In this document: in pieces, positions 1-51,086 of the stretch
How positions within the stretch are numbered: position 1 is the first letter of the stretch
How the letters are laid out: each line of letters opens with the position of its first letter
Virus record (IMG/VR): IMGVR_UViG_3300044451_000174
Span: 74,722-125,807 of that record
Reading direction: 5' to 3' (one strand)
DNA from: a virus
Length of the DNA stretch: 51,086 nt
Notes under the pieces: model-generated
What the model saw: only the letters and a program-made list of their open reading frames with translations
Databases searched by the model: none
What the model was told of the DNA's origin: nothing
Made by a program: the position numbers and the translations under genes

Positions 1-1203
1 GTAGACCTACCCAGTGAGATCACAATCACCGGGCCGGAAATCCCCACGGCCATTGTGATCGAAGGCGGCGTAATCCCAACGGTCATCACGGTCGAAGCGG
101 GCGTGATCCCCACGGTGATTACCATAGAAGGCGTTGAGATCCCCACGTCAATTGACGTGTACGACGACATCCCATCGGTGATCGAGGTGACCGATGACGT
201 TCCGTCAGTGATCGAGGTTATTTCAAACATCCCGACTACGATCACCGTGTACCATAACATCCCGACCACAATCGATGTTTACGCGAACATCCCGACAACG
301 ATTAACGTCTACGGATCTTTCCCGACCTCGATCAACGTCTACGGGTCTTTCCCGACCTCGATCTTGGCGTACAACGTTGACATCCCGACTTCGATCTTGG
401 CGTACAACGTCAATATCCCGACTTCGATCTTGGCATACAACGTCAATATCCCGACTTCGATCTTGGGGTACAACATCAACATCCCGACTTCAATCTTCGC
501 ATACAACGCGAACGTCCCCACGGTAATCGACGTGAACTGGAACCCGGTGCCGGTTCTGAGTTGCGTGGTCACGGTCAGTTGCGGAAGTACGTCGGTGACG
601 CCGATGGCGATGATGTCGGGCGGGTTCGAGGAGAGCTTCGTTGACAGCTTCCAGTCGGACCCTCCGCTGGTAACCGCGCAAGACATCGGCATCCCGTCCG
701 AGATCAAGGTCGTGGTGCCGGAAATACCGGACATGAGACTGGTACACGATCTGCCAATGTTCATCGAGGTTCGCGGAACCACGTTGCCGACCTACATCGA
801 AATCAAGGCCGAGACGCCGATTCCGAACGAGATCTCTTTGAAACACAACCTGCCTGAGTTCTTTGAACTGAGGGCGACTAACGTACCGGAATTCATTTTC
901 TTGAAGAACAAGGACGTACCTGAGTTCATCGAATTGCGAATGGCCGAGGACGTGCCGAGGAAGCTGATGATGGAGTTGGTGGGCGTACCTGAATCGATCC
1001 AACTGGTGGGTGCGCCGACCGCGATCCACTTGGTCAGCAACGTCCCGACCGCGATCCACTTGGTCCTGCCAGAGAAGCCGGAAGTGGAAATGGTGTACCG
1101 TGGCGACCCGATCACGCACAAGGTCGAACTCGACATGAGCAAACTACTCAGCGACGACGAGGGCGAGGGCCAGTGCGTCAGATTCGTACCGTGTAGGAGG
1201 TAA
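1..1203 (+). CDS. Beta-repeat structural protein (5' end outside window)
   Basis: The frame is open to the left edge, so the true start lies upstream; GTG at 55 is only an internal codon. About 400 residues are visible. Nearly all consist of 10-12 residue units with a P-[ST]-x-I-x-[VL] core: first IPTxITV, then IPTxIxVYxN, then IPTSILAYNVN repeated almost exactly, and finally VPEFIELR and PTAIHLV units. The alternating hydrophobic pattern with a turn proline suggests stacked beta strands, as in phage fibre or adhesin shafts. A non-repeat segment rich in Ser, Met and Gly (around nt 540-660) separates the two repeat halves. It runs two bases before the next gene, which has an AGGAGG ribosome site inside this reading frame, so the two are probably co-translated. 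A virion or receptor-binding role is inferred from the repeat architecture only; no named family was recognised. Confidence 0.8.
   Translation, partial: VDLPSEITITGPEIPTAIVIEGGVIPTVITVEAGVIPTVITIEGVEIPTSIDVYDDIPSVIEVTDDVPSVIEVISNIPTTITVYHNIPTTIDVYANIPTTINVYGSFPTSINVYGSFPTSILAYNVDIPTSILAYNVNIPTSILAYNVNIPTSILGYNINIPTSIFAYNANVPTVIDVNWNPVPVLSCVVTVSCGSTSVTPMAMMSGGFEESFVDSFQSDPPLVTAQDIGIPSEIKVVVPEIPDMRLVHDLPMFIEVRGTTLPTYIEIKAETPIPNEISLKHNLPEFFELRATNVPEFIFLKNKDVPEFIELRMAEDVPRKLMMELVGVPESIQLVGAPTAIHLVSNVPTAIHLVLPEKPEVEMVYRGDPITHKVELDMSKLLSDDEGEGQCVRFVPCRR
346..520 (+). repeat. 33-bp in-frame tandem repeats
   Basis: Four to five consecutive copies of a 33-base unit encode IPTSILAYNVN and variants. 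Copies differ mainly by single bases (gcg/gca/ggg in the LAY codons), so expansion is recent compared with the diverged 30-33 base units before it. The region lies within the beta-repeat protein gene. Confidence 0.8.
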
Positions 1204-1204
1204 G

Positions 1205-2044
1205 GTGTACAGACTGAAAAAACACGCGAACAAGAACCAGTACCTGCACGTCGGAGACGACTTGTGGGTACGGAACCCCGGCGTCAGCGGGGTTCCGTAC
1301 AAAGACATCAACCGACTTTTGTCAACCGCCGACTACCCGCTGATCCTCAAGAACGAGCAGTGGTCGATGCGGGCCAAGTACCCGTGGATCGACACGGAGA
1401 ATTTGAGCGTCAACAAGGCGGTAATCGTTTCGGACGGCTTCGACTTCGAGTCGGGTCACGAGCAAATCGCGGCCTTGCCGAAGGACGTGTTGATCTTCGC
1501 GGTCAACGGGAGTTTGTCCAAATGGAAATCGACAAAAAGAAGTCCCAATTTCTACGTCGTCAACAACCCTTATTCGGAAGCTCAGAGCTATCTACCGAGG
1601 TCAACGACGACCAAGTGTATCGCTTCGACTCGCGCGAACAGCGAGTTCTTGAAGGGCTACACCGGAATGAAGTACAGGTACTGTCCGTCGAGTGACGCAT
1701 GGTACTGCGGGGTCGAGAACAGGGACTGTAAGTACAAGATCGATGACTACCGCAACCCGGTTTGTGCCGCCATCAACCTTCTGCACAAGTTCGGGGTTCA
1801 GAAGCTGGCTCTGGCTTTCTGCGACGAAGCGTTCGATGAGCAGAGGCAGGGCAGCGAGCAGAGTGAGGACGGGAAGTGGTACTATCCACAGCACCTGACC
1901 GCAAACAAACTGATCGACGGCAATCTGTATTGGCTGTCTCAAAACAACGGCTGCAAGACGGTACAGCACTCGGTCGGCCCGAAGTTGAAGGTTGCAACGT
2001 ATATACCCCTGGAGGATTTGAGCCGTTTCTTCCAGGGAAAGTAG
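1205..2044 (+). CDS. Hypothetical protein, possible DUF115/MptE-like Rossmann enzyme
   Basis: 279 residues starting at GTG 1205, chosen because AGGAGG lies just upstream and the previous stop is adjacent. The segment KAVIVSDGFDFES...LIFAVNGSLSKW (about residues 69-107) looks like the first beta-alpha units of a nucleotide-binding fold, as seen in DUF115-type proteins found beside glycosyltransferases in surface-glycan loci. Cysteines cluster in the middle (CPSSDAWYCGVENRDCKYK). The assignment is tentative: only the fold-like pattern and the glycan-rich neighbourhood support it. The gene is followed four bases later by another small gene on the same strand. Confidence 0.75.
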   Translation: MYRLKKHANKNQYLHVGDDLWVRNPGVSGVPYKDINRLLSTADYPLILKNEQWSMRAKYPWIDTENLSVNKAVIVSDGFDFESGHEQIAALPKDVLIFAVNGSLSKWKSTKRSPNFYVVNNPYSEAQSYLPRSTTTKCIASTRANSEFLKGYTGMKYRYCPSSDAWYCGVENRDCKYKIDDYRNPVCAAINLLHKFGVQKLALAFCDEAFDEQRQGSEQSEDGKWYYPQHLTANKLIDGNLYWLSQNNGCKTVQHSVGPKLKVATYIPLEDLSRFFQGK

Positions 2045-2048
2045 GAGT

Positions 2049-2324
2049 ATGGAAAAGGGTAAACACCCATTGTCACTTAGCGATTTCAGAAAGTGGATCG
2101 AAGGCCAGGACGCCGGGTCCAAGAACCTCGAAGGCAAGAGAGTGTCTTCGGCGTTGTCGCCCAAGAAGCTGTTACAGGTCGCGGAGTCCGATCAGGGCGA
2201 CCTGTACGAGTCCGTAAGGCAGTTCTACCGCAAGGGCGGAACTGTGATCAGTCAAGACGGGGACCACCTGTTGATCGACGCGGGGGCAGGCACGTTCTAC
2301 ACCAACCGGAAAAGCGTCCGCTAA
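2049..2324 (+). CDS. Small protein of unknown function
   Basis: 91 residues, ATG with TAGGAG directly upstream. The N-terminus contains SLSDFRKWIEGQD, a loose match to the F-x-x-[WY]-[IVL] start motif seen in several other proteins of this window that may be a capsid-targeting peptide. The C-terminal half (GGTVISQDGDHLLIDAGAG) looks like short beta strands. No family was recognised. It ends four bases inside the 3' end of the opposite-strand gene 2321-2680. Confidence 0.65.
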   Translation: MEKGKHPLSLSDFRKWIEGQDAGSKNLEGKRVSSALSPKKLLQVAESDQGDLYESVRQFYRKGGTVISQDGDHLLIDAGAGTFYTNRKSVR

Positions 2325-2680
2325 GACTTCCTCGTCAACATCGTCTTCTTCTTCGGGTGCTTCTTCAGGTCGGCCTTCGGCGGCAGCAAGAAAGAGGTGC
2401 CGTCGAACAAGGGTTTGCAACTCGGATACAGCCCTTGAAAACCCCTGGCGTGTAGTTTCTTCCTCAACTCTTGGTAGTGTTCGGCCGACTCGATCCACGG
2501 CTCCCAATACATGCGATTGTCGTAAATGATCTTCTCGACACTCGCATGAATCGTCGGGGGCAGTTTCAGAGATTCCAGATCAACGAGTCGGATTGGCGGT
2601 CGCTGCGGGCCGTCCAGCACCGTGACCACTCTGGCCCCCATTTTGTCCCGCCGCGCCAGATACAGGTAACAACGACTCAT
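2321..2680 (-). CDS. Hypothetical protein downstream of homing endonuclease 1
   Basis: 119 residues if it starts at MSRCYLYLARR. That ATG shares bases with the endonuclease stop codon (TGATG), so translation is probably coupled. A longer reading from 2713 would lie inside the endonuclease gene and is less likely. The protein has a basic C-terminus (KADLKKHPKKKTMLTRK). No known domain was recognised. Confidence 0.65.
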   Translation of the reverse strand: MSRCYLYLARRDKMGARVVTVLDGPQRPPIRLVDLESLKLPPTIHASVEKIIYDNRMYWEPWIESAEHYQELRKKLHARGFQGLYPSCKPLFDGTSFLLPPKADLKKHPKKKTMLTRKS

Positions 2681-3537
2681 CAAACCTCGCATTCTAGCTT
2701 GTACGACATACAAGCCGGCAGTTTACGTTCTTGTGAAATTGTCTTCCATTTAGACAGCAAGAAGTCTCTGCTTTTGCCAAGCATAACTAACTTGTTCTGA
2801 CCATTTCTGTGTTTGTAATACTTGATGTACATTGATAGATCTAAGTTTTGATTCAAAATGGACACCGCGTTCTCCAAGTCGATACGATCCCATCCTTTGG
2901 CTGATATTGAAGGTTGTGGCGATTTTTTGAGTCCATTGCTAAGACGGCCGGTTCTGGTAGTCCCCAGGTAGCCATCGTCCATGTACCAAATCATCAACCC
3001 GAAAAAATTCAGCTTGGAAATCAAGTCTACTGGAATTATGCTTTTGTCGCAGTTTTTCCTGGCCTTGTAGAATCGATCTCTCAATGAAGTAAATATCGGA
3101 TGACGGGCCGTAGAAATGTGCGTCTTTTTGTTTGAATTCCATCGCGACATGAAAGGCGACAGGATGTTCATTTTCCATTCGAGGTAATCAGTCTGTTTGG
3201 AACCATGTCCTTCGCAGAAGAAGTAGTTTTTGCAGTCGTCGCTTTTGGTCACACAACCATCGCCCAACATACTGCCGATCAGTACCTGAAAAACGCAGTC
3301 GTCAAAATCAGACAAGGAAAGGTTTTGGTCGAGTTTGCAGCCATTGCGAAACCGAGCGGCCTTTTCGCCAGACCTAGAACGACACTCAGCCGTAATAACT
3401 ACGCCGATTCTGTTCCTCATCTTGGCAATGGCAGGTGCAGTATGGCCCGGCAAGCAATCAATTAATTCAGTCGAATGTTTTGACGGCCCAAGCTGACGAA
3501 GTAATTCCAACTCGGATTCAGACCACGGTTTTCCCAT
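2680..3537 (-). CDS. LAGLIDADG homing endonuclease 1
   Basis: 285 residues, a free-standing LAGLIDADG DNA endonuclease that makes a site-specific double-strand break to spread its own gene. Motif 1 is LIGSMLGDG (86-94, Asp93); motif 2 is LMIWYMDDG (181-189, Asp188). Both catalytic acids are present, so it should be active. An N-terminal WSESELELLRQLG segment resembles a Myb/SANT-like helical DNA-binding element. The gene is clearly AT-richer than its neighbours, a sign of recent arrival. Its ATG lies inside the last codons of 3518-3739 and its stop overlaps the next start, so it sits between two genes without a gap. No intron is needed to explain it. Confidence 0.9.
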   Translation of the reverse strand: MGKPWSESELELLRQLGPSKHSTELIDCLPGHTAPAIAKMRNRIGVVITAECRSRSGEKAARFRNGCKLDQNLSLSDFDDCVFQVLIGSMLGDGCVTKSDDCKNYFFCEGHGSKQTDYLEWKMNILSPFMSRWNSNKKTHISTARHPIFTSLRDRFYKARKNCDKSIIPVDLISKLNFFGLMIWYMDDGYLGTTRTGRLSNGLKKSPQPSISAKGWDRIDLENAVSILNQNLDLSMYIKYYKHRNGQNKLVMLGKSRDFLLSKWKTISQERKLPACMSYKLECEV

Positions 3538-3739
3538 GAACTATTGTATGCGGCACGACGGGACATTTCTCAACATTCGCATCGCACTTCACCCAAAATC
3601 GATTGTTGTTTTTGTTGCCAGGACGCAGAGCCTCGGCCAGCACCATTTGAATGAGTAATTTCGCATGCGGGTCATCGGCCGCGCCAAAATTACTGAAGAA
3701 ATCGTCCATCGTTTCTTTGATCAGATTGGAGTCCGACAT
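3518..3739 (-). CDS. Small acidic protein, possibly truncated by the endonuclease insertion
   Basis: 73 residues, start MSDSNLIKETMDDFF. Its last seven codons lie inside the 5' end of homing endonuclease 1, so the present C-terminus (IVHGKTVV) may have been created by that insertion. The start codon overlaps the start codon of the divergent gene at 3738 (both within CATG). AGGTGA upstream on the minus strand can serve as ribosome site. No family was recognised. Confidence 0.6.
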   Translation of the reverse strand: MSDSNLIKETMDDFFSNFGAADDPHAKLLIQMVLAEALRPGNKNNNRFWVKCDANVEKCPVVPHTIVHGKTVV

Positions 3740-4352
3740 GAATCTTCACCTGCCGCGTTACCGCGAAGTCAAAAACAAATACTGTGTGTGCTACTTCGGG
3801 CCGTGCGACGAATACGTCACACTACTCGATGGCCTTCGGCCACAAGCCGAACAACAACTGCCCGGATTGCAAGTGTATATAGGGTGCAAAGAACACCTGT
3901 GCAACGGAGAACGGTTCGTCTCCGAAAAGGCGGCGTTTCAGATGGTCAGGGAACCGTGGGGGACACAATTCGGACATATCAAAGAGATCCGATGCGACAT
4001 GAAATCACACCCTGTCCAGCAGTTCTTCAATGATTCGGGAATCAAGATCAACCCAACCGGACACAAACCGGACACGGAAAACAGACTCGTCAAGCTGGCG
4101 GCGGAAGGCATATCGCCTACCCGCTCACTTACAGAAGAAGAAAAAACAAAGCTGACCAAGAAGTACGCCAGCCAGGGGTACGTCGTCCGAGAGGACTGTG
4201 ACTGGCGTGACGCGGGCGTCGTTGTAGGGGTCGAATCGGTCGCTGTTTGGTCGGCCGCACTCGAAGGCAAAATGACGCACCTGTGCGACACCGGATTGGG
4301 GACGGGCTTCTTCCGCGTAATCTGTCCGTGGGGTGCGGTGATTTCTATTTGA
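3738..4352 (+). CDS. Hypothetical protein, divergent to the previous gene
   Basis: 204 residues starting at MNLHLPRYREVKNKYC, chosen for the GGAG six bases upstream. The protein is rich in Cys in its first third (YCVCYFGPCDEY, GCKEHLCNG), which could bind metal, and has a helical charged middle (SLTEEEKTKLTKKYAS). No family was recognised. A longer in-frame start at 3651 would run through the divergent gene and was not used. Confidence 0.7.
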   Translation: MNLHLPRYREVKNKYCVCYFGPCDEYVTLLDGLRPQAEQQLPGLQVYIGCKEHLCNGERFVSEKAAFQMVREPWGTQFGHIKEIRCDMKSHPVQQFFNDSGIKINPTGHKPDTENRLVKLAAEGISPTRSLTEEEKTKLTKKYASQGYVVREDCDWRDAGVVVGVESVAVWSAALEGKMTHLCDTGLGTGFFRVICPWGAVISI

Positions 4353-4406
4353 GTGCTTCTACATATAGACAGAAGACAGGGATTAGGCACCCCATCAAGG
4401 AGAACA

Positions 4407-4985
4407 ATGAGCGTATTTCGTGTAAAGCTGAACAACACTCAGCAGGGCGTATTGGACCTTAACCCGTCCACTGGCGCACAGATGTCGCCGTCGATTCAGC
4501 GGACGATGTGGGTCACCGGCCCGAACAAGACTTACCGTCAACTTTTCGACGGTGAAACCTTCACGGACTGCAACTATTGGAAGCAGTTCGCGTACCCGCA
4601 GACGACTCTGGAAAAGGCGTTCATCGAAGTCGTGACCGACGACGGCAGCATTTACTCCAGTGACCCGGCTGAGAACACCTTCCCTCGTGTTTACGACCTG
4701 ACCATCGCTGGCGGTTCTGTGTACGCATCGAACGTGATCGATGTAACGGGCGACAACGGCGCGGCGGCTGTTTCGGCGAGCATCGAGAACACGAGTGGTC
4801 AGGCGATCCGCGTGAAGATGAACGGTCTTTCGACGGCCATCTTCGACCTCTCGGCGAACGAAACCAAGACCTTCAACATCGGCGATGCCGTCATCAGCCG
4901 CTTGGAGTTCAACAACACCGCTTCCGGCGCGACCACGGCAACCGTGCAGGTCATCCTCACGATCCGCAGCACCCCGACAAGCTGA
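4407..4985 (+). CDS. Probable virion structural protein
   Basis: 192 residues starting at MSVFRVKLNNTQQGVLD behind an AAGGAG site. The sequence is rich in Ser, Thr, Asn and Ala with alternating beta pattern, few charged stretches and a C-terminus (ATVQVILTIRS) typical of phage decoration or fibre subunits. Its own leader, a strong ribosome site and a hairpin-rich tail ending in an intrinsic terminator (5037-5068) point to a separate, abundantly expressed late transcript. No named family was recognised, so structural is inferred from composition and context. Confidence 0.75.
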   Translation: MSVFRVKLNNTQQGVLDLNPSTGAQMSPSIQRTMWVTGPNKTYRQLFDGETFTDCNYWKQFAYPQTTLEKAFIEVVTDDGSIYSSDPAENTFPRVYDLTIAGGSVYASNVIDVTGDNGAAAVSASIENTSGQAIRVKMNGLSTAIFDLSANETKTFNIGDAVISRLEFNNTASGATTATVQVILTIRSTPTS

Positions 4986-4995
4986 GTACCACCCC

Positions 4996-5011
4996 TCGGT
5001 TTTTGAACCGA
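4996..5011 (+). other. 3' UTR hairpin
   Basis: TCGGTT-TTTG-AACCGA, a 6-bp stem just after the stop of the structural gene. It is the first of a series ending in the terminator at 5037-5068; a weaker imperfect stem (TGTC...GACA, about 5012-5034) lies between them. Confidence 0.5.
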
Positions 5012-5036
5012 TGTCTGCCCTTAATGGCCGGACAGA

Positions 5037-5068
5037 AAGCCCGACAGCAATGTCGGGCTTTTTCGTTT
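5037..5068 (+). terminator. Intrinsic terminator
   Basis: A 10-bp perfect stem AAGCCCGACA / TGTCGGGCTT with loop gcaa, followed by a T-rich tract. It closes the transcript of the structural gene 4407-4985. Confidence 0.9.
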
Positions 5069-5088
5069 GAAGGCACTAAACTATAGTC

Positions 5089-6066
5089 ATGAAGATCAAG
5101 AGAAAGACACCTTCAAAAGCGCCGGCGTGGGGTCTTAGAGATTACTACGAGCGACGTGATAGGGTGCTGGTCGTTCGCGACGTTGGTGGCCTCGGCGACA
5201 TCCTGATGCAAAGGATGATGTTCGAGAGCTTCAAACGTGTGATGCCCGAATGTCACATCACCTGGGCCGTCCCCCAACAATACTTGGAAGCCGCCGCGAG
5301 ACATCCATTTGTTGACGAAGTGGTTGACTGCCGCACCGTCAACAAAGCCGACTTCACCCTCGTCTACAACATCACCTTCGCGTGCGGCCGGTACGAGAAC
5401 GCCATCGCACCCAGAGCCGACAAGCACCGCAGCGACATCTGGGCCAACCACTGTGGCGTGGTAATTGGCAAGCACGAAATGTATCTCGGCGTAACGGCCG
5501 AAGAGAAGAAAGCCGCCCGTCAACTTCTGCAACGCAGCGTATCGAGTCCGAACGCTCCGATCTTGGCAATGTGTCCCGCGTCGGCTCAGATCGGCAAGGA
5601 CATGTCGCCGGCACTACAGACGGAAGTCGTCACGCGAGTTTGGCAGAAGGGGTGCAACGTCGTTTGTCTGCACAACAAGTCCATGCCACACCTCGATCAG
5701 ATCGGGTGCCGAACCTTGAGCGGCTTGAACACGCGACAGTGGATAACGGCACTGGACGCGGCCGACTACGTCTTGAGCGTTGACACGTCGGCGTTCCACT
5801 GCGCGGGCGGGCTGAAGAAACCGCTGGTGGGAATTTTTACCTACTGCGACGGAAAAGTGTACGGAAAGTATTTCGACTTCGTACTCGTTCAAAAGCACAG
5901 GGACGACAGCAACTGGGATTGCGGCCCGTGCTTCAACTGGTCGATGTGCAAAAAAGAGTGCAAGAAAACGATCAAGCCGTGTGCGAGCGAGATCACGTCC
6001 GACATGGTGATGGACGGTATAGAAAAAATGATGGCGAAGTGGCCGTACAAGCCACAAATCGAATGA
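5089..6066 (+). CDS. GT9-type (heptosyltransferase-like) glycosyltransferase
   Basis: 325 residues, GT-B fold. Near the N-terminus LVVRDVGGLGDILMQRM gives the glycine-rich start of ADP-heptose:LPS heptosyltransferase family 9, and VDTSAFHCAGGLKKPLVGIF (about 235-254) matches the donor-binding C-terminal block of that family. The C-terminus is Cys-rich (CGPCFNWSMCKKECKK), also common in GT9. It would transfer a sugar from a nucleotide donor to a glycan; the acceptor is unknown. CTATAG lies two bases before ATG and no ribosome site is evident. It belongs with the other glycan genes of this window (26607, 27643, 38534, 39238). Confidence 0.88.
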   Translation: MKIKRKTPSKAPAWGLRDYYERRDRVLVVRDVGGLGDILMQRMMFESFKRVMPECHITWAVPQQYLEAAARHPFVDEVVDCRTVNKADFTLVYNITFACGRYENAIAPRADKHRSDIWANHCGVVIGKHEMYLGVTAEEKKAARQLLQRSVSSPNAPILAMCPASAQIGKDMSPALQTEVVTRVWQKGCNVVCLHNKSMPHLDQIGCRTLSGLNTRQWITALDAADYVLSVDTSAFHCAGGLKKPLVGIFTYCDGKVYGKYFDFVLVQKHRDDSNWDCGPCFNWSMCKKECKKTIKPCASEITSDMVMDGIEKMMAKWPYKPQIE

Positions 6067-6098
6067 GAGATACTCGATTAAAATACGCCGGACTTAGG

Positions 6099-6104
6099 TA
6101 AATA
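6099..6104 (+). promoter_or_regulatory. TAAATA box, four bases before ATG
   Basis: TAAATA-gctc-ATG. Resembles the T4 late promoter core (TATAAATA). The four-base gap leaves no room for a ribosome site; the same geometry recurs at 13687, 35727 and 44015. Confidence 0.4.
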
Positions 6105-6108
6105 GCTC

Positions 6109-6363
6109 ATGCCTCAAGTTATCAAACCACAGAACGTGAACATCACGACCCGCGACGGAGAGATAACGGTCAGGTTGGTAATCGACCTGAATCTGAATCT
6201 TGGTGGCGGTGTGGTGGGAATGTCTGTGGCGTCGGTAGCGAGTGCGGATCAGGTGCCTGAGCAAAAGCAGATGGCACCGAAGCCCGCAGAGGCAGCAGAG
6301 TGGATGATACCTGAGTTCACACCATCCACCGAAACGATTGAATTCGGAAAGTACGACAAGTGA
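6109..6363 (+). CDS. Small protein of unknown function
   Basis: 84 residues (MPQVIKPQNVNITTRDGEI). The first third is beta-like (ITVRLVIDLNLNLGGG); the rest is Pro/Glu-rich and likely disordered. It ends 34 bases before the actin-like gene and probably shares its transcript. No Shine-Dalgarno sequence is visible; a TAAATA box lies four bases upstream. No family recognised. Confidence 0.65.
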   Translation: MPQVIKPQNVNITTRDGEITVRLVIDLNLNLGGGVVGMSVASVASADQVPEQKQMAPKPAEAAEWMIPEFTPSTETIEFGKYDK

Positions 6364-6397
6364 GATCGAAAGACCTCAAAACGAAAGGGTGAAAGAC

Positions 6398-7408
6398 ATG
6401 GCAATCGGATTTGACGTTGGCACATACAACCTCGTATGCTCCAAGCGTGACGAAAAGGGAAACTTCGTTCACAAGCGCGAAGTCAACGCATTTATCGAGA
6501 TTCCTCTCGAAAACGACTTCGTCTACAACATGATGAATAACGCTGGTGTCCCGCTGATCAAGAGGGACAAGTTGGCTTACGCCCTCGGCGAGTCGGCGGT
6601 CAAGATGGCCTACGCGATCAACTCGATGGAGTTGAAGCGGCCGATGTCGGACGGGTGCGTGAACCCGAAGGAAAAGGAAGCCTACCAGATCTTGAGCATC
6701 ATGATCCACTCGCTGATCGAGACGGTGAAGGAGGACAAGGAGCCTCTCTACTTCTGCGTCCCGGCCAACGCAATCAACGTCGAAACGGACGCGAACTTCC
6801 ACCGCCTGACGCTCGAAGGCATCTTCAAAGCCTTCAGGAACAAGGACGGAATGCGAGTCGATCCGCACCCGATTAACGAAGCCCTCGCCCTCGTTTACGC
6901 CGAACTGTCGAAGAAGGCGTACACGGGAATCGGGATCAGCTTCGGGGCCGGTATGGTCAACCTGTGTATGGCCATGTTCGGCAACCCCGTCTTCTCTTTC
7001 GCAATCGTCAACAGCGGAGACTGGATCGACAAGCAGGCGGCGCGAGCCACTGCCGAGTCGCCGACCTTCATCAACAAACAGAAGATGAAGATCGATCTCT
7101 CGAAAGCTCCCGGTGACCTCATCGAACGGGCGATCATCAGCCAGTACCGGCTGATGATCGAACACTGCGTATCCGAAATCAAAAACGGCCTGAACAAGAA
7201 CAGCAAAGTCGTAAGGACGGACGACCCGTTCGACATCGTTGTTTCCGGTGGGACCAGTTCGCCGCCCGGTTTCGTGGAAATGTTCAAGACTGTTCTGGAC
7301 GACGCCAAGCTGCCGATCAAGGTGAGCGAAGTGATCCGTCCGCAGGACACCTTGTACAGTGTTGCTCGTGGGTGTCTGCTCGCTGCCGAGGCGTCAACCC
7401 GAAAGTAA
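6398..7408 (+). CDS. Actin-like ATPase (ParM/MreB/Hsp70 superfamily)
   Basis: 336 residues, starting at MAIGFDVGTYNLVCS behind AAGGGTGAAAG. The actin/Hsp70 nucleotide motifs appear in order: phosphate-1 GFDVGTYNLVCS (4-15, Asp6), connect-1 INEALALVYAEL (159-170), phosphate-2 GIGISFGAGMVNLC (177-190) and adenosine IVVSGGTSSPPG (280-291). These bind and hydrolyse ATP in filament-forming proteins. In a phage such a filament could position or segregate DNA or virions in the cell; that role is inference. The gene is followed 19 bases later by 7428-8081, the natural candidate for a filament-binding partner. Confidence 0.85.
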   Translation: MAIGFDVGTYNLVCSKRDEKGNFVHKREVNAFIEIPLENDFVYNMMNNAGVPLIKRDKLAYALGESAVKMAYAINSMELKRPMSDGCVNPKEKEAYQILSIMIHSLIETVKEDKEPLYFCVPANAINVETDANFHRLTLEGIFKAFRNKDGMRVDPHPINEALALVYAELSKKAYTGIGISFGAGMVNLCMAMFGNPVFSFAIVNSGDWIDKQAARATAESPTFINKQKMKIDLSKAPGDLIERAIISQYRLMIEHCVSEIKNGLNKNSKVVRTDDPFDIVVSGGTSSPPGFVEMFKTVLDDAKLPIKVSEVIRPQDTLYSVARGCLLAAEASTRK

Positions 7409-7427
7409 CAAAGATAGGAATCCCAAA

Positions 7428-8081
7428 ATGGATGAGACGAAAAACAAACCCAACATCAACGACCTGTTGGATCAGCCCAGGCTCCGCAAGCCGACGCTTG
7501 AGGACATGAAGACCGCAGACGACTTCGCCAAAGAGGACGAAGTCCAGAAGAACATTGACGACTGGAAGGCCGGCAAACGCAAAACAGAACGGGCCAAGTA
7601 CACCAAAACCGAAGCCTACCCGGAACTGCCGAAGGGCAAGCTGCTGTTCCAGTGCGAAGAGTACGAGCAGCCGAAAGAGTACATCACGCTCACGATGAAC
7701 GAGAACAAGGATCTGATCAAAAAGATCATGGACGAGAAGGGGGCGCTCACGGACCACCCGCCGATCCCAGTGGATGAAATCAAGTGGGGCATGGAGAGCC
7801 TTGAGAACATCTACAGTGCCGTTCAAGAAGTTTTCCCAGATCCGAAGAAGGTGGAGGCCAACGACAACCGCATGTTCGAGTTGATCTCCAAATACATGGG
7901 TGGAGGCGTGGTGACATACAACCGCTGGAAGAATAAGTTGTGTGTCAAGGGCATCGAAACCAAGTTCGACATGCGTGAGATAAACGCGGCCGTGACCGCT
8001 CTGTCGGCGATCCTGCCGCCGCGAGAGGCTGAGAAGGTCGTGGCGCGTGAGTTGGGCAAGAAAATCGCAAACGTGCTATGA
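7428..8081 (+). CDS. Hypothetical protein in operon with the actin-like ATPase
   Basis: 217 residues starting at MDETKNKPNINDLLDQP. It is charged and mostly helical, with a disordered N-terminal 60 residues and a helical C-terminus (FDMREINAAVTALSAILPP...). Position directly after the actin-like gene would suit an adaptor like ParR, but there is no ribbon-helix-helix motif that I can see, so this is only a context guess. Confidence 0.75.
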   Translation: MDETKNKPNINDLLDQPRLRKPTLEDMKTADDFAKEDEVQKNIDDWKAGKRKTERAKYTKTEAYPELPKGKLLFQCEEYEQPKEYITLTMNENKDLIKKIMDEKGALTDHPPIPVDEIKWGMESLENIYSAVQEVFPDPKKVEANDNRMFELISKYMGGGVVTYNRWKNKLCVKGIETKFDMREINAAVTALSAILPPREAEKVVARELGKKIANVL

Positions 8082-8089
8082 ACAACAAA

Positions 8090-8115
8090 GAACCGGGGAG
8101 CATGCTCCCCGGTTC
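8090..8115. repeat. Perfect 26-bp palindrome
   Basis: GAACCGGGGAGCA followed by its exact reverse complement with no spacer. It sits between the stop of 7428-8081 and the ribosome site of 8130-8591. There is no T tract, so it is not a classical terminator; an operator, an RNA processing hairpin or an attenuating stem are possible. Confidence 0.85.
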
Positions 8116-8129
8116 AAGAAGGAAGGCAA

Positions 8130-8591
8130 ATGAAAGAAGGAACAAAAGGTATCCCGATGCCGGTGAGCGACCTCGGCGTAGCCGCGTACATGGCCATGAA
8201 GGGTTGCGCATTGTCTGGTCGTCGCGACAAGACGATTTTCTTTTACGTCCCGGCCGAAAAGCTCAAGGAGTTCAAACGGTGGAAGCTGGACTACCTCGTG
8301 AGTGAATTTCACCGCTTCGACCACTGCCTGATGTCTTTGAAAAAGGTGGATGAGTCCGACCCCGATCAAGACTTTTCGTCGTGCAAGTTCCTGACCGATC
8401 TGGGAGCGGCGGCGTATGTGTTGATGCACAACTTCAGGATCATCGGGCGGCGCGGCAAGTCGTTCTACTTCGAGATCAACGACGACGACGAGGCCAAAAA
8501 CTTTGACGAACTCAGGCTCCAGTACGTCACCAGTGAGTTCCACGAGTTCGACTCGTCTCTCATGTCGGTTAAGAAAATCGGAGAGTCTTGA
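8130..8591 (+). CDS. Tandem DUF5659-like protein
   Basis: 153 residues made of two homologous halves. Half 1 (about 12-75) has SDLGVAAYMAMKGCALSGRR and YLVSEFHRFDHCLMSLKKV; half 2 (about 88-150) has TDLGAAAYVLMHNFRIIGRR and YVTSEFHEFDSSLMSVKKI. The pattern [ST]DLxxAAYxxxxxFxxxGRRxxxxxF matches the small DUF5659 domain found in many phage and bacterial proteins; its biochemical role is unknown to me. The gene follows the 26-bp palindrome and an AGAAGGAAGG ribosome site. Confidence 0.8.
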   Translation: MKEGTKGIPMPVSDLGVAAYMAMKGCALSGRRDKTIFFYVPAEKLKEFKRWKLDYLVSEFHRFDHCLMSLKKVDESDPDQDFSSCKFLTDLGAAAYVLMHNFRIIGRRGKSFYFEINDDDEAKNFDELRLQYVTSEFHEFDSSLMSVKKIGES

Positions 8592-9043
8592 GAAACATCA
8601 CCCTCTTGTTGAAAGAGGCGAAAGCCAAATTCCCAATTGGGACCGATTTGGAATGCAACGGGTACATCTGCACGGTACACGGCTATCAAGCCGTGTGCGT
8701 GTCCAGTATCCTGATGTTCGAGAGCATAATGCTCGTCATCGTGGGACACCCGTTTTTGCAATCCATCAACTTTGAAATTGGTTCAGCCCCTCTAAATAAT
8801 CAGGGGGATTATGCTGAGAACAATCGATTTGTACGAACAACTGAGCTTTTTCGAGGGGAGCAAGGACTTCGCCTCCGAACTAGAAGCTCTTTACCAGCAA
8901 CTGGCTTCCGTCAGAAGAAATCTGGACCAGAAGGTCGTCGGACTCGTCAACGATTTGCAAACGCAGATCATGAACGACAAGCTGCCTTCCAAGCGAGGGT
9001 TCTTTACCCGCGTTCACAACTGGTGGAAGAACCTGTTCGGTAG
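8588..9043 (+). CDS. Doubtful reading frame with TTG start
   Basis: A TTG start overlapping the previous stop would give KEAKAKFPIGTDLECNGYIC and a hydrophobic stretch (SILMFESIMLVIVGHPFLQS), which looks coding up to about 8790. The frame then runs 233 bases into gene 8811-10499, where it is Arg-rich and shadow-like. Either a short gene has lost its stop or only its first part is real. Low confidence. Confidence 0.3.
   Translation: MRNITLLLKEAKAKFPIGTDLECNGYICTVHGYQAVCVSSILMFESIMLVIVGHPFLQSINFEIGSAPLNNQGDYAENNRFVRTTELFRGEQGLRLRTRSSLPATGFRQKKSGPEGRRTRQRFANADHERQAAFQARVLYPRSQLVEEPVR
8793..8800 (+). promoter_or_regulatory. TAAATAAT box before 8811
   Basis: TAAATAAT followed by cAGGGGGatt and ATG: an AT box resembling the T4 late promoter core plus a Shine-Dalgarno sequence, with a 10-base gap to the start. 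Confidence 0.45.
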
Positions 9044-10499
9044 CGACCGTCGTTCCAACCCGTACTACTGGCAAAACAAGATCGGCGCACTCGGCCGCAC
9101 CGACCTCGAACCGCCCACCGTCCGCGAATACGCGATGCTCAAAAACCTCGCGGACACCCTGTGGGAAGACGCCTCCGCAGCACCACAACCACTGATCCGA
9201 AAGATCCTAAACAACTGGACCGCCAGACTCCGTCAGACCATCGCGTCCAGTTTGGACGACATGATGAATCGCGTTCGCAGTATGGCAACTCGTGTGGGCA
9301 GTACACCAGCACCCGAAAAGCCTCGTCCGACACCGGAGCCGACGCCGGAACCAAGAACGCCGACTGTGCATGATGACGATTTCGTGCCTGGGTCTGCCGC
9401 CGATGATGAGGGAGACGACGGCAGTACAGCCCCGCTAAAACCGGCCGAAAAACCCGAACTGACTCTCGATAAGCAGGCTGAAAAATTTGGCATATTCAAA
9501 GACACCAGAACCACTTTTGGTATCTTCGGAAAACTCGATGATTCCAAGAAAAGACTTATTATTGGTGCTTGTCGTTCTGGACATTGTCCGAAAAATGACA
9601 CGGCTGAAGACAAATACCCACTGAAAGAAATCCACGCTGCGACTAACAGATACTTGGAGCTTTTCAGGCAGAAGAAAAAGAAGGGTGACGCATGGAGTGG
9701 TCTGAACACCAGAGAACAGGAGATTCTCCGAGCGATACACGAGCCGTGGAACAAACTTGGCAAACGAAAGAATCTGCATAACAATCGCGGAAACAACGGC
9801 AAGCGGATAACTAACCGCAGCCAAAGTGGTCCGTTTACTTTGCCAAAAGTATTGCGAATTGATGATCCGAGGCACGAGATCCTCAGCAAATACTATCCCG
9901 AATTTTTCAATCAGTTGGATCTAGCTGGTCGTGTCGAACGACCGGACGATACCGAAGACAAGGTTACGAAACGAATTGCAAGACTTCTCAGAAAAGACAA
10001 AGAAGAGGGTCATCGTTCGGAAGACGAAAAGCCAGAGGTTGGCGACCGCGCCGAGATTCACAATATGTCCGATGAAAACCCAAAGGACACCGAAAAGCGG
10101 TCGGACTTCGATGACTTGAAAGCACTTTCGTCCCACGATAAAAGCGACAATTTTGAAGACAATCCAGAAACGGCTGCTGTCCAACAACGGCTCTACGAAC
10201 CCCAATACGAAGAGTTCGCCTCCAAAATTGAAAAGGTTGTCAAGACGGATCGTGAACTGGTGAAAAAGCTGATGGACACATGGGATCACATATCCGATAG
10301 CAAGACTTTAAGGAGAAAATTCTTGAAGTTGATTGAGGCCGGTAAGTACAAAGACATCCAAGCAATGTCCAGCGAGAAGAAAAAGAAGAAAACCTATGAA
10401 GACGATGACGAAGAGGTCAAAAAGCACTTCGGCGAAGGTGTGTCGGGTTTCAAACAGAAGATGAGGGCGGTGTCGGAAAGGATCTATCGCGAGTCTTAA
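8811..10499 (+). CDS. Large, partly disordered protein of unknown function
   Basis: 562 residues behind an AGGGGG site. Residues 1-170 are helical with coiled-coil character (DFASELEALYQQLASVRRNL) and a Trp-rich basic patch (HNWWKNLFG). A Pro/Thr/Glu linker follows (about 165-190). The rest is highly charged and Lys/Asp/Glu-rich. From about nt 9480 to 10400 the DNA is AT-richer than the flanks, so the second half may have been acquired. No enzymatic motif was seen. A virion-internal or scaffolding role is conceivable but unsupported. Confidence 0.75.
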   Translation: MLRTIDLYEQLSFFEGSKDFASELEALYQQLASVRRNLDQKVVGLVNDLQTQIMNDKLPSKRGFFTRVHNWWKNLFGSDRRSNPYYWQNKIGALGRTDLEPPTVREYAMLKNLADTLWEDASAAPQPLIRKILNNWTARLRQTIASSLDDMMNRVRSMATRVGSTPAPEKPRPTPEPTPEPRTPTVHDDDFVPGSAADDEGDDGSTAPLKPAEKPELTLDKQAEKFGIFKDTRTTFGIFGKLDDSKKRLIIGACRSGHCPKNDTAEDKYPLKEIHAATNRYLELFRQKKKKGDAWSGLNTREQEILRAIHEPWNKLGKRKNLHNNRGNNGKRITNRSQSGPFTLPKVLRIDDPRHEILSKYYPEFFNQLDLAGRVERPDDTEDKVTKRIARLLRKDKEEGHRSEDEKPEVGDRAEIHNMSDENPKDTEKRSDFDDLKALSSHDKSDNFEDNPETAAVQQRLYEPQYEEFASKIEKVVKTDRELVKKLMDTWDHISDSKTLRRKFLKLIEAGKYKDIQAMSSEKKKKKTYEDDDEEVKKHFGEGVSGFKQKMRAVSERIYRES

Positions 10500-10852
10500 T
10501 GGAGTCCGGCCAGTTTGGACAAGGCATTGACATCGACCAAATTATTCGACGGCGGGGGCGTAGTAGCCATCCGCCGTTTTGCTTCGATTTCGGCAATGAC
10601 CGTGGCGTGTTCGGGATTGGCAGAATCCAGAATCTGTTCTTCGGCGATGCCGACGATCTGGCTGTAGAAATAGTAGTTGCAGCAGCCCGTAATGGGGTGC
10701 TGCGTCATAATTCCCATCGAATCGACCGACTTGACGATCCCGACGAAGTAGTCGCACTTCTGTCGCTCGTCAAAGTCGCGGTTGATGGGTCCGGTGAAGA
10801 TGCTGACGGCCTTGCCGACAAAGTATTTGAGGTTTTCGAGAGCTTCTTTCAT
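10496..10852 (-). CDS. Hypothetical protein downstream of primase
   Basis: 118 residues (MKEALENLKYFVGKAVSIFTG). It overlaps the primase stop by four bases (ATGA), so the two are translationally coupled, and its own end overlaps gene 8811-10499 by four bases tail-to-tail. A beta-rich core (YFVGIVKSVDSMGIMTQHP, CNYYFYSQIVGI) might be an SH3-like barrel. No family recognised. Confidence 0.7.
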   Translation of the reverse strand: MKEALENLKYFVGKAVSIFTGPINRDFDERQKCDYFVGIVKSVDSMGIMTQHPITGCCNYYFYSQIVGIAEEQILDSANPEHATVIAEIEAKRRMATTPPPSNNLVDVNALSKLAGLH

Positions 10853-11883
10853 TTCAACCTAGCTGAGTAAGCAGCCGCGCCGAACGGCGACTCACTGTCG
10901 AGTGTGGTTTCGGCGCGAAGGACATACTCATAGAGAATCTTCGTGCCGAATTTCTTCAACATGTCGTTCCAGTCGTTGTACCCTTCCGGCGGTTGAACCA
11001 GTCTCAACTTGTCTTTGCCGAACCGCAGACTGATGCTCATGATCTTCTGAGCCATTGCCATCGAACCCTTTTCGCCCGCCTTGTCGCGGTCCAGACAGAT
11101 GACAAGCTTGTAGTCCTTGAGCAGAACGGCCTGCTTCTCGCTCAGGTTTTTGCCGCCCGCCGCCGCCCCGTTGAAACCGCACAGCGACAGGCTCTTGCTG
11201 TTGAACTCGCCTTCGCAGAGGTGAACGGTCGAGCCAAGAGCGGGCCAAACGCCTCCCGGCATGAAGACCACGTCTTCCTTGCCGACGCCGATCTCTTTCT
11301 CCGGGCCGAGATACTTCAACTTGGATTTGCCGATGTGACGACCGTTGAAATAACAGAGATCGCCATCCCGGTCGTAATACGGTAGGATGATCCGTGCCTT
11401 GTACTTGCCGCCGGTGCAGATGTAAAGCCCGTCGTGCGGGATCTTGCGTTCGGCGAGGTACTCACGGGCCTTGTCGCCCCACCAGCCGCGCAACCCGTCG
11501 ATGGCGTAGCACTCGTCCGGCAGGGAGATGCGAACTTTGGGTTTGTTCTCGATGAACGGCCGGTCGGCCGCTTCCATCAGTTCTTCGACCTGACGTTCGA
11601 GTTCGCCGAGGTTGGCTTCCCCCTTCAAAATGGCCGAGGCTTCGTCGTAGGGGATCTTGTCAACCAACATGACGAGCTTGACGAGCGACCCTTTGTTGTC
11701 CGTCTTGAAGCAGTGGAACACGCCGTTCGCGCGTTTCTTTTTACCGCCAGACGGACTGCACCAGAGGTGGTAGTTGTGGTCGGACTCGAAAATGGAGTTG
11801 ATGCGGATCTCTTTCCCCTTGACAATGGCGTCGGGGAAACGGTCCTGCACCCAGTGTTTGAATCGACCGAAATCAATTGCCAT
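10849..11883 (-). CDS. TOPRIM DNA primase (DnaG-like)
   Basis: 344 residues. The TOPRIM catalytic fold is visible: glutamate motif LCEGEFNSKSLSLCGFNG (222-239, Glu224) and aspartate motif VICLDRDKAG (261-270, Asp265/Asp267), which bind the metals for RNA primer synthesis. An N-terminal H39-x2-C42 ... H57-C58 arrangement (HLWCSPSGG, VFHCFK) resembles a reduced primase zinc ribbon. Length suits phage primases lacking a helicase domain. It is divergent from the nuclease at 11927 and coupled to 10496-10852. No strong ribosome site is visible before ATG. Confidence 0.87.
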   Translation of the reverse strand: MAIDFGRFKHWVQDRFPDAIVKGKEIRINSIFESDHNYHLWCSPSGGKKKRANGVFHCFKTDNKGSLVKLVMLVDKIPYDEASAILKGEANLGELERQVEELMEAADRPFIENKPKVRISLPDECYAIDGLRGWWGDKAREYLAERKIPHDGLYICTGGKYKARIILPYYDRDGDLCYFNGRHIGKSKLKYLGPEKEIGVGKEDVVFMPGGVWPALGSTVHLCEGEFNSKSLSLCGFNGAAAGGKNLSEKQAVLLKDYKLVICLDRDKAGEKGSMAMAQKIMSISLRFGKDKLRLVQPPEGYNDWNDMLKKFGTKILYEYVLRAETTLDSESPFGAAAYSARLK

Positions 11884-11903
11884 GACTAATCCGAATCAAA
11901 GGG

Positions 11904-11909
11904 TATAAT
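11904..11909 (+). promoter_or_regulatory. TATAAT -10-like element
   Basis: A perfect TATAAT in the 43-base gap between the divergent primase and nuclease genes, 17 bases before the nuclease ATG. No good -35 box at normal spacing. Confidence 0.4.
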
Positions 11910-11926
11910 GCTGGTTGGAGGTACTC

Positions 11927-12730
11927 ATGAATCCCGAAGACGCACCGAAATCCGAATTCCTGACCATCGAACACATGTCGGTGAGCCGCTACGGGGTTTG
12001 GGATCTCTGCAACCAGCAGTACAAGTATAAGTATCACCTCAAGGTGGTATCTGACAAGCCCGAAGCGTGCTACTTCATCTACGGCAAGATCGTCCACCGC
12101 GCCGCCGAGGAGTATGTCCGACGCAAGGGCAAGACCCCCATTCTACACTGTGCCGGCGAAGTTTTCGCGGGAAAACTGCTCCTCGAAGACGACCAGAAGG
12201 TGCCGCCCAAACTGCCGGTCGAGTACAGCAAAGAGCAACTGATTTCACACCTGCGTGCCATCGAATCGCTCCACCAGAGGATCGGATTCAGTGGTGAAAT
12301 CGAATGGCCGTTCCTGTTCGACCTCGACCCGCCGCACAAGCGGTGCGTGAAGGGCTTCATCGACCGGCTGGTGTTCACGAAGGACAAGGAACGGGCGTAC
12401 ATCATCGACTACAAGACCAGCAAGAAGAACAAATGGCGGAAGACGAAGGCGAACGTCAACTACGACCTCCAGTTGCGGACCTACGCGATGGTCGTGAACC
12501 GCACCTTCGGGATCGCCCCGGAGAAAATCCGAGCGGCCTTGTTTTACCTTGAAGGTGCCGAACTGGTTGACGCCACTTTCACCCAAGAGAGCATTGACTC
12601 GGCCGCGACCGAACTGCTAACCTCTTTCAAGCAGATCCAGTCGATGCGACCGGACGAAGTCTGGGGAAGTCCGGGCTACCACTGCGAACGGTGCGATTAC
12701 GCCACGATTTGTCCGTTCTTCGGAGGATAA
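11927..12730 (+). CDS. PD-(D/E)XK nuclease with Fe-S cluster cysteines (Cas4/RecB-like)
   Basis: 267 residues starting at MNPEDAPKSEFLTIEH, with TTGGAGGT upstream. The motifs of RecB/Cas4-type exonucleases are present: YGKIVHRAAEEY (conserved His), GFIDRLV (metal Asp) and IIDYKTSKK (D-x-K). Cys28 plus a C-terminal C253-x2-C256-x5-C262 set (CERCDYATICPFF) is the usual four-cysteine 4Fe-4S cluster. Such enzymes resect DNA ends; beside the primase it probably serves replication or recombination. Confidence 0.87.
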   Translation: MNPEDAPKSEFLTIEHMSVSRYGVWDLCNQQYKYKYHLKVVSDKPEACYFIYGKIVHRAAEEYVRRKGKTPILHCAGEVFAGKLLLEDDQKVPPKLPVEYSKEQLISHLRAIESLHQRIGFSGEIEWPFLFDLDPPHKRCVKGFIDRLVFTKDKERAYIIDYKTSKKNKWRKTKANVNYDLQLRTYAMVVNRTFGIAPEKIRAALFYLEGAELVDATFTQESIDSAATELLTSFKQIQSMRPDEVWGSPGYHCERCDYATICPFFGG

Positions 12731-12733
12731 GGG

Positions 12734-13249
12734 ATGTTCGAGCAGAAAGAAAAGCTGTTGATCGTCAACCACGTCATCTATCTGACCCCGGAGCAGCGAA
12801 AAACTCTGGTAGAGGAACGCCAGCAAGTTGCGGCTATCGGCATCAGCATCCCGGTGTGGTTCGATGACAACAAGGGATCGGCACCGGCGCGAGAAGTGTT
12901 CTGTCAGTACACGGTCACCAACGAACCGAAGACCCTGATGGTTGCCGTTACGCCGAGCGGCTACAGGATCAACCTGACGCAACCGAAGCCCGACGACGAG
13001 GAAACGCCGGATTACAAGAGACTGGGAAACAAAGAGGGGATGGGCTGGCTCAAGTTCAAACAACTCCAAGTGGTCGAAGCCCCCAACGGCAAAAAGAGCA
13101 AGGTGCTTCACTACGTCGAGATTCGGGACTGGGAGTATTTCTGGGACTCCGTCAACTGGCGGGGCAGTACCGAAGTGACATGCCCATCCGCATGTTCACC
13201 GAGTCCCCAGACTGAACCGTTACCGGATTCGTCAGCTTCGCGCTGCTGA
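12734..13249 (+). CDS. Hypothetical protein following the nuclease
   Basis: 171 residues (MFEQKEKLLIVNHVIYLTPEQ), three bases after the nuclease stop with CGGAGGATAAGGG upstream. It is a mixed alpha/beta protein with strands such as TLMVAVTPSGYRINL. Its last 30 residues (TCPSACSPSPQTEPLPDSSA) lie over the 3' end of the opposite-strand gene 13152-13682 and look non-native, so the stop may have been lost and the end extended. No family recognised. Confidence 0.7.
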   Translation: MFEQKEKLLIVNHVIYLTPEQRKTLVEERQQVAAIGISIPVWFDDNKGSAPAREVFCQYTVTNEPKTLMVAVTPSGYRINLTQPKPDDEETPDYKRLGNKEGMGWLKFKQLQVVEAPNGKKSKVLHYVEIRDWEYFWDSVNWRGSTEVTCPSACSPSPQTEPLPDSSASRC

Positions 13250-13682
13250 TCAATACGCCCGTCGTGTTTGGTTTATCTGACAAGAAGATGTTGCTGCACG
13301 GTCCCCAACTCCCGCCGACCGCCGAGAAGGTCACGATCTGACTCGACACCTGATGCACCCCGCCCGAAACCGTCATCGAGAAGCCGGTCGTAGAATTGAC
13401 CGGCTGACGTGAATACCCGTTGATGAACGGCTCGTTCTGCAAGCTCTCCATCGTATCGCCAATTGCCAGAATCGTCCTGTTGTCCAACCCCAAGTAGTAG
13501 TTGTTGGGGATGTATGTGTTCGGCGCGTTGCCGCCCAGGAACAGGGCGTTCAAAAGGAACTGCTCGCCCAGAAAGTGGAGTGTGTTGAGTACGTTCTCCT
13601 CGCGGTAGATCACGCAGCCGTCGCGGACCTGTTCGAGAGAAAGAATCGTCATGATGCCGGGCCAGGGTTTCTTGGTTTCCAT
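13152..13682 (-). CDS. Probable virion (tail/fibre) protein
   Basis: 176 residues starting METKKPWPG. It has a fold pattern common in phage structural proteins: NNYYLGLDNRTILAIGDTME, then EPFINGYSRQPVNSTTGFS and a C-terminal strand set NPVTVQSGDSVNMRMGMSL. The start lies four bases after a TATATA box without ribosome site; an internal ATG (MTILSLEQ) is an alternative. The first 15 bases of the gene equal those of the protease gene starting at 16666. Role inferred from sequence style. Confidence 0.75.
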   Translation of the reverse strand: METKKPWPGIMTILSLEQVRDGCVIYREENVLNTLHFLGEQFLLNALFLGGNAPNTYIPNNYYLGLDNRTILAIGDTMESLQNEPFINGYSRQPVNSTTGFSMTVSGGVHQVSSQIVTFSAVGGSWGPCSNIFLSDKPNTTGVLISSAKLTNPVTVQSGDSVNMRMGMSLRYCPAS

Positions 13683-13686
13683 GCCG

Positions 13687-13692
13687 TATATA
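13687..13692. promoter_or_regulatory. TATATA box between divergent genes
   Basis: TATATA four bases before the minus-strand ATG at 13682 and about 40 bases before the plus-strand start at 13734. The palindromic hexamer could serve both directions. Confidence 0.4.
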
Positions 13693-13733
13693 AGTTAGTA
13701 CGAATGACGTTTTGGAGATTTCAGGAGAAACCA

Positions 13734-14003
13734 ATGACCTTCGCCGAGTACGTCAAAATGAGAGAGACGGCGGGCGATTCGTGGGGAACCGCACCCGCGC
13801 CTCCGGTCCAAATCATGTTGGGACCGAACGCACCCATTGCCGGCAACACCAAAGGTGCCAGACCACCCGGCAAAGAAGAACAGTTCGGCAAAGAGAAGAA
13901 ACGCAAAAAGCCGCCGCGAGAGATCACACAACCGAGCTACGACGACCGCGACCTAATAAAACGGAACATGTATAGGGCCAAAGAACTGGGTGTCAACCCG
14001 TGA
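13734..14003 (+). CDS. Small basic protein with capsid-targeting-like N-terminus
   Basis: 89 residues, start MTFAEYVKMRETAGDSW, chosen for the TCAGGAG site upstream; an earlier in-frame ATG at 13704 lacks one. The T-F-x-E-Y-V start closely matches the T4 capsid-targeting sequence core (T-Y-Q-E-F-I) that sends internal proteins into the prohead and is cut by gp21. The rest is Pro-rich and basic (GKEKKRKKPPREI), fitting a DNA-associated internal protein. Packaging is inference. Confidence 0.75.
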   Translation: MTFAEYVKMRETAGDSWGTAPAPPVQIMLGPNAPIAGNTKGARPPGKEEQFGKEKKRKKPPREITQPSYDDRDLIKRNMYRAKELGVNP

Positions 14004-14004
14004 G

Positions 14005-14637
14005 TCACACGAAGCGGAAGACGGACCCGTATTCTTTGTAGAAGAGGATTTCGCCCGGAACGCCCGGCATATCGAGCATGTACTTCTTCCACCTCAACCA
14101 CTTATGCCACAATTCCGGCTGGTTGGTCGGGATCATCGACATGATTTCTCTGAGCCGGTCGAACTCGTCCCGCTCGCTGTAAATCAGAGTGTACATCAAA
14201 GGCAAATAAACCCTGATGAACTCTCGCCAGACCCACGTCTCTTTGATGAAGAGTTGAGATTCCATCGACAGAAGCTTGTCGTAGAACCGAGTGTACTGAT
14301 CGGCCGGCATGGGCTTGTTTCGGAAATTGAGGCCGCTCGGTATGCCGATACCGTTGACCAAATTGAGAAGCCGGTGGTTGGGAATGATCACCGCATCACT
14401 GATAAAAACCTCGCCGCGTGGAATGATCCGTTCCTGAATAGTTGGGAGCGATTGATTGTCTTCGCACTCGGTGAGATTCCATTGCCTGACCGCGATCTGA
14501 TCGGGGTGGCGATAAGCGTCGTTCAAAGTAACAACCTTCCGGTCGCCACGCTCGCTTTCCAGGCAGAAAGAGCAAGGGACCGGAAGGTTGTTACGAAGAT
14601 CTGTACTGCGAATGTAGAACTCCAAAGCCGCGATCAT
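14005..14637 (-). CDS. Hypothetical protein, possible head or tail component
   Basis: 210 residues behind AGAGGCGCA. It has beta-rich and helical portions (FYDKLLSMESQLFIKETWVWREF) and several Trp pairs near the C-terminus (WHKWLRWKKYM). It lies eight bases after the Asp-repeat gene on the same strand and is likely co-transcribed with it and the protease gene upstream. No family recognised. Confidence 0.7.
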   Translation of the reverse strand: MIAALEFYIRSTDLRNNLPVPCSFCLESERGDRKVVTLNDAYRHPDQIAVRQWNLTECEDNQSLPTIQERIIPRGEVFISDAVIIPNHRLLNLVNGIGIPSGLNFRNKPMPADQYTRFYDKLLSMESQLFIKETWVWREFIRVYLPLMYTLIYSERDEFDRLREIMSMIPTNQPELWHKWLRWKKYMLDMPGVPGEILFYKEYGSVFRFV

Positions 14638-14645
14638 TGCGCCTC

Positions 14646-14984
14646 TCAGAAGTTCACGTCATCGTCGTCGTCATCGTCATCGAAGTCGTCGTCGTCGTCA
14701 TCGTCATCGTCATCATCCCAGTCGTCATCGTCGTCTAGGTCGTCATCGTCTTCGTCATCGAAGTCGTCGTCATCATCCCAGTCGTCATCGTCGTCTTCGT
14801 CATCGAAGTCGTCATCGTCATCGTCATCGTCATCGAGATCATCGTCGTCGTCCCAGTCGTCGTCATCGTCGTCTAGGTCGCCGTCGAAGTCATCATCGTC
14901 ATCGACGCCCCCGCCGAATCCGCCGGGAACGCCGGACGACATCGCGTTCCGGTTCTTGTAATCGTCTTCTGGGAAAGCTGCCAT
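14646..14984 (-). CDS. Aspartate-repeat (polyacidic) protein
   Basis: 112 residues from MAAFPEDDYKNRNAMS, with AGAGAGGG upstream. After a short Gly-rich neck (SSGVPGGFGGGV) almost everything is Asp, interrupted at intervals by Trp, Phe, Leu or Glu in units like DDDDDWDD and DFDDEDDD. The extreme negative charge could mimic DNA, bind calcium, or buffer basic partners. The opposite strand reads as poly-Ser and is a shadow. It lies directly downstream of the zinc-protease gene, suggesting a calcium- or protein-binding companion, but this is speculation. Confidence 0.8.
   Translation of the reverse strand: MAAFPEDDYKNRNAMSSGVPGGFGGGVDDDDDFDGDLDDDDDDWDDDDDLDDDDDDDDDFDDEDDDDDWDDDDDFDDEDDDDLDDDDDWDDDDDDDDDDDFDDDDDDDDVNF
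14655..14910 (-). repeat. Degenerate Asp-codon repeat tract
   Basis: About 250 bases of alternating GAC/GAT codons (gtc/atc on the + strand) with phased variants encoding W, F or L. It is not a CRISPR: there are no unique spacers and the unit is three bases. Confidence 0.8.
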
Positions 14985-15004
14985 GATAGCCCTCTCTGGG
15001 TTGG

Positions 15005-16666
15005 TTAACACACCTTTTGACGGACGACTTGGCAGCTTCGCACAGTACGAGAGCCGCACACTCGTTCGTTGACGTAGCACCCCAGTTTCGGTGGACGAAC
15101 TGGAGGGTCTACTTTCTTCTTACAACCGGAGCAACACCCCGAATTGTTTTCTGGTTTCCACGGCTTACCAAACTCTGGCGCACCGGGCAAGGTGGCGTTG
15201 TTGAAGTAGCCGTCGTCGGAATTATAGCTGGTCCTCAGCAGCGAGCCTGATTCATCAACCTTGAAAACGTGGTGGTCCTTGACCGGCTCCCCGTGAAGGG
15301 TTACTAGGTCCGACTCCCAAATATAGTCAAGACCAAGTTTAACTTCATCGAGAATTTCCTCGTCTTCTGCGCCGTCTACGAACCCCGCCATGCCGAAGCC
15401 CTGAGCGACCAAAAGTTGCTCGTGCGGGACATCAACCTTACAGAAGTACAGCGGATTGTCAGACTGACCGACAATCATTGTATCCGCCAGTACCATCTGA
15501 GTGCTTTTTTCGCGAATCAAGAAATCCTGATCGCCGATCTTCACAGCCTTGTCGGTCGGCAAAACCTCGACGCTTTCGGTCGAGGCCGCACGAACCGTGG
15601 TCAACCCCCACGTCGCAAAAACGCTCGCAACTTCAGTTGCGTAAGGCCCGGTAGCGAGTTCTGTCAACATGGTACTCGCAATTGAAGCCATGTACCTCGG
15701 AGTCAGCGGGGCGTTTTGTACCGCACGGAACAAAACCGTAGCCATTTCGTCGCGTGCGATGATCAGTGCTTCGCGTGTGCCGATACCGCCCGGTGCCTTC
15801 ACTTTGGCGTAAACGGCCATGATCGCAGCGTAAAACGCACTGCTGAACACGCGGCTGAAACTGTGGACCTCGCTGGACAACTGGTTCTTCGGCGCAGATC
15901 TCGGCAGTGTGGCCGGATCGATGTAGTAGTACGGAACCGAAGCGTCACGCAGCCCGCCGATCACCCCGTTGATCGCATAGCCCAGATCCGGTGCTACGGA
16001 CGACGCAATGGTACTGCTTTGGGCCGCGTCCATCTGCTGTGCAGTATAGGTCAAAACCGGGTCAATCGACATCGCATGCAGGATCGAGCCGCAGTCGGCG
16101 AACGCTTCGTGAAACGCACCCTGTTCAATGAATGGAGTATTGAACAGCACGGGCTTCAAAGAGTCAAGTACCGAGTGAAAGAATTCGTGGGTGACCACGT
16201 CGTTCGACAAACAGGTGTGGACCACCTGCCCGTTCACAGGGTTCCGGCCCGTGAAGAACTGCAACGACTCGCGATTGTAGAAGGCGTTCAACTGGTTCCC
16301 GGCGTTCGGGTAAACGCGAAGAACTTTGACCGCCGCCCACTTCGGGAGCGTGCCGAGGTACTTCTTCAACATCCTTTGGGCCGAGCAGAGCGTAGCCATG
16401 CAGTTGGCCGCGAGCGCCTGTGGTGAGTTCGGATCGGGGGAATAACCCTTGTAGTTCTGAACGGAAAACGGCGGGTCCGGGTTCTCGGTCGGAACCTGAA
16501 CGTTTTGGATGAAGGGGGTGTTTGACTCCTCGTCCATGAAGAAACGGATCTCACCGTCACGGCGGATCACGCTCTCTGAAGGGGTAGGGGTTGGCGGGCG
16601 AGACGGACCATACGGGCGTCTGTTCTGCTGTGTCTGCGTCACTGCTAGGTTTTTCTTGGTTTCCAT
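15005..16666 (-). CDS. Thermolysin-like zinc metalloprotease
   Basis: 553 residues starting METKKNLAVT with CGGAGG upstream and a TATATA box beyond it. The gluzincin signature is clear: VVTHEFFHSVLDS (His160, Glu161, His164) and GAFHEAFADCGS with Glu187 as third zinc ligand and ExxxD spacing, as in M4/M36 peptidases. The preceding FYNRESLQFFTG fits the same families. No signal peptide is visible; the N-terminus is Pro-rich and the C-terminus Cys-rich (CCSGCKKKV and CGSRTVRSC). In a phage it could be virion-borne and digest host surface or S-layer protein. The first 15 bases match gene 13152-13682. Confidence 0.87.
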   Translation of the reverse strand: METKKNLAVTQTQQNRRPYGPSRPPTPTPSESVIRRDGEIRFFMDEESNTPFIQNVQVPTENPDPPFSVQNYKGYSPDPNSPQALAANCMATLCSAQRMLKKYLGTLPKWAAVKVLRVYPNAGNQLNAFYNRESLQFFTGRNPVNGQVVHTCLSNDVVTHEFFHSVLDSLKPVLFNTPFIEQGAFHEAFADCGSILHAMSIDPVLTYTAQQMDAAQSSTIASSVAPDLGYAINGVIGGLRDASVPYYYIDPATLPRSAPKNQLSSEVHSFSRVFSSAFYAAIMAVYAKVKAPGGIGTREALIIARDEMATVLFRAVQNAPLTPRYMASIASTMLTELATGPYATEVASVFATWGLTTVRAASTESVEVLPTDKAVKIGDQDFLIREKSTQMVLADTMIVGQSDNPLYFCKVDVPHEQLLVAQGFGMAGFVDGAEDEEILDEVKLGLDYIWESDLVTLHGEPVKDHHVFKVDESGSLLRTSYNSDDGYFNNATLPGAPEFGKPWKPENNSGCCSGCKKKVDPPVRPPKLGCYVNERVCGSRTVRSCQVVRQKVC

Positions 16667-16679
16667 TGTGCCTCCGAGG

Positions 16680-16685
16680 TATATA
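16680..16685. promoter_or_regulatory. Shared TATATA box between divergent genes
   Basis: Minus strand: TATATAccTCGGAGGcacaATG into the protease gene. Plus strand: eight bases before the ATG at 16694. One palindromic box lies between both starts. Confidence 0.45.
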
Positions 16686-16693
16686 GTCGCATC

Positions 16694-17236
16694 ATGCGAT
16701 CAAAAGAAGACATCATCCGCGAGCAACGCACCGTCGAGGCGGTACGCAAGGGTCTTATGAGCGGCGAGGGCAAGCTCGCGTGCGTCGCGCGGATGTTGGG
16801 AGACAAGGTTTACGGGCGACACGGCGGCGGCAGGCGTGCCATGTTCCATGAATTCGAGAACATGATGGGCCTCGAACAGAACTTCCTCGAAGAAGACGAA
16901 CTCGAAGAGGGCGAAATCCCCACGGCCGATGCGGGCATGGCCGCGAACGCCTACCTCTTTAACGGCTACAGTCGGGGGCTTCATCTGGAGATCAAGTTTG
17001 ACGGCCCGGAAATTTGGGTGCGGTGGAAGGGCGAGATCGTGTACCATGAGATGAGTGGTGAACTTGGGGCGTTCGCCCCAGGCGACTGGGAAATGGAAAT
17101 CGAAAAACTGGCAGTGGTTGCCCGCAAGAAAGAATACGAATACATCAACCTCGCCGACCAACGCGATGTTGCCATCGGCCAAAGGATGAAGGAACAATTC
17201 CTCGAAGAGATGAAACGAAAATGGGGACTAAAGTAA
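16694..17236 (+). CDS. Hypothetical protein
   Basis: 180 residues (MRSKEDIIREQRTVEAVRKG). N-terminal helices are followed by an acidic stretch (LEEDELEEGEIP) and a beta segment (GLHLEIKFDGPEIWVRWKGE), then C-terminal helices. It overlaps the next gene by 16 bases, so the two are likely one operon. No ribosome site is evident; a TATATA box lies eight bases upstream. No family recognised. Confidence 0.7.
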   Translation: MRSKEDIIREQRTVEAVRKGLMSGEGKLACVARMLGDKVYGRHGGGRRAMFHEFENMMGLEQNFLEEDELEEGEIPTADAGMAANAYLFNGYSRGLHLEIKFDGPEIWVRWKGEIVYHEMSGELGAFAPGDWEMEIEKLAVVARKKEYEYINLADQRDVAIGQRMKEQFLEEMKRKWGLK

Positions 17237-17541
17237 AACTCTGTTGTGAAACCGGCGTGACCCACATCTGTGGCGGGCCGGGAGCGTGGGATTTCGGCGA
17301 CAACCACCCCGGCATCATCTACTGCCCGTGGTGCGGAACCAAGTTACCGGAAAAGAATATCTGCAAGTTCGAGGTGGTGGTTCGCTACGACCGTGGACTC
17401 GGAGCCGAGTTCAAAACGAAAGAAGTCGAAGCGGACAATATGGCCGACGCCAAAAAAGTTGCTGAGGACGCTGTCGCCGAGGAGCTTCGCGGCTCCAAGT
17501 TCAACGTCCTCGGCAGTCAGGTCAGACCGATCAAGGCGTAA
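17221..17541 (+). CDS. Small zinc-ribbon-like protein
   Basis: 106 residues. The N-terminal half carries LCCETGVTHICGG and IIYCPWCGTKLP; the CPWCG knuckle with upstream Cys/His residues suggests a metal-binding ribbon. The C-terminal half (VVVRYDRGLGAEFKTKEVEA) looks like a small alpha/beta unit. It ends 11 bases inside the 3' end of the opposite gene 17531-18340. Confidence 0.65.
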   Translation: MGTKVKLCCETGVTHICGGPGAWDFGDNHPGIIYCPWCGTKLPEKNICKFEVVVRYDRGLGAEFKTKEVEADNMADAKKVAEDAVAEELRGSKFNVLGSQVRPIKA

Positions 17542-18340
17542 TCAAATCGCCCGAAGTCAGAATGTATGGCACTTCTGCGGCAGTGAGCCTGTTATTGCTG
17601 CCGTCGTAGGTGTAGGTCGTTTTCTTCGCCAAGTCCCCCACCCTCGCGCCGGCCGGGTAGTAAATCGAAGTCATCAGGTTCGTGCCGGTGTAACTGTTCT
17701 TTGTGAAGTGGAACGCATCGTTACTGCCCGCCAAGAGTTGCCAGTCGGCTTTCGGCGAGGTGTAATCCATTCCCGCGAGCGTAATCACGGCCTGATCATT
17801 GGCGTCGGCCAAGTTCAACTTCAGCAAAATGCCGACCGGCAGTTCCGGGTAGGTAGCAGCTTGTGAAATGGCGAACCGCTCGAAGTAAGAGGGCAGTTCA
17901 ACAACTGCCGCCTTCTTGTTGAACCGCAGAGCATTTTCGGCCGACGTGTTGCTGATGTAGGCGCGGATAGCCGTCTTGTCCCGGCTGCTCCTGATCAGAA
18001 CGGTGTTCAGGCCGTCCACTCTGGAAACGCTGGCGGTGAAAAGGGCCGCGAACACCGCGTTGGCGTTCAGTGCGTTGACAATTTCGTAGGCTTTGGTGGC
18101 GCTCGCCGTCGAACCACTCACGTTGATCGAGAGCGAGGCGAAGTTCGGGCTGGTGAAGTCGAGCGCGTAGTTGATTGTCAGGGTCGTGTTGACCGACAGG
18201 TCATACGGCTCCGGGTTCCACGCGATCATCAACTCGCTGCGATTGACGTTGGCTCTGGCGACAGAGTTGAGAGAATACTGGCGGTCGGCCGAAAGCAGAC
18301 TGCCACGAAATTCTTGATCGAACAGGTTCTGAAAAAACAT
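17531..18340 (-). CDS. Probable phage structural (tail/fibre) protein
   Basis: 269 residues starting MFFQNLFDQEFRGSLL with a CAGGAGG site. It is rich in Ser, Asn, Ala and Thr with repeated strand patterns (TTLTINYALDF, FASLSINVSGSTA) and a C-terminal tail TYDGSNNRLTAAEVPYI, all typical of virion proteins. A TAAATAAT box lies 13 bases before the start. The function within the particle cannot be assigned. Confidence 0.75.
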   Translation of the reverse strand: MFFQNLFDQEFRGSLLSADRQYSLNSVARANVNRSELMIAWNPEPYDLSVNTTLTINYALDFTSPNFASLSINVSGSTASATKAYEIVNALNANAVFAALFTASVSRVDGLNTVLIRSSRDKTAIRAYISNTSAENALRFNKKAAVVELPSYFERFAISQAATYPELPVGILLKLNLADANDQAVITLAGMDYTSPKADWQLLAGSNDAFHFTKNSYTGTNLMTSIYYPAGARVGDLAKKTTYTYDGSNNRLTAAEVPYILTSGDLITP

Positions 18341-18353
18341 GGTCCTCCTGTGT

Positions 18354-18361
18354 ATTATTTA
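18354..18361 (-). promoter_or_regulatory. TAAATAAT box for 17531-18340
   Basis: Minus-strand TAAATAAT followed by acacAGGAGGacc and ATG. The TAA of the upstream gene's stop is part of the box. Confidence 0.45.
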
Positions 18362-18886
18362 GCTTGTACCGCTTACCTCTGCGAGTAGTTTTTTTGCATA
18401 TCGAGGGTCCGCGAGCAGCTTGCTGCTGAACCGTTCGTCGGTGGCCGGCACCGCGAAGACTAGATTCTCTTTGACGAGTAACGGAACCCGGTCTGGCGTC
18501 ATCTGGCCTTCCGGCATCTCGCACTCTGCCATCGCGAAGTAGGTCTGGTCGCCGTGGTCCTTGAAGAAGTCCACTTCCCACCCCTTGTAGGGGGCAGCAT
18601 ATTTATACCGGACCTTCTCGAACCTGACCAGCGACTGACCCCACAGGTCGTTGTAATCGCGTTCGTCAATGTCCTGTTCGATCTCGATGACGCGGGAGCC
18701 GACGTTGTTCTTATAGGTGAAGACGTAGCTCGAACGGACGCCGTCGCGGATCTTCCTGACCCGAACCGTCATCCCCCGAACCGCACACGGGTAACCCTGC
18801 CAAATGTGCAGCGGCCGGGCGACACCAGAGAACTGGGATTCGGATTCGATCTTGATGACGTATTTCAGTTCGTTTTCCGTGGGCAT
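18359..18886 (-). CDS. CYTH-domain triphosphate tunnel protein
   Basis: 175 residues. The family signature E-x-E-x-K is at the very start (ENELK, residues 4-8), followed by the expected charged strands of the tunnel: TVRVRKIRDG, YVFTYK, VIEIEQDI, LVRFEKVRYKY, WEVDFF and MAECEMP. CYTH proteins bind triphosphates with metal and act as inorganic or thiamine triphosphatases or class IV adenylate cyclases. Which substrate applies here is unknown. TGAGGATT provides the ribosome site. It sits between a structural gene and a secreted-type protein on the same strand. Confidence 0.85.
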   Translation of the reverse strand: MPTENELKYVIKIESESQFSGVARPLHIWQGYPCAVRGMTVRVRKIRDGVRSSYVFTYKNNVGSRVIEIEQDIDERDYNDLWGQSLVRFEKVRYKYAAPYKGWEVDFFKDHGDQTYFAMAECEMPEGQMTPDRVPLLVKENLVFAVPATDERFSSKLLADPRYAKKLLAEVSGTS

Positions 18887-18893
18887 AGAATCC

Positions 18894-19628
18894 TCACTTG
18901 TTGTGAACGCGGTTCAGAGCTTTGAAATACTCCTCGATCATCGGACGGAACTTCTCAGGCAAATCCCTCGTGATTTCCTGCACAACTTTAGCGCGTTTCT
19001 CTGGCGGGAGCGTTCCCCACTGTTCGGCGACCTCTTTCAACTTCTTGTCATCTACTTTGCCCGACCCGGTGCCGCCCATGACGATTGAATCGGGGGCCGG
19101 ACTGTTGGGCTTGCCGTTACCCGGCCCCTGCTTGTCTTTGCCGGCCTGAGCGTCCTGTTCTGACTTGGACCCCTTGCCGCCGTCTTCTTTTTCTTTGATC
19201 AACTTGTCGAGTTTGGCGACGATGTCCTGCTGGATCTTCTGGGTGTCTTTGCCGGCGCGGGCGAGATCTAGCTTGTCGGCCGACATTCTCATGTCGCGTT
19301 CGATGTCGCCGAGGTCGTCCTTTTTCCAATCCTGAAGGTCACGTTCCATGAACAGTGCCATCGCCAAATGGCGTCTTTCAAGTGGCCGGAAGCTCTCCTT
19401 GAGATTCCAGACCCACTTCTGGGCTTCGATTTTGTTGTTGAGGGCGAAATAGTTGACCGCCATCAAGAAGCAGTATTCGTTGTACTGCTCGTTTGTGGGG
19501 GCGAACCCCTTCAAACGCACGAGTGACGCCTCATAATCTTTCTGGTACGTCAAATCTTTGGCTTGCAGAAGGGGACTGGTCGGTACGGGCTGAAGGGCCA
19601 GCACCAACGCAAGAAACAGTGCAGTCAT
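18894..19628 (-). CDS. Signal-peptide protein with planctomycete-like C-terminus
   Basis: 244 residues from MTALFLALVLALQPVPTSP, a clear Sec signal-type hydrophobic start; GAAGGCAC upstream supports this ATG over a longer reading from 19670. The middle is TPR-like helical (YNEYCFLMAVNYFALNNKIE), followed by a Lys/Gly-rich linker and a terminal helix pair EQWGTLPPEKRAKVVQEITR...FRPMIEEYFKALN. I associate this terminal module with Planctomycetes proteins, so the gene may come from such a host; that is memory-based. Export to the periplasm or envelope is likely. Confidence 0.75.
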   Translation of the reverse strand: MTALFLALVLALQPVPTSPLLQAKDLTYQKDYEASLVRLKGFAPTNEQYNEYCFLMAVNYFALNNKIEAQKWVWNLKESFRPLERRHLAMALFMERDLQDWKKDDLGDIERDMRMSADKLDLARAGKDTQKIQQDIVAKLDKLIKEKEDGGKGSKSEQDAQAGKDKQGPGNGKPNSPAPDSIVMGGTGSGKVDDKKLKEVAEQWGTLPPEKRAKVVQEITRDLPEKFRPMIEEYFKALNRVHNK

Positions 19629-19638
19629 TTTTGTGCCT

Positions 19639-20061
19639 TCAAGAGTGGAGCATTCTGAGGTTATCCGCATCAGTGCGGCTCTGCAAGATCTGTTCTTCGA
19701 GGAAGATTTCGATGACGCGGCCGTTTACGCCGCCGAGTTGTTGCGCCTGTTCGAGCCGCTCGACGTAGTTCGCGACCACTTCGGTTTCCATGTCGTAGGC
19801 GTACTTGACAGCGGTCTTCGGGTCGTCAAAAACGGGCATGCCCTTCGGGATCACGGAGATGTGACCGCCGAGTCCGATGATGAGGTCTTGGAACTGCTGG
19901 ACGTGTTTCATTTCGCTCGCGGCCTCGTCCAAGAACAGTTCCCGAATCTCTTGCCTGTGCAGCCCGATCAGCGTAGCCGAGTTCTGGAGGTAGAACATCA
20001 TGTGACCCATCTCGTTTGCCAAGTCGTTTTGCAAAAGGCCGATCATCGTCTTCAAGTCCAT
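19639..20061 (-). CDS. Ferritin-like four-helix protein
   Basis: 140 residues from MDLKTMIGLLQND, behind a strong AAGGAGG site. Four amphipathic helices carry ferritin/bacterioferritin-type ligands: Glu17 (NEMGH), Glu50-x2-His53 (ASEMKH), Glu92/94 (METEVVANYVE) and Glu122/123 (EIFLEEQ). The second E-x2-H of a full diiron site appears to lack its His, so iron binding may be asymmetric. Ferritin-like proteins store iron or protect from oxidative damage. It diverges from the terminase gene. Confidence 0.8.
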   Translation of the reverse strand: MDLKTMIGLLQNDLANEMGHMMFYLQNSATLIGLHRQEIRELFLDEAASEMKHVQQFQDLIIGLGGHISVIPKGMPVFDDPKTAVKYAYDMETEVVANYVERLEQAQQLGGVNGRVIEIFLEEQILQSRTDADNLRMLHS

Positions 20062-20156
20062 CGCCGAACCTCCTTCAAATGCGTTGCAGTGCAACTAGAT
20101 AAGCAATCGAGGCAGAAAGATCCTCAATTATAGAGACGTTTCCAAACAGGAGAACC

Positions 20157-22082
20157 ATGCCAACAACTCCCTCCAAGTGGCGGGGTCAGTACAAGTCGCT
20201 CAAGGAATACTACGACAACGTGGTCTACACCAAAGACGATCACGAGGTCGAAGCCCGGCCGGAACTATTGGGGCAGAAGAAGTTCCCGGCCGAATACTTC
20301 GAGTTCGACCGCTTCCAGTACGCAATCGACCCAGACGAGACGATGGAAGAGGTCGATGCTTACTCAAAAGCGAGACAAGACCAAGAAACCATCAAGTGTA
20401 AATACAGCTTTTCCTACTGGTGTCAGAAGTACGTCAAGATTCTTCACCCGATGAAGGGTTTGATCCCCTTCATGCTCTACAAGTACCAGAACAAGGTAAT
20501 CCGCGACTACGAAAACAACCGCTTCAACATCATCTCGAAGTTCCGGCAGGGTGGGCTGACGACGGTGACGCTGATTTGGGGTCTGTGGCGGGCGCTGTTC
20601 CAGACCGACCAGCAGATCATGTTGCTGTCCAAGACAGACCGCGAAGCGACGGACATCGGGATGATCGTGGACCGCGTCGTGGAATACCTGCCGTCGTGGA
20701 TGAAGCCGGACAAGAATGCGGGCAAGTGGAACGACCACTTGAAGCAGATCAAAGAAACCGGCGGCGCTCTCAAATTCTACTCGCCGGAAGCTGCCCGTGG
20801 TAAGTCGGTGACGTTTCTCATCATTGACGAAGCGGCCTTCATCGACAACATGGAGTCGCACTGGAAGGCTATGTGGCCGGTGCTTTCCACAGGTGGTAGC
20901 TGTACGCTCGTGTCAACGGTTAACGGCCTCGGTAACTGGTACGAAGAAACTTTCCACGGGGCCAAAGAGGGTCGAAACAAGTTCCACGTCATCGAGTTGG
21001 ACTACTGGGAACACCCCGATTACAACGATCCGGTTTGGGTTGAAGACCAGAAGGCACAGCTTGGCGAACGCGGTTTCGCCCAGGAAGTTTTGCGTTCGTT
21101 CCTCGGCTCCGGTGAAACGTATATTCCGCCGCACATTCTGGCAGAACTCGACCGCCAGACACGAGATCACACGCCGATCCGCAAGGCGTTCAAACAGTGG
21201 ACGAACAAGGCGACTCGTGCCGAAGACGTTGAAGCAGTCAAGGGACTGGCGCGGAACGAAAAAGAGATGGAGAAGTTGGACAATACGCCGGGGCTGGTGG
21301 CGTTCCAGCGTGGCGCGTTGTGGATCTGGCGAGAAGCCATCGAGGGTCACGAGTACATCGTGTCCGCTGACGTGGCCGAAGGTATGGGCGAGAACGGCGA
21401 CAACTCCAGTTTCCAAGTCATCGACTGTGCGACTCTGGAGCAGGTGGCCGAGTTCTACTCGAACACGGTGCCGCCCTACATCTTCGCCCAGATTCTGAAC
21501 GAGATCTCGTTGTACTACAACACCGCGTTACTCGTGGTCGAAGACATGGGTCCGGGTGTTGCCGTCTTGAGCAACCTTCAGAATGAGTTGTTCTACGAGA
21601 ACATGTACTACGACGAGAAGGGTGCGAAGACCGGCAAGGCCGGCATCAAGATGTCTCGCGTCAACCGGCCGATCATCCTCGAAGCTCTGCAACAGCGAAT
21701 CTTGACAGGCACGGTACAAATCAACTCTCGCCGTCTGGTCCGCGAGTTGAAAACGTTGGAGTATAACCCGACGACGAAACGTGCGGAAGCTCAGAAGGGC
21801 AAGCACGACGACGCGGTCATGGCGTTGGCAATGGCGCTCTACGTCCGCGACCAGATCATGCGGGACATCCCGATGGGTGCCGACGTACCGAGCGAAGTCA
21901 TGGACACCTTCAAGAGTCAGACTTACGAAGACATCAAGAGGGAGATTCTCGAAGGCGCTCCGAAGAACTGGATCGAAGAGGCACCCGACTTCTTGGCGGG
22001 CGAGCGTGGCGGCATATTGCCGGGCATCATCCTGAACCACCGACGCAAATTCGACACACTGCTCAAGGAATTCGGCTGGTAA
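20157..22082 (+). CDS. terL: Terminase large subunit (T4 gp17-like)
   Basis: 641 residues behind CAGGAGAACC. It is the packaging motor ATPase plus headful nuclease. The ATPase part has a deviant Walker A KFRQGGLTT (128-136) as in many T4-type and related terminases, and Walker B FLIIDEAAF (220-228, Asp224/Glu225). The RNase H-like nuclease has acidic residues in IVSADVAEGMG (Asp405), VVEDMGPG (Glu462) and KGKHDDAVMA near residue 560. Length suits gp17. It begins the head module running through the capsid gene. Confidence 0.95.
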   Translation: MPTTPSKWRGQYKSLKEYYDNVVYTKDDHEVEARPELLGQKKFPAEYFEFDRFQYAIDPDETMEEVDAYSKARQDQETIKCKYSFSYWCQKYVKILHPMKGLIPFMLYKYQNKVIRDYENNRFNIISKFRQGGLTTVTLIWGLWRALFQTDQQIMLLSKTDREATDIGMIVDRVVEYLPSWMKPDKNAGKWNDHLKQIKETGGALKFYSPEAARGKSVTFLIIDEAAFIDNMESHWKAMWPVLSTGGSCTLVSTVNGLGNWYEETFHGAKEGRNKFHVIELDYWEHPDYNDPVWVEDQKAQLGERGFAQEVLRSFLGSGETYIPPHILAELDRQTRDHTPIRKAFKQWTNKATRAEDVEAVKGLARNEKEMEKLDNTPGLVAFQRGALWIWREAIEGHEYIVSADVAEGMGENGDNSSFQVIDCATLEQVAEFYSNTVPPYIFAQILNEISLYYNTALLVVEDMGPGVAVLSNLQNELFYENMYYDEKGAKTGKAGIKMSRVNRPIILEALQQRILTGTVQINSRRLVRELKTLEYNPTTKRAEAQKGKHDDAVMALAMALYVRDQIMRDIPMGADVPSEVMDTFKSQTYEDIKREILEGAPKNWIEEAPDFLAGERGGILPGIILNHRRKFDTLLKEFGW

Positions 22083-22112
22083 CTCAGATAACAGAAACGA
22101 ATCCGAGGACGC

Positions 22113-22991
22113 ATGAACTTTTTTGAAGACTACCTCAATCGAAAAGAAGAAACCGAGATCAACGTCGAGATGGGCGAGTACATCCAGGCGGTGTTGTCGC
22201 ACGTCCCGACCCATAAGGAATCCGAAGAGTCTTTGCTGATGCAGATCGAAGACTCTTCGGACAACCTCGCGGCGTTGATCGCGGCGGCGAGCAAAATCCC
22301 TCAAAAGCTCAATCTGGTTCCGAGCGGGCCGGCGGCGGGCAAATTGCGTGTGATCGTGAACGGCGGGGAGAGTCCGCTGACGTGGAACCCACACGGCGTG
22401 ATCAAACAAACGGCCATGAACATGGGCCGGCTCGGACGCCTCGTTCAAATGGCTAAGGACAGTGTCCCCAACTGGGGCGGTTCCAAGATCGTCATCATGC
22501 CGTCGCTCGATGCTTTCCCGGCGAGTGACGGCATCGTTCAACTCAACCGCTGTGGGTGCGGGAAGTCTTTCAAGGCCGGCATCCACAACAAAGGCTTGAA
22601 ACTGGTAGGGCCAGAAGACGACGATGATTCTGATCTGGCCGGTTTGATCGACAAACTGAAAAGCGGCTTCGAGTCGAAACCCAAATTGGTACGTCTGGTA
22701 TTTCACGCCCCGAAGTCGATGCGTGGGAAGCTAAAAAAAGCCGGGCGCGAAATCGCCGTGCTTCGCAAAGCGTTCATCCCGGCGGTGCCGATGAAAAAGC
22801 CGAAGAAGGACAGCAAAAAGAAAGACGAAGGGCTAGATTTGTGGAGGGTCCGCGTTGACGAACGGTTCGTCGGACTTCCCATCAACGAAACGTATTGGCC
22901 CATCGAAAACGAACCGCTCGAAATCCTCAGCCTCGAACTGATTGAAAGCGAACCCCAAAAGGAAGAAAGACATGAAGACCAACACAACTGA
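22113..22991 (+). CDS. Hypothetical head-module protein
   Basis: 292 residues, 30 bases after the terminase. The start MNFFEDYLNRKEETEI loosely fits the capsid-targeting-like motif. The body has a Cys pair (RCGCGKSF), acidic run (PEDDDDSDLAG) and a basic C-terminal region (KKPKKDSKKKDEG). In T4 the sheath and tube genes lie here between terminase and portal; this protein does not look like either. A virion-associated role is inferred from position. Confidence 0.75.
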   Translation: MNFFEDYLNRKEETEINVEMGEYIQAVLSHVPTHKESEESLLMQIEDSSDNLAALIAAASKIPQKLNLVPSGPAAGKLRVIVNGGESPLTWNPHGVIKQTAMNMGRLGRLVQMAKDSVPNWGGSKIVIMPSLDAFPASDGIVQLNRCGCGKSFKAGIHNKGLKLVGPEDDDDSDLAGLIDKLKSGFESKPKLVRLVFHAPKSMRGKLKKAGREIAVLRKAFIPAVPMKKPKKDSKKKDEGLDLWRVRVDERFVGLPINETYWPIENEPLEILSLELIESEPQKEERHEDQHN

Positions 22992-23328
22992 CACCAAGCG
23001 TCTGATCCAGCAGGCTCTTGCTACGATGCCGGCCGACAATGCGTTGTCCGAAGCTAGGCACCACTTGCGAGCCGCCCTAAACCACGTTGATCACGTCGAA
23101 CAGAAACGACTGCGGCGTGAGGCGGTTCAAAAGCAAAACCAGATCAACGAGCAGTTCAAGCGAATGGGTAACGTTCAGGGCAACCCGCAAGCACTGAAAG
23201 AAACCATCGCGGCGATTGACGACATGATCAGCAAGGAACAGAAGAAACTGGAAGAGATCGCAAACCGGAAGAAGTCGCGTCAACAGCAACCCGACGACGC
23301 TGACGGCGACGAAATGCTCACCGGGTGA
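22972..23328 (+). CDS. Small coiled-coil protein of the head module
   Basis: 118 residues starting MKTNTTDTKRLIQQALATMP, with GGAAGAAAG upstream, overlapping the previous gene by 20 bases. The centre is helical with heptad-like spacing (EQKRLRREAVQKQNQINEQF; SKEQKKLEEIANRKKS). A helper of prohead assembly is possible from position, but no family was recognised. Confidence 0.7.
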   Translation: MKTNTTDTKRLIQQALATMPADNALSEARHHLRAALNHVDHVEQKRLRREAVQKQNQINEQFKRMGNVQGNPQALKETIAAIDDMISKEQKKLEEIANRKKSRQQQPDDADGDEMLTG

Positions 23329-23926
23329 TCCGTTCGAGTGGCAGACTTTTGAGATAGTACAGGTGACGTTCGTAACAGTCTTCGCACCACGCCTCATCGC
23401 GGCCGAGACTTGTTTTACTTGTCGGCCGCATCGCCTGAAACACTTTCGGATCAAACTCGGCCTCTTCTTTCAGACCGAGAAATTTGGAGAGCGGCGTGAC
23501 GTATTCCCCGCTCTCCAAGTCCTCGTATGTCAAGAGCATACCCGTCCCCACCCTCTTGGCGATTTCGCACATTCTTCTGAGCCGGTAGCAGTAGTACATC
23601 GCCGCTTCATGCGGCCTGTAAACGCCGTTTTGCACCATCAGTCCGATTGACGGTTCCGGCCGTCGCAACACGAACAGGTAGTGGGCGTGCGGGGCAATGT
23701 TCTTGGGGCCGAGTTGGAAATTGTGATTGATCTCCATAGCGTACATCGCCGCGAGCGAGTTCATTTTGTGGGGACTGGACGTGATAGCTTGGAGGTCGGT
23801 GTAGTCTCTTATTGATGTCTGGGTGTTGGCGAACTGGACCCGTGGGTTGTGGTTCAGCAAGCTCAACAGTTGCAGGGAACCAGAACCGAGATGAGATACC
23901 GCCAGGAGAACGCGCTTGACTGCCAT
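23318..23926 (-). CDS. Sulfotransferase-like protein
   Basis: 202 residues. The N-terminal RVLLAVSHLGSGSLQLLSLL (4-23) resembles the PAPS 5'-phosphosulfate loop (GSGS then a Leu-rich helix and HNP), YLFVLRRPEPSI resembles the 3'-phosphate region, and LLTYEDLESG with a following SKFLGL matches the typical C-terminal block of sulfotransferases. It would transfer sulfate to a sugar or protein. It is the only minus-strand gene between terminase and portal, tail-to-tail with 22972-23328 with an 11-base overlap. Confidence 0.7.
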   Translation of the reverse strand: MAVKRVLLAVSHLGSGSLQLLSLLNHNPRVQFANTQTSIRDYTDLQAITSSPHKMNSLAAMYAMEINHNFQLGPKNIAPHAHYLFVLRRPEPSIGLMVQNGVYRPHEAAMYYCYRLRRMCEIAKRVGTGMLLTYEDLESGEYVTPLSKFLGLKEEAEFDPKVFQAMRPTSKTSLGRDEAWCEDCYERHLYYLKSLPLERITR

Positions 23927-23954
23927 TTTTAACTCATTTGGGTTTAGGGTGAGC

Positions 23955-23960
23955 TATATA
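23955..23960. promoter_or_regulatory. TATATA box between divergent genes
   Basis: TATATA in the 84-base gap between the sulfotransferase-like gene (minus) and the portal gene (plus). A short AGCGT-gaaa-ACGCT hairpin follows on the plus strand. Confidence 0.35.
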
Positions 23961-24010
23961 CATGAGCGTGAAAACGCTAACTGTATGACAGCACGAGATA
24001 AAGGAATGAA

Positions 24011-26569
24011 ATGACACCAGTTTGGGCAGACTTTTTCAAGATCTTCACCTACCAGTTCGCTCCCGACCCCTACAGCAGACGGGCGAACACACGCGACCTT
24101 TCGGGTGCCGGCGTAACACAGCCGGACGCCATCCCGATGATGGGGCCGGACGGCAGCATGTCCGGCAGCGGCGACTCCCGCCTCGTCAGGTTCCGCGATA
24201 CCAATGAAATGATCGACCTCTCGTCGGTCAGTAACCGCCAATCACGATACAAGGAATACCAAAGACTTTTGGGCGTCCCAGAGATCGACCGCGCGTTGAC
24301 AGTGTTCGCAGACGAAGCCTGTCTCGCGGGGTGGACGAAGGTGCAAACGCCACATGGCGAATTCACAATCGAGCAACTCGCCAAGACGCGGGCCAACGAC
24401 CGCTTCCTCGTCTACTGCTACGACCACAAGGCCGAGGACTACACTCTTGGGTGGGCTTACGCTCCGAGGAAAACCAAGACCGCCAAAACGCTTCAACTGG
24501 TCTTCGACAACGGCAAAATCCTGACGCTCACACACGACCACCGGATCATGACCGGCAAAGGAACATACGTTCAGGCTAGTGATGTGAAGATCGGCGATGA
24601 GATGATGCCGTTCTATCGGCTGCGTCCGAACCCCGAATTGAACAAATTGAAAACCGGGCAACAGCCGAGGATCTACTCGCACCGCAAAGGGTGGATCAAC
24701 GAGCGGCAGTTCGTTGACGATTGGAAATCCGGCAAGACTCAAGAGCGGTACGAGGAGGCCAACAAGATCTCCCGGCTCGCGGCCGGCGGCTTGGTCATGG
24801 AGCAGATCCTGAAACAGATCCCGCATGATTGGAAGACGATCAAATTGCGGCTGGCGCGGACTGGCTTCACATACAAGGAGTTGAAGAAACTCGGCGAGAA
24901 AGAAAAAACCAGACGCATCGTTGACATCCGGCCGGGGCCGGAAATTGATGTGTACGACATGAGCGTGGAGAAGCACGAGAACTTCTGCACAGACAGCATC
25001 GTGGTACACAACTGCCAGAAGGATGAGTTCGGCAACCTGTTTAAGATCGAGTGCAGCAACCGCGAGGTCGTTGAAGAGGCGAAGCACTTCTTCTTCCACC
25101 GTCAAATGTTGAACATGAACCGCAAGGCGTGGGCCGAGTTCAGGAAGCTGTGTTTGTTGGGCGACCTGTTCTGGGAGGCGATCATCAACCCGGAGCGGCC
25201 GGGCGACGGCATCGCGAACTTTGCCAGCTTGCCGGCCGAGTCGATGTACCGCATCGAAACAACGAAGGGCAAGCTGATCGAGTTCCAGCAGGCGCGAGAG
25301 GGGCCGGACTACAACGCCCTGGTCCGTGCGCCGATCATGCAGGCCAATGACGCCGAAATTGCACAAAGCACCGCCATTCGGTTCGCGCCGGAACAGATCG
25401 TTCACATCAGGATCGGCGACAACCGAAAAACGTTCTACCCGTATGGCGTCTCGCTGGTTGAACCCGCTCGCGGTCCAGCACACCAGTTACGTTTGATGGA
25501 AGACGCGATGTTGGTGTACCGGCTTTCGAGAAGCCCGGAGCGGCGTGTATTTTACATTGACGTTGGACAACTCCCACCGTTCAAGGCAGAGGCGTTTGTC
25601 GAGCGTCTGAAGGACCAATTCAGGAAGAAGAAGGTGGCGACCAACAGGTCGCCGTATCAAGGCGCGAACCAAGTGGAAGAAAGGTGGCACGCCCCGGCCG
25701 TGGACGAGGACTACTGGTTGCCGATTCGCGGCGACTCGCAGACCAAGATCGACACGTTGCCGGGAGCGCAGAACCTCGGCGAGATCGATGACGCCGTATA
25801 CTTCCGTAATAAATTGTTCGTAGCATTGAACTTCCCTCCGAACTACCTGAGCAACGAAGACCCGAACGCAACGAGGATCACGTTGTCGGCTCAGGACGTG
25901 AAGTTCGCGAGGATGATCGAACGGTTGCAGGGCCACTTCGAGGACGGCCTGTGGGAAATGTTGGACAGACACCTGCAAATGATCGGGTATCCACCTGATG
26001 TGTACGACGACTTGGTGATCAAGATGACGCCGCCAAGCGATTGGCGTGAACTGAGCCGTGCGGAGACGACGAACAACCGGGTGACGACGGCGAGCAGCCT
26101 GAAGTCGGCCCAGTTGATGTCGGACTACGACGTTCACATTCGGTATCTGCGTCACTCCGAGGAAGAAACCGAGGAAATGATCGCGAGGCTAAAGATTCAG
26201 AAACTTGAGGAACTGAAGCTGCAAATCTTGGCACAGAACCCGCAACTATTGGGCGTGGGTACTCCGGGTACTGAAGGCCAAGACGGGCAGGAAATAGGAT
26301 CTCAGGCCGGTGGTCCGAGTCCGATGTTGGGTGGTGACCCGGCAGCGGGCGGGGCTGGCGGTGCTGCACCGCCTCCGGGTGGTGGACTGGCGGCTGAGGA
26401 ACCGCCGGAAGGTGGTCCTGGGAACGCGACACCGGACGCGCAGAAACCTCAAGGAAAGCCGCTCGCCGATCCTGAAGAAGAGGAGATCATGAAGTACGAT
26501 CTCGAAATTCAGGACTACGACGCTGAACAAGATGTGGAAGACATCGACTACAGCGTAAACAACGAGTGA
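24011..26569 (+). CDS. Portal protein (T4 gp20-like) interrupted by an intein
   Basis: 852 residues before splicing, 621 after removal of residues 104-334. The portal forms the dodecameric DNA gate at the head vertex. The N-extein ends VFADEA and the C-extein begins CQKDEFGN; joined, they recreate the T4 gp20-type DEAxxxDExG block. Further portal features are the NFPPNYLSNED and ARMIERLQGHFEDGLWEML region and a long C-terminal helix. The tail is Gly/Pro/Ala-rich (nt about 26260-26450), longer than in T4 and probably disordered. AAGGAATGAA precedes the ATG. Confidence 0.92.
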   Translation: MTPVWADFFKIFTYQFAPDPYSRRANTRDLSGAGVTQPDAIPMMGPDGSMSGSGDSRLVRFRDTNEMIDLSSVSNRQSRYKEYQRLLGVPEIDRALTVFADEACLAGWTKVQTPHGEFTIEQLAKTRANDRFLVYCYDHKAEDYTLGWAYAPRKTKTAKTLQLVFDNGKILTLTHDHRIMTGKGTYVQASDVKIGDEMMPFYRLRPNPELNKLKTGQQPRIYSHRKGWINERQFVDDWKSGKTQERYEEANKISRLAAGGLVMEQILKQIPHDWKTIKLRLARTGFTYKELKKLGEKEKTRRIVDIRPGPEIDVYDMSVEKHENFCTDSIVVHNCQKDEFGNLFKIECSNREVVEEAKHFFFHRQMLNMNRKAWAEFRKLCLLGDLFWEAIINPERPGDGIANFASLPAESMYRIETTKGKLIEFQQAREGPDYNALVRAPIMQANDAEIAQSTAIRFAPEQIVHIRIGDNRKTFYPYGVSLVEPARGPAHQLRLMEDAMLVYRLSRSPERRVFYIDVGQLPPFKAEAFVERLKDQFRKKKVATNRSPYQGANQVEERWHAPAVDEDYWLPIRGDSQTKIDTLPGAQNLGEIDDAVYFRNKLFVALNFPPNYLSNEDPNATRITLSAQDVKFARMIERLQGHFEDGLWEMLDRHLQMIGYPPDVYDDLVIKMTPPSDWRELSRAETTNNRVTTASSLKSAQLMSDYDVHIRYLRHSEEETEEMIARLKIQKLEELKLQILAQNPQLLGVGTPGTEGQDGQEIGSQAGGPSPMLGGDPAAGGAGGAAPPPGGGLAAEEPPEGGPGNATPDAQKPQGKPLADPEEEEIMKYDLEIQDYDAEQDVEDIDYSVNNE
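24320..25012 (+). other. Mini-intein within the portal protein
   Basis: 231 residues from Cys104 to Asn334. Block A: CLAGWTKVQTPHGEFTIEQL with nucleophile Cys1. Block B: ILTLTHDHRIMT with the T-x2-H motif. Block F: IDVYDMSVEKHENFCTDS. Block G: IVVHN followed by extein Cys335. All residues for self-splicing are present. No LAGLIDADG or HNH motif lies between blocks B and F; the insert there is a short basic region (SHRKGWINERQFVDDWKSG and a helix-turn-helix-like TIKLRLARTGFTYKEL), so no homing function is evident. Confidence 0.92.
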
Positions 26570-26606
26570 GCCAAACTTAAAAGGCACGCCCGCGATAGAT
26601 AATGTC

Positions 26607-27686
26607 ATGGGCAAACACAACATCCTCGTAATTGACGACCGAGTCCCCGATCCGCACTTCGGGGCCGGCTTTCCGCGTGCCTACAGACTCCTGATGAGCC
26701 TGTACAAGCTCGGCCACAAAATCTGGTTCTATCCCAACATCAAGTCCAGCATCAAGGAGTTGAACGTTGAGAAGCTCAGAGAGTTCAACATCGAAGTCGT
26801 TTCCGACATCGAAACGGTGCCGGAAACGATAGACCTGATCATCGTCTCCCGTCCCCACAATGCCCACTATTACCTCCCGCCGGCGCAGAAGCGACTGCCG
26901 CACGCCAAAACCATCTATGATACAGAAGCCCTGTGGTACAGACGGTACGACTTGCAACTGGCGTTCACGGGTCGTCTGCCGGGGTGGGCGTACCGTTACG
27001 ACGAAATCGGCATGGCCCAAAAAGTTGACCTGTGTTGGGTGGTCAACGACGAAGAGAAACAGATCCTCGAATCACACCAAGTCAAGAAGGTAGTCAAGCT
27101 CGCCCACGCTCTGGACCGCCACTGGGCCGGCGAGGACTTCAACTACCGCAAAGATTACTTGGTGGTCGGCGGGATCTTGGAGAACGATTCGTCCAACGAG
27201 GATGCCCTGTGGAACTACCTGAGCAACGCATGGGAACTCGTCCGAGAACCCGGCATCAAAATGAACGTCACCGGCCAAGCGAGCGCGGACAGGCTGAACA
27301 ATGAAGATTTCAAGAAACGGTTCTTCGATGTGAACCTGATGGGACACGTTCCGAACCTGACCCCGCTCTACGAATCACACCGCGTGTTCGTCGCGGCGAC
27401 ACGATTCGCAACCGGCATCCCGTGGAAGGTACACGAGGCGATGGCAAACGGCATCCCGTGCGTGATCTCTCGACTGTTGGCGGATCAACTGAAGCTGGTG
27501 CCGGATCGGGACGCGATGGTTTGCGACAACCGGGACGATTACTTCGAGAAGAGTCGCGAGCTTTACCACAACCGCAAGATCTGGCAGGACACGAGGCATC
27601 ACGGGTACGAACTGATCAAGCGGGACTGCGACCCGCACAAGTTCATGAACGTGATTCAGGAATCAATTGATTCACTTTACGCCTGA
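26607..27686 (+). CDS. GT4-like glycosyltransferase
   Basis: 359 residues, GT-B fold. The N-terminal half has NILVIDDRVPDPHFGAGFPR; the C-terminal donor domain carries GIPWKVHEAMANGIPCVISR (about 271-290), the E-x7-E-like region of family 4/1 transferases. It would add a sugar to a glycan on virion or host surface. No ribosome site is visible; GATAGATAATGTC lies directly before ATG. It overlaps the pyruvyltransferase gene by 44 bases tail-to-tail. Confidence 0.85.
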   Translation: MGKHNILVIDDRVPDPHFGAGFPRAYRLLMSLYKLGHKIWFYPNIKSSIKELNVEKLREFNIEVVSDIETVPETIDLIIVSRPHNAHYYLPPAQKRLPHAKTIYDTEALWYRRYDLQLAFTGRLPGWAYRYDEIGMAQKVDLCWVVNDEEKQILESHQVKKVVKLAHALDRHWAGEDFNYRKDYLVVGGILENDSSNEDALWNYLSNAWELVREPGIKMNVTGQASADRLNNEDFKKRFFDVNLMGHVPNLTPLYESHRVFVAATRFATGIPWKVHEAMANGIPCVISRLLADQLKLVPDRDAMVCDNRDDYFEKSRELYHNRKIWQDTRHHGYELIKRDCDPHKFMNVIQESIDSLYA

Positions 27687-28665
27687 CGACTTCTAGCAAC
27701 TCGCGGTTGTTAGAAACGAACGAAGCGAAGCCGGCGGATTGCGTGCCGGCTTCGCTTTCTATTTGGTCGAACGCGGAATCAAAATCAACATCAATGTATT
27801 CGCCGCCATCGGAGAAACATTCGGTCAAAACTCCGTGACCGGCCGCTTCGACAAGCTTCCTGACCTTTCGAGTGAACCCGACGCTCATGATCGGCGTGTT
27901 GGCCGACATCGCGAAAACGTGCGAATGGAAACGCTGACAGACGGCGGCGTCCGAATCCGCGAGCAAGTCCACGACCTCTTGTGGTGAGAGCAAGTCGTTC
28001 ACGCAGACCAAATCGTTGTTGACGTAAGACCTCAAGGACAAATGAACACGTCGGTCGTCGGCGTGGGCATCCCCCGAACACGGCACGCAAACCACTTGAT
28101 AGCCGCGTTTCTGGAGGCTGGTGCAAAAGCGACCAAAGCTTTCCAAGAACTTCTGGCTCCGACGCCAGAACGTATCGTCTGACCGCACTCTGGATGGCAT
28201 CATGTAATCCGTCAAGAAGACCGCCACCACCGGCTTGTCTTTTGGTGCGTAACGAGACAGAACGTCTTCCCCACTGGGTTTGATAGCGAAAGCCAAATCA
28301 GGTGTGTACTCGACAACGCAGTTTGTTTTGTTGCGAACCAGATCGACATCTCTTTGGTTCCGTAAGAACCAAGCAGAGAATCCGGCTTGGGCGGCGAGAT
28401 CGCTTTCCGACTCGTAGCCCAAGCCGACGCCGAGGGCAATCTTGACGGGCGAGGCCGAGGCCGTGATGGTGGGTAGGTAGTAGGGGGTGACGACATCGCC
28501 GCCGCCTAGAACGATCACGTCCGGTGTGGGCGGCGGCGATTTGCGGTAAAGATCAATGTTGAAGAACCGCACTTCGTGTGCCTTGAAGAAGTTTGCGATG
28601 GCGGGACGAAAGGCTTCGTCCCCCACGTTCTTCATGTCGTAATACCCGACGACGTGTATCTGCAT
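27643..28665 (-). CDS. Polysaccharide pyruvyltransferase-like protein
   Basis: 340 residues from ATG 28665, which overlaps the stop of the previous gene (TGATG); a GTG one codon earlier is possible. Typical family segments: VGYYDMKNVGDEAF (6-19), VIVLGGGDVV, and C-terminal CQRFHSHVFAMSANTPIMSV. Members (WcaK, CsaB) put ketal pyruvate on cell-wall or capsule sugars, and CsaB products anchor S-layers. Here it may alter host surface glycans or virion glycans. Confidence 0.82.
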   Translation of the reverse strand: MQIHVVGYYDMKNVGDEAFRPAIANFFKAHEVRFFNIDLYRKSPPPTPDVIVLGGGDVVTPYYLPTITASASPVKIALGVGLGYESESDLAAQAGFSAWFLRNQRDVDLVRNKTNCVVEYTPDLAFAIKPSGEDVLSRYAPKDKPVVAVFLTDYMMPSRVRSDDTFWRRSQKFLESFGRFCTSLQKRGYQVVCVPCSGDAHADDRRVHLSLRSYVNNDLVCVNDLLSPQEVVDLLADSDAAVCQRFHSHVFAMSANTPIMSVGFTRKVRKLVEAAGHGVLTECFSDGGEYIDVDFDSAFDQIESEAGTQSAGFASFVSNNRELLEVVRRKVNQLIPESRS

Positions 28666-29375
28666 CACTTGGCGTAGAAGTTAGGTGTTGCGGGTGTCTC
28701 TTCTCGTTCCGCCGCGTTCTGGGCGAAGTTGTTGTCGAAGTCGAAATCCTGAGTGCTAGTTTCGACCGGACCCTGAGTCACGCCCATTACAACCCCGGCG
28801 GCGTTCTTGGTGATCACGAGCGACGATGTCTTCTTGATCACTTCGATACCGGAATTGTAGCCATATCCGTTCGGCTTGTAGCGGAAGTCTACGTCGATGG
28901 TGTACGGCATGACGACGGTTTGCGCCGGGTCGATGACCGCGTTGTTGTTGATCTGGGACTGGACGGCGTTGGCGAACCAGCCCGTGTCGATGTTGAGCTT
29001 GTCTTGGTCAACAACAAACCCGGTGCCGGCGATGCCGACCAAGTCGAGTGCGAAATCGCCGTCCTCGGTAACGGTGAGGCCGACGCCGGTGACTTCGCCG
29101 AAGTCCACGTTCAATTTGCAGTGCCGGACGCTCAAGCCTTTGCCGGCGATTCTGGACGAGACCTCACACGGGTTGATGCACAACGCATCTTCTTTGAAGC
29201 CAAGACCGCCGCCGTCGAGCAGCTTGAGAATGAGTCTGCCCCATTCGCTAAATCCGAATCCGGCACCGGCGTCTATGGATAGCTCGCCGTTGCGTCCGCT
29301 CAGGCCGTCTCCAGCGAAGGCGAAGATCGCTTCGGGAGGGAGTATAAGTCTGGTCACTATTCGTCTTGATTCCAT
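28665..29375 (-). CDS. GxGL-repeat fibre-like protein
   Basis: 236 residues starting MESRRIVTRLILPPEA behind GAGG. The first two thirds consist of short repeats of the form GxGLxxxxxxLxVDxG (FAGDGLSGRNGELSIDAG; GKGLSVRHCKLNVDFG; GTGFVVDQDKLNIDTG), a beta pattern known from phage tail fibres. The C-terminal third is Asn/Thr-rich. Likely a fibre or appendage subunit; it is coupled to the downstream pyruvyltransferase-like gene. Confidence 0.75.
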   Translation of the reverse strand: MESRRIVTRLILPPEAIFAFAGDGLSGRNGELSIDAGAGFGFSEWGRLILKLLDGGGLGFKEDALCINPCEVSSRIAGKGLSVRHCKLNVDFGEVTGVGLTVTEDGDFALDLVGIAGTGFVVDQDKLNIDTGWFANAVQSQINNNAVIDPAQTVVMPYTIDVDFRYKPNGYGYNSGIEVIKKTSSLVITKNAAGVVMGVTQGPVETSTQDFDFDNNFAQNAAEREETPATPNFYAK

Positions 29376-29431
29376 TGCATCCTCGTTCACGGTTCAAAGG
29401 CCCAATAATGTAGTTGGGTGATCCGTCACTT

Positions 29432-29800
29432 TCAGTTATCCCCACCTTCGGAATCGCCGCCCATAGAATCGGCCGCGTTCGGAACGACCTCGTCGCGCCC
29501 GTTCATGTCACCCAGACCCTGTTCGGTTCCAAGTGAAGACCCCTTCAGGTTTTTCTTCAAGTCTTCGAGTGCCGACTTGATCTCCGAGTCCTGCTGACCG
29601 ATCCGGTCCAGCAGGCCGATCATAATTTTCGGATGTTTGTGACAGGCGACCTTCGCGATCTGAACCAGTTTCTGTCTGGTGGCTTCGCGGTCGCTCTTGT
29701 CGTTGTCGTTGTCAGTAACCGTTTCAGCGTGTTCGCGGCGACGAACGTATTCCTTGAATGTTCTCACAGGTTCCTTGTTTTTGGCGGCGACTGCATACAT
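29432..29800 (-). CDS. Small charged protein with capsid-targeting-like peptide
   Basis: 122 residues (MYAVAAKNKEPVRTFKEYVRRRE). Residues 13-23 (RTFKEYVRRRE) match the T-[FY]-x-E-[FY]-[IV] core of the T4 capsid-targeting sequence, preceded by about 12 residues. The remainder is helical and then acidic and Gly-rich (MGGDSEGGDN). Its place next to the prohead core genes supports a packaged internal protein, by inference. Confidence 0.7.
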   Translation of the reverse strand: MYAVAAKNKEPVRTFKEYVRRREHAETVTDNDNDKSDREATRQKLVQIAKVACHKHPKIMIGLLDRIGQQDSEIKSALEDLKKNLKGSSLGTEQGLGDMNGRDEVVPNAADSMGGDSEGGDN

Positions 29801-29871
29801 ATCGGTATCTAGGACTCGTAATAGCAGATTGATCTAGGCTATTTGCCAAGAGCAAATTCTTAAACGCACTC

Positions 29872-29877
29872 TATATA
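29872..29877. promoter_or_regulatory. TATATA box in 166-base intergenic region
   Basis: CTATATAC in the largest divergent gap of the head module (29801-29966), between 29432-29800 and the prohead core gene. It lies 89 bases before the plus-strand start and 71 bases before the minus-strand start. I saw no other clear signal in the gap. Confidence 0.4.
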
Positions 29878-29966
29878 CGAGAACGAGTCACACTTGGAAT
29901 TGTGGCAGAGAATACTTCGTGCCGAACAGGTAGGCACAACAAACCCAAGCACCGGAGTAACGAGGT

Positions 29967-31817
29967 ATGAAGAGAAAACTGATCAAGTACGACGCATTCC
30001 GCCACATCGAAAACGATTCGCTGTCGGCGGCTGAGGTCGAACTCGCAGAGGCACAGGAAGTATTGTCAACTGCTCTGGGTGTTGACGGTCTTAACCTACA
30101 CTGCTTCGGTGAAACCGATGTAACATACGAAACCCCAGACGGCGAGTTCGTCCACGCCAGCTATTCATTGAGCAAAGACAACTTGGTGTTCGAGAACATC
30201 GAGCAATTGGTGATCGATGACGAGAGCGAGAGGGGCGAAGCCCGCAAGATCCTGACCGACTTGGTCGAGAGCTTGTTCGAGGAAAACGAAGGCAAGGCCG
30301 CTGGTCTGTTCGACCGCTACATGGCTCTGCCTCACACCCGCAAGAACTTGAAGGAAGCGACGATGAGCGAGGGCAAGTTCGCCTTCGGCAAGTCGAACCC
30401 GTCCGGCAAGAAGGCGTGGAACAAGGGCAAGAAGGAAGATCCGGCGACGACCAAGAAGCGGATCAAGTCCGGCCTGTTCACCAAGAGCCACATGAGCGAC
30501 TCCGAGAAGAAGTCCCACAAGAAGGCTTCCGAAGCATTCAAGAAGGGTACTGGTGGCAACCCACGCGCACGTCTCTACGCCCGCAAGGTGAAAAAGAGCA
30601 AGGTCAACGAGTGGAATACGCTCTCCGAGAACGTGTTGCAGTACGTCAAGTTCCAGCAGTTGGGCGGGGTGCTTCGTGAAACGAAGTTGCGTCACGACGA
30701 GAAGGGCAACGTGGTTGCCGTCGCAGTGCCGACCGCACAGGTTCGGAACGAGGGCAAACTGTTGAGCTTCAACTGGAAGGTTCTCGACCACGAGATCAAG
30801 TACAGCCGCAACGGTGCCAAGAACATTCAGAACGAGGCGGCATTCGCCCGTGCGATTTCGGACCTGAAGCGTTACAACGCGATCTCCGACAACGCCGGTC
30901 TTGAGACGACTTTGGAAAACATTGTCGCAGCTTGGCCGCAGCTTCTGTACCTGACCCACCAAGAGTTGAGCGAGCGTATCGCACAGGCGTTGGATACGGC
31001 CGGCGTTCAGAAGTACGACGACCAGATGTGTGACTTCATGGCAGAGGGCATCCTCCGCATGGCTCACCACGCCTACACCGACCGCGCCGACAAGATCGTG
31101 AAGATCAGCCGGATGAAGGGCGAGGGCGACGACGCCTACTCCGCGTTCCGCAGTGTGGCCGACAAGTTCCTCCCGCAAGTGGACGAAGCCGAGAACGCCC
31201 AGTACCGCGTGTTCGCGGATCTCTACAAGGCGTTGAACGAGTTCTACGAAGTCGTTCAGAAAGAAGGCGACGAGGCCACGAAGCAGGAAGTGTTCGCCTA
31301 CATGAAGGACTGCGAGAGCGTCCTGAACCGTCAGGACGAGCCGGACTTGGATCTGGCCGAGAACATCGCGACGTTCCTCCAGTCGCTGGTCGAGACGAAC
31401 ATCGACGGCGAAGAGTGGAACGTCTCCAACAGCACACACATCAGCATCAACGGCGACCACCCGCGCATGGCTCAACTTGCCAGTTGGGGATACACGCCGT
31501 CGAAGGACTTCTCCGGTGACTGGGGTTCGGAGATGCCGGTTTCGGACGGTAAGAACCCGCGCAACGCGGCCGAAGTCGAGAAGATGAAAAACTCTTGGGC
31601 CAACATCGGTGGTAGCGATACCGCACCGGAGTTGAAGAACCCATACGTCCCGCAACCGTTCGGTGATTACAAGATCAAGGGCGAGAAGTTTGTGGGCGAC
31701 GATGACGCGACCGGCGAATGGGGTAGCAAGGACACATGGCCGGGCCTTCAGAACCCGTATGTACCGGACTCGGTTCGTCCTCCGATGAAGAGTGACAACC
31801 TCGTTCAAGACAAGTGA
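29967..31817 (+). CDS. Large prohead-core or internal-head protein candidate
   Basis: 616 residues behind CGAGGT. It occupies the place of T4 gp67/gp68 between portal and protease. An acidic helical N-terminus is followed by a very basic segment (KKAWNKGKKEDPATTKKRIK...HKKASEAFKKG, about 145-205) that could bind DNA, a long helical middle, and a C-terminus with two NPYVP repeats (LKNPYVPQPFG; LQNPYVPDSVR). No catalytic motif. Prohead core is inferred from position; the KAWNKGKK stretch also resembles NUMOD3-type DNA-binding motifs. Confidence 0.75.
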   Translation: MKRKLIKYDAFRHIENDSLSAAEVELAEAQEVLSTALGVDGLNLHCFGETDVTYETPDGEFVHASYSLSKDNLVFENIEQLVIDDESERGEARKILTDLVESLFEENEGKAAGLFDRYMALPHTRKNLKEATMSEGKFAFGKSNPSGKKAWNKGKKEDPATTKKRIKSGLFTKSHMSDSEKKSHKKASEAFKKGTGGNPRARLYARKVKKSKVNEWNTLSENVLQYVKFQQLGGVLRETKLRHDEKGNVVAVAVPTAQVRNEGKLLSFNWKVLDHEIKYSRNGAKNIQNEAAFARAISDLKRYNAISDNAGLETTLENIVAAWPQLLYLTHQELSERIAQALDTAGVQKYDDQMCDFMAEGILRMAHHAYTDRADKIVKISRMKGEGDDAYSAFRSVADKFLPQVDEAENAQYRVFADLYKALNEFYEVVQKEGDEATKQEVFAYMKDCESVLNRQDEPDLDLAENIATFLQSLVETNIDGEEWNVSNSTHISINGDHPRMAQLASWGYTPSKDFSGDWGSEMPVSDGKNPRNAAEVEKMKNSWANIGGSDTAPELKNPYVPQPFGDYKIKGEKFVGDDDATGEWGSKDTWPGLQNPYVPDSVRPPMKSDNLVQDK

Positions 31818-31834
31818 CCCACTACAGGAGACTA

Positions 31835-32512
31835 ATGGAAGATCGCTTGCTGATCGACTGCTGCACCAACGGCCATCTCTTCACTCTTAACTTGAACGAG
31901 TCAACCACCCGCACGGGTGGGCTGACTCGCTTCAAGGGTAAGTTTCAGGAAGCCGACGCGGTCAACAAAAACAAAAGGTCGTATCCGTTCAGGGTGCTGG
32001 ACGAGAACGTGAAGAAACTCGTTGAGTGTGTGAAGGCTCGCGGTCTTATTGGTGAGTTGGATCACCCGACCGACAGCATCATTCACTTCGAGAAGGCGTC
32101 CCACGTCATCACGAAGTTGTGGTGGGAAGGTAAAGTCCTCATGGGCGAGGGCGAGATCCTCAACACGCCCCACGGCAACATCCTCAGAAGCCTTATCAGT
32201 GACGGTGTTCGCATCGGCATTAGTAGTCGTGGTGTTGGCAACGGCACGGTAGACGAGAACGGCATCCTCGTTATTGGGGAGTCCTATAAGCTCATCACCT
32301 TCGACGCCGTCGCCGATCCGTCAACTTTTGCAGCCTTCCAAGAGAAGGTCGTCGGCAAAAGTGAGGCTTTTGAATATCAACCCGTGGAAACTGTTACGAA
32401 AAAGACAAGCAGCGGCATACATAACTCTACGATCAACAAAGACGCGCTGATCGCCTGCTTGGGCGGATTCGTCAGGCACCAGACTTCCAAGATTAGAGCG
32501 AGGTTAAACTAA
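31835..32512 (+). CDS. Prohead core protease (T4 gp21-like)
   Basis: 225 residues from ATG 31835 with ACAGGAG upstream; an earlier GTG overlapping the previous stop is less likely. Catalytic blocks of the T4 gp21 family: GLIGELDHP (His77), RIGISSRGVG (Ser130/131) and LITFDAVADPSTF. This serine-type protease matures the prohead by cutting scaffold, capsid and internal proteins, usually after Glu. Its stop shares a base with the scaffold start (TAATG). Confidence 0.92.
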   Translation: MEDRLLIDCCTNGHLFTLNLNESTTRTGGLTRFKGKFQEADAVNKNKRSYPFRVLDENVKKLVECVKARGLIGELDHPTDSIIHFEKASHVITKLWWEGKVLMGEGEILNTPHGNILRSLISDGVRIGISSRGVGNGTVDENGILVIGESYKLITFDAVADPSTFAAFQEKVVGKSEAFEYQPVETVTKKTSSGIHNSTINKDALIACLGGFVRHQTSKIRARLN

Positions 32513-33429
32513 TGGACAGAATTCTTGAAGCACTTCGGAAGCTGCTCCCAGAGGATCAACTCAACGAAGTAGCAGGCGCGATCAAGGCCGAACTCGGAGC
32601 GGCTCGTAAGCAACTTGAGTCCGAATACAACTCGAATTTGGAGAAGGCATACGAAGACCTTTCCGAAGAGTTGCAGACGGCTGAGAAGACGGCGTATGCC
32701 GGCTATCAGGAAGCATACGGCATCATCAACGAGCTTCGCAACCGTCTCGAAACGCAACGCGACGAGTTCAAGACGGCTCTGGACGAGGGCTTCGAGGAAG
32801 CCTACCAGATGTTGCTCGGCGAGCGTGAGAAGAACCGCAATCTCGAAATCGAGATGTACGAGGAATACGACAAGAAGCTCGCGGACGTGAAGGACTACAT
32901 GGTCGAGAAGCTCGATCAGTTCCTCCAGTTCAAGGGCGCGGAGATCTACGAACAAGCCAAGCGTGACGTGTTGAAAGACCCGCGTATGGCAGAACACAAG
33001 GTTGCTCTGGACAAGATCGTTGAGATCGCCAGCAACTACATGTCGGACGAAGAGTACACATTCGCTACTTCCGCCAAGCTGGAAGAAACGCAGAAGTCTC
33101 TTGAGGAAGCACGCGGTCAGCTTCGCATCATGGAAGCCCGCAACATCCGCCTCAGCACCGACAACACGAAACTGACGGAGCAAAACCGCCAAGCAGCTTC
33201 GGCACTGACCGAGAGCCGCAAGGTTGTTACCGAAAGTCGCCGCCGTGAGACGGCAAAGAATGAGAGAACTGAAAGAGTTGAACGTTCACGCAATGCGTCG
33301 GGGAGAGGCCAAACCCATACGGAAGAGGGCGTTGTGATCGCAGAATATGCGAACAACAGTAACTCTTCTGAAATCAACGAACTTCTTGTTCTGAGTGGTG
33401 TAACTCAGGGCGCGAAGAACGGCAAGTAA
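32512..33429 (+). CDS. Prohead scaffold protein (T4 gp22-like)
   Basis: 305 residues, almost entirely charged helices and coiled coil (VAGAIKAELGAARKQLESEY; SLEEARGQLRIMEARNIRLS), rich in Glu/Lys with no hydrophobic core. Position directly between protease and major capsid protein and coupling to the protease match T4 gp22, the internal scaffold around which the shell forms. The C-terminus (SSEINELLVLSGV) is a probable capsid-binding helix. Confidence 0.88.
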   Translation: MDRILEALRKLLPEDQLNEVAGAIKAELGAARKQLESEYNSNLEKAYEDLSEELQTAEKTAYAGYQEAYGIINELRNRLETQRDEFKTALDEGFEEAYQMLLGEREKNRNLEIEMYEEYDKKLADVKDYMVEKLDQFLQFKGAEIYEQAKRDVLKDPRMAEHKVALDKIVEIASNYMSDEEYTFATSAKLEETQKSLEEARGQLRIMEARNIRLSTDNTKLTEQNRQAASALTESRKVVTESRRRETAKNERTERVERSRNASGRGQTHTEEGVVIAEYANNSNSSEINELLVLSGVTQGAKNGK

Positions 33430-33462
33430 CTTACCAACAACCCACCTGTTAACAGGAGTTAG

Positions 33463-34935
33463 ATGAACGCAAACGCAAAGTTCCTGAACGAAGCGCGGGA
33501 GTTGGAATCTCGTTGGGGTCGCACTGGACTTCTCAATGGCATCGAGGACAGGTACGTCCGCTCTGCCACGGCAGTATTGCTTGAGAACCAAAGACTCATG
33601 AACGAGGTTTCGACCGACACCTCAGACATCGCTCAGTTCAAGAGAATCTCGATTCCGCTGGTACGCAGAATCTACCCGCAACTGATTGCCAACAAGATCG
33701 TGTCCGTGCAGCCGCTGCTCGGCCCGACTGGTCTGGTGTACTACCTCCGCTTCCGCTACTCGTCCAACAAGGGCGCGATCCGTGGTGCGGACAACAACGG
33801 CGGCTTCCCCGGCGACGACGCCAACTCGCTGATGCAGCGGGCTGACGGTACGGCGAACCTCGACATATTTTTCACTCACCAGTTCGTTCAGAACGAGTCT
33901 ACCTCGACTGACGCCGGTGCGGTGACAACTGCGACCTACGCCCCGCTGGAACACACCCCGGTCCTCGCAGGCACCATGACGGGTACGGTCTACGTCGGCT
34001 CGACCGCCGTTCAGACCTACGTCGTGTCCTCGACTGGCGTGTTCACCTTCACGGCAATCGGCTCGCCGACCGTGTTCGCGAACACCACTGGTGGCACGGC
34101 CACTGGTACTGGCGTGGCTGGTACGACCCTGAACGTCACCACGGGTGAAATGACGGTCGTATTCAACTCCGCTCCTTCGAGCAACCACCTCGTATTGTCA
34201 TACGAGTATAACATGGAGTGCAACCAAGACCTCCCTGAGATCAACTTGGTGATCGAGTCGGAAGAGATCGCGGCGAAGACCCGCAAGCTCAAGGCCGTGT
34301 GGAGCTACGAAGCTCAACAAGACCTCCGCTCGCAGCACAACCTCGACGCGGAAGCGGAACTGACGGCGGTTCTGGCGCAAGAAATCAACCTTGAGATTGA
34401 CCGCGAAGTTCTTACTGACCTTCGTAACAACGCTGGTACAATCGCCGCGTGGGACTTCAACACCGCGCTTGGTGAAACGATCAAGGAAAAGTACGAATCT
34501 CTGTACGTCAAGATCGTTGAGATCTCGGCAGTCATCCACAGGAAAACCCTGCGTGGTGGTGCCAACTGGCTCGTGACCTCGCCAGAAGTGGCGTCGATCT
34601 TCGAGACGGCGACGGCAGGTTTCGCACCGGCACCAAGTGAAACATTCACCTCGTCACTGGGTATCCAGTACGTTGGTACGGTCAACAACCGTTGGCGTTT
34701 GTACAAAGATCCGCTCTTTCCGACGAATCAAATTTTGCTTGGGTACAAGGGAGATTCGTACATGGATTCGGGTTACTTCTACTGTCCATATGTACCCTTG
34801 ACGCAGACCCCGGTCGTGTTGGACCCAGAGAGCTTCTGCCCGCGTAAGGGAATCCTCACACGTTATGGCAAGAAATTGCTCCGCGAAGGCTCAAAGTTCT
34901 ACGGACGTATGAGCATCGCAAACTTCGTGATCTGA
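33463..34935 (+). CDS. Major capsid protein (T4 gp23-like)
   Basis: 490 residues behind ACAGGAG. Family features: SATAVLLENQRLM near residue 40, PLVRRIYPQLIANKIVSVQP and FRYSSNKGAIRGAD, with the HK97-type core after about residue 250 (CNQDLPEINLVIESEEIAAK; RKLKAVWSYEAQQDLRS). A Thr/Val-rich beta insertion (about 165-250) is likely an exposed decoration domain. Near the C-terminus SGYFYCPYVPLTQTPVVLDP recurs in a small protein at 46167-46436. The N-terminus lacks a long T4-type propeptide. The gene is closed by a terminator at 34970-34995. Confidence 0.95.
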   Translation: MNANAKFLNEARELESRWGRTGLLNGIEDRYVRSATAVLLENQRLMNEVSTDTSDIAQFKRISIPLVRRIYPQLIANKIVSVQPLLGPTGLVYYLRFRYSSNKGAIRGADNNGGFPGDDANSLMQRADGTANLDIFFTHQFVQNESTSTDAGAVTTATYAPLEHTPVLAGTMTGTVYVGSTAVQTYVVSSTGVFTFTAIGSPTVFANTTGGTATGTGVAGTTLNVTTGEMTVVFNSAPSSNHLVLSYEYNMECNQDLPEINLVIESEEIAAKTRKLKAVWSYEAQQDLRSQHNLDAEAELTAVLAQEINLEIDREVLTDLRNNAGTIAAWDFNTALGETIKEKYESLYVKIVEISAVIHRKTLRGGANWLVTSPEVASIFETATAGFAPAPSETFTSSLGIQYVGTVNNRWRLYKDPLFPTNQILLGYKGDSYMDSGYFYCPYVPLTQTPVVLDPESFCPRKGILTRYGKKLLREGSKFYGRMSIANFVI

Positions 34936-34969
34936 TCACGGGTTCGGCGAACCAACAGCAACAAAAAGA

Positions 34970-34995
34970 AACCCCGGCCAAAAGCCGGGGTTTTC
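34970..34995 (+). terminator. Intrinsic terminator after the capsid gene
   Basis: Stem AACCCCGGC / GCCGGGGTT with loop caaaa and a T-rich tail. Confidence 0.92.
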
Positions 34996-35019
34996 TGCGT
35001 TTTTGCACTCACCTAGATC

Positions 35020-35304
35020 ATGAATAAGCAAGACCGAATGGGAATTGCCGGCGGCATCTGTACGCTACTTTGGCTGTGGAACTGCCGGCAGATCAAAAAA
35101 ATGGAAAACCCGAAGAGGCGTTGGGAGAAGATTTGTGCGTGGTTCTACCGCGACCCGCACGGATGGGTCGCACTCAACCGCCGCGTCGAACAGATCACTT
35201 GTTCTTCCGCACCCACTCGTCCAGAGCTTCCCAGAACTTGTCCGGCTCCTCATAAGCCATCGCGTGCTTCAAGCGGTTGTACTCTTTCCAGTACCTCTTG
35301 TTGA
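35020..35304 (+). CDS. Small membrane-associated protein candidate
   Basis: Up to 94 residues (MNKQDRMGIAGGICTLLWLW). Residues 7-20 are hydrophobic enough for a short membrane segment, followed by a basic Trp-rich part (RRWEKICAWFYRDPHGWVAL). The last 35 residues run over the 3' end of the J-domain gene and look non-native. No clear ribosome site. It may be real only in its first half. Confidence 0.45.
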   Translation: MNKQDRMGIAGGICTLLWLWNCRQIKKMENPKRRWEKICAWFYRDPHGWVALNRRVEQITCSSAPTRPELPRTCPAPHKPSRASSGCTLSSTSC

Positions 35305-35722
35305 ACTTGCTCTCCTTCGTCTCCATGCCTGCCCATAGATCGACTTCTGGCTCGATCTTCGCAATAGGTGCCGGCCGTGGACGCGGCCGAGGCTTGGGTC
35401 GCGGCGGGGGAACGTTAGGGCCAATAGGATTGCCCCAGATGTCGTGCGTGGGCGGCGGGGCGTCTTTGATCCAACTGTCTGGATTGGGCTTTGGAGGGCT
35501 GTAGGTGGGCGTAGGAGCCGCAGATGGCCGGTGGCGGGGCTGGCGGTAGTTCGGGTCGGTCAACGCATCATACGCATCCTGAACCTCACAGAAACGACGT
35601 GCGGCGTCGGCATCGCCTGGATTGCGATCCGGGTGAAACTCCTTTGCCTTCTTGCGGTATGCAGCCTTGATCTGTTCGGGTGTGGCGTTCGTTGCCACAC
35701 CCAGTACGTCATGATGTCCCAT
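35195..35722 (-). CDS. J-domain (DnaJ-like) protein
   Basis: 175 residues from MGHHDVLGVATNATPEQ. Residues 4-62 form a J-domain with the HPD motif (30-32, KEFHPDRNPGDADAAR), which stimulates the ATPase of host DnaK. A Pro-rich linker (PPPRPKPRPRPRPAP) leads to a helical C-terminus ending KFWEALDEWVRKNK. There is no Gly/Phe or zinc domain, so it likely recruits host Hsp70 to a specific task such as head or tail assembly. TAAATA lies four bases before the ATG. Confidence 0.88.
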   Translation of the reverse strand: MGHHDVLGVATNATPEQIKAAYRKKAKEFHPDRNPGDADAARRFCEVQDAYDALTDPNYRQPRHRPSAAPTPTYSPPKPNPDSWIKDAPPPTHDIWGNPIGPNVPPPRPKPRPRPRPAPIAKIEPEVDLWAGMETKESKFNKRYWKEYNRLKHAMAYEEPDKFWEALDEWVRKNK

Positions 35723-35726
35723 ACGG

Positions 35727-35732
35727 TATTTA
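35727..35732 (-). promoter_or_regulatory. TAAATA box, four bases before ATG
   Basis: Minus-strand TAAATA-ccgt-ATG at the J-domain gene, with no ribosome site between box and start. Confidence 0.4.
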
Positions 35733-35759
35733 CACTGCCTAAAATGATAACCAGAAGAG

Positions 35760-35766
35760 TAAATAA
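35760..35766 (+). promoter_or_regulatory. TAAATAA box for 35779
   Basis: TAAATAActCGGAGGtaacATG: AT box, Shine-Dalgarno and start in 22 bases. Confidence 0.45.
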
Positions 35767-35778
35767 CTCGGAGGTAAC

Positions 35779-35964
35779 ATGAGCAAGAAATCACACAAAG
35801 AGATCGAAAAAGAAGAGGAACGCACCGGCATCGACCTCGACGGCGACGGCGAGAAGGGCGAGTCCAAAGAACACAAAGATAAGATCGAGAAGGCCCGTCT
35901 CAAGAAATTCAAGGAGTGGCTTGTCGAAACGCACCCCGAAGAAGCGGAAAAAGCACAAGCGTAA
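35779..35964 (+). CDS. Small highly charged protein
   Basis: 61 residues (MSKKSHKEIEKEEERTGIDL), with CGGAGG upstream. It contains an acidic D-x-D-x-D-G-like loop (GIDLDGDGEKGE) reminiscent of a calcium loop, and ends with a helix KFKEWLVETHPEE. It overlaps the HNH gene by 44 bases. No family recognised. Confidence 0.7.
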   Translation: MSKKSHKEIEKEEERTGIDLDGDGEKGESKEHKDKIEKARLKKFKEWLVETHPEEAEKAQA

Positions 35965-36271
35965 GAAGACGAAGTTCCAACTGACTCTCGAATCGCTCGG
36001 CTTCAACACCTACACCGCGTACCTCAGATCCGACCACTGGACGGATTTCAAGAAGAAGTATTTCGACAAGCACGAAAAGGTCTGCTTCTGTTGTGGTGAA
36101 GACGCACGCGACCTTCACCACACGACCTACGAACACCTCGGAAGCGAACTTCAAAAAGACGTGAAGCCCCTCTGTCGGAAGTGCCACAAGAAGGTCCACC
36201 GGATGGTGAAGAGACGCCGCGCCCTGCTCGGCGAAGCTCACGAAGTCCTGAAAGCCACTTCCAAACGCTGA
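35921..36271 (+). CDS. HNH-type zinc-finger nuclease-like protein
   Basis: 116 residues with a TTG start preceded by AAGGAG. The N-terminus is very basic (KRTPKKRKKHKRKKTK). Residues 55-93 show the HNH pattern: C55-x2-C58, LHH at 65-67, and LCRKCHKKVH with C85, C88, H89 and H93. HNH proteins nick or cut DNA; small phage forms often assist DNA packaging or act as homing enzymes. It is nested between the charged protein and the papain-like protease. Confidence 0.82.
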   Translation: MSKRTPKKRKKHKRKKTKFQLTLESLGFNTYTAYLRSDHWTDFKKKYFDKHEKVCFCCGEDARDLHHTTYEHLGSELQKDVKPLCRKCHKKVHRMVKRRRALLGEAHEVLKATSKR

Positions 36272-36318
36272 AATCATCTGTGCTGGATAGATACCCACAA
36301 ACACCTCAGTGGGGAACC

Positions 36319-37086
36319 ATGCACAAAATCAAGCGATACGGTTGGAAACGCGGACTCCCGAAATACGGCGTTCCGAGGTTTGAAGCCCCGATGACCGCCG
36401 GGCCGCTCCCCAAGTACGTTGATCTCACGTCCCAAATGCCCCCGGTCTACGACCAGGGCGAACTCGGCTCATGCACGGCCAACGCCGCTGCCGCCCTCGC
36501 CCAGTTCCTGAACATGAGGGAAGGTTACAAGCCCTACACCCCGTCGCGGCTCGCCATCTACTACTGGGAACGAGTCATCGAGCGGACGGTTCACGAAGAC
36601 GCTGGAGCCTCGCTCACGTCGGCCGCACACGTTCTCGCTACCAACGGCGCACCCAACGAAACACTCTGGCCGTACAAGATCGACAAGTTCGCCGTCGCGC
36701 CGCCTGAGAGCGTGGTAGCGAACGGCAAGCAGCACATCGTCACCAAGCCGCTCAAGGTCAAGCAGAACATGGACGACATCCGGGCGTGTCTCGCGGCCGG
36801 ATACCCAATCATGTTCGGCTTCGTCGTCTACGACTCGTTCGAGAGCGAAGAGGTCGGCAAGACCGGATTGTTGTCAATGCCCAGAGACGGGGAACAACTA
36901 CTGGGTGGTCACGCCGTCGTCGCGGTCGGGTACGATGACACCACCAAACTCATCAAGGTACGCAACTCGTGGGGACCGAAATGGGGATGGAAAGGACACT
37001 TCAAGATGCCCTATTCCTACGTCCAAGACCCCGATCTTACAGACGACCTGTGGACCGCACATTACATCACCGGCTTCAAAGGATGA
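36319..37086 (+). CDS. Papain-like (C1A) cysteine protease
   Basis: 255 residues from MHKIKRYGWKRGL. Catalytic residues: Gln46 and Cys52 in VYDQGELGSCTANAAAA, His198 in LLGGHAVVAVGYDD and Asn216 in KVRNSWGPKWGWKGHF, i.e. the complete C1 set in the order Q-C-H-N. There is a short N-terminal region and no obvious propeptide or signal. Such peptidases are rare in phages; it could process virion proteins or attack host proteins. Own terminator at 37106-37132. Confidence 0.88.
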   Translation: MHKIKRYGWKRGLPKYGVPRFEAPMTAGPLPKYVDLTSQMPPVYDQGELGSCTANAAAALAQFLNMREGYKPYTPSRLAIYYWERVIERTVHEDAGASLTSAAHVLATNGAPNETLWPYKIDKFAVAPPESVVANGKQHIVTKPLKVKQNMDDIRACLAAGYPIMFGFVVYDSFESEEVGKTGLLSMPRDGEQLLGGHAVVAVGYDDTTKLIKVRNSWGPKWGWKGHFKMPYSYVQDPDLTDDLWTAHYITGFKG

Positions 37087-37105
37087 AACCTACAACGGTG
37101 TAAGA

Positions 37106-37132
37106 AAAACCCGGCAAATCGCCGGGTTTTTT
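37106..37132 (+). terminator. Intrinsic terminator
   Basis: AAAACCCGGC / GCCGGGTTTT stem, loop aaatc, T run. Ends the protease transcript. Confidence 0.92.
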
Positions 37133-37166
37133 CGCTTACTCACACTCAGGTAAAAGAAATTGCCGA

Positions 37167-37188
37167 AACTTGCAAATTTTTGCAAGTT
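37167..37188. promoter_or_regulatory. Palindromic operator candidate
   Basis: AACTTGCAAA-tt-TTTGCAAGTT, a perfect 10-bp inverted repeat ending six bases before the TATATA box of the GIY-YIG/HTH gene. TTGCAA inside its left arm lies 19 bases before TATATA and could be the -35, so a bound protein would block the promoter. Confidence 0.65.
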
Positions 37189-37194
37189 CAAGCC

Positions 37195-37203
37195 TATATA
37201 AAA
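37195..37203 (+). promoter_or_regulatory. TATATAAAA promoter element
   Basis: TATATAAAAcAGGAGGatggATG: AT box, ribosome site and start, downstream of the palindrome. Confidence 0.5.
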
Positions 37204-37214
37204 CAGGAGGATGG

Positions 37215-37958
37215 ATGCCATACGTTTACTTCGCTCAGGAGCCATACGATAAGGCCATCAAGATTGGAATTTCACATAACGTGAGAAAACGAATAGCCCA
37301 ACTTGAGAACAGCATGCCGCACAACTTGCAGATAATAGGAATGATGTCTGGCGATTTTGCCAAAGAGCAAGAGTTGCACATGATGTTCGAGCCGTATCGA
37401 ATCAAAGGAGAATGGTTCAAACCCGACAAAGCAATCTTGGACTATATCGAGAATAATGCCAGGATCACTGAAGTCCCGATGGATCTAAAAGAAGAAGTCA
37501 AGGAGATTGCCAAGAAGTCCAGAAAGCAAACGCCAGCGGTTAAGGAGTGCCGGAAGTTACTGGAGCTTGCGAACTATCGCGCAGAAGAGGCACAAGCCGA
37601 ACGAGTAATGACCATCGATCAGGTGGCACAACTCTTAGGTGTGACGACCGCGACTTTGCGAAACTGGGACAAAAACGGCAAACTCAAAGCTTTGAGAACC
37701 GAGGGCAAACACAGACGATACAAAGAATCGGATGTGACCGCCATCAGGAAGCAGATGATGACGGGAGCGGAGTTCATGATTCAAGGTACGACACCGAGAA
37801 CTTTGAAAGAAGAACTTGAAAAGATGTTGGCACAGTTTCAGCCTGAAGATTCGATCACACTTTCCATTCGCCACGACGCGCTGATGGACAAAGTAAGGAT
37901 CACAATCGATTCGGCCGACAGACTGTCCTCGACAACAAGAAGTTTTGGAATCAGATAA
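37215..37958 (+). CDS. GIY-YIG (T5orf172/MUG113-like) protein fused to a MerR-type HTH
   Basis: 247 residues, start after ACAGGAGG. Residues 3-75 match the MUG113/T5orf172 branch of GIY-YIG nucleases: YVYFAQEPYDKAIKIGIS, then HNVRKRIAQL and a His/Glu region ending GEWFKPD. After a helical linker, residues 132-175 are a MerR/excisionase-like winged HTH (TIDQVAQLLGVTTATLRNWD, then GKLKALRTEGKHRRY). A C-terminal domain of unknown type follows. The gene is AT-rich and has its own palindromic operator, so it probably regulates itself. It may be a homing-type nuclease with a DNA-targeting head, or a regulator. Confidence 0.82.
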   Translation: MPYVYFAQEPYDKAIKIGISHNVRKRIAQLENSMPHNLQIIGMMSGDFAKEQELHMMFEPYRIKGEWFKPDKAILDYIENNARITEVPMDLKEEVKEIAKKSRKQTPAVKECRKLLELANYRAEEAQAERVMTIDQVAQLLGVTTATLRNWDKNGKLKALRTEGKHRRYKESDVTAIRKQMMTGAEFMIQGTTPRTLKEELEKMLAQFQPEDSITLSIRHDALMDKVRITIDSADRLSSTTRSFGIR

Positions 37959-37989
37959 CAACCTCGGCGGTTTGCCGAAAGGATGAGAC

Positions 37990-38376
37990 GTGAAAAACAA
38001 CCTGTGGCTCAAGAAGGTGAAGAGGACTACCAAAGTCAGCTTCCGAAATCCCGTAGCCGAAACGACCAGTTCGCTCGAAGTCGAGATCGAGAAGTACAAC
38101 ATGACCCACAACGAAAAGCTCGCGGCGGTCGTCCAGGCCGCGCTCAAGCACTTCGCTGCGGAGATCAACGAACTGTTCCACCCGTCATGCGACATGACCC
38201 AATTGGAACGACGCAAAGCATTGGTCGCAAACGCGGAAGCCAAACAGGGCAAGCCGCTGTCCGAGCCAGTGATCGAAGACAAATTCGTGCGGTTGGCCGT
38301 CGAAGGCACCTGTTGGATTCCGATCCACAGCTACAGCAGCCGCACCGGGATCTGCGAGAAAGTGAGCCTGAAATGA
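37990..38376 (+). CDS. Hypothetical protein
   Basis: 128 residues with GTG start after AAAGGATGAGAC. It has a basic N-terminus (KNNLWLKKVKRTTKVSFRNP) and a helical centre (KLAAVVQAALKHFAAEINEL). Coupled to the next small gene by an ATGA overlap. No family recognised. Confidence 0.65.
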   Translation: MKNNLWLKKVKRTTKVSFRNPVAETTSSLEVEIEKYNMTHNEKLAAVVQAALKHFAAEINELFHPSCDMTQLERRKALVANAEAKQGKPLSEPVIEDKFVRLAVEGTCWIPIHSYSSRTGICEKVSLK

Positions 38377-38573
38377 AAGAAAGCACTTTGAAAACGCACT
38401 TCAAGGAAAAGAAAACCCTTGAACGAATGATCGAAAGGTTCGGGAAAGCGGAAACAGCCAAGCGGTTGGCTTGGCTGCATGATTGCGATGAACGAAAGGT
38501 TGGGTCGTTAGTAAAGCAATTCTTGGCCGGGGATCAGCCGAAAAGCGGTTTCCAGCCGGCGGGCCAGCGGTAA
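38373..38573 (+). CDS. Small helical protein
   Basis: 66 residues starting MKESTLKTHFKEKKTLERMI at the ATGA overlap with the previous stop. It is mostly charged helix; the part TAKRLAWLHDCDERKVGSLV may be a small HTH-like unit. Its last 40 bases overlap the end of the opposite glycosyltransferase gene. Confidence 0.55.
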   Translation: MKESTLKTHFKEKKTLERMIERFGKAETAKRLAWLHDCDERKVGSLVKQFLAGDQPKSGFQPAGQR

Positions 38574-39241
38574 ATCTTCGCCGCCTTCTTGAGAGCGTCC
38601 ATGTCGATCCGCTTCTTACCCATAACGCGGATTCGTTCGACGTGGTGATCTCGGTCCCAAGTGTTACTGCCGTGGAACGTGCGGCAGTAACACGTCCCGC
38701 CCTCCACAATGTGCAGCATGTTCTGCAACTTCAATTCCTTCTTCAACACCGTGTCCTCACCCTTTGACGCGGGCGGGTAGAACTTGCCGGCGCGACGATC
38801 AAGGAACAACGTCCCCTCGATCCCGTTCGGGTCCGCGACCCACGCCACTTCGTTCGTATCGCAGAAATAGTGCAGTTGTTCCTTCAGGACGACGGCCGGG
38901 TATTCGCCGTCGTGATGGCCCTTGTACTGCTCACTGATCCGCGTCGGCCCGTACCAGTCGTCATCGTCCCACTGGATCGTCAAGTCGCTCGGTGAATACT
39001 CCAGAGCGAGATTCCGAAGTTCTCCGAGTTTCCGTTTCCGGGCCGAGTGAAGCACGGAAACTTCACGGTCGTCACCCATGAGTTTCTTCAAAGCCTCATG
39101 CTCTTTGACATCCCCGTCGTTGACGATGAGCAAATGCTTATTGGGGTAGTCCTGCTTCTTGAAGTATTTGTAGCTCTGCTTGACCAGCGGAATCCTTCCC
39201 GTGGTCACCATCAGAGCGGTGATCATCGGGTAGTGCTTCAT
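38534..39241 (-). CDS. GT-A (family 2-like) glycosyltransferase
   Basis: 235 residues. The start ITALMVTTGRIPLVKQSYKY and HLLIVNDGD fit GT2 nucleotide-sugar binding, and LTIQWDDDDWYGPTRIS (about 87-103) is the metal-binding DxD block. GGTCYCRTFHGSNTWD near the C-terminus may hold the acceptor side. It overlaps the upstream GT gene by four bases (ATGA), so both are made together. Confidence 0.82.
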   Translation of the reverse strand: MKHYPMITALMVTTGRIPLVKQSYKYFKKQDYPNKHLLIVNDGDVKEHEALKKLMGDDREVSVLHSARKRKLGELRNLALEYSPSDLTIQWDDDDWYGPTRISEQYKGHHDGEYPAVVLKEQLHYFCDTNEVAWVADPNGIEGTLFLDRRAGKFYPPASKGEDTVLKKELKLQNMLHIVEGGTCYCRTFHGSNTWDRDHHVERIRVMGKKRIDMDALKKAAKIYRWPAGWKPLFG

Positions 39242-40299
39242 GCGACCTCCGTGCTGTCTTCGTTGCGTGAGCGGAAGTAGTCCCGCATTTGATCGCGAAG
39301 GCCAATCGACCTATCGGTCAACTGCCACAGCCCCTGGCTGTCGCGTTTGAGGTCCAAGTTCGGATCGTAGTTGTTGTCGAGCAGAATCTTCGAGCGTTCC
39401 TTGTAGCGGCGGTCCTTCTTCCGACCGTGCCAGTGGTGGAGGATGCTCCCCGGAACGTAACCGATGTTCCGACGAATGTGCCTCTCTGCCCGCTGTTCCC
39501 ACTCCAACATGTAATCGACAAAAGACTTGGACCAACCCGGCCCAATCGTCTCTTTAATCCGGCCGATCAAGCCGTAGGCCATGTACCAGTCGGCCGAACC
39601 GAGAACGGCCCAGTCGATCAACCCGCCGAGGGCGTTAATCGCTTCGCGGCGAGCGGCCCATGCGTAGCCTGGGTGCGCGTAATACGGACGCGGTTGCGGC
39701 TGGAGCTTGAGATTCCGTCCTTCGTAGCAGGACATCGTCAGTTCGCCCGGAGCGTGCTGCGGGAGGTCGAACCCGCCGTTCTTGTACCTGTTGGCGAAGC
39801 CGGTGTGGTTCTTGATTACCGAGAAGTCCGGTCCCAGATCGTGCGTGTGCGAGAACATCTGCACGATGTGGAAGTGTTGCAGTTGGTTCAGAGTCTCGTT
39901 CACCCAGTCCGGTCGCGCGAAGCTGATGTCGGGATCGATCCACGCGACGTACTCCCAGTCGGACGGCAGACGGGAAAACGCAATGTTGATCAGATTCTCT
40001 TTGTGCCAGACCTCGCTCCAAGTCCTTAGCTGGATGTGTCTTGGGTTGTCCTTGTGTGTGACGACGTGCGGACGGTTGCCGAACGCGGCTTCGGCGACCC
40101 AAAGCTGTGCGCCGGCGTCGTTGACCATCTTCTCGAATTTCTCGAAAAGGTGGTAGCGGGTGGCGTAGCGGCATGCGTTCGTGAGGGGAACGATGACGTG
40201 AAGTTTGCTTGGTTCCCAGATGAATGGGGATTCTGGTGTTGTGTGGTACGTCGGGAAGGCCGTCTTGACGTAGGCCGCTGGCTTGTCGTGGATTGGCAT
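39238..40299 (-). CDS. GT-A glycosyltransferase-like protein
   Basis: 353 residues. LHVIVPLTNACRYATRYHLF begins a GT-A-type domain; WEYVAWIDPDISFARPDWV holds the DPD metal motif, and HPGYAWAARREAINALGG and VLGSADWYMAYGLIG resemble the acceptor/galactosyltransferase-type C-terminal region. CAGGAAAGG upstream and a TATAAT-like element about 26 bases before the start (40326-40332). It pairs with the next gene in a two-enzyme glycan operon. Confidence 0.8.
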   Translation of the reverse strand: MPIHDKPAAYVKTAFPTYHTTPESPFIWEPSKLHVIVPLTNACRYATRYHLFEKFEKMVNDAGAQLWVAEAAFGNRPHVVTHKDNPRHIQLRTWSEVWHKENLINIAFSRLPSDWEYVAWIDPDISFARPDWVNETLNQLQHFHIVQMFSHTHDLGPDFSVIKNHTGFANRYKNGGFDLPQHAPGELTMSCYEGRNLKLQPQPRPYYAHPGYAWAARREAINALGGLIDWAVLGSADWYMAYGLIGRIKETIGPGWSKSFVDYMLEWEQRAERHIRRNIGYVPGSILHHWHGRKKDRRYKERSKILLDNNYDPNLDLKRDSQGLWQLTDRSIGLRDQMRDYFRSRNEDSTEVA

Positions 40300-40325
40300 T
40301 TGATCCTTTCCTGGGGTCTACTCGA

Positions 40326-40332
40326 ATTATAG
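40326..40332 (-). promoter_or_regulatory. TATAAT-like box for the GT-A operon
   Basis: Minus-strand CTATAAT 26 bases before the ATG at 40299. The 72-base gap 40300-40371 shows no terminator for the gene upstream. Confidence 0.4.
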
Positions 40333-40371
40333 CTAGGTAGGGACGCCGGCCTGCCGACTCGCCGTTCTACA

Positions 40372-41151
40372 TCACTTTTTCAAACTCGATCTGTATTCTT
40401 GGGCTTGTGCATCTCGGCCTTCCTTGTCGTCCGCGACGAGTTGCTCAATGATCGGCTGTGCGGCACGGAGCCATTCGGCGTAGAAGTTCTTCCAGGCACG
40501 GATCAAATCCACGAAATCTTCCGGCTGTATGAACTCTTTGACCAACTGTTGTGCGGCTTTGAATCCTTTGTAACACTCTTTGAACCGCATAATGTTGACT
40601 TGGAAGTTGACGACGTGCGGTCGTTTCTTGGCCTGTGGCTTCTCTTGTGGTTTGCTCCACCACCATTCATTCTGATTGTGAAGGAATTGTCTGAAAGTCT
40701 GCCAAAGTTCAAGTAGATTCGAGCAAACTTTTTGCTTGTCGGGATAAAGCTTGGCGACATCGCATATCATGTCCTCGAAATTGTCTTGGTCATAGTGCCA
40801 GTGAGCGTTAAAAGCTCTGGAAGCTTGCTCAGGCGAAGTGTACTTCGGCGTGCCTGAAAAGTTCTCGATACTTTTGCCGTCTTTGCGCCGATTTTTGAGT
40901 GTGGGGTCTACGCCGTTAAGGACGCGGACCATTAGTCCACGAAGATCCCCCTGCCCGACAACGAAATCGTCGTTGTCGTCCTGGCCGTGCATCGTTTTGG
41001 AAACGGTGGGGCTGTTGTCGCTAGACGGCGTTTTTACCATAGCGTGATCTTGCGAACGAGGCGGCACATAATCGACCGTCGCGGCTCCCAAGTCAACCTC
41101 GGATTTTTCCAGCCAGTTTCTGAAGCCTTCTATACGGTTATCTATTGACAC
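40372..41151 (-). CDS. Hypothetical protein with possible capsid-targeting-like start
   Basis: About 259 residues if it starts at GTG 41151 (VSIDNRIEGFRNWLEKSEVD); a longer reading from 41208 would run into the divergent gene. GFRNWLEKSE is a loose capsid-targeting-like peptide. The rest is helical with a Trp cluster (LHNQNEWWWSKPQEKPQAKK) and a charged C-terminus. The DNA is AT-richer than average. No family recognised. Confidence 0.65.
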   Translation of the reverse strand: MSIDNRIEGFRNWLEKSEVDLGAATVDYVPPRSQDHAMVKTPSSDNSPTVSKTMHGQDDNDDFVVGQGDLRGLMVRVLNGVDPTLKNRRKDGKSIENFSGTPKYTSPEQASRAFNAHWHYDQDNFEDMICDVAKLYPDKQKVCSNLLELWQTFRQFLHNQNEWWWSKPQEKPQAKKRPHVVNFQVNIMRFKECYKGFKAAQQLVKEFIQPEDFVDLIRAWKNFYAEWLRAAQPIIEQLVADDKEGRDAQAQEYRSSLKK

Positions 41152-41195
41152 CGGCCCCAGAACGGACGATATAAGAGGTAAGAAGGAGGAATGAC

Positions 41196-41693
41196 ATGAG
41201 CAAGACAACCGAAGACATCCGCAAGACGAACAAGACCGAACCGGCCAAAGTGCAGGCCGGTCACCTGATGGCGATCATCTACTACGTCACGGTCGAAAAC
41301 ACCGCCTACAACGGCGAGCGGTTGACCGTGAAGGACGTGGTGGGCGATACCGGAAAGATCGACATCAACGGCAAAAGTCTGATCGAAACCGCACTGTCGG
41401 CCGACCAGTTCCAAGAAACCGTGAAGGTGAACAGGACGCAACTGGCTCAACTCCTGATCGAGTCGCACAACCGGCCGTTCACGGTCGTGTTCGACAAGCA
41501 GGAGAGCAAAGACGGGAAGGACAAAGAGAGGAAATTGCGAGGCCGACTGATCAGCCACGAAGCACTCCTCGGCCGGTCGCTGGTCGAAGATCTGGACATC
41601 GACGCGAAAGATCCGAAGGGCCGCACGCGACTCGTGGACCACCGGACGCTCAAATCACTTATAGTCGATGGTGTCAAGTACGAACTGAAGTAA
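41196..41693 (+). CDS. Conserved-looking phage protein of unknown function
   Basis: 165 residues with a GAAGGAGGA site. A beta-rich body starts at HLMAIIYYVTVENTAYNGER; RPFTVVFDKQESKDGKDKER and LRGRLISHEALLGRSLVEDL are the most distinctive parts, with a C-terminal VDHRTLKSLIVDGVKYELK. The compact all-beta/alpha look and a strong transcript (three hairpins, terminator) suggest an abundant late protein. I know similar sequences only as unnamed phage proteins. A GATATAAG box lies about 20 bases upstream. Confidence 0.75.
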   Translation: MSKTTEDIRKTNKTEPAKVQAGHLMAIIYYVTVENTAYNGERLTVKDVVGDTGKIDINGKSLIETALSADQFQETVKVNRTQLAQLLIESHNRPFTVVFDKQESKDGKDKERKLRGRLISHEALLGRSLVEDLDIDAKDPKGRTRLVDHRTLKSLIVDGVKYELK

Positions 41694-41702
41694 ATACCTG
41701 CA

Positions 41703-41756
41703 AGCACTCCGAGAAAGTGCTGGTGTGGACGCAGGGGAGGGCAGAGTGCCTTCCCC
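41703..41756 (+). other. Two 3' UTR hairpins
   Basis: AGCACT...AGTGCT (41703-41721) and GGGGAGGGCA-gag-TGCCTTCCCC (41734-41756, one G-U pair) follow the stop of 41196-41693, upstream of the terminator. Confidence 0.6.
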
Positions 41757-41781
41757 TTGAGAGAAACACGACAGGGAAATG

Positions 41782-41810
41782 GCCCCCGAAACTTCGGGGG
41801 CTTATTTTTT
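41782..41810 (+). terminator. Intrinsic terminator
   Basis: GCCCCCGAA-ac-TTCGGGGGC then a T-rich run. It ends the + strand transcript and overlaps the stop of the phosphatase gene. Confidence 0.9.
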
Positions 41811-42830
41811 GTACTTGGCTGCGTCCTCGGTCAGATCGACCATCCGACCCTTTTTGCCGCAGTGGTGCGGGCTGTAAGCCAACCCCACGTCCAAGTTGAC
41901 GGCGCGGCCGTCGCAGTATTCCATCGGCAGGTGTTCGCCGAACAGACGAGTATGTCCGTGGCAGACCTTCTTCGCCCCGCCGAAATACTCCAGATGGTGC
42001 GGGATGATCTCTTCACCGGAATCCCAGTAGCGGCCCGAAGTCGTCACGCCCCAGAACTTGTAGCCCGGAGAGATCGAAGACGAGAGCAGTCCGAGGGTCA
42101 GGGCGTTGTTCGCCTTCTGGATCGGGTCCGTCTTGTCGCTGTCATCAATGGACTCGAAGAACTTGTACACGCGGTGCGAATCACAGTGTTGAAACAGGAC
42201 GCCGTCCTTGAGGTACATGGCGGGCCAGCCGACCGCCCACATCATCAAGTCGGGCGACTCCATGAACTTGACGAGGTCTTCAAGGTTCATGCCGTTCGCG
42301 AGCATGTCGGCGATCTGATCCTTGAAGACGCGGAGTTCGCCGGCTTCATCGGGGAGATCGGACTCGTCAATACCTTCGGGGGTGTCGGGGTTGGCGGCGT
42401 AGTTCGCGCAGGCGTTCATGACGGCACCCATCCGCCAGTGCTTCTTCTCGCGGTACAGGGTGCCGCCGTCGTTGGACTCCTTGAACGTGTCCTCGCGTGA
42501 GCCGTTGTTGATCTTGGAGATCAACTCCCTGAGCTTCGGTCGCCGGACCAAGAATATGGCGCAGTTGAGGAAGCCGATGTCGTGGTTGCCCATCGTGACA
42601 ACGAGGTCGCCACCGGCGGCTTCGGCCTGCTTGTGGAGGTTGTAGGCTTTCTCGATGGTTTCGTAGCCGTGCGGCCCACGGTCGGTGAGATCGCCGGTGA
42701 GAACGAGTGTGCCGTCCTCGGAAGCCCAGTCGCCGTTGGAGTCAACGACACCCTTGTCTTCGAGGTTGAGCATCATTTCGCCGAGCATGCCGTGGATGTC
42801 GCCGATCCCGAACAATTTTTTTGTCTTCAT
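41802..42830 (-). CDS. PPP-type metallophosphatase (Ser/Thr phosphatase-like)
   Basis: 342 residues from MKTKKLFGIGDIHG, with AAAGGTGCGC before it. All PPP metal motifs are present: GDIHG (10-14), TGDLTDRGPHG, VVTMGNHD and VCHGHTRLFG. These enzymes remove phosphate from proteins or nucleotides using two metal ions. Its length exceeds the short lambda-type phosphatase; inserts lie between GNHD and HGHT. Its ATG shares bases with the stop of homing endonuclease 2 (ATGA). Confidence 0.9.
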   Translation of the reverse strand: MKTKKLFGIGDIHGMLGEMMLNLEDKGVVDSNGDWASEDGTLVLTGDLTDRGPHGYETIEKAYNLHKQAEAAGGDLVVTMGNHDIGFLNCAIFLVRRPKLRELISKINNGSREDTFKESNDGGTLYREKKHWRMGAVMNACANYAANPDTPEGIDESDLPDEAGELRVFKDQIADMLANGMNLEDLVKFMESPDLMMWAVGWPAMYLKDGVLFQHCDSHRVYKFFESIDDSDKTDPIQKANNALTLGLLSSSISPGYKFWGVTTSGRYWDSGEEIIPHHLEYFGGAKKVCHGHTRLFGEHLPMEYCDGRAVNLDVGLAYSPHHCGKKGRMVDLTEDAAKYKK

Positions 42831-43441
42831 GCGCACCTTTCTATCTTATACCTCATACACTTAGGCACAAACGGTTCAACTAAAGGAAGGAACTTCTCTA
42901 TCTCTGTCATCGACACCAGTCGGATCGCCTTCTGATTTATCCTGAAGTCGAGATCGAACTTATCCTTAAAAAACCTGATCATGGTCTGACGTTCTGCGTC
43001 CGAGAAACACTGAGTAGATATGGTCAGATGCTTTGTGTCAGAAGTCCAATACAGGTTGCCGTCGTCACAGTACCAGATGGCGATAGCTTCAGGCGTCAGT
43101 GCTGTCAGTAGCTCCATCGTCACTATTTTCTTGTCTTCTTTGCAAAATTGTTCATACAAAGCATTGAAGCCAGGATGCGCCTTCAGACAGGCGGTGAAAG
43201 AGGAGTATGTCTTGCCTGTTCTCTTGTCAAATCGCGACCTCTCAAATGGCGTCCAATCAAGTCCGACCTGTTCTGCCTTCCAAACCGCGTAGTCTTTTTG
43301 TTCAGCACCATGCTCCCACCTGATGGATCTATTTTTTTGTCGAACTGCCATTTTGGGGAAGAACGCATCGCCAAGTAGCGTTCCCATTAACAGATCCGCC
43401 TGTCGGTCGCCTATGGCGTGGAGGCGTTGTTTTTTGTTCAT
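42827..43441 (-). CDS. LAGLIDADG homing endonuclease 2
   Basis: 204 residues. Motif 1: LLMGTLLGDAF (17-27, Asp25). Motif 2: AIAIWYCDDGNL (119-130, Asp127). Both catalytic acids are intact. The gene is AT-rich against its flanks and sits between the phosphatase gene (ATGA overlap) and the divergent SLOG gene, so it looks like a recent mobile insertion. No intron needed. Confidence 0.9.
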   Translation of the reverse strand: MNKKQRLHAIGDRQADLLMGTLLGDAFFPKMAVRQKNRSIRWEHGAEQKDYAVWKAEQVGLDWTPFERSRFDKRTGKTYSSFTACLKAHPGFNALYEQFCKEDKKIVTMELLTALTPEAIAIWYCDDGNLYWTSDTKHLTISTQCFSDAERQTMIRFFKDKFDLDFRINQKAIRLVSMTEIEKFLPLVEPFVPKCMRYKIERCA

Positions 43442-43530
43442 TTTGGTCGCTTTCTGACGTGTCCCTTAATGAGTATACGCCTAGCAAGAAGAAGAATTTC
43501 TGGTATCATACGGTGAAGGGGGAATTTTCC

Positions 43531-44058
43531 ATGAAACTCGAAAAGGTCATCAGCGGCGGGCAGAACGGCGTCGATCAGGCCGCGCTCCGAGCCGCCAAGT
43601 TCCTCGAAATTCCGACCGGCGGCTGGATGCCCAACAGATGGATGACTTTGGACGGACCCCGCCCGGAGTTCGAGGAACTGTACGGGATGAAGGAGTGCTA
43701 CGCCGGGTACAGGGCCAGAACCGAGGCAAACGTCATCGACGGGGACGCCACCCTGATCTTCGCGGCGGATTTCAAGTCCCCCGGAGAAATATGTACGTTC
43801 AGGGCGATCTCCAAGTTTCAAAAACCCTTCTTCAAGGTCCACGTTGACGACAACTTGATCGAGAAACTCGAAGAGGGGTTGGCGTGGCTGTCTTGGACCG
43901 AGGGCAAGACCCTGAACGTGGCCGGCAACAGCGAGAACACCTCGTCGGGCATCGGCGAAAAGGCCGAGCAGTTTCTCACCGAACTATTTAGATGGTATGT
44001 GCGTCGTCCCGACATAAATAAAGCATGCACGAAGACCGAACCTCCGTTGACGCACTGA
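43531..44058 (+). CDS. SLOG/YpsA-like (putative molybdenum carrier family) protein
   Basis: 175 residues from MKLEKVISGGQNGVDQAALR, behind GAAGGGGGA. The Rossmann-like SLOG fold is marked by ISGGQNGVDQAALRAAK (7-23), PTGGWMPNR and NVIDGDATLIFAADFKSPGE. Relatives are annotated as molybdenum-cofactor carriers or YpsA and bind nucleotides or their derivatives; SLOG domains also occur in nucleotide-signalling conflict systems. TATCAT upstream may be a -10. The last 34 bases overlap the small gene 44025-44168. Confidence 0.8.
   Translation: MKLEKVISGGQNGVDQAALRAAKFLEIPTGGWMPNRWMTLDGPRPEFEELYGMKECYAGYRARTEANVIDGDATLIFAADFKSPGEICTFRAISKFQKPFFKVHVDDNLIEKLEEGLAWLSWTEGKTLNVAGNSENTSSGIGEKAEQFLTELFRWYVRRPDINKACTKTEPPLTH
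44015..44020 (+). promoter_or_regulatory. TAAATA box, four bases before ATG
   Basis: TAAATA-aagc-ATG before the 47-codon gene, without ribosome site. Confidence 0.35.
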
Positions 44059-44168
44059 AGGCGAAGCTCGAACGTTACCTCAATGCGTTGGCGCGACTCG
44101 AACAGATGGTTCCCAAACCCGACCCGACCCCCGGACTGTTGGCCGTGCGGGTCAAGGCGGTGTCGTGA
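44025..44168 (+). CDS. Short protein (47 residues)
   Basis: Starts MHEDRTSVDALKAKLERYLN, a helix with regular leucines, followed by EQMVPKPDPTPGLLAV. It lies between the SLOG gene (34-base overlap) and 44165-44494 (GTGA overlap) with no other gene in the gap, and follows a TAAATA box. Short length makes it uncertain. Confidence 0.5.
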   Translation: MHEDRTSVDALKAKLERYLNALARLEQMVPKPDPTPGLLAVRVKAVS

Positions 44169-44494
44169 GCGACATCAACATTCGCGGCTGTGCCGCGACC
44201 TCGGCGACCCGCTACTTCTACTACAACTTCTCGGTCGGGTCGGTCGTCTACTTCGTCCCCAAAGCGAAAAAAGGCGTTCTGGAGCCTCACACGGTGAAGG
44301 AAGTCGAACCGTTCATGCGGAACGGGAACTACATGCACTTCAAGTTCCTGTACCGGGACACCTTCAACGCGATCTTCAACGAGGACGAACTATGTTCGGA
44401 GGCCGACGCCATCGAATACGCTAAAACGTACTACGAAACGGCCATCGCGGAACTGATCGAATTGATCAGAATCAAAGAATGCAATAATTCTTAG
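44165..44494 (+). CDS. Hypothetical protein
   Basis: 109 residues with GTG start overlapping the previous stop. The beta-rich first half (RYFYYNFSVGSVVYFVPKAK) is followed by a C-terminal helix (DAIEYAKTYYETAIAELIEL). No family recognised. Confidence 0.65.
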   Translation: MSDINIRGCAATSATRYFYYNFSVGSVVYFVPKAKKGVLEPHTVKEVEPFMRNGNYMHFKFLYRDTFNAIFNEDELCSEADAIEYAKTYYETAIAELIELIRIKECNNS

Positions 44495-44558
44495 CGCAAT
44501 TCCAGAAACTTGTGGTTTGACAGCTTTTAAGGATGTCGCCCCAACCTCTCGGAGTGCA

Positions 44559-45077
44559 ATGAACAAGAATCTACAGGCCGAATTGAACACAATGGGCTAC
44601 GGAGATCACGCCGTAGCAATCAGCACTGAAGCGGATCAGGACTTCCTGATCATGTCCAAGCTGCTCCGTATCACCAAGACCGTCGATTTCGAGCCGGAAG
44701 AACTCGAATACTACACCTGGATGTCCGAGAACATGGACGCCGCCGGCCACTTCGCACGCGGCAAGATACAAACGCCCGACTTCACCCCGGAAGAACTCCG
44801 CGAGTACCAATGGGCTGCCGAACACCCGACCGGCTCTTGTCGCGGCTTCCGTCTGACGGACGAGCCGACCGAAGAAGAGGTCAAGGGCTGGCAAGAGACG
44901 TTGGAATTCTTCAACAAGATGGACTTCGCGGCCGTTCGAGCGAAGATTGAGTTCTACGACCGCGAGGAAGAGAAGCCTTACGACAACGACCCGTGGTTCT
45001 CGGATCGAACCGGGGAGTGGCTGGCCTGTTGTAACCTCGGCCGCGACCCGTACTCTCAGAGCGACGATGCGTGGTGA
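44559..45077 (+). CDS. Hypothetical acidic protein
   Basis: 172 residues from MNKNLQAELNTMGYGDHAV, preceded by TCGGAGTGCA. Strongly acidic and Trp/Tyr-rich, with two similar segments (EPEELEYYTWMSENMDAAGH; TPEELREYQWAAEHPTGS), suggesting an internal duplication. No family recognised. Ends 22 bases inside the opposite nuclease gene. Confidence 0.7.
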   Translation: MNKNLQAELNTMGYGDHAVAISTEADQDFLIMSKLLRITKTVDFEPEELEYYTWMSENMDAAGHFARGKIQTPDFTPEELREYQWAAEHPTGSCRGFRLTDEPTEEEVKGWQETLEFFNKMDFAAVRAKIEFYDREEEKPYDNDPWFSDRTGEWLACCNLGRDPYSQSDDAW

Positions 45078-45808
45078 GGCCAGTCGCCCAGAGTGGCCGT
45101 CAGTTCGTCTTGCAACGCGATGTATTCGCGTTTGTCGCGTCCGGGCAAGCACTTGAACCGCTGACCTGTACACAGATCCCTCGAACTCATGAACCCGTGC
45201 CAGACGTATTGGGCGCGAGGCAAGTTCGCGTCCCGCCGATTGTCCACGTCGCGAATGTCGCCGGTCATCAGGGACATCGCCTGAACGCGGTCGAAGAACG
45301 TCTCGTTGTTCTTCCACGAAGCGAGCGTAAGCTTCCCGGTCGCATACTCGGTGGTTTTCACGTCAACGGTCAAGCCGTCCAAGATGAAGTCGCCGTCATC
45401 GTCTTTGACTTTGCGGGCCGCGACGGAGATTTGACTGGTCGGGAAGAGGTTGAACAGTTTGCCGAAAGCGAGTTCCCCCGCAATGCCGTTCTGTTCGATG
45501 AACCGCTCACGTTCAGAACCCGGTGCGCCGTCTTGGATCATGTTCTTGACGCCGGCCGACCGAGCCGCCTGAGTCCGTTTGGGGCCGATGACCATGCACG
45601 AGGCGATCTCGAACCGGGAGAGTTGGATCTTGTAGCCTTTGGCGGGAACGAGAGGGGCAATTTCTTCCGCCCACGGACGGAGGTCGAAAGCCTTGTAGGG
45701 GTAGACACCCCGTTCACGACAGTCCTCCCAATAGTCGGTCAATTCGGCGCGAGAAACGTCGTTGCGGACGGCGTGGCGTTGATCGAGAAGCCAGCTTGAC
45801 AGGTCCAT
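45056..45808 (-). CDS. PD-(D/E)XK nuclease-like protein
   Basis: 250 residues with ACGGAGG upstream. The nuclease pattern appears as NGIAGELAFGKLF (helix Glu), GDFILDGLTVDVKTTEYATG (Asp...D-x-K) followed by TLASWKNNET; this is the core of PD-(D/E)XK restriction-like enzymes. The N-terminal third is helical and of unknown role. It could degrade host DNA or process phage DNA ends. Confidence 0.72.
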   Translation of the reverse strand: MDLSSWLLDQRHAVRNDVSRAELTDYWEDCRERGVYPYKAFDLRPWAEEIAPLVPAKGYKIQLSRFEIASCMVIGPKRTQAARSAGVKNMIQDGAPGSERERFIEQNGIAGELAFGKLFNLFPTSQISVAARKVKDDDGDFILDGLTVDVKTTEYATGKLTLASWKNNETFFDRVQAMSLMTGDIRDVDNRRDANLPRAQYVWHGFMSSRDLCTGQRFKCLPGRDKREYIALQDELTATLGDWPHHASSL

Positions 45809-45872
45809 GTGAAGCCTCCGTTTGAAGGTAGTTTACCACCTTCAACATCGGCCGTCAACGCCGGTACGTCCA

Positions 45873-46124
45873 TTACTTTTTCTTCATTTTCGCGGCGGGA
45901 GATGCGGCCGTCACGGGAGCGCTGGCCCCGGCGGTGCCGCCACCGGGCGGGTCTGTTGCACACGGACCAGTCGTTCCCGAACAGCCCTTGTTGTTGAGCT
46001 TGTACTTCGGGTAGATCTTGGCCGCGCGACCGGCCGGCGTGTCATCGGATTTGAACGGGTGGCCTGGACATCCCATCGTGCCGCACGACTCTTCGTTCTT
46101 CAGCCACTCTTTGAACTCTCCCAT
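45873..46124 (-). CDS. Small Ala/Pro/Gly-rich protein with capsid-targeting-like start
   Basis: 83 residues from MGEFKEWLKNEESCGTMGCP. FKEWLKNEE fits the loose targeting motif. A Cys motif follows (CGTMGCPGHPF), then a low-complexity tail (AGASAPVTAASPAAKMKKK). It is located after a strong terminator, so needs its own promoter; ATAGATACTG lies just upstream. Uncertain but plausible. Confidence 0.55.
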   Translation of the reverse strand: MGEFKEWLKNEESCGTMGCPGHPFKSDDTPAGRAAKIYPKYKLNNKGCSGTTGPCATDPPGGGTAGASAPVTAASPAAKMKKK

Positions 46125-46136
46125 GACAGTATCTAT

Positions 46137-46168
46137 GAAAACAGCACGCATTGCTGCGTGCTGTTTTC
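46137..46168 (-). terminator. Bidirectional-looking terminator
   Basis: GAAAACAGCACGCA followed by loop ttgc and its exact complement: 14-bp stem. The minus-strand stop of 46167-46436 lies inside its first bases, and TTTTC follows. Confidence 0.88.
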
Positions 46169-46436
46169 ACCAGTTCCAATCGTCATCGAGATCGCGGAAC
46201 CGGGGTGGCGGTTCAATAACCACTGCGGGTTCGACCGGCTGTGACGGGCCGGGGTCGAGTACCACAGGGGTTTGAGTCAACGGTACTTGCGGTGCATAGA
46301 AGTAGCCGCAGTCTCGGAGGTCGTCGGCTGTGACGCCTGCAAGAATTCCTTTGAACGCCCCAGAAGACACTGTTTTGCCAGACGCTGTTGCCACGGGATC
46401 TCGCTTTCGCATACGACGATGATCATCGCCGCACAC
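46167..46436 (-). CDS. Small protein with the capsid protein's C-terminal motif
   Basis: Up to 89 residues; starts at GTG 46436 or ATG 46412 are both weak. DCGYFYAPQVPLTQTPVVLD (nt about 46258-46313) nearly equals SGYFYCPYVPLTQTPVVLDP of the major capsid protein, and the preceding ILAGVTADD aligns with ILLGYKGDS. A Pro-rich C-terminus follows (PAVVIEPPPRFRDL), ending in a terminator. It overlaps 46277-46672 by 160 bases in another frame, so either the genes overlap or one frame is shifted. Likely a fragment or relative of capsid/vertex proteins. Confidence 0.6.
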   Translation of the reverse strand: MCGDDHRRMRKRDPVATASGKTVSSGAFKGILAGVTADDLRDCGYFYAPQVPLTQTPVVLDPGPSQPVEPAVVIEPPPRFRDLDDDWNW

Positions 46437-46672
46437 ATTTTAGCGTCCACCACCGAGAGCATGTTGAGGAAGACCCACGGCCAGACCGGGCCGTGAGCAT
46501 CCTTGTCATACTTCGCCATGATGTTCGGGGCGAGGGACAGGCATGTGTAGTAGATGTCTTTTCGAGCGGGCTTGGGGAAAAAGCTCTTTGCGATTTTCTT
46601 CGCGGCGCGATGCAGAACGTCCGAGTGTTCTCGGCGCGACTTCTGCTGCAACCACACGTTGTCGGTGTTCAT
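46277..46672 (-). CDS. Hypothetical protein overlapping the capsid-motif gene
   Basis: 131 residues from MNTDNVWLQQKSRREHSDVL behind AGAGGCAGCA. The first 100 residues look native: helical, with KKIAKSFFPKPARKDIYYTC and a hydrophobic stretch DAKMCAAMIIVVCESEIPWQ. The last 40 (QPTTSETAATSMHRKYR) overlap the other frame. A frameshift joining it to the capsid-motif frame near 46380 is possible. Confidence 0.6.
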   Translation of the reverse strand: MNTDNVWLQQKSRREHSDVLHRAAKKIAKSFFPKPARKDIYYTCLSLAPNIMAKYDKDAHGPVWPWVFLNMLSVVDAKMCAAMIIVVCESEIPWQQRLAKQCLLGRSKEFLQASQPTTSETAATSMHRKYR

Positions 46673-46833
46673 TGCTGCCTCTGTTGTTGAGATCCCGCAA
46701 GAGACGCAGGATCGTACTGTATGTAGTCTAAATCGGCCAGTCGGCCCGTCATGTCGGATGATATTGGAGGAACCCGCCCCCGTCAACGACACTTCAAAGA
46801 AAACATATCCCTTTTTCTGCCTTCATTATACGC

Positions 46834-47391
46834 TCAGATGTACTTCCTGATGCGATAGGGATTCGCCTTGTCCAGCAGGTACTTGGGGAAACACGGGGTA
46901 ACCATCTTCAACAATTTCTTGGCCGACTCGCCCTCGAACACCGCGATCTTCTTCTTCTCGTAACACGGATACCCCACCTCGTTGAAATACCGGATCGCGA
47001 CTTGATGATCGACCAGATTGGCGAGTCGAATGTAAACGCGGTTGCCGCAGATCCCGCCCTTGTCCAAAAACCAAGTGGCGATCCCGTCGCACTTCAACAC
47101 GTCGAGCCACTTCATGGTGACCGCCTTGCGGCCATCGGCGTAACAGAGATCGCGGAACTCGTTCCAGATCTCGTGAGAACAAGACTCCCAAGTCTTGTTC
47201 TCAAAACCGCAAGGATCACGCGCGTATTGTTCGAGGTGCTTACACTTGACTTTGAACCAGTTGAAGTCGTCCGTGGACCTCATGTACAACGAATAGTTCT
47301 TGCCCTTCGGGTGCTTTCGCACACACGAAGTTCCCAAGATGGTTCCCATCACGACCTGTCGCTGGTATTCGTATAGCTGAAATGAACGCAT
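46834..47391 (-). CDS. Degenerate LAGLIDADG homing endonuclease 3
   Basis: 185 residues with the same layout as endonucleases 1 and 2: motif 1 VVMGTILGTSCV (13-24) and motif 2 GIATWFLDKGGI (103-114). The catalytic Asp of motif 1 is Thr21 and that of motif 2 is Lys111, so both metal-binding acids are lost and cleavage is unlikely. The ORF is nevertheless intact and its GC-rich base composition matches the phage, which suggests an old resident kept for another role or decaying. Confidence 0.85.
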   Translation of the reverse strand: MRSFQLYEYQRQVVMGTILGTSCVRKHPKGKNYSLYMRSTDDFNWFKVKCKHLEQYARDPCGFENKTWESCSHEIWNEFRDLCYADGRKAVTMKWLDVLKCDGIATWFLDKGGICGNRVYIRLANLVDHQVAIRYFNEVGYPCYEKKKIAVFEGESAKKLLKMVTPCFPKYLLDKANPYRIRKYI

Positions 47392-47504
47392 GCCCCTATG
47401 TAGTCAACTTCGGCGTAATTCCCGCAAGCAGTCACTCAAAGAACGGAGTTGGTGATTATCTACTATACAAGCGAGAAATTCGCGTCTCTTACAAGGAGGA
47501 TCAA

Positions 47505-47840
47505 ATGGGTGCAACATCTGTAACCGGCCGTGGTAACGGCAGTGCAGACGGAATGAATAAGGGCAGTTCGCGGTCAACTTTGGGTGTTGACCACTTGATC
47601 GGCCCGCGCGTCGTCAATGCCGGTGTGGTGACGATGTCGGCTTCGACCAAAGACGTTGACTTCCCGACACTGTCGGGCGTGGTCGGCGACTACAGCGTTC
47701 AACTGACCGCTTCCAACTCGACGGCTGTCTTCGTTACGGATTTCACCGTTGATGGCTTCACCATCAACGGTGCTTCCGGCCAGACGATCTACTGGTCGCT
47801 GTTCAAGAACGGTCTGTCCGAGAGCGACGTGCCGAACTAA
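47505..47840 (+). CDS. Probable small decoration or structural protein
   Basis: 111 residues from MGATSVTGRGNGSADGMNKG with a strong AAGGAGG site; an earlier in-frame ATG at 47382 lacks one. Gly/Ser-rich N-terminus, then strands VVNAGVVTMSASTKDVDF, YSVQLTASNSTAVFVTDFTV and GQTIYWSLFKNG. The lone promoter-like CTATAC, strong ribosome site, structured 3' UTR and terminator suggest very high late expression, as for head decoration proteins. Inference from style. Confidence 0.8.
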   Translation: MGATSVTGRGNGSADGMNKGSSRSTLGVDHLIGPRVVNAGVVTMSASTKDVDFPTLSGVVGDYSVQLTASNSTAVFVTDFTVDGFTINGASGQTIYWSLFKNGLSESDVPN

Positions 47841-47849
47841 ATGAAACAA

Positions 47850-47906
47850 CCGACGAGGGCGTGCCTCGTCGGTCAGAAGGGTACGCTTTACATCGACGCA
47901 AAGCGT
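47850..47906 (+). other. Two 3' UTR hairpins
   Basis: CCGACGAGG-gcgtg-CCTCGTCGG (47850-47872) and ACGCTTT...AAAGCGT (47883-47906), followed by the terminator. Confidence 0.65.
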
Positions 47907-47926
47907 GGAAACGTCTCATCCTTCGG

Positions 47927-47961
47927 CAAACCACGGGTTCACGCCCGTGGTTTGTTTTTTT
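47927..47961 (+). terminator. Intrinsic terminator
   Basis: CAAACCACGGG-ttcacg-CCCGTGGTTTG, 11-bp perfect stem, then seven T. Confidence 0.95.
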
Positions 47962-47985
47962 GGACACCCTATGTACCTGAGTTGA

Positions 47986-48501
47986 TCAGAAAATCGCCCC
48001 GGACTCGCCGAGGGTTTTGAAAAGGGCCATCAGGTGTTTGCACATGCCCGACATCTCTGCCGGATTCACAGCCGCGCCGCTCCCGTCGTATTTCTTTCTC
48101 TTGTTTCCAAAAAGTGAACCGTCAACCCAGTCGTAGTAGTTGAACCGCCACTGGAAGTCCGGGCAATTGCACCTCAGCATCAAATCCGTTCCGCCCGACT
48201 CGAACCGCTCGAATGCGTACCGCTTGTCGTCTGCGACGATCTCGAACAGCCCGGTTCCGGGGCGACCGTAGTTGACGCCCTTGAACAAGATCATGGGGCG
48301 GTAGTCCGTTCCCTTGACCGTATTGTGTGCCTGTGCGGAAATGAAGAGGGTCTTTACTCCTAGATATGGTGTCCACTCCAGTTGGTCGATCTCGATTTGA
48401 TCAACGACGTGCTGGCGGTAGCGGGTTTTCGGGAACGCCCTGACGCTACTGTCGTGGAGTTCGGCTTGGGTGCTTTCGGCGAGCCACCGGCTGAAATTCA
48501 T
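47986..48501 (-). CDS. SWIM-type zinc-finger protein
   Basis: 171 residues from MNFSRWLAESTQAEL; the frame is open further upstream but shadow-like. LRCNCPDFQWRF (Cys111, Cys113) and MSGMCKHLMALF (Cys154, His156) form the C-x-C...C-x-H SWIM finger, which binds DNA or proteins. Between them lies FNYYDWVDGSLFGNKRKK. The start NFSRWLAES is a loose capsid-targeting-like peptide. Confidence 0.75.
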   Translation of the reverse strand: MNFSRWLAESTQAELHDSSVRAFPKTRYRQHVVDQIEIDQLEWTPYLGVKTLFISAQAHNTVKGTDYRPMILFKGVNYGRPGTGLFEIVADDKRYAFERFESGGTDLMLRCNCPDFQWRFNYYDWVDGSLFGNKRKKYDGSGAAVNPAEMSGMCKHLMALFKTLGESGAIF

Positions 48502-48542
48502 GGAGTGTTTCACAAACCTATCTAGTGAAACTAAGGTAGAGT

Positions 48543-48869
48543 ATGAGCCAACTTGTTGATGCACAGGGTGTACCATTCGACCTTCCGCCCGCACCGATGG
48601 GGGTGGACGGCAAACCGAAGAAGCGGTTCGAGGTGCGGTTAAATCTCGTCGGGGGCGGGCTTCAAAAAGAAGTCTACATCGACGGCGAAAAACTGGACTG
48701 GTCAATCGACATCGCTTCGTTCGTTGACGCCCATAGAATGGGATTGAAGTACAAACTCGAAATACAAAAGAGCATTGCACAACACTTCACCAAATCTGTC
48801 GGAGAAGTCCTCGGCAGATTCGTGAGTATCGCCGAAATCAAAAACGCCATTCAGACCGGGTGGATCTAA
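48543..48869 (+). CDS. Hypothetical protein upstream of the aminotransferase
   Basis: 108 residues after AAGGTAGAGT. Pro-rich start (VPFDLPPAPMG), a beta hairpin (FEVRLNLVGGGLQKEVYIDG) and a helical C-terminus (GEVLGRFVSIAEIKNAI). Its TAA shares a base with the aminotransferase ATG, so both are coupled. No family recognised. Confidence 0.7.
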   Translation: MSQLVDAQGVPFDLPPAPMGVDGKPKKRFEVRLNLVGGGLQKEVYIDGEKLDWSIDIASFVDAHRMGLKYKLEIQKSIAQHFTKSVGEVLGRFVSIAEIKNAIQTGWI

Positions 48870-50161
48870 TGCTCGACCAAATCGCGACCGAAGATGCAGT
48901 TGAAATCATCCGGCGTCACACCATCGGCGACGGATACCCGTTCGTCGTATCGCTCGACAGCCACATGAGCAGGCTCATTGATGAAAAGAACAATGTCTGG
49001 TACATCGACTGCGTTTCGCAATACGCCAGTCAACCTCTCGGCTGGAACCACCCGGCACTGGGGGTGCTTGACAAGGACGCACCCAAACTCATCAAACACA
49101 AAATAGCGAATCCAGACTTCTACACGAAAGAGAAGGCCCGGTTCGTTCGCGACATCGCCGACGTACTGCCGGACTTCAAATACTTCTTCTTCGTAGAGGG
49201 CGGCAGCCTCGCGGTCGAAAACGCACTGAAGGTCGCGTTCGACTGGAAGGCCCAGAAGATCGGTTGCCCGCCGACAATTACTCCAGACTTCGACGTGGTT
49301 CACCTGAAGCACGCATTCCACGGTCGGAGCGGCTACACCCTGTCTTTGACGAACACGACTCCCGACAAAACGATGTGGTTCCCGACGTTCAAGTGGACCC
49401 GCGTCGATCCGCCGGCCGTCAACCTGTACCCGGACCCGGACGAACAGTTGGCTGTCGAGGAACGGGTGCTGAGGGAGATCTGGCACGCGATGACTTCTCG
49501 AACGGTCGCCGCGTTCATCATGGAACCGATCCAGGGTGAAGGCGGCGACAACTACTTCACCCCGCGATTCTTCAAGATGCTGCGAGAGATGTGCGACGAA
49601 CTGGAAGTGTTGCTGATTTTTGACGAGGTGCAAACAGGCGTCGGCATCACCGGAAAGATGTGGGCGTACCAGCACTACGGCGTAGTTCCCGACATCATTT
49701 CGTTCGGCAAGAAGACACAAGTCTGTGGGATTGCGGCCACGGGACGCATCGAAGACGTGAACCACGTCTTCAAGGCGAGTAGCCGGATCAACAGCACTTG
49801 GGGCGGCAACATCGTAGACATGGTGAGGTTCTCGGCGATCAAATACGCCATAGAACAAGAAAACATGCTCGAATCGGTCAACAAGGTTGGAGAACACCTG
49901 CGTTCTCGACTGAAAGAAATGCCGCTGATCAAAAACGTCCGTGGACTGGGACTGATGGTCGCTTTCGATATGGAAGACGCGGCCCAAAGGGACGCGATGC
50001 TCGAAGCAATGGAAAAGAACTACCTGCTCGCTTTGAAGTGCGGCCCGAAGTCGATCCGACTCAGACCGCACCTGACTTTTTCGTTATCGGACGCCAACAC
50101 CGCATGTGAAGCCATCTCAAAGGCGATCACATGTATCCGGCCTTCGGTTTCGGCGGAATGA
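48869..50161 (+). CDS. lat: L-lysine 6-aminotransferase (class III PLP aminotransferase)
   Basis: 430 residues from ATG 48869 (TAATG overlap); a GTG three codons earlier is possible. The class III PLP fold is complete: FVEGGSLAVENALKVAFDWK (108-127), HAFHGRSGYTLSLTNT (148-163), AAFIMEPIQGEGGDN (214-228), IFDEVQTGVG (250-259, Asp252 for PLP) and SFGKKTQVCGI (278-288, Schiff-base Lys281/282), then SRINSTWGGN. FGKKTQVCG and HGRSGYTLSLTNT are hallmarks of lysine 6-transaminase, which moves the epsilon-amino group of lysine to 2-oxoglutarate, giving 2-aminoadipate semialdehyde. Its role in infection is unknown. Confidence 0.9.
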   Translation: MLDQIATEDAVEIIRRHTIGDGYPFVVSLDSHMSRLIDEKNNVWYIDCVSQYASQPLGWNHPALGVLDKDAPKLIKHKIANPDFYTKEKARFVRDIADVLPDFKYFFFVEGGSLAVENALKVAFDWKAQKIGCPPTITPDFDVVHLKHAFHGRSGYTLSLTNTTPDKTMWFPTFKWTRVDPPAVNLYPDPDEQLAVEERVLREIWHAMTSRTVAAFIMEPIQGEGGDNYFTPRFFKMLREMCDELEVLLIFDEVQTGVGITGKMWAYQHYGVVPDIISFGKKTQVCGIAATGRIEDVNHVFKASSRINSTWGGNIVDMVRFSAIKYAIEQENMLESVNKVGEHLRSRLKEMPLIKNVRGLGLMVAFDMEDAAQRDAMLEAMEKNYLLALKCGPKSIRLRPHLTFSLSDANTACEAISKAITCIRPSVSAE

Positions 50162-50993
50162 TGCTCTTGAAGAACTCGTCGTCTTGACGCTTCTGAATGT
50201 TGTGGTACTCGTTCAAGGCGTCACCGATACAAGCTCTCCAGTCATGGAAGTGCTTGGACCAGACGAAGTTCTTGTTGTCTTTACCCGAATTGATGTAACG
50301 CTTGATCTCGTCCTCGGCCTGCTTCCAGTGGGCCTTCTTATCCCACCAGTCGTTACCGTGAAGATCGTCGCCTTTCGACGTGTCACCCCTGCCGTGTGCG
50401 GCTTCCTTCTGCTTGCGAATGTGTTCGGCGCGGCTCGCGACCCACCGGGTCCAGTCGGGCGTACCCTCGACGGGCAGTTTATTCTTCCACTCATCGTGTT
50501 CCGCGTCTTGGAGTGGAGTGTGCGGCTCGTCCATCTTTTCCGCTGGTGGTGTCGCAACGCCGGGCGGCGTTTCGCGGCTCAGTTGACGACGGGACTTGCC
50601 CATGTCGGCGAGCGACTGAGACACGTCTTCTTCGCTAATCTCGCCAAGTTCGTGTTCGAGTTCGGAAAGGCTCTTTTCAACGCGGGTGAGCGTTTCGTCA
50701 ATCTTGTCGAACCGCTTCGGGCCGTAGATTTCGCGAAGCACGTTTCTCAGTGTGGACGTAACGTCACCGCCGCCGCTCCTCTGTTGGCCGAGGTGCTGCG
50801 GTTCGCTCATTGCCTTCTTGAAACTGTGGAAGGCACTCATCATCTGCTGGCCCGGTTTCGAGATCGCTGCCAGAAAACTTTGGATGAGCTTGACGCCCTT
50901 TTCGTGGAACTTGGCGGCATCACCGCTTTCGTGAACGTAGGTGCGGACGCTCACCGCTTCTTTGAGTGGGTACAAGGTGAAGTTCTTTCTCAT
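50127..50993 (-). CDS. Hypothetical helical protein
   Basis: 288 residues (MRKNFTLYPLKEAVSVRTYV). A coiled-coil middle (IDETLTRVEKSLSELEHELG), a Pro-rich linker and a C-terminal Trp/His-rich domain (VWSKHFHDWRACIGDALNEY). Its start overlaps the stop of the upstream partial gene (ATGA) and its end overlaps the aminotransferase gene by 35 bases. No family recognised. Confidence 0.72.
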   Translation of the reverse strand: MRKNFTLYPLKEAVSVRTYVHESGDAAKFHEKGVKLIQSFLAAISKPGQQMMSAFHSFKKAMSEPQHLGQQRSGGGDVTSTLRNVLREIYGPKRFDKIDETLTRVEKSLSELEHELGEISEEDVSQSLADMGKSRRQLSRETPPGVATPPAEKMDEPHTPLQDAEHDEWKNKLPVEGTPDWTRWVASRAEHIRKQKEAAHGRGDTSKGDDLHGNDWWDKKAHWKQAEDEIKRYINSGKDNKNFVWSKHFHDWRACIGDALNEYHNIQKRQDDEFFKSIIPPKPKAGYM

Positions 50994-51086
50994 CGAGTCT
51001 TCCTTTTCTTCGGTTGCGGTACGCCCGCAAGAATCAAGGCTTCGGCGAACACGTCGCCTCTGTGTACTGTGTGCGACGGATAATAT
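50990..51086 (-). CDS. C-terminal end of a gene continuing beyond the window
   Basis: The last about 31 codons of a minus-strand frame, reading HTVHRGDVFAEALILAGVPQ then PKKRKTR and TGA. The stop overlaps the ATG of 50127-50993 (ATGA). Product unknown. Confidence 0.6.
   Translation of the reverse strand, partial: YYPSHTVHRGDVFAEALILAGVPQPKKRKTR

Follow-up and report, generated by a model that had tools for sequence, protein, structure and literature searches.

A small minus-strand gene (ORF B) in the window, the whole 51,086-nucleotide stretch of viral DNA analyzed here, is identified by sequence comparison as a stand-alone gene that is conserved within a clade of huge T4-like phages, encoding a piece of the C-terminal hairpin region of the major capsid protein gp23 followed by a proline-rich linker and a short C-terminal tag. 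In one relative (G008, a 532-kb record), the tag ends roughly 35 small proteins of different kinds, an arrangement that resembles a tagging system not described before. This bipartite build, together with a tag common to dozens of small proteins of relatives, changes what needs to be explained. It is tentatively proposed, with a probability of roughly 0.4 for the reading as a whole, that ORF B is a two-part docking protein in which a gp23 piece is joined to an address tag and such pieces serve as mimic payloads. The window belongs to a 125.8-kb IMG/VR record, and all sequences used are metagenomic.

Build and origin of the small gene

The open reading frame is present on the minus strand as initially annotated (Table 1), and its N-terminal part derives from gp23. 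Within its own record, the ORF B protein matches the capsid gene over 36 residues (61% identity, E=4.6e-10), and a gp23 profile built from relatives finds it at E=2.4e-9, so that the similarity is judged from these alignments to be beyond chance and the segment to descend from gp23. As previously claimed, the core motif GYFYAPQVPLTQTPVVLD aligns without gaps to GYFYCPYVPLTQTPVVLD of the capsid ORF (16 of 18 residues identical); the motif had been placed at 46258-46313, 4-6 bases off its position. That the capsid ORF is a genuine homologue of gp23 is shown by its matches to Pfam (E=2.3e-87) and to the solved T4 gp23 (E about 5e-36). For ORF B, the Pfam Gp23 family (PF07068) gives E=0.013 and 15.3 bits, under the gathering cut-off of 24.4, and covers residues 30-67 only, so the protein as a whole is not assigned to that family. 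ORF B is like gp23 and gp24 of T4 (PF07068) in that its N-terminal part is homologous to the gp23 C-terminal hairpin region, but it keeps only about 35 residues, not enough to form an HK97 fold by itself, and adds the linker and the tag. The initial annotation, which had treated the small protein as a capsid copy, was right for the capsid half and overlooked the other two parts. With 89 aa, ORF B is also not a gp24-type vertex protein, which is a full-length gp23 paralogue of about 400 residues (solved gp24 chains, 415-427).

Table 1. Positions in the window of ORF B, its parts and neighboring features
Feature	Position	Strand	Remarks
ORF B (Family I gene): piece of the gp23 C-terminal hairpin, proline-rich linker and tag	46167..46436	-	89 aa
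gp23-like core motif GYFYAPQVPLTQTPVVLD	46254..46307 (about)	-	
Upstream extent of gp23 homology in ORF B (ILAGVTADDLRDC)	to about 46346	-	
Proline-rich linker PGPSQPVEPAVVIEPPP in ORF B	46203..46253	-	
C-terminal tag RFRDLDDDWNW of ORF B	46170..46202	-	diverged form of [YF]RSIDDxW
ORF A (MNTDNVW...), upstream gene in another frame, overlapping ORF B	46277..46671	-	codon usage
Sigma70-like promoter match TTGACG-17-TATCAT, upstream of ORF A	46758..46786	-	consensus match only
Terminator-like perfect 16-bp hairpin closing ORF B	46135..46170	-	no U-run after
Full-length gp23 major capsid protein, parent of the ORF B piece	33463..34935	+	Pfam and solved T4 gp23

Candidate starts of ORF B are a GTG at 46436, an ATG at 46412, a GTG at 46394 or 46370, or entry from ORF A by a -1 frameshift. 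The ORF A frame is coding-like in codon usage to about 46365, and the ORF B frame is favored only from about 46364 onward; given this switch, reading through from ORF A into ORF B would need a -1 shift, and otherwise ORF B would have an internal start. The hairpin at the other end of the gene, predicted at -26.8 kcal/mol (z=-5.8), overlaps the stop codon; it had been described as a strong terminator, of which the hairpin stands and the U-run is missing. The same sequence was also found in two near-identical IMG/VR contigs (G001, 254 kb, and G002, 31 kb), and searches for close relatives that used ORF B or ORF A by itself as query retrieved only near-identical contigs, the homologues of ORF A included. 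No match to isolated phages was obtained with blastn. In an AF2 model of the small protein alone, no secondary structure was predicted in the linker or anywhere else (mean pLDDT 58.8); this fits a disordered docking peptide without proving one, the models of both ORF B and gp23 (pLDDT 49.5) being weak and built on shallow alignments. ORF B would be a small two-part docking protein, probably disordered as far as such a model can suggest.

Conservation as a separate gene in relatives

Among 36 records reached by a capsid-based search, five (G005, G006, G008, G009 and G017) have the same gp23 segment in a stand-alone ORF; these ORFs are 80-104 aa long, and each lies 4-11 kb downstream of gp23. 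The proteins were grouped as Family I, defined here by a stand-alone small gene, the gp23 hairpin motif and a C-terminal R-x-x-x-D-x-W tag, and ORF B belongs to it. Across the six lineages aligned, the invariant residues are G44, Y45, F46, P49, P52, T56, P57, V59, R81, D85 and W87, the last three being the R, D and W of the C-termini, which read YRSIDDPWE and variants in the relatives and RFRDLDDDWNW in the window. In G009 and G017, gp23 sequence is retained on through RYGKKL; in the other members the similarity stops soon past PVV and is followed by proline-rich linkers. The gene context of ORF B differs from that of the relatives' loci, in which the upstream neighbor is a small gene ending W-x3-R-x-TQY (three relatives) and the downstream neighbor a coiled-coil/winged-helix-like gene (four relatives).

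Where ORF B and its own gp23 have the same residue, the codons agree in 7 of 22 cases, as against 51% between the orthologous gp23s of the window and G008, which argues that the protein sequence of ORF B is under selection. The gp23 segment of Family I is accordingly kept by selection on amino acids while its codons are randomised. The suggestion that the small protein is a vertex-protein remnant was not supported by these data and was rejected, since it consists of the gp23 hairpin segment only and is a separate gene in six phage lineages with codons randomised and amino acids kept. The same applies to a frameshifted leftover lacking conservation, as separate genes constructed in the same way are present in five further phage records. 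The two other roles first suggested for it, a decoy and a regulator of capsid assembly, are possible. A duplicated gp23 end that is decaying and unexpressed would fit the overlap of about 160 bases between ORF B and ORF A, which are read in different frames, and the lack of an evident start site for ORF B; conservation in six lineages, the codon pattern and the peptide-level selection described below for the tag in G008 all speak against it, and this explanation is very improbable and already largely contradicted.

The C-terminal tag and the proteins that carry it

The tag takes the form [YF]RSIDDxW in the Family I relatives and [YFHW]RSID[DE] in tagged proteins (tag peptide KKKYRSIDDPWE). A scan of IMG/VR for YRSIDDPW returned 16 stretches, eight of them within G008, and a scan of 84,980 prokaryote genomes (257 Gb) for YRSIDDPWE returned zero matches. 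In G008, 30 ORFs have RSIDD in their last 22 residues, compared with 1.0 expected from internal positions (Poisson p about 3e-33). The tag core RSID[DE], taken as the pattern [YFHW]R[STN]ID[DE], was counted in 38 ORFs, in a census read in 20-kb stretches with ORFs crossing stretch boundaries left uncounted; it lies in the coding frame in 38/38 and is C-terminal in 35/38. Its codons include all six for Arg, both families for Ser and three for Ile, and the flanks are dissimilar, which rules out a spreading DNA repeat as its origin and indicates that the conserved object is the peptide. Selection on the G008 tag is therefore taken, from codon choice, to act at the peptide level. Between 0 and about 15 residues, of differing kinds, follow the tag, and one copy is N-terminal. 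T4 late promoters (TATAAATA) were not enriched and did not mark tagged genes. A match to RDFNDLW in G005 and G009 was set aside as unrelated, sitting inside a larger protein.

The window member departs from this pattern. Its tag, FRDLDDDW in place of the RSIDD form, has diverged at S and I, the S-I and the P being lost from RFRDLDDDW, and no other tagged gene was found in the 254-kb relative G001. Because of this divergence and the lack of a second tagged gene, the tag may no longer work in the window phage, and conclusions based on G008 may not carry over to it.

The tagged proteins of G008 are small (median about 106 aa), and their genes are often in tandem with overlapping ATGA junctions. 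Six are pieces of gp23, covering segments 53-105, 257-311, 316-370, 400-443 and 437-463 (a weak match, E about 4e-5) and, with the tag at the N-terminus, 307-420. Another is a piece of a gp21-type head protease (phrog_207, E=2e-15), which shares 38.7% identity with a 232-aa protein that the same phage encodes upstream of gp23; three are like gp32, the single-stranded DNA-binding protein (SSB), one resembles the C-terminal domain of PrkA, and further ones read from sequence as membrane or Zn-ribbon-like proteins. Many have no known parent. Near positions 13720, 27564 and 36306 of G008:C1, tagged genes start directly past tRNA-like sequences, predicted to form a probable tRNA cluster.

Capsid pieces also occur untagged, in the public 595-kb record LR756511.1, which has several including a Family I-like one, and in G025, G026 and G030. 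An untagged family in five records (L201, L123, L203, L205 and L209) consists of small stand-alone proteins that match only the first 54 residues or so of gp23, a propeptide-like N-terminal region. Since gp23 pieces are found untagged, piece and tag are separable, with capsid pieces spread more widely than the tag. In L272, L276 and L277 of LR756511.1, pieces of the gp23 insertion region (profile 129-239) lie in separate proteins, some adjoining Zn-finger-like segments. A 337-aa protein in L170 (G016:C1:102306-105563, ORF 1237-2250, + strand) has an N-terminus that reads as a MerR-like helix-turn-helix, joined to a degenerate region of gp23 type (profile 15-104); it gives the impression of a capsid protein converted to a regulatory role. 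L161 (G001:C1:197102-200470) holds two gp23-like domains in tandem ORFs (profile 302-423 and 328-411), without the hairpin segment of ORF B.

Possible roles of the tag and its payloads

The capsid-targeting sequence (CTS) of T4 is N-terminal, whereas the tag is C-terminal in 35 of 38 cases and unrelated to it in sequence, so that a conserved N-terminal targeting peptide of the T4 kind is not what was found. The closest precedent lies in the internal proteins of T-even phages, diverse proteins that counter defences of the host and have only a CTS in common (PMC3012670). The tagged set is like those of T4 (IPI, IPII, IPIII and Alt) in being composed of diverse small proteins of a T4-like phage that have only a short peptide in common, and unlike them in that many payloads are fragments of core proteins which the phage itself encodes and that packaging is here putative. 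Two of the parent proteins belong to classes that bacteria sense, as capsid protein triggers CapRel (PMC9712102) and gp32 triggers AbpAB and similar systems (PMC10732053). No phage-encoded tagged decoy pieces were found in the open-access PMC text on these systems, and we infer the link between them and the tagged set. A precedent for tagged capsid pieces was likewise not found in the open-access PMC text.

By analogy, the most likely role of the tag would be docking as an address label, a short peptide that would bind a single shared partner encoded by the phage (the head core, a replication factory or the like), by which diverse small accessory proteins would be gathered at one place. The gp23, gp32 and gp21 pieces would then be mimic payloads that occupy whatever the parent protein binds: as decoys, an immune sensor with which the host detects capsid or SSB, or, as modulators, the parent's own assembly interface. 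We infer both the address-label step and the mimic-payload step. An address tag with a common partner is the simplest reading because one peptide occurs on many unrelated small proteins and core-protein pieces are among the payloads. Counting against it are the diverged and solitary tag of the window, the untagged gp23 pieces, the many parentless tagged proteins, the N-terminal position of the T4 CTS, the presence of CTS-like N-termini on other proteins of the same clade and the several candidate starts of ORF B. The more extensive proposal of a clade-wide and genome-wide tag system, in which tagged mimics would be gathered, perhaps packaged and injected, and would neutralise host sensors of the parent proteins, is unlikely.

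Other explanations share some of this evidence. The gp23, gp32 and gp21 pieces could act purely as cytoplasmic immune decoys, mimicking epitopes and occupying host capsid, SSB or protease sensors without activating them, with a tag that only stabilises, tethers or disposes of the complex. Bacterial defences are known to be triggered directly by the major capsid protein and by SSBs of the gp32 type, and both are represented among the tagged ORFs of G008 (six gp23 pieces, three gp32-like), but the majority of the tagged set does not derive from known triggers, and this explanation is rather unlikely. A role of the pieces as head-assembly modulators is also unlikely; by binding to gp23, the scaffold or a chaperonin, they would adjust the assembly or the size of capsids, those of the phage itself or of a competitor. 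Family I is close to gp23, fusions that carry the T4 gp23 N-terminus are guided to GroEL (PMC3012670), and the pieces correspond to whole secondary-structure modules according to a low-confidence gp23 model, including the N-terminal propeptide-like region in five phages; against this, the same tag is carried by gp32-like, Zn-ribbon and membrane proteins without an evident head role. A degron, by which short-lived early proteins would be cleared through a phage or host protease, would suit the small size of the tagged proteins and the C-terminal position of the tag, yet the variable residues that follow it, the N-terminal copy and an acidic core rather than an exposed hydrophobic end make this improbable.

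A selected short peptide that ends some 35 unrelated small proteins of one phage points to hub or targeting machinery, of which no description was found in open-access PMC text. The tag could be used as a bait peptide for finding the hub, and as a handle for sorting the unknown genes of huge phages by function. Payloads from capsid, SSB and head protease, the first two being known immunity triggers, suggest a form of phage molecular mimicry that can be tested.

Several proteins of G001 and the window, for example at window position 45808 on the minus strand (MDLSSWLLDQRHA), begin with M-x(1-4)-F-x-x-[WF]-[LIV], a pattern like that of the capsid-targeting N-terminus of T4; such starts are about 3.5 times commoner at Shine-Dalgarno-matched starts in G001, and not in G008. 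Elsewhere in the window, a 433-aa ORF (48860-50161, + strand) reads from its sequence like a class-III aminotransferase.
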